From the NCBI RefSeq assembly GCF_036417845.1, contig NC_090019.1, forward strand, positions 62,001-126,000: a stretch of DNA of 64,000 nt. Reading direction: 5' to 3'. Source of the DNA: Apteryx mantelli (taxonomy: Eukaryota; Chordata; Aves; Apterygiformes; Apterygidae). Position 1 is the first letter of the stretch. Every line of letters starts with the position of its first letter. The position numbers were made by a program, and so were the translations under genes. Positions 1 through 64,000 of this stretch are shown one piece after another. The notes beneath the pieces were generated by a model, which saw only the letters and a list, made by a program, of their open reading frames with translations, did not search any database and was not told where the DNA came from.

Positions 1-1489
1 GGTGTCCCTTAGCGTGTCACGATGTCCCTTAGCGTGTCACGGTGTCCCTTAGCGTGTCATGGTGTCCCTTAGCGTGTCACGGTGTCCCTTAGCATGTCAT
101 GGTGTCCCTTAGCGTGTCATGATGTCCCTTAGCGTGTCACGGCGCCCCTTAGTGTGTCATGGTGTCCCTTAGCGTGTCACGGTGTCCCTTAGTGTGTCAT
201 GGTGTCCCTTAGCGTGTCACGGTGTCCCTTAGTGTGTCATGGTGTTCCTTAGCGTGTCATGGTGTCCCTTAGCGTGTCATGGTGTCCCTTAGCGTGTCAT
301 GGTGTCCCTTAGTGTGTCATGGTGTCCCTTAGCGTGTCACGGTGTTCCTTAGCGTGTCATGGTGTCCCTTAGCGTGTCATGGTGTCCCTTAGTGTGTCAT
401 GGTGTTCCTTAGCGTGTCACGGTGTCCCTTAGCGTGTCATGGTGTCCCTTAGCGTGTCATGGTGTTCCTTAGCGTGTCACGGTGTCCCTTAGTGTGTCTT
501 GGTCTCCCTTAGCGTGTCATGGTGTTCCTTAGTGTGTCATGGTGTCCCTTAGCGTGTCACAGTGTCCCTTAGCGTGTCACGGTGTCCCTTAGCGTGTCAC
601 GGTGTCCCTTAGTGCGTCATGATGTCCCTTAGTGTGTCATGGTGTCCCTTAGTGTGTCACGGTGTCCCTTAGTGTGTCATGGTGTTCCTTAGCGTGTCAT
701 GGTGTCCCTTAGCGTGTCACGGTGTCCCTTAGCGTGTCACGATGTCCCTTAGCGTGTCACGGTGTCCCTTAGCATGTCATGGTGTCCCTTAGCGTGTCAC
801 GGTGTCCCTTAGCATGTCATGGTGTCCCTTAGCGTGTCATGATGTCCCTTAGCGTGTCACGGCGCCCCTTAGTGTGTCATGGTGTCCCTTAGCGTGTCAC
901 GGTGTCCCTTAGTGTGTCATGGTGTCCCTTAGCGTGTCACGGTGTCCCTTAGCGTGTCACGGTGTCCCTTAGTGTGTCATGGTGTTCCTTAGCGTGTCAT
1001 GGTGTCCCTTAGCGTGTCATGGTGTCCCTTAGCGTGTCATGGTGTCCCTTAGTGTGTCGTGGTGCCCCTTAGTGTGTCATGGTGTCCCTTAGCATGTCAT
1101 GATGTCCCTTAGTGTGTCACGGTGTCCCTTAGCGTATCACAGTGTCCCTTAGTGTGTCATGGTGTCCCTTAGCGTGTCGTGGTGCCCCTTAGTGTGTCAT
1201 GGTGTCCCTTAGCGTGTCACGGCGTCCCTTAGCGTGTCACAGTGTCCCTTAGCGTGTCACGGTGTCCCTTAGCATGTCACAATGTCCCTTAGCGTGTCAT
1301 GATGTGCCTTAACGTGTCGTGGTGTCTGTTAGCGTGTTGTGGCATCCCTTGGCGTGTCACAGTGTCCCTTAGCATGTCATGGTGTCCCTTAGCGTGTCAC
1401 GGTGTCCCTTAGTGTATCACGACGCCCCTTAGCGTGTCACGGTGGCCCTTAGCGTGTTGCAAAGCGCCTTAGCGTGTCCCAGTGCCCCC
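1..1489. repeat. 20-bp tandem array with 720-bp higher-order copy
   Basis: About 73 head-to-tail copies of a 20-bp unit close to GGTGTCCCTTAGCGTGTCAC, in strict 20-bp register to about 1460 and then decaying. Variants (C/T at the last base, GCG/GTG/GCA in the middle, GTTCC for GTCCC) are ordered: the run of variants at 1-320 recurs at 721-1040 apart from one inserted unit, so the array carries a 36-unit (720-bp) higher-order duplication. No gene is seen in it. Its position suggests it lies in an upstream UBA1 intron (inference). Confidence 0.95.
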
Positions 1490-3636
1490 TAACTGCCCCC
1501 CACTGCCCCATAGAGCCCCCCCGGCGCCCCATAGCGCCCCATAGAGCCCCCCAGTGCCCCATAGTGCCCCATAGCCACCCCCCAGCACCCCTTAGCACCC
1601 CATAGCTGCCCCCCAGCACCCCATAGAGCCCCCCCAGCACCCCGTAGAGCCCCATAGCTGCCCCCCAGCACCCCGTAGAGCCCCCCCGGCACCCCATAGA
1701 GCCCCATAGCCACCCCCCAGCACCCCCTAGCACCCCATAGCTGCCCCCCAGCACCCCATAGAGCCCCCCAGCACCCCATAGCACCCCATAGCCACCCCCC
1801 AGCACCCCATAGCACCCCATAGCCGTGTCCCAGCACCCCATAGAGCCCCCCCAGCACCCCGTAGAGCCCCATAGCCACCCCCCAGCACCCCATAGGGCCC
1901 CCCCAGCACCCCATAGCCGCGTCCCATCGCCCCTCGGCGGGTCCCAGCCGCCCCCCAGTGCCCCATAGCACCCCATAGCCGCCCCCCAGCACCCCATAGA
2001 GCCCTATAGCCGCCCCTTAGCACCCCATGGAGCCCCATAGCCACCCCCCAGCACCCCATAGAGCCCTATAGCCATCCCCCAGCACCCCATAGAGCTCCTC
2101 TAGCGCCCCACAGCCGCATCCCAGCACCCTTCAGTGGGTCCTAGCCGCTCCCCAGCACCCCGTAGAGCCCCATAGCCACCCCCCAGCACCCCATGGCGCC
2201 CCCCAGCCCCCCATAGCCACCCCCCAGCTCCCTACAGGGCCCCTCTAGCGCCCCGTAGCCACGTCCCAGCGCCCCTCGGCGGGTCCCAGCCGCCCCCCAG
2301 CACCCCATAGCACCCCATAGCCGCCCCCCAGTACCCCGTAGAGCCCCATAGCCGTCCCCCAGCACCCCATGGAGCCCGATAGCCACCCCCCAGCACCCCA
2401 TAGCTGCCCCCCAGCACCCCATAGCGCCCCATAGCCACCCCCCAGCACCCCATAGAGCCCCCCCAGCACCCCGTAGAGCCCCATAGCCGCCCCCCAGCAC
2501 CCCATGGAGCCCCATAGCCACCCCCCAGCACCCCATAGGGCCCCCCCAGCACCCCATAGAGCCCCCCTGCACCCCATAGCACCCCATAGCCACCTCCCAG
2601 CACCCTATGGCGCCCCCCAGCTCCCCATAGGGCCCTTCTAGCGCCCCGTAGCCACGTCCCAGCGCCCCTTGGCGGGTCCCAGCCGCCCCCCAGCACCCCA
2701 TAGCACCCCATAGCTGCCCCCCAGTACCCCGTAGCGCCCCCCAGCACCCCATAGAGCCCCCCCAGCACCCCATAGAGCCCCATAGCCGCCCCCCAGCACC
2801 CCATAGCTGCCCCCCAGCGCCCCATAGAGCCCCATAGCCGCCCCCCAGCACCCCATAGAGCCCCATAGCCACCCCGCAGCACCCCATAGGGCCCCTCTAG
2901 CACCCCGTAGCCGCGTCCCAGCACCCCTCGGCGGGTCCCGGCCACCCCCCAGCACCCCATAGCACCCCATAGCTGCCCCCCAGCACCCTATAGAGCCCCA
3001 TAGCCACCCCCCAGCACCCCATGGAGCCCCATAACCACCCCCTAGCACCCCATAGAGCCCCATAGCCACCCCCCAGCACCCCATAGCACCCCATAGCCAC
3101 CCCCCAGCACCCCATAGAGCCCCCCCAGCACCCCGTAGAGCCCCATAGCCACCCCCCAGCACCCCATAGGGCCCCTCTAGCACCCCATAGCTGGGTCCCA
3201 GCGCCCCTCGGCGGGTCCCAGCCGCCCCCCAGTGCCCCATGGCACCCCACAGCACCCCATAGCACCCCGTAGAGCCCCCCCAGCACCCTATAAAGCCCCC
3301 CAGCATCCCATGGAGCCCTGTAGCCACCCCCCAGCACCCCCCAGCTCCCCATAAGGCTCCTCTAGCACCCTATAGCCGCGTCCCAGCACCCCTCGGCGGG
3401 TCCCAGCCACCCCCCAGCGCCCCATAGCACCCTATAGCACCCTATAGAGCCCCCCAGCGCCCCATAGCACCCCATAGCACCCCATAGCTACCTCCCAGCA
3501 CCCCATGGCGCCCCCCAGCACCCCATAGGGCCCCTCTAGCGCCCCGTAGCCACGTCCCAGCGCCCCTCGGCGGGTCCCAGCCGCCCCCCAGCACCCCATA
3601 GCACCCTACAGCACCCCACAGCCCCCGTTTTTGGGC
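1490..3636. repeat. C-rich 15-20 bp minisatellite in intron before first visible UBA1 exon
   Basis: Degenerate tandem units around CCCCCCAGCACCCCATAG, alternating with AGCCCCATAGC variants and longer inserts of the type CCTCGGCGGGTCCCAGCCG that recur every few hundred bases. The array runs to within a few bases of the UBA1 acceptor at 3640. Many CAG trinucleotides after C tracts resemble weak 3' splice sites. Long minus-strand open frames here are low-complexity Gly/Trp/Met repeats and not genes. Confidence 0.92.
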
Positions 3637-3640
3637 GCAG

Positions 3641-29518
<25,878 letters not shown>

Positions 29519-29790
29519 CCCCGCCCCCCCCGCCGCCACCCCCGCCGCAGGCCCCGCCCACCCCCCATCGTGTCGTGTCTTGGCTCCGCCCCCCCACACG
29601 TGATGTCGCCGCCGCCGCCCCGCCTCCCTCCCCTCCCCCCCAAAGCCTCGGAGGGGGAGGGGCGTTCGGATGGGGGCGGGGCCGGCGGGCCCCCCCCAGG
29701 CTCCTCCCCCGCCCAGGGGGGCGGGGCTCCGAGGGGGGGGGGAGGGGAGGAGGCCGACCCTAATAAATAGACGTGCGTAAAGCCGCCCCT
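29519..29790 (+). other. UBA1: UBA1 3' UTR with AATAAA signal at 29762-29767
   Basis: Short GC-rich 3' UTR of about 265 bases, no array in it. The polyadenylation signal lies in CTAATAAATAGACG; a G/T-containing stretch follows. Confidence 0.85.
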
Positions 29791-29819
29791 CCCCTCCCCC
29801 GACGCCCCGGTGCCTTGTT

Positions 29820-30500
29820 TTGGAGGGGGGCGGGGCCAAGATGGCCGCCGAGGGTCGGGGGAGGGGACGCCGGAGTGGCAAGATGGCCGCTGGGTATCGC
29901 CAAGATGGCCACCTAGGGGCATCAATGGGGCACCAAGATGGCTGCCAGGTGACACCCAAGATGGCCCCCAGGTGATGCCAATGGGGCACCAAGATGGCCG
30001 CCAAGTGACACCCAAGATGGCCACCTAGGGGCACCAAGATGGCTCCCAGGTGATGCCAGTGTGGCACCAAGATGGCCACCAGGTGACACCCAAGATGGCC
30101 ACCTACGGGCACCAATGGGGCACCAAGATGGCCCCCAGGTGATGCCAGTGGGGCACCAAGATGGCCGCCAGGTGACACTCAAGATGGCCACCTAGGGACA
30201 CCAATGGGGCACCAAGATGGCCACCAGGTGATGCCAATGGGGCACCAAGATGGCCGTCAAGTGGCACCCAAGATGGCTCCCAGGTGATGCCAGTGTGGCA
30301 CCAATATGGCCGCCAGGTGACACCCAAGATGGCCACCTAGGGGCACCAATGGGGCAGCAAGATGGCCGCCAGGTGACGCCCCCTCAAGATGGCCACCAGG
30401 TGACACCCAATATGGCCACCAGGTGACGCCAAGATGGCCGCCAGGTGGCACCAACGTGGCCCCAAGATGGCCGGCACCAAGATGGCCGCGCCCAGGCAGG
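29820..30500. repeat. CAAGATGGCCGCCAGGTGAC array downstream of UBA1
   Basis: About 25 units of 20-30 bp, CACCAAGATGGCCGCCAGGT then GACACCC or GATGCCAATGGGG. AAGATGGCC resembles the YY1 core AAnATGGC. It lies outside any coding gene and leads into the promoter-like patch that follows. Confidence 0.9.
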
Positions 30501-30720
30501 CGCCGCGGCGAGGGGAGCCCAAGATGGCCGCGCCCGTGCCCGGCGGTTCGAGCGGGAAGCGTTGCCATTGGCCGCAGCGCTGCTGTCCCGCCCCCCCCGG
30601 TGCTGAGCCCTGCACCGCGATTGGCTGAGACGGCCTGTCCCGCCCCGGCAGCGAGACGCGCCTCCCCATTGGCTGCGCCGCGCTGCCTGTCAGGCGGGGG
30701 TGGGGGGGGAGGAGGCGGGG
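30460..30720. promoter_or_regulatory. Promoter-like CpG patch with three CCAAT (NF-Y) boxes, no assigned gene
   Basis: Non-repetitive CpG-rich patch with ATTGG at 30567-30571, 30620-30624 and 30668-30672 (spacing 53 and 48), CCCGCCCC GC boxes and AAGATGGCCGCGCCC sites on its left flank. It lies between the 3' ends of UBA1 and CCDC115, where no known gene starts. It could be a lncRNA or unrecognised gene promoter, or a relic. Confidence 0.5.
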
Positions 30721-30784
30721 CCCTGGGGGGGGGGAGGGGCGCCCCCGGACGCCTGGGCCCCTTTTTGGGGAGGTTGTAGCCGTG

Positions 30785-32370
30785 TTTAGTAACGGGGCGT
30801 TGGGTGATTTGGGGACACGGGGACACACGTGTGTGTGTTGGGGACACAGAACACGGGTTGGGGACACGGGATACAGGTTGGGGGCAGGGACGCACATATG
30901 GGACACACGTTGGGGACACGGGACACTGTTGGGGACATGAGATGTGTTGGGGACATGGGATGCGTTGGGGACACAGGACACATGGGGATGGGGACGTGGG
31001 ATACTGTTGGGGACACACGTTGGGGACACGACATGGGTTGGGGACGCATCAGGGACATGGGACACAGGTTGGGGACACACGTGCATGTTGGGGACCCAGG
31101 ACACTTGTGCGTTTTGGGGACATGGGACACGTGTTGGGGACGGGGACACAGGTTGGGGACAGTTGTGTATTGGGGACACAGGACGTGTTCGGGACACAGG
31201 TTGGGGCACAGGACACGGGTTGGGGACACATTGGGGACACGGGGACACAGGACATGGGGACACAGGCTGGGGACGGGCACAAGGCACTGTTGGGGACAAG
31301 AGATGTGTTGGGGACATGGGTTGGGGACATGTATTGGGGACACAGGACATGGGTAGGGGACACATTGGGGACATGGGACACATGTTAGGGACATACTTGT
31401 GCATGTTGGGGACACAGGACACGTGTTGGGGACATGAGATGGGGGCACAGGACACATGAGGATGGGGACATGGGTTGGGGACACAGGACACGAGTTGGGG
31501 ACGCATTAGGGACATGGGACACAGGTTGGGGACACACATGTGCGTGTTGGGGACATGGGACGTGCTGGGGGACACGGGACGTGTTGGGGACAGGGACACA
31601 GGTTGGGGACATGTTTTGGGGACACAGGACACGTGCTGGTGACATGTTTTGGGGACACAGGACACAGGTTGGGGACACGTATTGGGGACACGGGACACAG
31701 GTTGGGGACACATTGGGGACATGGGACACAGGTTAGGGCAGGGACACGTGTTGGGGACACGAGACACTGTTGGGGACATGAGATGTGCTGTGGACACAGG
31801 ACACGTGTTGGGGACGGGGACATGGGTTGGGGACACATGTTGGGGACAGTTGTGCATTGGGGACACAGGACATGTATTGGGGACATGGGGACACAGGTTG
31901 GGGACAGGGACATGGCACAGGACACTTGGGGACATGAGATATGTTGACGTGTTGGGGACATGACATGCAGATGGGGACATGGGTTGGGGACACATATTGG
32001 GGACACAGGACACGTGTTGGGGACCCAGGTGCGTCGGGGACACGAGACATGTTGGGGACACGGTTGCACATTGGGGACATGGGACACATGGTGACACAGG
32101 ACACGGTTGCACCTTGGGGACCCGGGTGCATATTGGGGACACGGGACACGTGTCCAGGACATGGGACACAGGTGCGTGTTGAGGACACGTGTTGGGGACA
32201 GGGTTGTACATTGGTGACACGGGGACACGTGTCCAGGACACGGGTGCATGTTGGGGACGGGGACACGTGCGCAAGACACGGTTGTGCATTGACACAGGTC
32301 GGGGACACGTGTGGGGGACACGGGATGTGGACACGTGTTGGGGACACGTGTCGGGGACACGGGACGCGCC
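30785..32370. repeat. 16-20 bp TTGGGGACACGGGACAC array
   Basis: About 85 copies of a unit close to TTGGGGACACGGGACACAGG, with longer variants that insert TGTGCATG or CACGTGT. Intergenic between UBA1 and CCDC115. Its open frames on both strands are not genes. Confidence 0.94.
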
Positions 32371-32383
32371 AGGGCACAGCGTG

Positions 32384-32389
32384 TTTATT
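32384..32389 (-). terminator. CCDC115: Minus-strand AATAAA polyadenylation signal, candidate for CCDC115
   Basis: TTTATT on the plus strand gives AATAAA on the minus strand, the first such signal downstream of the CCDC115 stop at 33777. Using it gives a 3' UTR of about 1.4 kb made mostly of the TGACGTCA-type array. Confidence 0.5.
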
Positions 32390-32399
32390 GTCACACGTG

Positions 32400-33775
32400 T
32401 CACCCCCCCACCGCAGCCACGTGCGCCAACGCGCCACCCCCGTGGTCACGCCAAGGCTGCATCACGCGTGTGCGGCGTCACGCCAACGCCGTGTTCGATG
32501 TCACGCTGGTCGCGTGTGACGTCACGACAGTGCCGTGGGTGGCGTCACGCCAATGCCGCGGTCGATGTCACGCTGGTTCCGTGTTTGACGTCACACCGGT
32601 TGCGTGTGACATCACGACGATGCCGTGTGCGGCGTCACGCCAATGCCATGCTCGACGTCACGCCAACGCCGTGTTCGATGTCACGCTGGTTGCGTGTGAC
32701 GTCACGACGATGCCGTGTGTGGCGTCACGCCAATGCCGTGGTCGATGTCACGCCGGTTGCGTGTGACGTCACGACGATGCCATGTTTGACATCATGCCAA
32801 TACCATGTTCGGTGTCACACCAGTTGCGCGTGATGTCACGCCAACGGCGTGTTCGATGTCACGCTGGTTGCATGTGACATCACGACGATTCCATGGGTGA
32901 CGTCACACCAATGCCATGTTTGACGTCACGCCAGTTCCATGTTTGGTGTCACACCAATGCCATGTTTGATGTCACGCCGGTTCCGTGTGATGTCACACTG
33001 ATGCCATGTTTGGCGTCACGCCAATGCCGTGCTTGATGTCACGCCGGTTCCGTGTGATGTCACACTGATGCCGTGTTTGGCGTCACGCTAGTTCCGTGTT
33101 TGATGTCACACCGCTTCCGTGTGACATCACAACGATTCCATGTGCAGCGTCACGCCAATGCCATGTTTGACATCACGCCAGTTCCATGTTCGGCGTCACG
33201 CCAACGCCATGTTCGACGTCACGCCGGTTGCATATGATGTCATGCCGGTTCCGTGTTCAATGTCACACCGGTTGCATGTGACGTCACGCTGATGCCATGT
33301 GTGGCATCACACCGATGCCATGTTCAACGTCACACCAGCTCCATGTTTGGTGTCACGCCAATGCCGTGTTCGATGTCACGCCAGTTCCGTGTGACGTCAC
33401 GCCGATGCCATGTTTGACGTCACACCAGTTCCATGTTTGGTGTCACGCCAATGCCGTGTTCGATGTCACACCGGTTGCGTGTGACGTCACGCTGGTTGCA
33501 TGTGACATCACGACGATGCCGTGTGTGATGTCATGCCAATGCCGTGTTCGATGTCACGCTAGTTCCGTGTTCGCGTCACACCAGTTCCGTGTGATGTCAT
33601 GACAATTCCGTGTCCAGCCTCACGCCGGTTCCATGTGGCGTCACGACGATTCCGTGTGCAGCGTCACGCCAATGCCATGTTTGACGTCACGCCAGTTCCA
33701 TGTTCGGCGTCACGCCGGTGGCGTGTGACGTCACGACGATGCCGTGTGCGACGTCACGCCGTTCGCGTGTCCAGC
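32400..33775. repeat. TGACGTCA-rich 25-30 bp array, probable CCDC115 3' UTR
   Basis: Units such as GTGTGACGTCACGACGATGC and GTCACGCCAATGCCGTGTTC, about 50 copies, many with a perfect TGACGTCA palindrome (CRE/ATF core) or GACGTCAC half. CpG-rich. Lies between the CCDC115 stop codon and its likely poly(A) signal. Confidence 0.9.
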
Positions 33776-33776
33776 G

Positions 33777-34351
33777 TCACGCCGACTCCGTGGCCACAGG
33801 CCTTTCCGCGTCCCTCGCGGCGTCCCCGGATGTTTCCGTGTCCCCGGAAATTTCCGCGTTTCTAGAAATTTCCGTGTTTCTGGAAGTTTCCATCTCTCCG
33901 GAAGCTTCTGCATCCCTGGAAGTTTCCCCGTTTCCGGACGTTTCCGCATCCTTAGACGTTTCCACCTCTCCAAAAGATTCCGTGTTGCCGAAAGTTTCCA
34001 CCTCCCCGGAATTTTCTGTGTTTCCGGGTGTTTCCGCCTCCCTGGAAGCTTCCGTCTTTCCGGACGTTTCCATTTTTCCGGACGTTTCCGCATCCTTAGA
34101 CGTTTCTGTGTTACCAGACGTTTCCAGCTCCCCAGAAAGCTCCGCATTGCCGGAAGTTTCCGCTTCCCTGGAACTTTCTGCATTTCCGGGTGTTTCCGTC
34201 TCTCTGGAACCTTCCATCTTTCTGGATGTTTCCGTTTTTCCAGACGTTTCCGTGTTTCCGTGCGGCTTGCGGCGCAGCAGGGCCCGGTAGCGGGCGCCAG
34301 CGGCCGCGACGGCTCCCTGCAGCTGCGCCAGCTCCACGGCCAGCGAGACGC
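33777..34351 (-). CDS. CCDC115: CCDC115 exon 5: C-terminal helix plus hexapeptide-repeat tail
   Basis: 575 nt, entering in phase 1. The first 30 codons read [20 protein letters not shown] then [11 protein letters not shown], aligning with the end of human CCDC115. About 155-160 further codons come from the 18-bp array: hexapeptides of the type ETSGKT / ETSRNT / DAETSG, rich in Glu, Thr, Ser and Gly. Acceptor AACGCAG at 34358-34352 (minus). Confidence 0.8.
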
Positions 34352-37316
34352 CTGCGTTCCGGGCGGAAAAAGGCCGGTTTGGGACCATCCGGGGCCTCAA
34401 TTCTGGGGCCGAGACGGCCGGTTTGGGGCAAAACGCAGCGATTTTGGGGGCACCGCAGCCGGTTTTGGGTGTTTCTTTTCGGTGGTTTCCCACGTCTTCC
34501 TAATTCGGTATTTTTTTCCCAAAAATTTTGGGTTTTCCCCCCCCAGTTTTTGGTTCTTCCCAATTTTGGTTTTTTTTCCCCCTCAATTTTGGGGGTTTCC
34601 TCTTATTTTGGGTTTTTTTTTCTTTCTTTTTGGAGTCTTACTTTATAATTTAAACCCATTTTGGGGTGCTTTTGCCTGTTTTGGGACGTTCCTTATTACT
34701 TGATCCCCTTTTGGGCGGATTTCTGCCCGTTTTGGGTGTTTTCTCTCCATTTCTTGAGACTTTTGGGGGGATATTTCTCCATTTTGGGGTAGTTTTTACC
34801 TCTTTCTTGATGCTAATTGGAGATCGTTTCTCCATTTTGGGGTGTTTTCACTCATTTTGGGATGTTTTCTGCCATTATTTGGTCCTTTGGGGGGCGTTTT
34901 TTTCCCCTTTCCGGCACCTTCTCACCCCATAATTTAACACCGTTTTGGGGTGGTTTTGCCCATTTTTGGGTGTTTGATCCCATTTTGGGGGGATTTCTGC
35001 CCATTTTGGGCTGTTTCCCATCATTCTTCAATATTTATTTTAGAATCTCTCCCTGTTTTGGGGTGTTTTTGCCTGATTTTTGGTGTTAGTTTGGGGTCTT
35101 TTCTCCATTTTCAGGTATTTTTGCTTATTTTGAGATTTTTTCTGCCATTACTTGGTACCTTTGGGGGCATTTTTCTTTTTTTGGGATGTTTTTCCTCTTT
35201 TAGAGACATTTTTTCTCTTTTTGGGGTGTTTTTTCACCTTTTAGGGGTGTTTCTACCCCGTTTTGGTGTCTCTCCCATCATTCCATGACCCCAAATTTGG
35301 TTTTTTTCCCCCCATTCTGGGGCTCTTCCTCTTTTTGGGGGGGTCCTCCCACCCCGTTTTGGGGTGAAACCCCCCTTATTTCGGGCAGCGCCGTTTCGGG
35401 GCGCCGCCGCCATCTTGGAGCCGCCATTTTGTCCCCCCCAACCCGTTTCCCCCCCCACACTTTGGGGGTCCCGTTCCAGCGCTTTCCGCCCCGTTTCGGG
35501 GTGCCCCCCCGCCCCGTTTCGGGGCCGTTTCCCCCCGTTTCGGGGCCGTTTCCCCCCGTTTCGGGGCTCTCACCCTGGCGGAAGCTGCCCTGCGCCTGCC
35601 GCAGGCTCCGGGGCACCAGGATGCCGAACCAGGTCAGGGGGTCGCGGGGGGGCCCCGGCTTCGGGGGGGTCCCCGGTTTCGGGGGGGGCCCCGGGGGGCC
35701 CCCGCGACGCTGCCGCGGCCCTGGGGGGGGAACGGGGGGGGGTCGGTGCCAGCCCGGGACCCCCCAGATTGAGGGGGATCGAGCCCAAAAATCCGGTGAC
35801 CCCCTCAGCACCCCCCTTGACCCCCCAAATCCCCCCATGACCCCCCCAAATCGCCCTAATAACCCCCCAGGACCCCATAGCCCCCATTTGACCCCCAAAT
35901 TGCCCCGTGACCCCCCAAATCCCCCATGACCCCCCTCAAAAGCCCCTGTGACCCCCCCAAATCACCCATTGCCCCCCCAAACCTCCCCAAATCCCCCTGT
36001 GACCCCCCCAAATCGCCCCAATAACCCCCCGGGCCCCCCGTAGACCCCAATCGACCCCCCCAAATCACCCCGTGACCCCCCAAAACTCCCCATGATCCTC
36101 CCAGACCCCCCCAAATCCCCCTAATAACCCCCCAGATCCCCATAGCCCCCATTTGACCCCCCAAATCACCCTGTGACCCCCCCAAATCGCCCCATGACCC
36201 CCCAACCACCCCCACAATCCCTCTCTGACCCCCCAAATCGCCCATTGCATCCCCAACCCCCCCCAAATCCCTCTGTGACCCCCCCAAATCACCCCAATAA
36301 CCCCCCCGGCCCCCCGTAGCCCCCATTTGACCCCCCCAAATCCCCCTGTGACCCCCCAAAACGCCCCGGTACCTGCTGGGGGGTGCTCGGGGGGGCCCCC
36401 CTCCGGCGCCAGCAGCTCCTCGAAGCGGGGGGCCCCCCCCGGGCCCGGCCTGTGGGGGGGGGGGCAGAACGGAGGTGAGGGCGCCCCCAAAACTAAGGGG
36501 GACCCTCCCCCCCATTGCCACCCCCCCACTTTGGGGACCCCCCCGTCCCCTCCCCCCTCCTTGGGACCCCCCTGCCCCCCCCAAAACTGGGGACCCCCCC
36601 CGTCAACCCCCCAAAATAGGGGGCCCCCCGATGGCTCCTGTGTCCCCCTACCCCATGTCCCCAAACCCCTCCAAAGCCCTCACCCGTGTCCCTAAATGTC
36701 CCCTAATGTCCCTCAACCCCCCCCACAGCCCCCGTGTCCCTAAATGTCCCTTAATGTCCCCATCGCCGGTGTCCCCACGTCCCCCCTTCGGGTCCCCCGA
36801 CCCCCCCAATCCCCCCGGGTCCCCCAATGCCCCCCCATGTTCTCATCCCCTGTGTCCCCATGTCCCCCCTCCGTGTCCCCCAATGTCCCCCAACCCCCCT
36901 ACAGCCCCCCCCGTGTCCCTAAATGTCCCCCAATGTCCCCGTGTCCCCCGACCCCCTCCCCCAAATCCCGTATCCCCCAATGTCCCCCCCCCCCCGGCCG
37001 TGTCCCCACCTGGTGGCGACGCGGACGCGGGGGTCCATGGTGGCCCCGTACTGCAGGGCCGAAACGCGGTGGCAGCCCAGGGCGTAGCGGGCTTGGGACA
37101 GGGAGAGCCACCCCTGGGGGGGGGAGGGACACGGGTGTCACCAGGGGGGAGGGGGACACAGGCGACAGCGAGTCCCCGCGTCCCCCCCCGGCGCGTCCCC
37201 ACCTGCTCCAGGCAGGCGGCGAAGGCGTCGCGGCGCCGCTGCAGCGTCTCCAGCGCCTCGAGCAGCTCCAGCGCCGCCGCGTCCAGCTCCCGGCACAGCG
37301 CCGCCTCCGCCGCCAT
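33777..37316 (-). CDS. CCDC115: CCDC115, V-ATPase assembly factor, with repeat-derived C-terminal tail
   Basis: Orthologue of yeast Vma22: with TMEM199 it helps assemble the V-ATPase V0 sector in ER/Golgi. Coding exons in transcript order: 37316-37203, 37113-37010, 36449-36373, 35720-35574, 34351-33777; all GT-AG and all phases fit, giving 338 residues against 180 in human. Conserved blocks are [46 protein letters not shown] and the signature [18 protein letters not shown]. After LLRRK, where other vertebrates end, no stop follows; the frame continues through an 18-bp minisatellite for about 160 residues to TGA at 33777-33779. The gene is head-to-head with IMP4. Confidence 0.93.
33800..34270. 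repeat. 18-bp minisatellite within the CCDC115 reading frame
   Basis: About 24-25 units of exactly 18 bp, plus-strand form TTTCCGTGTTTCTGGAAG. Because 18 is a multiple of three and the units rarely carry stops, several frames are open on both strands; only the minus-strand frame joins a conserved coding exon. Confidence 0.93.
34352..35573. repeat. CCDC115 intron 4: TTTTGGGGTGTTTT array and YY1-like sites
   Basis: 34440-35290 is a degenerate plus-strand T-rich array (CCATTTTGGGGTGTTTT, 20-50 bp units), an AT-richer island in the window. 35290-35570 is CpG-rich with CCCCGTTTCGGGG repeats and two consensus YY1-type elements, GCCGCCATCTTGG at about 35407 and GCCGCCATTTTG at about 35422. Confidence 0.8.
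35574..35720 (-). CDS. CCDC115: CCDC115 exon 4: signature [14 protein letters not shown]
   Basis: 147 nt, phase 1 to 1. Opens with a Pro/Gly/Arg-rich linker ([17 protein letters not shown]) and then [20 protein letters not shown] and FRQ, the best conserved CCDC115 block. Acceptor after a C tract at 35722-35721, donor GTGAGA at 35573. Confidence 0.96.
35721..36372. repeat. CCDC115 intron 3: CCCCCCAAATCGCCC array
   Basis: Units of 16-40 bp around TGACCCCCCAAATCGCCCC and ATAACCCCCC in blocks of about 110-170 bp. C-rich on plus, so the sense (minus) strand is G-rich. Confidence 0.88.
36373..36449 (-). CDS. CCDC115: CCDC115 exon 3
   Basis: 77 nt, phase 2 to 1. Reads (R)[18 protein letters not shown] then PPEHPPA. 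Poorly conserved middle segment; assigned by frame and GT-AG sites (acceptor CACAG, donor GTACCG). Confidence 0.8.
36450..37009. repeat. CCDC115 intron 2: GTCCCTAAATGTCCCC array
   Basis: 36480-36640 is simple C-rich sequence; 36650-37000 contains 20-30 bp units around CCGTGTCCCTAAATGTCCCC. No coding sense seen. Confidence 0.8.
37010..37113 (-). CDS. CCDC115: CCDC115 exon 2
   Basis: 104 nt, phase 0 to 2. Reads [20 protein letters not shown] then [14 protein letters not shown]; human CCDC115 has GWLSLAKARYAMG and LQYASHMEPQV here. Acceptor CCCAG, donor GTGGGG. Confidence 0.95.
37203..37316 (-). CDS. CCDC115: CCDC115 exon 1: start codon
   Basis: 38 codons from ATG at 37316-37314: [20 protein letters not shown] then [18 protein letters not shown], an amphipathic helix as in human. 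Donor GTGGGG at 37202. The start context GGCGATGGC follows the CpG promoter directly. Confidence 0.95.
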
Positions 37317-37832
37317 CGCCCGTCACGAACCGCGGTGAAAAACCCGACAAAAAAAGGCAACTTTTTGTCTCTTTTTGCCTCTTTTTCCCTCTTTCCGCGA
37401 CGCTACAGAACCAGCGCCGCTTCGCCGCCGCCCTCGCCGCGCCGCCCCACCGCGGCCTCACGCCCGCCCGCGGCGCCCGCCAATCAGAGCGCGGCGCGCG
37501 GCGCCGCCGCCAATCAGCGCGCGCGGCGCCGCGCGGGGCGGGGCCTCGCTGAGGGCCGCCCGCCCGCCCCCGCGAAGCCGCGCCGGCCGCCATGTTTGTC
37601 GCGGGCGGCCGGGAGAGCGCCCCAACGCGCGGCGCCGGCCGCCATCTTAGAGGCGGGAGGAAGCGGCGCGCCCGCCACCATCTTAGCGGCGGGGCTTCGC
37701 CGCTCCGCCCTTTTTCCCGCAGCATGGCGCGCGCTGATTGGTCGCCGCTGGCTCGGCCAATCGGCGCCGCCCTTCTTGGTGAGGCGCTGAGGCGGCGTGT
37801 GGAGAGCGTTGAGGAGCGCAGGAGCCGCCACC
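37317..37832. promoter_or_regulatory. Bidirectional CpG promoter of CCDC115 and IMP4
   Basis: 516 bp between the two start codons, CpG-dense and repeat-free. It holds CCAAT/ATTGG boxes at 37480-37484, 37510-37514, 37737-37741 and 37757-37761 and three YY1-type elements (GCCGCCATGTTTG near 37587, GCCGCCATCTTAG near 37639, GCCACCATCTTAG near 37675). No TATA box. The same head-to-head pair is present in human, so the shared promoter is ancient. Confidence 0.9.
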
Positions 37833-37835
37833 ATG
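37833..37835 (+). CDS. IMP4: IMP4 exon 1: start codon only
   Basis: GCCGCCACCATGG is a perfect Kozak context and ATG is followed at once by donor GTACCG. Splicing to 37949 gives M-LRRQARQRREYL, the same order as human M-LRREARLRREYL. The coding part of exon 1 is thus a single codon. Confidence 0.88.
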
Positions 37836-40800
37836 GTACCGTGGCGCGTCCGGGGGGGGGGGGGGGGGGTTGGTTTGGGGGGGGCGCTGCGCCCCCTCCC
37901 CGGGGGTTATTATAGGCTCGGGGGGTATTTTGGGTTTCCCTCCCCCAGCTGCGGCGCCAGGCCCGGCAGCGGCGCGAGTACCTGCAGCGGCGGGCGCAGG
38001 AGGAGCGGCTGAGGCGGCAGCAGCAGCGCAAGGAGCAGCTGCGGCAGGCGCTGGACGGTGAGGGGAGGGGGGCGTGAAATTGGGGAGGGGGGAATGTGAA
38101 TGTGGGGGGGGGACGTGAATCTGGGGAGGGGGGATGTGAAGCTGGGGGTGATTTGGGGGGGTGACACCAATTTGGGGGGGAGGAAGCACGTTTTGGGGGG
38201 AGAGGACACAGATTTGGGGAGACGTGAATGCAGGAGAAGGGCACGGTGTGAATTTGGGGGGGGGAGAGGACCCGAATGTGGGGGGAAGGACTCCAACTTG
38301 GGGAAAAGAGGAGGAATTTGGGGGGAAAGGACCCAAATTTGGGGGAAAGAGGAGAAATTTGGAGGGAGAGGACCCGGATTTGGGGAAAAGAGGAGAAACT
38401 TGGGGGGAAAGGACTTGGGTTTGAGGGGAAGGACATAAACTTGGGGAAAAGAGAAGAAATTTGAGGGAAGAGGACCCAAATTTGGGGGGTGGAGACCAAA
38501 TTTTGGGGAAGGGACTTGAATTTGGGGGGAAAGGACCCCAGCTTTGGGGGGAAAGGACTGGAATTTGGGGGGAAAGCATCAGAATTTGGAGAAGAAGACA
38601 AGAATCTGGGGGGAAAGGACAGGATTTGGGGGAAAAAAACATGAATTTGGGGGAGAAGAATCTGTGGGGGGAAAAGTGCCCTGATTTGAGAGGGTAGAGA
38701 GGAATCCCGAGGGAAAGAACAAGGTTTTGGGGAAGAAAGTAGGGATTTAGAAGAAAAAGACATAAATTTAGAGAAGAACATGAATCTGAGAGGTGCAGGA
38801 TGCGATTTTGGGGTGGAAACCTCGGATTTGGGACCCCTCTGACCCCCCTCCTTCCACCGCAGAGAACCGGCCGCTGCCCCCGGAGCTGCGCCATGACGCC
38901 TTGGCCCTGCAGACGGCCCTGGAGTTCGACGGCCCCGACGGGGACGGTGAGTGACCGCCGAAACTCCCCAAAATCCGGGAAGCGACTGACCCAAAACCCT
39001 CCAAAATTAGGGAACGGATCGGGCGGGAATATCCCCCAAATTGGGGGGCGAAACTTCCCCGAATTGGGGAATGGTTCGGCCCCAAATTCTCCCCCTGGAT
39101 TGTGGAATGGTTCAGTCCTAAATTCCCCCAAAATTAGGGAACGGTTTGGCTCAAATTTTGCCCAAATTGGAGAATAATTTGACCCCCGAATCCCCCCCCC
39201 AAAATTGGGGTGTGGATTGGCCCCAAATTCCCCTAAGATCAGGGGATGGTTTTGCTCTGAATTTCTCTTAATTTGGAGGTTGTTTTTGCCCCAAATTCCC
39301 CCCCAAATTGGGGCATGAAACGGCCCCAAATGCCCCCCAAAATTGGGGACTGGACTGGACCGATTCCCCCACCCCCAAAATCTCTCCCAAATTGGGGAGT
39401 GGTTTAGTCCTAAAATCTTCCCCAAATTGGAGATGGTTTGACCCCCAAATTCCCTCCCAATTTGGGGAGCGGTTTAGCCCCAAATTCCCCTAAATTAACC
39501 CCAAATTCCCCCCCCATGACAGAATGGTTCAGTCCTACCCCCCCCCCCCATGGGGGAATGGTTTGGCCCAACACCCCCCTGTGAGGGAGCCCCGCGGGGG
39601 GCGTGGCCTGGCCGAGTGGGCGTGGCCCCGCCTGAGCCCCCTCCCCCTCCGCATGGCAGAGGTCACGGGTTGCCAGGACGACGAGTACCGGTGGGCGGGG
39701 CTGGAGCCCCCCAAGGTGATGGTGACGACGTCGCGGGAGCCCAGCGCCCGCCTCCGGGCCTTCGCCAAGGTGTGTGGGGGGGTGGGGCCTCCGTGAGGGG
39801 GCGGGGCCTCGGGGAGCCGGGGGGCGGGGCCTGGAGGGGGCTGCTGTGTGCATGGTTGTTGCATCTGTTAGGTATGTGGGGGGGGAATAGGGGGTGGGGC
39901 CGGGTGGGGCCACGCCCCTCAGAGCTGGTGGCTCCGCCCCCTCAGTGAGGCCACACCCCCCATTGCTGAGAGGTGATGGGAATGGTAGGTGCAAAGGGGG
40001 TGGAGCCATCTGTAGCCCCCCCCCTTTGCTGGGGGTATGGCAGGTGTGATGAAAGGGGTGGTGCCTGGTGTGGCCACGCCCCCCCACGTGGCCACACCCC
40101 CCCAACATGCAGCTGCTGGGGCTGGGGAGAGCTGGGTGCCCTGTGGGGGGGGGCAGGTCTGGGGAGGTGTGGGCGGGGCTTGAGGCAGCAGGGGTGTGTC
40201 CCATCGGTGTCTCCACCCCCTTTCGTATGGCTCCGCCCCCCAGGAGATGCAGCAAAGGGGGGGCTGAACCTGGGCTGAGCTGGGTGCTCTGGTGGAGGAG
40301 GGGGCGGGGTTTGGGGTGGCATGGGTGGGGCGGGCGTGTCCCAGCAGTGGCCCCGCCCCCTCCCCGTGGCCCCGCCCCCCCGGAGGTGCAGCTGGTGGTG
40401 CTGGGGGCTGGGCCGAGCTGGGCACCCTGGGGGGGGGAGGGTTTGGGGGTGGCATGGGTGGGGTTTGGGGTGGCAGGGGCGTGTCCCATGGGTGACCCCG
40501 CCCCCCGGGTGTGGCCACGCCCCCCCAGGAGGTGCGGCTGGTGGTGCCGGGGGCGCGGGGGCTGAACCGGGGCCGGGCCGAGCTGGGCGCCCTGGTTGCC
40601 GCCTGCCGGGCCGCCGGTGTCACCGACCTGCTGGTGCTGCACGAGACCCGGGGGCGGCCCGGTGAGTGGGGAGGGGGGCGGGGCCTGCTGGGAGGGGCGG
40701 GGCTTCCTGGAGGGGAGGGGCTTCAGGGGGGGCTGGGAGGGCTTGTGTCTTTCCTGGGTGGGAGTGGGTGGAGGGGCGGGGCTTGGGGAGGGCTGGGGGT

Positions 40801-43201
40801 GGGTGGGGCTTGGGGGTGGCCCCAGGGCATGCTGGGATGCGGGAGAGCCTGGGGCCCCAGTGCATGCTGGGATTGGAGGGGGGTGCCCCCAGGGCATGCT
40901 GGGAAGGGGGGAGGCCTATGGGGCCCCAGGGCATGCTGGGAAGGAGGGAGGTCATGGTGCCCTGGAGCATGCTGGGAAGGGGGAGGCTTATGGTACCCCA
41001 GGGCATGCTGGGAAAGGGGGAAAAGCACCCAACCCCAGTGCATGCTGGGATGTGGGAGAGCCTGGGGCCCCAGGGCATGCTGGGATTGGAGGGGGGCACC
41101 CCCTAGGGCATGCTGGGAAGGAGGAGGAAGTCCAGGGCACCCCAGGGCATGCTGGGATTGGAGGGGGGTGCCCCCAGGGCATGCTGGGAAGGGGGGAGGC
41201 CTATGGGGCCCCAGGGCATGCTGGGAAGGAGGGAGGTCATGGTGCCCTGGAGCATGGTGCGAAGGGGGAGGCCTATGGTACCCCAGGGCATGCTGGGAAA
41301 AGGAGAAAAGCACCCAACCCCAGTGCATGCTGGGAGGTGGGAGAGCCTGGACCCCCAGGGCATGCTGGGATTGGAGGGGGGCACCCCCAGGGCATGCTGG
41401 GAAGGAGGAGGAAGTCCAGGGCACCCCAGGGCCTGCTGGGAAGGGGGAAGACTGGGATGTGCTGGGGAAGGGGGGGGGGGAGTCATGGTGCCCCAGGGCA
41501 TGCTGGGAGGGGGAGGTGGGGGAAGCAGCCAACCCCAGTGCATGCTGGGATGCGGGAGAGCCTGGGGCCCCAGGGCATGCTGGGATTGGAGGGGGGTGCC
41601 CCCAGGGCATGCTGGGAAGGGGGGAGGCCTATGGGGCCCCAGGGCATGCTGGGAAGGAGAAGGGGGTCATGGTGCCCCAAAGCATGCTGGGAAGGGGGAG
41701 AACTGGAATGTGCTGGGGAAGGGAGGGGGGGTCATGGTGCCCCAGGGCATGCTGGGAAGGGGGAGGAATCAGGATACCCCAGGGCATGCTGGGAAGGAGG
41801 AGGAGGTCCAGGGCACCCCAGGGCCTGCTGGGAAGGGGGAAGCAGGCACCAAACCGGGTGCGGGGAGTGCGGGTGTGTTGAAGGGGGGGGGGGGGCGGCC
41901 CCGGTGCACGCTGGGAAGGCGGCGGCCATGTTGACGCGTCCCTTGTCCCCCCCCCCGCGTGCGTGTGGCAGACGGGCTGGTGGTGTCGCACCTGCCGCAC
42001 GGCCCCACGGCCCACTTCGCCCTGACGGGGGCGGTGGGGCGGCACGAGGTGCCAGGCTTGGCGCCCATGGCGCTGCAGGCGCCCCACGTGCTGCTGCCGG
42101 GCCTCGAGAGCCGCCTGGGGCGCCGGGTGAGTGGCATGGGGACATTGGGGACACAGTGGGGACACGGGGACACGGCGGGGACAGCGGGGACATGGCGGGG
42201 ACGGGAAACGTGGAGGAACGGGGATGGAGGAACATGGAAGAACATGGAGGAATGAGGATGTGGAGGGACTTGGGGCACGGGGGGACATGGGGGGACGTGG
42301 AGGGACATGGGGGGACGTGGAGGGACATGGGGGGACGTGGAGGGACATGGGGGGACACGGAGGAACATGGAGGGACACGGGGGGACACAGGTGACACACG
42401 GTGGCCCTGTCCCCCCCCCCCAGGTGGGCGCCATCCTCAAGCACCTCTTCCCGGTGCCGCGGCCCGACAGCCGCCGCGTCGTCACCTTCGCCAACACCGA
42501 TGACGTCATCTCCTTCCGGTGAGGACGCTGGGGGGGACGTGGGGCCAGGGCCACCTGGGGGGGGGGACGCTGGGGTCCTGGAGGCCACCAACCCCCTGGG
42601 GACGGGGAGGCCACCGACCCCGTGGAGGCCACCGACCCCATGGAGATATGGAGACCACCGACGTCATGGAGATATGGAGGCCACCAACCCCATGAGGACC
42701 CAGGGGGGGACATTGGGGACACCTGGGGGCCCCTGGGGACGTCGGGTGACGGCGGTGACGTCGCCAGGCACCACGTGTACCGGCGCCGGGGCAAGAACGT
42801 GGAGCTGACGGAGCTGGGCCCCCGCTTCGAGCTGCGCCGTGAGTGTCCCCAACTGCCACCGAGGGGGGTGACAACCGCCCTAAGGGGGTGACAACCGTCC
42901 TGGGGGGGTGACAACTGCCACCGGGAGGTGACAGCTGCCACCGCCACCACCCCAGGGGCAAATAACAGCCCGTTTGGGGGTGACACGTCACCGGGGGGGT
43001 GACGCTGCCCCGGGGGAGGGTGATAAATGCCACCGGGGGGTGACAAGTGCCACCGGGGGGGTGACACCGTCCCCGTGTCCCCTCCCAGCCTACCTGATCC
43101 GCCTGGGGACGCTGGAGCAGGGGGCGGCGGCGGACGTGGAATGGCGCTGGCACCCGTACACGGCGACGGCGCCCAAGCGGCGGCTGCTGAGCGCGGCCTA
43201 G
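37833..43201 (+). CDS. IMP4: IMP4, U3 snoRNP Brix-domain protein
   Basis: Subunit of the MPP10-IMP3-IMP4 module of the nucleolar U3 snoRNP, needed for early 18S rRNA processing. Nine coding exons: 37833-37835, 37949-38057, 38863-38946, 39660-39769, 40529-40661, 41972-42126, 42424-42518, 42768-42838, 43089-43201; all GT-AG with consistent phases, giving 290 residues against 291 in human. N-terminal charged helix (LRRQARQRREYLQRRAQEER), then a Brix domain from about residue 85: DDEYRWAGLEPPKVMVTTSR, GVTDLLVLHE, LVVSHLPHGPTAHFAL, LFPVP, VTFANTDDVISFRHHVY, GPRFELR, YLIRLGTLEQ, DVEWRWHPYT. No frame damage. Convergent with PTPN18. Confidence 0.97.
37949..38057 (+). CDS. IMP4: IMP4 exon 2: N-terminal charged helix
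   Basis: 109 nt, phase 0 to 1. Reads LRRQARQRREYLQRRAQEER then LRRQQQRKEQLRQALD. Acceptor CCCCAG ends at 37948, donor GTGAGG. Confidence 0.96.
38058..38862. repeat. IMP4 intron 2: AATTTGGGGGGAAAGGAC array
   Basis: Purine-rich units of 20-25 bp (GAATTTGGGGGGAAAGGACC, AAATTTGGGGAAAAGAGGAG), about 30 copies. The polypurine sense strand could form triplex or G-quadruplex structures. Confidence 0.9.
38863..38946 (+). CDS. IMP4: IMP4 exon 3
   Basis: 84 nt, phase 1 to 1. Reads (E)NRPLPPELRHDALALQTA then LEFDGPDGD; human has ENRLIPTELRREALALQG. Acceptor CCGCAG, donor GTGAGT. Confidence 0.96.
38947..39659. repeat. IMP4 intron 3: CCCCAAATTGGGGAATGG array
   Basis: 38950-39530 has 30-45 bp units containing the short inverted repeat CCCCAAATTGGGG plus GGTTTGGCCCC. 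39530-39659 is unique CpG-rich sequence up to the acceptor GGCAG. Confidence 0.88.
39660..39769 (+). CDS. IMP4: IMP4 exon 4: start of Brix domain
   Basis: 110 nt, phase 1 to 0. Reads (E)VTGCQDDEYRWAGLEPPK then VMVTTSREPSARLRAFAK. VMVTTSRxPS is the opening strand of the Brix fold. Donor GTGTGT. Confidence 0.97.
39770..40528. repeat. IMP4 intron 4: GCCCCGCCCCC/GTGGCCACGCC-rich repeat
   Basis: Imperfect units of about 110-150 bp joined by GGTGTGGCCACGCCCCCC, GTGGGGTTTGGGGTGGCA and GAGCTGGGTGCCCTG-type segments. Rich in GC and CACCC boxes. No exon seen. Confidence 0.78.
40529..40661 (+). CDS. IMP4: IMP4 exon 5
   Basis: 133 nt, phase 0 to 1. Reads EVRLVVPGARGLNRGRAELG then ALVAACRAAGVTDLLVLHET and RGRP. 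NRGxxELGALVxAC and GVTDLLVxHE are conserved Brix strands. Acceptor CCCCAG, donor GTGAGT. Confidence 0.97.
40662..41971. repeat. IMP4 intron 5: GGGCATGCTGGGA array
   Basis: From about 40820 to 41850, some 25 units of 33-40 bp contain GCATGCTGGGA (reverse TCCCAGCATGC), with spacers GGGGGGAGGCCTATGGGGCC, GGAGGAGGAAGTCCAGGGCA and ATTGGAGGGGGGTGCCCCC. Blocks of about 310 bp repeat (about 40880-41180, 41190-41490, 41600-41800). TCCCAGCATGC matches the centre of the ZNF143 binding motif. Confidence 0.93.
41972..42126 (+). CDS. IMP4: IMP4 exon 6
   Basis: 155 nt, phase 1 to 0. Reads (D)GLVVSHLPHGPTAHFALTG then AVGRHEVPGLAPMALQAPHV and LLPGLESRLGRR; human has VGLIVSHLPFGPTAYFTL. Acceptor TGGCAG, donor GTGAGT. 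Confidence 0.97.
42127..42423. repeat. IMP4 intron 6: GGGACATGGGGGGACGTGGA array
   Basis: About a dozen 15-20 bp units of GGGGACGTGGAGGGACATGG, very like the array of UBA1 intron k but in a different gene. Confidence 0.88.
42424..42518 (+). CDS. IMP4: IMP4 exon 7
   Basis: 95 nt, phase 0 to 2. Reads VGAILKHLFPVPRPDSRRVV then TFANTDDVISF with a split Arg. Acceptor CCCCAG, donor GTGAGG. The following intron (42519-42767) holds 15-40 bp GGAGGCCACCGACCCC units. Confidence 0.97.
42768..42838 (+). CDS. IMP4: IMP4 exon 8
   Basis: 71 nt, phase 2 to 1. Reads (R)HHVYRRRGKNVELTELGPR then FELR. Acceptor CGCCAG, donor GTGAGT. The following intron (42839-43088) holds 20-25 bp GGGGGTGACAACTGCCACCG units. 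Confidence 0.97.
43089..43201 (+). CDS. IMP4: IMP4 exon 9: C-terminus
   Basis: 113 nt, entering in phase 1. Reads (P)YLIRLGTLEQGAAADVEWRW then HPYTATAPKRRLLSAA, stop TAG at 43199-43201. Acceptor CTCCCAG. Confidence 0.97.
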
Positions 43202-43360
43202 CGCCCCGGACGCCTGGGCCCCCTTCCCGCCCGGACGCCTGGGCCCCTTTCCCCGGACGCCTGGGCCCCTTTTCCACCCGGACGCCTGGGCCCCTTCCCC
43301 GGACGCCTGGGCCCCTTTTCCCATCGCTTTTTATTTTTGCGCTTTTCACCTTATAAAACC
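43202..43360. other. Convergent 3' ends of IMP4 (+) and PTPN18 (-)
   Basis: The IMP4 stop is followed within six bases by five copies of CCCGGACGCCTGGGCCCC (43206-43320), then a small AT-rich patch. On plus, TATAAA at 43352-43357 is a variant poly(A) signal for IMP4. On minus, AATAAA (TTTATT at 43330-43335) serves PTPN18. The two 3' UTRs would overlap or abut. Confidence 0.65.
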
Positions 43361-43473
43361 AAAGTCGCTTTTTTCCTTCGCCGCCTCCTTCGTCGCCGAA
43401 GCTCCCGCGGGGGGGGAGGGGAAGGGGCCCAGGCGTCCGGGCAGAGCCCCGCCCCCCGGCCCCGCCCCCCGGG

Positions 43474-43541
43474 TCACACGCGCGACCACTCGGCCGGGGG
43501 ATCGCGGGGCCCTTTGGGCTTCCCGATGCGGCAGTTGAAGC
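43474..43541 (-). CDS. PTPN18: PTPN18 last exon: C-terminal homology motif
   Basis: 68 nt, entering in phase 1, reading GFNCRIGKPKGPRDPPAEWS then RV and stop TGA at 43476-43474. In this family the motif binds PSTPIP-type partners. Acceptor CCGCAG on minus. Confidence 0.95.
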
Positions 43542-46184
43542 CTGCGGGGGAGGGGAGAGGGGTGAGGGGGCAGGGCCAGGACGCCTGGGCCCCTTTCCCG
43601 GACGCCTGGGCCCCTTCCCGGACGCCTGGGCCCTTTCCTGGACGCCTGGGCCCCCTTCCCCGGACGCCTGGGCCCCTTCCCGGACACCTGGGCCCTTTTC
43701 CCGGACGCCTGAGCCCTTTCCCGGACGCCTGGGCCCCTTTCCCGGACGCCTGGGCCCCTTTCCCGGACGCCTGGGCCCCTTTTCCCGGACGCCTGGGCCC
43801 CTTTCCCGGACGCCTGGGCCCTTTCCCCGGACGCCTGGGCCCCTTCCCAGACACCTGGGCCCCTTTCCTGGATGCAGGACTCCTTTCCCCGGACGCCTGG
43901 GCCCTTTCTCCCCGGATGCCTGGGCCCCTTTCCCGGACGCTTGGGCCCTTTCCCGGACGCCTGGGCCCTTTTCCCGGACACCTGGGCCCTTTTCCCGGAC
44001 ACCTGGGCCCTTTTCCCGGACACCTGGGCCCCTTTCCCGGACGCCTGGGCCCCTTCCCGGACGCCTGGGCCCCTTTCCCGGACGCCTGGGCCCCTCCGCT
44101 CACCCAGGCCGGACCCCTGGGCGCTGCCGGCCGCTGCGGCGGCTCCGACGTCCTCGTAGGCGGCTCCGAGGGGCTGGGGGGAGACTGAGGGGGGGCAGTT
44201 AGATCCCCCAGCCCCTATAGAAACCCCCTATAGGGATCCCTATAGGGGCCAGAGAGACCCAGAGATCCCTATAGGGCCTGAGGGGGGCGGTTAATGGCCC
44301 CTATAGGGCCTGGGGGGGGGGGAGGGGAACCATACAGCCCCTATAGGATTGGTGAGGGAGGGGGATGAAGAGCAATAGGGTCCCTATAGGGTTGGGGGGG
44401 GGTGCGCGAGTCCCTATAGAGTCCACGAAGGGACCCTACGGGTCCTATAGGGCTCCCGGGGTGGGGGCTTATGGCCCTTATAGGGCCCAGGGAGAGATCA
44501 TATGGCTCCTGGGGGGGGGCAATATAGCACCTATAGGTCTCTATACGGTTTTTCCAGGTCTGACTGGGGGGGCTATAGGGTCCCTATAGGACCTGGAAAA
44601 GGAGCACGTGGTTCCTATAGGGTTTGGGGGGGGAGGCAGGGCTCCTATAGGGCCCAGGAAGGGAGCACATGGGCTGGGGGGGGGGATATATAGCGTCTAT
44701 AGGGCTGGAGAGGGTCTATAGGGCTGTTAGGAGGATAATATGGATTCTATAGGGTTTGGGGAGGATCCCTATAGGGCTCTTGGGGGGGTAATAGGGATTC
44801 TATAGGGTCTGGGGAGGGTCCCTATAGGGCTGTTGGGGGGGTTTCCCCGGACGCCTGGGCCCCGGCGCACTCACTCTTCTTGGTGGGGGTCGGTGTGAAG
44901 CCCTGTGGGAGCAGAGTGGGGGGGAGGGAGGGGTGAGCGGGGAGGGGGCCCAGGCGTCCGGGCAGCCCCCCCTCCTCCCCCCACCCCCGCCCCGGACGCC
45001 TGGGCCCCCCCCCGGCCCCACCCCCACCCCCAGACTCACCGGGGGCCGAGGTTGCGGACGAGGTTCTTGCAGGGGGGGCTGCTCTCACCTGGGGGGGGGG
45101 GTTGGACAGGTGGGGGAGGGGCCCGGACGCCTGGGCCCCTTTCCCCGGGTACCTGGGTCCCTTCCCCGGACGCCTGGGCCCCTTCCCGGACGCCTGGGCC
45201 CTTTCCGCAGATGCAGGACTCCTTTCCCCGGACACCTGGGCCCTTTCCCCGAACACCTGGGCCCCTTCCCCGGACGCCTGGGCCCCTTTCCCCGAACACC
45301 TGGGCCCCTTCCCCGGATGCCTGGGCCCCTTTCCCGGACACCTGGGTCCCTTCCCAGACACCTGGCTCCTTCCCTAACTCCTGTGTTCCCCCCTTTCCCG
45401 GACGCCTGGGCCCCTTCCCCAGACGCCTGGGTCCCCCCGACTCACCGGTGGGGGAGGGGCGGTGCACGGGGCTCCCCGGCAGGGAGCAGGGGCTCGGGGG
45501 GGCGGGGCCCGGACCGGGGGGCGGGGCCAGGCCCGAGGGGGCGGAGTTTTGTGCCTGGGCCCCGGCCCCGCCCCCCCGGCGGGGCTTGTTGACGACGGCG
45601 TAGGTGTCCTCCATGTGGGGGGGGGGAGGGGGCGGGGCGCTCCTGGAGAGGGGGGAGGGGTCAGCGAGGGGCCCAGGCGTCCGGGTTCACTGCTAGAGGG
45701 GGGGGCCGGACGCCTGGGCCCCTTTTCCCCGATGCCTGGGTCCCTCTCGGACGCCTGGGCCCCTTCCCCTGGTCTCCTGCCCCCCCCCCCCCCCCAGGAC
45801 GCCTGGGCCCCTCTGGGCACCCGCCCCATCCCCCACCCAAAAACCTGCCCACTTGAGGCACCCGGACGCCTGGGCCCTTCCCGGACTCCTGGGCCCCTTC
45901 CTCAGACGCCTGGGCCCTTTCCAGATGCCTGGATCTCCCCGGACACCTGGGCCCTTTCCAGACACCTGGGTCTCCCCGGATACCTGGGCCCCTTTGGGAC
46001 ACCTGGGTCCCTTCCTCGGACGCCTGGGCCCTTTCCAGATGCCTGGATCTCCCCGGACACCTGGGCCCCTCCCGGACTCCTGGGCCCCTTCCCGGGACGC
46101 CTGGGCCCCTCTCACCTCCTGCAGCCCCGGGGCCTCCGGCGCCTCCCGGAAGAGCCGGGTTGGGCCCCCGACAGGAAGCGGTGC
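43474..46184 (-). CDS. PTPN18: PTPN18, C-terminal part only (no catalytic domain seen)
   Basis: PTPN18 is a PEST-type cytoplasmic protein tyrosine phosphatase. Exons in transcript order: 46184-46116 (tentative), 45642-45446, 45088-45040, 44902-44875, 44173-44104, 43541-43474. The last four join in phase with the second and give EDTYAVVNK (human ADTYAVVQK), AAYEDVG (human AYEDVAGG) and the C-terminal homology motif GFNCRIGKPKGPRDPPAEWS, diagnostic of the PTPN12/18/22 family. The expected roughly 300-residue catalytic domain with its HCSAGxGRTG loop is nowhere between 46190 and the MON1B start. The tentative first exon does not join in the best frame unless the G run at 45617-45626 is one base too long. 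Confidence 0.82.
43542..44103. repeat. GGACGCCTGGGCCCCTTTCC minisatellite in PTPN18 intron
   Basis: About 25 copies of the same 20-bp unit as UBA1 intron a, on the plus strand and therefore antisense to PTPN18. An isolated inverted copy (GGGGCCCAGGCGTCCGGGC) lies nearby at 43424-43442. Confidence 0.95.
44104..44173 (-). CDS. PTPN18: PTPN18 exon with YEDV motif
   Basis: 70 nt, phase 0 to 1. Reads PLGAAYEDVGAAAAAGSAQG then SGL; human has GAYEDVAGGAQTGGLGFN. The Tyr is a likely phosphorylation site. Acceptor CCCCAG, donor GTGAGC. Confidence 0.9.
44190..44845. repeat. CCCTATAGGG palindrome array in PTPN18 intron
   Basis: Some 30 copies of the self-complementary CCTATAGG/CCCTATAGGG separated by G-rich spacers of 10-30 bp. 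Each copy can pair with any other copy or with itself, so hairpins or cruciforms are possible. Confidence 0.9.
44875..44902 (-). CDS. PTPN18: PTPN18 28-nt microexon
   Basis: 28 nt, phase 2 to 0, reading (R)ASHRPPPRR. It is accepted because it has clean splice sites (CCCACAG, GTGAGT) and exactly restores phase between its neighbours; the reading with GFTPTPTKK breaks the downstream frame. Confidence 0.75.
45040..45088 (-). CDS. PTPN18: PTPN18 exon
   Basis: 49 nt, phase 1 to 2. Reads (G)ESSPPCKNLVRNLGP. Acceptor CCCCAG, donor GTGAGT. Human has a divergent Ser/Pro-rich segment here. Confidence 0.8.
45089..45445. repeat. GGACGCCTGGGCCC-type repeat in PTPN18 intron
   Basis: About 15 diverged copies (CCCCGGACACCTGGGCCC, CCCCGAACACCTGGGCCC) from 45115 to 45435, more degenerate than the array at 43560-44100. 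Confidence 0.9.
45446..45642 (-). CDS. PTPN18: PTPN18 exon with DTYAVV motif
   Basis: 197 nt, ending in phase 1. Reads MEDTYAVVNKPRRGGGAGAQ, AQNSAPSGLAPPPGPGPAPP and SLPGSPVHRPSPT. Human PTPN18 has MADTYAVVQKRG followed by a Gly/Thr-rich stretch. The upstream part crosses a run of ten G on plus (45617-45626); with one fewer it would read PAPSPPHMEDTYAVV, close to human VPGSPGHAMADTYAVV. Confidence 0.88.
45643..46115. repeat. GGACGCCTGGGCCC-type repeat in PTPN18 intron
   Basis: About 18 degenerate copies (CCCGGACACCTGGGCCC, CCAGATGCCTGGATCTCC), with a segment near 45910-45960 repeated near 46025-46070. One inverted copy (CCCAGGCGTCCGGG) lies at about 45671. Confidence 0.88.
46116..46184 (-). 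CDS. PTPN18: Tentative PTPN18 exon, most 5' one found
   Basis: 69 nt with acceptor CTCCAG and donor GTGAGA. One frame reads APLPVGGPTRLFREAPEAPG then LQE, weakly like human CAPLYDDALFLRTPQALL. The frame that splices without change into the next exon reads HRFLSGAQPG instead. No exon is recognised upstream. Confidence 0.45.
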
Positions 46185-46359
46185 CTGGAGAGGGGGGGAG
46201 GGGCCCGGACGCCTGGGCCCCCTCCACCCCCGCTGCCACGAGACACCCTCCCCACGTGACCCCCCCCCACACACACACGTGACGAGGGACACGGGCCTCG
46301 TGGGGGGGGGGGGAGGTGACACACGGCTCACGTGACATCACGGGAAACCCCCCCCCCCG

Positions 46360-46700
46360 GTGGAGGGGGGGCAGCGTGCGCTGACGTCACGCCCCGCTTG
46401 CCCCCTCACCCTGCTCCCCCGCGTGGGGTGACGTCACTCTGACGTCACCGCGCGGCTGCGGCAGGTGCGGCGCCGGCGTGACGTCACCGCGCCCCCTCCC
46501 CCCGGGCCGCGCCACCCGGGGTCGCTCCCCCCCCCACAACCGCGGCTTTGGGACGGGGGGGGGGCAGCTCGTTTCCGATTGGCCGCCGCGGCCGCCAATC
46601 ACCGCGCGCTTCTTTCTCCGCCTCTTTTCCCGCCCCCGCTCCGCCGCGGCCGCGCTGGTTGGCGGGCGCGCGGGTGACGTCACGGGCGCGCGGCGGCGCC
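46360..46700. promoter_or_regulatory. MON1B: CRE-rich CpG-island promoter of MON1B (possibly bidirectional)
   Basis: Five perfect TGACGTCA palindromes at 46382-46389, 46429-46436, 46440-46447, 46479-46486 and 46675-46682, plus GATTGG/CCAAT near 46579 and 46596 and GC boxes. No TATA. Followed by a GGC-repeat-containing 5' exon of MON1B. Truncated minus-strand PTPN18 transcripts could also start here (inference). Confidence 0.8.
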
Positions 46701-46709
46701 AGCCCGGAA

Positions 46710-46743
<34 letters not shown>

Positions 46744-46783
46744 GAGCGGGGCGCGACGCGGGGCCGCGACCCCCGCGCGGATG
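46690..46783 (+). other. MON1B: MON1B 5' non-coding exon (approximate start)
   Basis: GC-rich leader with nine GGC triplets in a row, ending GCGCGGATG before donor GTGAGG at 46784. It would join the acceptor GGGGCCAG ending at 47789. The terminal ATG lies out of frame with the MON1B start and would begin an overlapping upstream ORF. The transcription start is not visible, so the left end is a guess. Confidence 0.55.
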
Positions 46784-47789
46784 GTGAGGGCGGGGCCGCC
46801 CCGACCACGCGTGGGGGCGGGGGGAGGGGGCGGGGAGAGCGCCCGGGAGGGGGCGGGGCCACTGCGCGGCGCGGGAAACCTCCCCCCCCCTTTCCCGGGG
46901 GGCGGGATCGCGAGTGGGGAGGGGGGGGTCTCCGAGGGGCGGGGCTTGAATGGGGGTTTCCGAGGAGGGGGCGTGGCCGGGAGGGGGCTTCGCGGAGGCG
47001 GGGCCTGCCGGGGAACCCCAGCGAGCGCGGCTGGGAGGGGGCGTGGCCTGGAGCCTGGGGGCGTGGCCTGGGCAGTGTGCCTTCTAGGGGCGTGGCCTGG
47101 AGGAGAATTCCCCCCCCCCCGCTTGGAGGGGGTCTCCTGTGGTGGGGCAGGGCCTGCAGAAAGGGATGTGGAAGGGGGCGTGGCCTGTAGGGGCGTGGCC
47201 TGCCGGGTGGGCCTCCCAGGGGGCGTGGCCTAATGGTATTAGGGGGAATCTCCTGGCAGGGTGTTGCTAGGGTGTGGGGGGGCAGAGCAGTCTCCAAGGA
47301 GGGGGCGTGGCTTGGAGGGGTGGAGTCCAGGGGCGTGGCCAGAAACGGGGTGGCCTTTCCCCAGGGGGGCGTGGCCTGGCCCAGAGTGGGCGGGGATTCT
47401 CCTGGAGGTGGGTGTAGCCTGTCTCCAATGGGGGGGGAGGGAAATGCCCTGGAGGAGGGGCTCGCCAAGGGGGCGTGGCCTAGGGTGGAACGGGGGCGTG
47501 GCTACATGGCGCTATGGGGGCGTGGTCTATAGTGCTCTGGGGGCGTGGCCTAGGGGTGTGTGGCCTCTACGGTGCTTCCCAGGGGCTGTAGCCTGCAGGG
47601 AAAGAGGCCTAAGGAGGGGGGTGGAGGGAATCGTGGCAGGGGCGTGGCTTCCAGGGGGTGTGGCCTCAATGGGGAGTGGCCTGATGATGGGGGGCGTGGC
47701 TTCCCCCAGCCTTTAAGGGCTGGGAAGCGGGAAGGGGGGGGTTTTCTCCTGAGCGCCGCGGACGCCCGGTTCCTCCCCGCCGGGGCCAG
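46784..47789. repeat. GGGGGCGTGGCCTGG repeats in MON1B 5' intron
   Basis: Some 20-25 copies of GGGGGCGTGGCC at irregular 20-60 bp spacing from 46960 to 47710. The core matches KLF/Sp CACCC/GC boxes (GGGCGTGGC). Confidence 0.82.
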
Positions 47790-47812
47790 GTGGCGGCAGC
47801 GGCGGCGGGGCC

Positions 47813-48125
47813 ATGGCGGAGGCGGCGGAGGTGGCGGAGGCCGAGGGGCAGCGCCCGGACGCCGGGGCCCCCGCGGAGGAGGGCGGCGGCGGCGGAGGCG
47901 GCGGCGGCGGAGGGGGGAGCCGGCGGCAGCGGCGGGGCGAGGAGGACGTGACGGAGGCCGGGTGGCGGGCGCGGCCGAGCCACGTCTTCGTGCTGAGCGA
48001 GGCCGGCAAGCCCATCTACTCGCGCTACGGCGACGAGGAGGCCTTGGCGCCCACCATGGGCGTCATGATGGCCCTGGTGGCCGTGCTGCAGAGCGCTGGC
48101 AACGCCATCCGCGCCATCTGCTCCG
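47813..48125 (+). CDS. MON1B: MON1B exon with start codon
   Basis: 313 nt, phase 0 to 1, from ATG in GGGGCCATGG. Reads [20 protein letters not shown], a poly-Gly run, [20 protein letters not shown] and [20 protein letters not shown]. Donor GTACGG at 48126. Confidence 0.94.
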
Positions 48126-51100
48126 GTACGGGGGCGGCGGGGGGCGGTGGGGGCGCGGGGTGGGGGGTCCTGTCTCATATCTGCCCCAAAATGGCCCCGT
48201 TTCCATGAGGTGGTCCTCAAAGATGGCCGCGTTGCCCCAAAATGGCACTGTTTCCATGAGGTGTTGCCCCAAAATGGCCCCGTTTCTGTGAGGGGTTCCT
48301 CCAAGATGGCCGTGTTGCCCCAAAATGGCCCCGTTTCCAGAGACGTTGCCCCAAAATGGCCCCCTTTCTGTGAGGTGGTCCTCAAAGATGGCCGCATTGC
48401 CCCAAAATGGCACTGTTTCCATGAGGTGGTCCTCAAAGATAGCCGTGTTGCCCCAAAATGGCCCTATTTCCTTGAGACGTTGCCCCAAAATGGCCCCCTT
48501 TCTGTGAGGGGTTCCTCCAAGATGGCCGTGTTGCCCCAAAATGGCCCCGTTTCCAGAGACGTTGCCCCAAAATGGCCCCCTTTCTGTGAGGTGGTCCTCA
48601 AAGATGGCCGCATTGCCCCAAAATGGCACTGTTTCCATGAGGTGGTCCTCAAAGATAGCCGTGTTGCCCCAAAATGGCCCTATTTCCTTGAGACGTTGCC
48701 CCAAAATGGCCCCCTTTCTGTGAGGTGGTCCTCCAAGATGGCCGTGTTGCCCCAAAATGGCCCCGTTTCCAGAGACGTTGCCCCAAAATGGCCCCCTTTC
48801 TGTGAGGTGGTCTTCAAAGATGGCCGCATTGCCCCAAAATGGCACTGTTTCCATGAGGTGGTCCTCAAAGATAGCCGTGTTGCCCCAAAATGGCCCTATT
48901 TCCTTGAGACGTTGCCCCAAAATGGCCCCCTTTCTGTGAGGTGGTCCTCCAAGATGGCCGCGTTGCTCCAAAATGGCCCCATTTCCAGAGACGTTGCCCC
49001 AAAATGGCCCCCTTTCTGTGAGGTGGTCCTCCAAGATGGCCGCGTTGCTCCAAAATGGCACTCTTTCTATGAGGTGATCCTCAAAGATGGCTGTGTTGCC
49101 CCAAAATGGCCCTGTTTCCATGAAGGGTTCTCACAAAATGGCCATGTTGCCCCAAAATGGCCCCATTTCTGTGAGATGGTCCTCAAAGATGGCCGCGTTG
49201 CCCAAAATGGCCGTGTTTCCATGACATGTTGCCCCAAAATGACCCTGTTTCCATGAGGTGTTCCTCCAAGATGGCCGCGTTGCCCTAAAATGGCCCCGTT
49301 TCCATGAGGTGGTCCTCAAAGATGGCCACTTTCCTCAAAGATGGCCGCGTTGCCCCAAGATGGCCCCGTTTCCATGAGGTGTTCTCACAAAATGGCCGCA
49401 TTGCCCCAAAATGCCTCCGTTTCCATGAAGGGTTCCTCCAAGATGGCCGCATTGCCCCAAAACAGCCCCGTTTCCAGGAGGGGTTCCTCCAAGATGGCCA
49501 CGTTGCCCTAAAATGGCCCCGTTTCCATGAGGTGGTCCTCAAAGATGGCCACTTTCCTCCAAGATGGCCGCGTTGCCCCAAGATGGCCCCGTTTCCATGA
49601 GGGGTTCTCACAAAATGGCCGCATTGCCCCAAAATGCCTCCGTTTCCATGAGGTGGTCCTCCAAGATGGCTACGTTGGCCCAAAACAGCCCCGTTTCCAG
49701 GAGGGGTTCCTCCAAGATGGCCGCGTTGCCCTAAAATGGCCCCGTTTCCATGAGGTGGTCCTCAAAGATGGCCACTTTCCTCCAAGATGGCCGCGTTGCC
49801 CCAAGATGGCCCCGTTTCCATGAGGGGTTCTCCCAAAATGGCCGCGTTGCCCCAAAATGGCCCCCTTTCCGTGAGGGGTTCCTCCAAGATGGCCGCCTTC
49901 CTCCAAGATGGCCGCGTTGCCCCAAAACGGCCCCCTTTTCCCCCAAAACAGCCACTTTTTCACCACCATGAGCCCCAAACCCCAAACACCCATATTTTGT
50001 CACCCGGAAGCCCAAACCCTCCCCAGAAACACCCGTATTTTGTCACCCGGAAACCCAAATCTGAACCCAAACATCAACGTTTTGGTCCCATGAATACCAA
50101 ACAACCGCGTTTTGTCACCGGGACCCCCAGACCCTCCCCAAAACACCTGTATTTTGTCACCTGGAACCACAAGCCGTCTCCAAAACACCCATATTTTGTC
50201 ACCGGGAGCCCCAGACCATCCCGCAAAACCCCCATGTTTTGTCACCCGGAACCCTAAATCCTCCCCGAAACATCCATGTTTTCATCCTATGAATCCAAAA
50301 CAACCACATTTTGTCACCGTGAACCCCGGACCCGCCCCCAAACACCCGTATTTTGGTACCGTGAATCCAAACCCCCCCCCCCCCCCAGAAACACCCGTCT
50401 TTTGTCACCCGTATTTCATCACTGGGAATCCCAGACCCTCCCCAAAACACCTGTGTCTTGTCACTGTGAACCCCAAACTGTCCCCAGAAACACCTGTATC
50501 TTGTCACCGGGAACCCCAAACCCTCCCCAAAACACCCGTATCTCGTCACCAGGAACCCCAGACCCTCCAAAACACCCATATTTTGTCACCCAGAATCCCA
50601 AACCCTCCCAAAGCACCTGTATTTTGTCATTGGGAACCCCAGACCCTCCCCAAAACACCCGTATTTGGTCACCTGGAATCCCAAACCCTCCCCAGAAACA
50701 CCCGTATCTCGTCACTGTGAACCCCAAACCCTCCCCAAAACACCTGTATTTTGTCACCGTGAACCCCAAATCCTCCCCAGAAACACCCATATTTCGGTAC
50801 CACAAATCCAAAACCCTCCCAGAAACACCTGTATTTCATCACCATGAAACCTAGACTCTCCCCAAAACACCCGTACCTCGTCACCAGGAACCCCAGACCC
50901 TCCAAAACACCCGTATTTTGTCACCGTGAACCACAAATCCTCCCCCAAAACACTTGTAATTTGTCACCCGGAATCCCAAACGCTCCCTAGAAACACCCAT
51001 ATTTTGGTACCGTGAATCCCAAACCTTCCCCCAAACCACCTTTTTTTTGTCACCGTGAACCCCAGACCCTCCCCAAAACACCCGTATCTCGTCACCGGGG

Positions 51101-54100
51101 ACCCCAAACCCTCCCCAAAACACCCATACCTTGTCACCAGGAACCCCAGACCCTCCAGAACATCCATATTTTGTCACCCGGAACCCCAGATCCTCCCCAG
51201 AAACACCTGTATCTTGTCACCGGGGACCCCAAACCCTCCCCAAAACACCCATATTTTGTCACCCGGAATCCCAAACCCTACCCAGAAACACCTGTATTTC
51301 GTCACCGGGAACCCCAACCCCTCCCCAGAAACACCCCTATTTTGTCACTGTGAACCCCAACCCCTCCCCCAAAACACCTGTATTTCGTCACCGGGAACCC
51401 CAACCCCTCCCCAGAAACACCCGTATTTTTGTCACCGCGAACCCTAGATTCTCCCCGAAACACCCGTACCTCGTCACCGGGTGCCCCCACCCGCCCCCCC
51501 CACCCCAAAGCGTCAGGCTCACCCGGGGGCAGCCCCCTCTCTCCGGCATCAGTTGCATCCCGGGGGGGCCGCGCGCGCGGGGCGTTTGTGCGGGTGTGCG
51601 GCTTAGCGGCGCCCGTCTCCCGGCAGAGGACCGCACGCTGGTGTTCGAGCAGCGGGGCCCGCTGCTGCTGGTGTCGGTGTCGCGGAGCCGGCGCCCGGCG
51701 GCCCAGCTGCGCCGGCAGCTGGCCTTCGTCCACGAGCAGATCCTCAGCCTCCTCACGGGCGGCGGCATCGCCCGCGTCTTCGCCCGCCGCCGCGGCTACG
51801 ACCTGCGGCGCCTGCTGGCCGGCGCCGAAGCCGTGCTCGACCGGCTGCTGTCGGGCGCCGCCGCCGACGGGCGCCTGTTGCTGGCGGCCGCCCCGGCGCT
51901 GCCGCTGCCGGCGCCGCTGCGGCGGGCCGTGGGGCTGGCGCTGCGGGGGGCGGCCGCCGCCGCCGTGCCCGCGCCGGCGCTGGCGCTGCTGGCGGCGCCC
52001 GGCGGGCGCCTGGTGACGGCGGCCCGGCAGCGGGCGCTGGCGGAGGAAGGGGGGCCGCGGGCCACCGACGTGCACCTGGTGCTGAACCTGCTGAGCGCCG
52101 CCGGCGCCGGCGGCACCGCCGCCGCGGGCGAGGTGTGGACGCCGGTGTGCCTGCCGGGCTTCGACGCCGACGGCTACTTCTACGCCTACGCGGCGGCGCT
52201 GGGCGAGGAGGGCGGCGCGGGGCGCCTGGTGCTGCTGTCGACGGAGCGCGAGGGCTTCGAGGCGGCGGCCGGCTGCCGCCGGCGCCTGGAGGCGGCGCTG
52301 CGGGAGCGCGGGCAGCTGGCGCAGTTGGGCAGCTGCCTGCGGCGCCCCGGCTACGGGGCGGCGGGCGCCGGCGGCCCCCAGCTCCGCCACTTCCTCTACA
52401 AGCCGCTCGCGGGGCCCGAGGACGCCCGGCAGCTGCCGCAGTTCACCAGGTGCCTCCCGCGGGGGCGAACGGGGGCGGTTTGGGGGGCAAACGGGGGCAG
52501 GTTGGGGGTAAAAGGGGACGTGGGAGCATTTTGGGGGTAAATGGGGGCAGTTTGGGGGCAAATGGGGATGTGGGGGCAGTTTGGGGGCAAATGGGGGTGG
52601 TTTGGGGGTAAAAGGGGACGTGGGGGCGGCTTGGGGGCAAACAGGGGCAGTTTGGGCGTAAAAGGGGGCGTTTGGGGGGTAAATGGAGACGGGGTGGTTT
52701 GGGGGCAAACGGGGGCGGTTTGGGGGTAAATGGGGGTGGTTTGGGGGCAAACAGGGACGTGGGGGTGGTTTGGGGTAAATGGGGGCAGTTTGGGGGCAAA
52801 CGGGGGTGGTTTGGGGCAAATGGGGACACGGTTTGGGGGTAAATGGTGAAGCGGGGGCAGTTTCGGGGCAAACGGGGGTGGTTTGGGGGTAAATGGGGAC
52901 GTGGGGGCAGTTTGGGGGCGAATGGGGGCGGTTTGGGGGTAAAAGGGGGCAGTTTGGGGGTAAATGGGGACATGGGGGTGGTTTGGGGGCAAACAGGGAC
53001 GTGGGGGCGGTTTGGGGGCAAAGAGGTGGTTTGGGGGTAAATGGGGGCAGTTTGGGGGTAAAAGGGGACGTGGGGGTGGTTTGGGGGTAAATGGGGGCGG
53101 TTTGAGGGCAAGCGGGGGCGGTTTGGGGGTAAATGGGGATGTGGGGGCAGTTTGGGGCCAAATGGGGGCAGTTTGGGGGTAAATGGGGGCAGTTTGGGGG
53201 CGAACAGGGGCAGTTTGGGGGTAAAAGGGGACATGGGGGTGGTTTGGGGGCAAATGGGCGGTTTGGGGGTGAACGGGGGTGGTTTGGGTGTAAATGGGGA
53301 CGTGGGGGCAGTTTGGGGGCAAACGGAGGCAGTTTGGGGGCAAAAAGGGACGTGGGGGTGGTTTGGGGGCGAACGGGGACCTGGGGGCAATTTGGGGACA
53401 AATGGGGATGGGGATGTGGGGGCAATTTGGGGACAAAGGGGGACACGGGCGATTTGGGGACCAACGGGGGCAGTTTGGGGGTAAACGGGAACGTGGGGGC
53501 CATTTGGGGGTAAACAGGGACGCGGTTTGGGGGCAAATGGGGGCAGTTTGGGGGCAAACAGGGATGCGGGGGGGGACACGGGGGCAGTTTGGGGACCAGG
53601 AGGGACCCGGGGGGGGGGCCACGTTTCGGGGACCCGGGGGACCCCTGACCACCCCCCCCCCGCGGCGGCAGCCCCGAGCTGGAGGAGCCCTACACCAGCG
53701 AGGAGGAGCAGCACCGCCTGTTCGACCTCTACCACTACCTGCACAGCCGCGTGCACAGCCCCAGCCGCCCCCTGCGCCTCATCTACCACGTTGGCCGAGA
53801 AGGAGACGCTCCTGGCTTGGGTGAGCGGCCGGGGCCGGGGTGGGGGCCGTCAGTAGGTTTCAGAGTGAACGGAGACGCTCCTGGCTTGGGTGAGAGGGCC
53901 GGGGGCCGTCAGTAGGCTTCAGAGTGAACGGAGGTGCTCCTGGCTTGGGTAAGCGGGCTGGGCGGGGGTTGTCAGTAGGCTCAGAGTGAACGGAGACGCT
54001 TCTGGGCTTGGGTGAGCGGCTGGGTGGGGCTGGTGGCCATCAGTAGATTTCAGAGTGAGCAGAGATGCTTCTGACTTGGGTGAGCAGCTGGGCGGGGGTC

Positions 54101-55165
54101 GTCAGTAGGTTTCAGAGTGAACGGAGATGCTCCTCGCTTGGGCGAGCAGCTGGCAAGGGGTCGTCAGTAGGTTTCAGTGTGAACGGAGATGCTCCTGGCT
54201 TGGGTGAGCAGCTGGGTGGGGCTGGTGGCCATCAGTAGGTTTCAGAGTGAATGGAGACACGCCTGGCTTGGGTGAGCACCTGGGGCCAGGGCATAGGGTT
54301 GGTGGCCGTTGGTAGGTTTCAGAGTGAATGGAGATGCTCCTGGCTTGGGCAAGCGGCTGGGCTGGGGGCGTGGGCATGGGCAGCAGCTGTCAGTAGGTTT
54401 CAGAGAGAACGGAGACACTCTTGGCTTAGGTAAGCAGCCAAGCTGGGGCTGGGCATGGGCAGCAGCCCTGAGTAGGTTTCAGAGTGAACAGAGATGCTCC
54501 TGGCTTGGGTGAGCGGCCAGGGCCAGGGCTGTCAGTAGGCTTCAGAGTGAACGGAGACGCTCCTGGCTTGGGTGAGTGGCTGGGTGGGCTGGTGGCCATC
54601 AGTAGATTTCAAAGTGAACAGAGATGCTTCTGACTTGGGTGAGCAGCTGGGCGGGGGGCGGGGGTCGTCAGTAGGTTTCAGAGTGAACGGAGACGCTCCT
54701 GGCTTGGGTGAGTGGCTGGGTGGGGGCTGGGCGTGGGCAGCAGCCCTCAGTAGGTTTCAGAGGAAACAGAGACGCTCCTGGCTGGGTGAGCGGCCAGGGC
54801 CCAGGGCCGTCAGTAGGCTTCAGAGTGAACAGAGACGTTCCTGGCTTGGTGAGCAGCCAGGGGCTGGGGCGGGGGCTGTCGGTAGGTTTCAGAGTGAATG
54901 GAAACACTCCTGGTTTAGGTAAGCAGCCAGGCAGGGGGCCGGGCGCGGGCAGCAGCCCTCAGTAGGTCTCAGAGTGAACGGAAGGGCGCCGTCTCGCCGG
55001 GCAGGTGACGAGCAAGTTCGAGCTGTACGGCTGCTTCAGCCCGCTGGTGACGAAGGCCGGGGGCCATCGGCGCCCTGACGCGGCTGCTGCGCTGGCTCCA
55101 GGAGGAGGAGGAGCGGCTCTTCATCCGCTTCCCGCCCCACCTACAGCGCCGCCCCCGAGGCCTGA
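47813..55165 (+). CDS. MON1B: MON1B, Rab7 exchange-factor subunit
   Basis: MON1 with CCZ1 is the guanine-nucleotide exchange factor that loads Rab7 on late endosomes. Four coding exons: 47813-48125, 51627-52449, 53672-53820, 55005-55165, about 480 residues against 547 in human, with a shorter N-terminus. After an acidic/poly-Gly N-terminus come the longin-type blocks [85 protein letters not shown] and [37 protein letters not shown] and [10 protein letters not shown] favour MON1B over MON1A. Three single-base insertions in the last two exons break the frame as written (TT 53791-53792, G run 55059-55063, C run 55135-55138). MON1B and SYCE1L are also neighbours in human. Confidence 0.95.
48165..49960. 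repeat. CCCCAAAATGGCC/AAGATGGCCGCGTTG array with 216-bp higher-order unit, MON1B intron
   Basis: Alternating 20-40 bp units TTGCCCCAAAATGGCCCCGT and TCCTCAAAGATGGCCGCGTT, over 70 ATGGCC cores (YY1-like). The segment 48325-48540 recurs almost unchanged at 48541-48756 and 48757-48972, a 216-bp higher-order repeat. After 49300 blocks of about 223 bp recur (49304, 49527, 49750). Confidence 0.94.
49965..51480. repeat. ACACCCGTATTTTGTCACC array, MON1B intron
   Basis: Units of about 41-44 bp: AAACACCCGTATTTTGTCAC followed by CGGGAACCCCAAACCCTCCCC, about 33 copies, some with GGTACCGTGAATCC variants. Ends in unique sequence before the acceptor at 51626. Confidence 0.94.
51627..52449 (+). CDS. MON1B: MON1B main exon, longin domains
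   Basis: 823 nt, phase 1 to 2. Reads (E)[80 protein letters not shown] and [20 protein letters not shown]. Ala/Arg/Leu enriched and nearly every third codon base is G or C. Acceptor CGGCAG, donor GTGCCT. Confidence 0.96.
52450..53671. repeat. TTTGGGGGTAAATGGGGGC array, MON1B intron
   Basis: About 45 units of 20-32 bp: GGTTTGGGGGTAAATGGGGG, GGCAGTTTGGGGGCAAACGG and GACGTGGGGGCAG inserts. G-rich on the sense strand. Minus-strand open frames of Pro/His/Leu repeats are artefacts. Confidence 0.94.
53672..53820 (+). CDS. MON1B: MON1B third coding exon, with one-base insertion
   Basis: 149 nt where 148 are expected. Reads (S)[39 protein letters not shown], then V and a frame break: GTTGGCC at 53790-53796 should be GTGGCC to give [10 protein letters not shown]. 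Removing one T restores the conserved frame and phase 0 at donor GTGAGC (53821). Confidence 0.93.
53821..55000. repeat. 59-80 bp tandem repeat carrying copies of the MON1B exon end and its splice donor
   Basis: About 16 units. Each contains GAACGGAGACGCTCCTGGC then TTGGGTGAGCGGC (the last bases of the preceding exon with its donor), followed by a G-rich stretch and CAGTAGGTTTCAGAGTGAAC. The first unit is the native exon-intron junction. The array ends about 30 bases before the next acceptor. Confidence 0.94.
55005..55165 (+). CDS. MON1B: MON1B last exon, with two one-base insertions
   Basis: 161 nt where 159 are expected. Reads [19 protein letters not shown], then an extra G (run 55059-55063) shifts out of [20 protein letters not shown], and an extra C (run 55135-55138) shifts again before YSAAPEA and TGA at 55163-55165. 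The conserved peptide is intact across three frames, which indicates sequence error rather than decay. Confidence 0.93.
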
Positions 55166-55266
55166 GGCGGCGCCGCCGCTGCCTGCCGCCGCTGCCTGCC
55201 GCTGCCTGCCGCCGCCTTCCCAGAAGCCTTTGCGCCTCGGCTGCCTCCACCCGCGCGCGTTCGCTG

Positions 55267-55272
55267 AATAAA
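55267..55272 (+). terminator. MON1B: MON1B polyadenylation signal AATAAA
   Basis: AATAAA in TCGCTGAATAAAAATGG, about 100 bases after the stop; short 3' UTR of 0.1 kb. Confidence 0.85.
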
Positions 55273-55364
55273 AATGGAGAGAGGGAAAAACGAGGAGAAG
55301 CGGGGAAACGGGCGGGGCCCGGGGGGGGAGGGGCGCGCCGCCGCCCCGCCGCCATGTTGGGTGC

Positions 55365-56400
55365 CCTCCCCCCCCTCCTGCCCCCTCACGGCCCCCGTTT
55401 TGCCCCCTCACATCCCCCTTTCTGCCCCCTCACGGCCCCCTTTCTGCCCCCCTTTTGCCCCCTCACGTCCCCCATTTTGTCCCTTTTCTGCCCCCTCACG
55501 TCCCCCATTTTGTCCCCTTCCTGCCCCTCACGTCCTCCATTTTTGTCCCTTTTCTGCCCCCTCGCAGCCCCCATTTTGCTCCCTCACGTCCCCCATTTTG
55601 CCCCCTTTCTGCCCCTTCATGTCCCCCATTTTGCCCCCTCACGTCCCCCATTTTGCCCCCTTTCTGCCCCCCTCATGTCCCCCCATTTTACCCCCTCTAT
55701 CTTGCCCCCTTTCTGCCCCCTCACGTCCCCACATTTTGCCCCCTTTCTGTCCCCCTCATGTCCCCCATTTTGTCCCCTTCCTGCCCCTCGCATCCCCCAT
55801 TCTGCCCCCTCACGTCCCCCATTCTGCCCCCTCGCGTCCCCCCATTTTGCCCCCTTCCTGCCCTCACGTCCATTTTGCCCTCTCATTGTCTCCATTTTGC
55901 CCCCCTTCCTGCCCCCTCACGACCCCCATTTTGCCCCTCACGGCCCCCATTTTGCCCCCGTTTTGCCCCCTCACATCCATTTTGCCCCTTTTCTGCCCCC
56001 TCACAGCCCCCATTTTGCCCCCTCACGTCCTATTTTACCCCCTTTCTGCCCCCTCACAACCCCCATTTTGCCCCCTCACGTCCCCCCATTTTGCCCCCTC
56101 ATCGCCCCCATTTTGCCCCTTTTCTGCCCCCTCACAGCCCCCATTTTGCCCCCTCACGTCCCCCATTTTGCCCCCTCATCGCCCCCATTTTGCCCCTTTT
56201 CTGCCCCTCACAGCCCCCATTTTGCCCCCTTTCTGCCCCCTCCCGTCCCCCATTTTGCCCTCTCACATCCCCCATTTTGCCCCCTTTTTTTGCCCCCTCA
56301 TCGCCCCCATTTTACCCCTTTTCCTGCCCTTTCACACCCCCCATTTTACCCCTTTTTTGCCCCATCACCCCCATTTTACCCCCTTCCCGCCCCCTCCCGC
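55365..56400. repeat. CCCCCATTTTGCCCCCTCAC array between MON1B and SYCE1L
   Basis: About 45 units of 18-35 bp: CCATTTTGCCCCCTCACGTC and TTTCTGCCCCCTCACAG. Pyrimidine-rich plus strand. All three plus frames stay open for over 400 codons through this stretch, a composition artefact. Confidence 0.94.
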
Positions 56401-56788
56401 CATTTCCTTCCCTTTCTCCCCCCCCGCTTTTTCCCGCCTTTTGGCTCTCCTCAGCGCGGCCCCGCCCACCTCCGCGCGGCCCCGCCCACCTCCGCGCGGC
56501 CCCGCCCCCTCTCCCCTCAGTGCGGGGCTGCTTGCGGGCTGCGGGGAGAGGAGGGGCGGGGCTTCGCGGAGGGGGCGGGGCCGCCAGGACGTGGGAGGGA
56601 GGGGCGGGGCCGCGGCGGCCGTTGGAGCGCGCAGGGGGGGCGGGGCCGCAGCAGCCGTTGGAGCGCGCGGGGGGGGGAGAGGGGGGCGTGGCCAGGGCGG
56701 CCGTTGGAAAAGGGCGGGAAAAGCCGTGAGGAGCCGTGAGGAGCCGTGAGGAGCCGTTTGCCGCCCCCGTTCCTGTGAGGCGGCGGCC
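56400..56788 (+). promoter_or_regulatory. SYCE1L: CpG-island promoter of the SYCE1-like gene
   Basis: CpG- and GC-box-rich sequence with three CGGCCCCGCCCACCTCCG copies (56457-56510), two CCGTTGGAGCGCGC copies (about 56625 and 56658) and four GAGGAGCCGT repeats just before the start codon (56730-56760). No TATA box. Confidence 0.6.
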
Positions 56789-56807
56789 ATGGAGGAGGAG
56801 CCGCAGG
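56789..56807 (+). CDS. SYCE1L: SYCE1-like exon 1: start codon
   Basis: 19 nt, phase 0 to 1: MEEEPQ and a split Gly. Start context GCGGCCATGG is good; donor GTGAGG at 56808. Confidence 0.75.
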
Positions 56808-59800
56808 GTGAGGGCGGGGGGGGAGCCGCCGTGTCGCCTCCCCTGAGGGGACGGAGGCGACGCCACGTCCCTGTCGCCTCCCCTGAGGGGACGGAGGTGA
56901 CGCCACGTCCCTGTCGCCTCCCCTGAGGGGACGGAGGTGACGCCACGTCCCTGTCACCTCCCCTGAGGGGACGGAGGTGACGCCATGTCCCCGTGTCGCC
57001 TCCCCTGAGGGGACAGAGGTGACGCCACGTCCCCGTGTCACCTCCCCTGAGGGGACGGAGGTGACGTCACGTCCCCGTGTCGCCTCCCCTGAGGGGACGG
57101 AGGTGACGCCACGTCCCTGTCGCCTCCCCTGAGGGGACGGAGGCGACGCCACGTCCCTGTCGCCTCCCCTGAGGGGACGGAGGCGACGCCACGTCCCTGT
57201 CGCCTCCCCTGAGGGGACGGAGGTGACGCCACGTCCCTGTCGCCTCCCCTGAGGGGACGGAGGTGACGCCACGTCCCCGTGTCGCCTCCCCTGAGGGGAC
57301 GGAGGTGACGCCACGTCCCCATGTCACCTCCCCTGAGGGGACGGAGGTGACGCCACGTCCCCGTGTCGCCTCCCCTGAGGGGACGGAGGCGACGCCACAT
57401 CCCTGTCGCCTTCCCTGAGGGGACGGAGGTGACGCCACGTCCCCCTGTCGCCTCCCCTGAGGGGACGGAGGTGACGCCACGTCCCCATGTCACCTCCCCT
57501 GAGGGGACGGAGGTGACGCCACGTCCCCATGTCACCTCCCCTGAGGGGACGGAGGTGACGCCACGTCCCCATGTCACCTCCCCTGAGGGGACGGAGGTGA
57601 CGCCACGTCCCTGTCGCCTCCCCTGAGGGGACGGAGGTGACGCCACGTCCCTGTGTCGCCTCCCCTGAGGGGACGGAGGTGACACCACGTCCCTGTGTCG
57701 CCTCCCCTGAGGGGACGGAGGCGACGCCACGTCCCTGTCGCCTCCCCTGAGGGGACGGAGGTGACGCCACGTCCCCGTGTCACCTCCCCTGAGGGGACGG
57801 AGGCGACGCCACGTCCCCCTGTCGCCTCCCCTGAGGGGACGGAGGTGACGCCACGTCCCCGTGTCGCCTCCCCTGAGGGGACGGAGGTGACACCACGTCC
57901 CCCTGTCGCCTCCCCTGAGGGGACGGAGGTGACGCCACGTCCCCATGTCGCCTCCCCTGAGGGGACGGAGGCGACACCACATCCCTGTCACCTCCCCTGA
58001 GGGGACGGAGGTGACGCCACGTCCCTGTCACCTCCCCTGAGGGGACGGAGGTGACGCCACGTCCCCGTGTCGCCTCCCCTGAGGGGACGGAGGTGACGCC
58101 ACGTCCCTGTCGCCTCCCCTGAGGGGACGGAGGTGACGCCACGTCCCCGTGTCGCCTCCCCTGAGGGGACGGAGGTGACGCCACGTCCCCATGTCGCCTC
58201 CCCTGAGGGGACGGAGGTGACGCCACGTCCCCGTGTCGCCTCCCCTGAGGGGACGGAGGCGACGCCACGTCCCTGTCGCCTCCCCTGAGGGGACGGAGGC
58301 GACGCCACGTCCCTGTCGCCTCCCCTGAGGGGACGGAGGCGACGCCACGTCCCTGTCGCCTCCCCTGAGGGGACGGAGGCGACGCCACGTCCCTGTCGCC
58401 TCCCCTGAGGGGACGGAGGCGACGCCACGTCCCTGTCGCCTCCCCTGAGGGGACGGAGGCGACGCCACGTCCCCGTGTCGCCTGCCCTGAGGGGACGGAG
58501 GTGACGCCACGTCCCTGTCGCCTCCCCTGAGGGGATGGAGGTGACGCCACATCCCTGTCGCCTCCCCTGAGGGGACGGAGGTGACGCCACGTCCCCGTGT
58601 CGCCTCCCCTGAGGGGACGGAGGTGACGCCACGTCCCTGTCGCCTCCCCTGAGGGGACGGAGGTGACGCCACGTCCCCGTGTCGCCTCCCCTGAGGGGAT
58701 GGAGGTGACGCCACATCCCTGTCGCCTCCCCTGAGGGGACGGAGGTGACGCCACGTCCCTGTCGCCTCCCCTGAGGGGACGGAGGTGACGCCACGTCCCT
58801 GTCGCCTCCCCTGAGGGGACGGAGGTGACGCCACGTCCCTGTCGCCTCCCCTGAGGGGACGGAGGTGACGCCACGTCCCCGTGTCGCCTCCCCTGAGGGG
58901 ACGGAGGTGACGCCACGTCCCCGTGTCGCCTCCCCTGAGGGGACGGAGGTGACGCCACGTCCCTGTCGCCTGCCCTGAGGGGACGGAGGTGACGCCACGT
59001 CCCTGTCGCCTCCCCTGAGGGGACGGAGGTGACGCCACGTCCCCCTGTCGCCTCCCCTGAGGGGACGGAGGTGACGCCACGTCCCTGTCGCCTCCCCTGA
59101 GGGGACGGAGGTGACGCCACATCCCTGTCGCCTCCCCTGAGGGCACGGAGGTGACACCACGTCCCCGTGTCGCCTCCCCTGAGGGGACGGAGGTGACGCC
59201 ACGTCCCCCTGTCGCCTCCCCTGAGGGGACGGAGGTGACGCCACGTCCCTGTCGCCTCCCCTGAGGGGACGGAGGTGACGCCACATCCCTGTCGCCTCCC
59301 CTGAGGGGACGGAGGTGACGCCACGTCCCCGTGTCACCTCCCCTGAGGGGATGGAGGTGACGCCACGTCCCCGTGTCGCCTCCCCTGAGGGGACGGAGGT
59401 GACGCCACATCCCTGTCGCCTCCCCTGAGGGGACGGAGGTGACGCCACGTCCCCGTGTCACCTCCCCTGAGGGGATGGAGGTGACGCCACGTCCCCGTGT
59501 CGCCTCCCCTGAGGGGACGGAGGTGACGCCACGTCCCTGTCGCCTCCCCTGAGGGGACGGAGGTGACGCCACGTCCCTGTCGCCTCCCCTGAGGGGACGG
59601 AGGCGACGCCACGTCCCTGTCGCCTCCCCTGAGGGGACGGAGGTGACGCCACGTCCCTGTCGCCTCCCCTGAGGGGACGGAGGTGACGCCACGTCCCCGT
59701 GTCACCTCCCCTGAGGGGACGGAGGTGACGCCACATCCCTGTCGCCTCCCCTGAGGGGACGGAGGTGACGCCACGTCCCCGTGTCACCTCCCCTGAGGGG

Positions 59801-62800
59801 ATGGAGGTGACGCCACGTCCCCGTGTCGCCTCCCCTGAGGGGACGGAGGTGACGCCACATCCCTGTCGCCTCCCCTGAGGGGACGGAGGTGACGCCACGT
59901 CCCCGTGTCACCTCCCCTGAGGGGATGGAGGTGACGCCACGTCCCCGTGTCGCCTCCCCTGAGGGGACGGAGGTGACGCCACGTCCCTGTCGCCTCCCCT
60001 GAGGGGACGGAGGTGACGCCACGTCCCTGTCGCCTCCCCTGAGGGGACGGAGGCGACGCCACGTCCCTGTCGCCTCCCCTGAGGGGACGGAGGTGACGCC
60101 ACGTCCCTGTCGCCTCCCCTGAGGGGACGGAGGTGACGCCACGTCCCTGTCGCCTCCCCTGAGGGGACGGAGGTGACGCCACGTCCCCGTGTCGCCTCCC
60201 CTGAGGGGACGGAGGCGACGCCACGTCCCTGTCGCCTCCCCTGAGGGGACGGAGGTGACACCACGTCCCTGTCGCCTCCCCTGAGGGGACGGAGGCGACG
60301 CCACGTCCCCGTGTCGCCTGCCCTGAGGGGACGGAGGTGACGCCACGTCCCTGTCGCCTCCCCTGAGGGGACGGAGGTGACGCCACGTCCCCGTGTCGCC
60401 TCCCCTGAGGGGACGGAGGCGACGCCACGTCCCTGTCGCCTCCCCTGAGGGGACGGAGGCGACGCCACGTCCCTGTCGCCTCCCCTGAGGGGACGGAGGC
60501 GACGCCACGTCCCCCTGTCGCCTCCCCTGAGGGGACAGAGGCGGCGACACCTATCCCACAATGCCTTGCGCTTGGCGCGAGCGGCTCCTCTCCCCTTTCC
60601 CTCCGCTTTTTCCAGGCGCCGACGCGGAGCTGCTCGAGCCGCCGACGCCGGAAGCGCCGGGTAGGTCCCGCCCCCGCCCCCGACCCGGACGCCTGGGCCC
60701 TTCCGCGCGTGCGCGTGGCGGGGGGGGGGGGAGCGGCACCCGGACGCCTGGGCCCGCTCCGCCATGCCGCCTCTTTCTCCCGCGCAGCCGAGCCGCGGGC
60801 GCCGCGCGTGGACGAGCTGCTGAGCCGCCTGCGCGCCCTGCGCCGAGGTGAGCGCCGGCGCCCGCGCAAGGTTTCGGGGGCACCCATGGGTGCTGCCCCG
60901 CCCCCCCCCCCAGCACCCATGGGTGCCCCCCACCCACTTTTCCCCCCCGCAGCGCGGCAGGCGGGAGCGCGGGAGCTGGCGGCGGCGGAAGGCCGCAACG
61001 AGGGGCTGCGGCGGGAGCTGCGGCGCCGTGAGTGAAGGGGGGGGCCCAGGCGTCCGGGCGCGGGGGTGGGGCGCGGAGGGGGCCCAGGCGTCCGGGCGCC
61101 CCCTCATCGCCCCTCCCCCGCGCAGTGGAGGAGCAGCAGGCGGCGCTGGAGGGGCTGCGGCAACGGAAGCGGGGTGAGGGCGGGGCCGCTTCCCAGCATG
61201 CCTCGGGGCGCCGCGCCCGGACGCCTGGGCCCCTTCCTCACCCCCCCCCTCCCCTCCCCCGCGCGCGCAGAGGCGCTGGGAGCCGCCCGGCTGCGCTGGG
61301 AGGAGGCCGAGGCCGAAGGGCAGCGGTGAGCGAGGGGGAGGAGCCCGGACGCCTGGGCCCCTCCCCGCCCCGCCCCCTTCCGCCGTCCGTGACCCCCCCC
61401 CCCGGGCTCCTCGGTGACCTCTGACCCCCCCCAGTGACCCCGCGTCGCCCCTCCCCCCGAGCCCTGCTGACCTCTGACCCTCCCCCCCCTCCAGTGGCCC
61501 CGCCCCCTTGTGTCCCCCGGTGACCCCTGACCCCCGGTGACCCCTGACCCCTGCCCCAAACCCTGTGACCCCTGGTGACCCCCCGGTGACCCCTGGTGAC
61601 CCCTGACCCCTGCCCCAAACCCTGTGACCCCTGGTGACCCCTGGTGACCCCTGGTGACCCCTGACCCCGGCCCCAAACCCTCTGACCCCTGGTGACCCCC
61701 CTGGTGACCCCTGGTGCCCTGGTGACCCCTGACCCCTGCCCCAAACCCTCTGACTGCCGGTGACCCCTGACCCCCAGTGACCTCTGGTGACCCTTGACCC
61801 CTGCCCCAAACCCTCTGACCCCTGGTGACCCCTGACCCCTGGTGCCCCCTGGTGACCCCTGCCCCAAACCCTCTGACCCCTGGTGACCCCTGACCCCTGG
61901 TGACCCCTGACCCCTGGTGACCCCGGTGACCCCTGACCCCTGCCCCAAACCCTCTGACCCCTGGTTACCCCTGACCCCTGGTGCCCTCTGGTGCCCTGGT
62001 GACCCCTGACCCCTGCCCCAAACCCTTTGACCCCAGTGACCCCTGACCCCCAGTGACCCCTGGTGACCCCTGCCCCCAACTCTCTGACCCCGGTGACCCC
62101 TGACCCCCAGCGCCCCCTGGTGCCCTGGTGACCCCTGACCCCAACTCTCTGACCCTTGGTGACCCCTGACCCCCGGTGCCCCCTGGTGACCCCTGACCCC
62201 TGCCCCAAACCCTCTGACCCCTGGTGACCCCTGGTGCCCCCGTGACCCCTGACCCCCCCCCGCGACCCTTTCCACCCCGGTGCCCTCGGACCCCAGCGCC
62301 CCCCCTCGACCCCCGGCCCGCGACCCCTGACCCCCGCGACCCCTGACCCCGCCCCCCTCGACCCCTGACCCCGCCCCCCGCGACCCCTGACCCCGCCCCC
62401 CTCGACCCCTAACCCCCGACCCGCGACCCCTGACCCCCGACCCCGCGGTGCCCCGCAGGCGCCGGGCGCTGTGGGCGGGGCGGCAGCAGGCCCTGGCGGA
62501 GCTGGGGGGGCGCCGGGGCGACCTGCGGCTCCAGCGGCGCCGCCTCAGGTGCGACCCCCCCCCCCGCCGCCGCCGCGTCCCCCCGCGTGTCCCCACGCGT
62601 GTCCCCACGCGTCACGACACGTCCCGACACGCGGCGACACGCGATAACACGCAGCAACACGCGGCAACACGCACCCAGGCACCGCCCCGGCGGTGCCACC
62701 TCAGCTGCCACCCCCCCCGCCGCGTCCCCGCGCGCCCCCACACGCGCCAACACGCCACGGCACGCAGCCACACGCCCCCCCGCACGCGACAACGTGCCCC

Positions 62801-63578
62801 GACACGCCCTGACACGCCGCGACACGCCTCCACACGCCTCCTGTCCCACGCGTCTTCTGGGGGGCGGTTCCGGCGCGGCGCGTGTGCGTGACGTTGTGGC
62901 GTGGCGCGACGTGTTACAGCATGTCATGGCGTGTCACTGCGTGCCGTGTGTCACGTGTGGCGGTATATCCTGGCGTGTTGTCATGTGTCATGGCGTGTCA
63001 TAGCGCGCCGTGGCGTGTTGTCACATGTTCTGGCATGTTGTTGTGTGTCATGGTGTGTTGTCACGTGTCATGGCGTGTCATAGCGTGCTGTGGCGTGTTG
63101 TCACATGTTCTGGCATGTTGTGGCATGTCATGGCACGTTGTCGTGTGTCATGGCGTGTTGTCACATGTCATGGCGTGTCATCGCGTGCCGTGTGTCATGT
63201 GTGGCAGTATATCCTGGCGTGTTGCCACGTGTCATGGCGTGTTGTTGTGTGTCATGCTGTGTGGTCATGTGTCACGGCGTGTCATCGCGTGCCGTGTGTC
63301 GCGTGTGGCGGTGTATCCTGGCGTGTTGCCACGTGTCGTGGCGTGTCGCGCCGTGTTGTCGCACATCACGGCACGTTGCGGCATGTCACGGTACGTTGTC
63401 ACGTGTTGGGGCGTGTCATGGCGTGTCGTGGCGTGTCGTGGCGTGTTGTCGCGTGTCGTGGCGTGTCGTGGCGTGTTGTCACGTGTCGTGGCGTGTCGAG
63501 CGGGGCCGTTGCAGGCTGGAGTTCGCGCAGCAGCTGGAGGAGCTGGCGGAGGAGCACAAGCGGCTGCGGGAGGCGCAC
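56789..63578 (+). CDS. SYCE1L: SYCE1-like synaptonemal complex central element protein (5' part)
   Basis: Eight coding exons so far: 56789-56807, 60616-60660, 60788-60847, 60953-61027, 61126-61173, 61271-61325, 62459-62548, 63515-63578; all GT-AG and all phases fit, 152 codons, continuing beyond the window. After an acidic/Pro N-terminus the product is one long coiled coil: VDELLSRLRALRRA, GLRRELRRLEEQQAALEGLR, LGAARLRWEEAEAEGQRRR and LEFAQQLEELAEEHKRLREA. The last resembles SYCE1 LEFQEQLEDLMGQHKDL. Position next to MON1B, as in human, favours SYCE1L. SYCE1 proteins hold the central element of the synaptonemal complex in meiosis; SYCE1L is less studied. Symbol less certain than for the other genes. 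Confidence 0.75.
56830..60545. repeat. 40-42 bp palindrome-bearing minisatellite, SYCE1-like intron 1
   Basis: About 90 units of 40 or 42 bp, TCGCCTCCCCTGAGGGGACG then GAGGTGACGCCACGTCCC(CG)T. Each has the perfect inverted repeat CCCCTGAGGGG. Substitutions are few (G/A in GTCGCC, C/T in GGAGGCGAC, occasional GGGGAT), so copies are highly homogeneous. Minus-strand frames of up to about 770 codons (GDVASPPSPQGRR type) are artefacts of the unit. Confidence 0.97.
60616..60660 (+). CDS. SYCE1L: SYCE1-like exon 2
   Basis: 45 nt, phase 1 to 1: (G)ADAELLEPPTPEAP. Acceptor TTCCAG, donor GTAGGT. About 60 bases upstream, ATCCCACAATGCCTTGCGC (60552-60570) resembles a ZNF143 site. Confidence 0.72.
60788..60847 (+). 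CDS. SYCE1L: SYCE1-like exon 3: coiled-coil start
   Basis: 60 nt, phase 1 to 1: (A)EPRAPRVDELLSRLRALRR. Acceptor GCGCAG, donor GTGAGC. Leu residues fall in heptad positions. Confidence 0.78.
60953..61027 (+). CDS. SYCE1L: SYCE1-like exon 4: coiled coil
   Basis: 75 nt, phase 1 to 1: (A)RQAGARELAAAEGRNEGLR then RELRR. Acceptor CCGCAG, donor GTGAGT. Confidence 0.78.
61126..61173 (+). CDS. SYCE1L: SYCE1-like exon 5: coiled coil
   Basis: 48 nt, phase 1 to 1: (L)EEQQAALEGLRQRKR. Acceptor GCGCAG, donor GTGAGG. Two inverted GGACGCCTGGGCCC copies lie just upstream (61046 and 61080). Confidence 0.76.
61271..61325 (+). CDS. SYCE1L: SYCE1-like exon 6: coiled coil
   Basis: 55 nt, phase 1 to 2: (E)ALGAARLRWEEAEAEGQ. 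Acceptor GCGCAG, donor GTGAGC. Confidence 0.77.
61326..62458. repeat. CCTGGTGACCCCTGACCCC array, SYCE1-like intron 6
   Basis: From about 61430, units GTGACCCCTGACCCC(TG) grouped into blocks of about 75-120 bp each closed by GCCCCAAACCCTCTGACC, roughly ten blocks; the last 150 bases become CGACCCCTGACCCCGCCCCC. Confidence 0.92.
62459..62548 (+). CDS. SYCE1L: SYCE1-like exon 7: coiled coil
   Basis: 90 nt, phase 2 to 2: (R)[19 protein letters not shown] then GDLRLQRRRL. Human SYCE1-family proteins have a similar ALW...QLxxL stretch. Acceptor CCGCAG, donor GTGCGA. Confidence 0.77.
62570..63510. repeat. ACACGCGGCAACACGC / GTGTCATGGCGTGTTGTC arrays, SYCE1-like intron 7
   Basis: 62590-62850: C-rich ACACGC-type units of 8-12 bp. 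62880-63500: GCGTGTTGTCACGTGTCATG units in blocks of about 90-150 bp. The two halves are roughly reverse complements in composition (CACGC versus GCGTG), so an intramolecular fold is conceivable. Contains CACGTG E-boxes. Confidence 0.9.
63515..63578 (+). CDS. SYCE1L: SYCE1-like exon 8: LEFAQQLEEL motif
   Basis: 64 nt, phase 2 to 0: (R)LEFAQQLEELAEEHKRLREA and H. This aligns with the best conserved part of SYCE1, LEFQEQLEDLMGQHKDLWEF. Acceptor TTGCAG, donor GTGAGC. The gene continues past the window. Confidence 0.8.
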
Positions 63579-63589
63579 GTGAGCCCCGG

Positions 63590-64000
63590 ACGCCTGGGCC
63601 CCTTCCCGTCCCCTCCCCGGACGCCTGGGCCCCTCCTGCCTCCCGGACGCCTGGGCCCCTCCCGCCCCGGACGCCTGGGCCCCTTTCCCGGACGCCTGGG
63701 CCCCTTCCCCGGACGCCTGGGCCCCTTTCCCCGGACACCTGGGCCCCTTCCCCGGACGCCTGGGCCCCTTTTCCCGGACGCCTGGGCCACTCACCCGGGC
63801 GCCTGGGCCCCTTTCCCGGGCGCCTGGGCCCCTTCCCGGACACCTGGGTCCCTTTCCCCGGACGCCTGGGCCCCTTTCCCGGACTCCTGGGCCCTTTCCC
63901 GGACACCTGGGCCCCTTCCCCGGACACCTGGGCCCTTTCCCCGGACACCTGGGCCCCTTCCCTGGACGCCTGGGCCCCTTCCCTGGACACCTGGGCCCTT
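63590..64000. repeat. GGACGCCTGGGCCCCTTTCC minisatellite, SYCE1-like intron 8
   Basis: About 19 copies of the same unit and orientation as UBA1 intron a and the PTPN18 intron, 60 kb away, continuing past the window end. Confidence 0.95.

Follow-up and report, generated by a model that had tools for sequence, protein, structure and literature searches.

Coding minisatellites and VNTR proteins such as the mucins carry in-frame units whose length is a multiple of three, and their products are of low complexity and rich in Ser and Thr. Ten chicken dot chromosomes have been defined (PMC9974502), and the sequence stuttering reported for them consists of repeat blocks isolated in introns, with repeat variation between genes affecting intergenic DNA as well; no case crossing into exons is reported, and coding regions are described as intact (PMC12954441, 2026). 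Intronic tandem repeats were found in case studies of GC-rich avian genes, as were GC-rich motifs in the exons of leptin (PMC6792250). A coding example is provided by exon 2 of emu IRF3, which exhibits an in-frame extension through four-fold repetition at the 3' boundary of the exon, the authors suspecting a dot-chromosome history for the losses of IRF3/IRF9 (PMC12220609). The gene considered below is CCDC115. Its product and TMEM199 are taken to correspond in mammals to yeast Vma12p-Vma22p and to take part in assembling the V-ATPase at the ER (PMC5391204). CCDC115 is not named in the main text of PMC12954441, and no account of a repeat tail on this protein was found among the open-access titles and abstracts listed for CCDC115, avian repeats or coding repeats; annotated database proteins with such a tail may well exist.

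CCDC115 gene model and core protein

The window (i.e. the whole 64,000-bp stretch analysed, positions 62001-126000 of a 245,289-bp contig) belongs to a kiwi (Apteryx mantelli) assembly of 1.5 Gb in 408 contigs. A CCDC115/Vma22 gene of five exons was modelled on the minus strand, with GT-AG at every junction, a total length of 1017 nt and a predicted product of 338 aa:

37203..37316, minus strand: exon 1, start codon at 37316, donor CAG/gtgggg, phase 0
37010..37113, minus strand: exon 2 of the gene model
36373..36449, minus strand: exon 3 of the gene model
35574..35720, minus strand: exon 4 of the gene model, in which 35646-35694 is a small 18-bp repeat (2.7 copies)
33777..34351, minus strand: last coding exon of 575 nt, with helix, repeat tail and stop TGA at 33779-33777

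A sequence-only reading of this DNA had named the gene as CCDC115 and held that all upstream splice phases fit. Both statements were borne out: the intron phases are 0, 2, 1 and 1, all compatible, and the predicted protein matches Pfam family PF21730 (Vma22_CCDC115) above the cut-off (E=1e-10; 42.6 bits versus 28 for the whole protein), with residues 122-147 as the best-matching stretch. The product divides into a core of 175 aa and a tail of 163 aa, in agreement with the proposal that a tail of about 160 residues nearly doubles the protein. Human CCDC115 is about 180 aa long. The core is of about family length, as yeast Vma22 (8eas, 181 aa) aligns there, albeit weakly (E 0.85; yeast residues 123-167 with query residues 117-159). 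The small repeat in exon 4 encodes PKPGTP-like hexapeptides, again in steps of three.

Neighbouring genes were also examined. A Brix domain, as in IMP4, was detected in hand-joined plus-strand pieces at ~39.5-42.9 kb of the window (35.3 bits versus a cut-off of 28.2), while the five single ORFs of this stretch, scanned one by one, gave no Pfam match; IMP4 is the neighbour of CCDC115 in human. A longin domain of the FUZ/MON1/HPS1 type (PF19036, 6.5e-12) lies at ~47.98-48.13 kb within 47753-48208 on the plus strand, probably in a MON1 gene, to judge from its motif.

Several other matches were considered. A second PF21730 match (contig C2), hoped to be a retrocopy with the old stop, was dropped on inspection by eye as a CTTTT-rich microsatellite stretch, and the similarity of the tail to Bactofilin (E 0.049; 14.3 bits versus a cut-off of 27.9) fell below threshold and was taken as noise. 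None of 19 pattern matches to viral contigs was a relative by tblastn. The single cytochrome b match, at 76.9 Mb of contig C5, contains stops and is thus a nuclear copy. All 150 of the 150 scored keratin candidates matched PF02422, as suits a bird genome, with dozens of equal-scoring copies, many about 5.6 kb apart, at C15:26341346-26653072.

Repeat arrays and the stop codon

The 3' end of the gene is composed largely of two arrays, with one AATAAA beyond them and another upstream:

33828..34259, minus strand: 24 in-register 18-bp units with no indel (the array proper being 34259-33780)
33780..33827, minus strand: degenerate array end, a 12-bp partial unit (6 bp short, in frame; hand parse) followed by units 25 and 26
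32467..33791, minus strand: 23-bp minisatellite with the stop codon in its first full unit, forming most of the presumed 3'UTR
32384..32389, minus strand: AATAAA beyond both arrays, the only one found on the minus strand between 28000 and 34400
35034..35039, minus strand: AATAAA in intron 4, a possible intronic polyadenylation signal whose use would drop exon 5

The earlier description of a last exon without a stop where the core ends, and of a frame running through about 24 units of 18 bp to a TGA at 33777-33779, was confirmed and extended by the degenerate end. Neither a stop, such as one directly after LLRRK, nor a strong splice donor was present before the end of the array. All 24 units are exactly 18 bp long in one register, a multiple of three by which the frame is kept, and their consensus, GGAAACACGGAAACTTCC, translates as GNTETS. 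Identity of the units to this consensus is 61-89% (mean 75%), indicating an old array with no fresh expansion; present-day length polymorphism, which had been expected, therefore does not follow. Beyond the 24 units, unit 25 is identical to the best other unit at 14/18 positions (shuffle P 0.0002) and unit 26 at 11/18 (shuffle P 0.036), after which the TGA follows. Among lags of 1-15 units, self-similarity is highest at nine units (0.73), and higher-order copies (units 2-8 and 10 versus units 11-18) are 84.7% identical, indicating that the array grew by blocks of whole units, though not recently. With a TRF score of 442 for its 162-bp period, the array is not a chance product. Having an array at all is ordinary here, because TRF arrays cover 75% of the window and 78% of the contig.

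The tail contains 39 Asp/Glu and 16 Lys/Arg among its 163 residues. Its GC content is 54% (GC3 54%), as compared to 80% (GC3 95%) for the core. An AlphaFold model of exon 5 alone predicted one helix (residues 2-26; block pLDDT 76-92) followed by coil (block pLDDT 46-54); as a single-sequence model this is weak evidence, with which a disordered tail fits.

The 23-bp array comprises 59 full units, all containing TGA, with lengths of 23 (41 units), 21 (17) and 22 bp (one) and a CpG observed/expected ratio of 1.39. Its first full unit supplies the last codons and the stop. As any frame entering this array meets a stop after 12, 35 or 58 bp, the match of the stop with the array border is partly automatic. 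The refined consensus sequences of the 18- and 23-bp units share a near-identical 12-mer (AACACGGAAACG/AACACGGAATCG; score 19, P 0.005 by shuffling). Descent of the two units from one ancestor was retained as a hint only, as TRF's own 23-bp row was not among the ten best (scores of 14-15) in a comparison with 83 other TRF rows for which unrefined consensus sequences were used.

Reading frame, residues and indels

Openness of the frame carries almost no weight, because four of the six frames run stop-free through the 24 units (the remaining two contain 4 and 3 stops) and a base-specific substitution model predicts 0.40 stops in the coding frame, with a probability of 0.68 for none. The open frame was accordingly rejected as evidence for coding, frames on both strands being open across the units and likewise over a wider stretch. 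Of the proposal that an 18-bp unit keeps the frame open, the register of the 24 units stood, while openness did not count as evidence.

The same figures suit an unlikely alternative in which the tail is mostly not made: transcripts would end in intron 4, the array would be spliced out or the message would be destroyed, and the open frame would be an accident of a stop-poor repeat. An AATAAA is indeed present in intron 4 (35039), into which the exon-4 frame stays open for 98 codons, and the tail residues are without detectable constraint (see below); termination there would, however, remove the exon 5 helix, whose acceptor and phase are intact. Removal of the array by splicing is countered by the weakness of its donor-like sites. 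Scored with an approximate PWM, the best GT between exon 5 and the AATAAA at 32389 reached 1.64 versus 4.39-4.61 for three of the real donors and 0.66 for the fourth. In total, the minus strand of the window holds three AATAAA motifs (32389-32384, intron 4 and 43.3 kb).

Constraint on the tail residues was not detectable. Variability at codon positions 3, 1 and 2 was 0.445, 0.335 and 0.192, respectively (permutation P 0.058). The nonsynonymous share between units was 0.632 versus 0.689 expected (P 0.07), a shifted frame giving P 0.055, and a recount of the deficit as 26 unique events gave P 0.22. Of the 22 changes that separate the higher-order copies, 15 were nonsynonymous, a share of 0.682 versus a neutral expectation of 0.683; dN/dS was 0.62-0.85, depending on the transition weight, and 0.55-1.01 in the two shifted frames. 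A functional gain from the tail was not supported, constraint being undetectable both between units and between higher-order copies. It is quite improbable that the tail is maintained by selection for a function, whether in this bird alone or in a wider bird group (e.g. as an acidic disordered arm tuning V-ATPase assembly, or through phosphosites): the Glu kept at unit position 4 in 24/24 units, the ordering of codon-position variability, the excess of acidic residues and the absence of indels would all suit such a role, but the nonsynonymous share between the higher-order copies equals its neutral expectation and the coding frame scores no better than a shifted one.

Indels were compared between the 18-bp array and other arrays. 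Over 432 bp the array exhibited 106 mismatches and no indel. When TRF's own unit was used instead, the piece 34150-34260 showed 2 indels, and a linear-gap alignment carried on to the stop contained 4 small indels (i.e. frameshift events), which a manual parse reduces to a single in-frame deletion of 6 bp. The 40 control arrays of the window gave 757 indel events and 3754 mismatches; none of 249 432-column alignment windows with at least 15% mismatch was indel-free, as compared to 52 of 1086 without this filter. Unique substitutions and unique frameshifts numbered 26:0 in the target versus 1065:288 in these controls (Fisher P 0.002), 512:135 in the 22 controls with no consensus run of >4 bases (P 0.0026) and 25:4 in the adjoining UTR array alone (P 0.07). 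Across the whole contig the unique events of 143 controls were 3967:1232 (P 0.0009), and 157 of 1408 diverged 432-column alignment windows (421 of all 3143) were indel-free. Four of the 143 arrays possess an indel-free stretch that contains 106 mismatches or more (425, 358, 199 and 164), placing the target fifth of 144; three of the 143 are wholly indel-free. Of the four control arrays with such stretches, two are stop-filled, a third is stop-filled in its window part and the fourth (13-bp) is largely open. The reading frame of the 18-bp array thus appears protected from indels, but the depletion, strong within the window, is kept as support and was rejected as proof, because the contig-wide controls also include indel-free arrays.

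Three long arrays of the contig were recorded in the course of these comparisons. A 20-bp array (window 1-1457; contig 60696-63457) extends over 2.76 kb with no indel although 7% diverged, its window part being stop-filled. Two 58-bp arrays are also stop-filled: the one at contig 160731-163457 contains an indel-free run that spans 1917 of its 2727 bp (22% mismatch), and the one at 163644-165567 is wholly indel-free (19% mismatch).

An error of assembly or consensus that hides the true stop or misplaces the array is very improbable: the contig is repeat- and GC-rich with two 200-N gaps outside the window, and a single assembly was available, but the window contains no N, the 24 units show no frame break, the last exon has one match in the assembly (in a search that skips simple repeats), and differences between the 18-bp units make repeat collapse less likely.

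Proposed origin and comparison with described systems

The best explanation, which we consider reasonably probable, is a translated, near-neutral tail that arose from repeat growth inside the terminal exon. Local tandem-repeat growth, as described for introns of avian dot microchromosomes, would have acted at the 3' end of CCDC115. An 18-bp stop-free unit, a multiple of three, would have multiplied within the terminal coding exon, directly behind the C-terminal helix, and a 23-bp TGA-bearing unit around the stop codon and outward, forming most of the presumed 3'UTR. If transcribed, the mRNA would be read through the 18-bp array and end in the first full 23-bp unit, yielding an ordinary CCDC115 core followed by a cytosolic tail of 163 residues that is disordered, acidic and rich in Glu, Thr and Ser. 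Such a tail would be tolerated because it lies beyond the part shared by the family, and a disordered arm after the last helix could be carried harmlessly. Any selection would serve to keep the frame unbroken and would scarcely affect the residues. As to the order of events, the ancestral stop may have been lost, or growth of the array within the original last exon may have displaced the native end outward. On present evidence the tail looks more like tolerated genomic clutter than a new working domain.

If translated, this near-neutral tail would make kiwi CCDC115 a counterexample to stuttering that leaves coding regions intact, as stated for chicken in PMC12954441, and would illustrate how a protein encoded in such a region can acquire a disordered tail while keeping its core. 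A wider reading, possible though doubtful, is that dot-chromosome stuttering enters coding exons with the frame acting as a sieve, such that units of one and the same repeat-prone tract are 3n and indel-free up to the stop and 23-/21-bp and indel-bearing after it. Gene ends on dot chromosomes would then steadily give rise to disordered C-terminal tails, and a TGA-bearing UTR array would be a stop trap ending any frame within about 60 bp. The locus also carries a warning for automatic annotation: stop-poor repeats stay open and may be called protein on that alone. Elsewhere in the window, at 43202-46108, stop-poor repeats keep frames open for 100 to 300 codons on either strand and could be so mistaken.

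With stuttering, as characterized in PMC12954441, the kiwi locus shares GC-rich, gene-dense, tandem-repeat-filled DNA and imperfect units of tens of bases, a likeness drawn from the sequence of one 245-kb contig in one assembly. This contig has a GC content of 63.7% and a tandem cover of 78%, with repeats in introns and between genes; TRF arrays cover 61%, 88% and 31% of CCDC115 introns 2-4 and 0% of intron 1 (89 bp). A stuttering repeat may start at an exon end, as reported in the same account, and the 23-bp array lies at the stop codon. Stuttering blocks are described there as staying out of exons, whereas the kiwi array 34259-33780 sits inside a coding exon. Members of the CCDC115/Vma22p family agree with the kiwi product in core family, motif and approximate length, but end about where the kiwi tail begins (yeast chain 181 aa). 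Coding minisatellites and mucins resemble the tail in having an in-frame unit that is a multiple of three and a low-complexity, Ser/Thr-rich product; unlike them, the kiwi units are diverged, which argues against recent turnover, and are attached to a cytosolic assembly factor. In emu IRF3 (PMC12220609), likewise a GC-rich avian gene, coding exon 2 has also been lengthened in frame by a repeat, but that repeat is short and internal, whereas that of kiwi CCDC115 comprises 26 units, is C-terminal and nearly doubles the protein.
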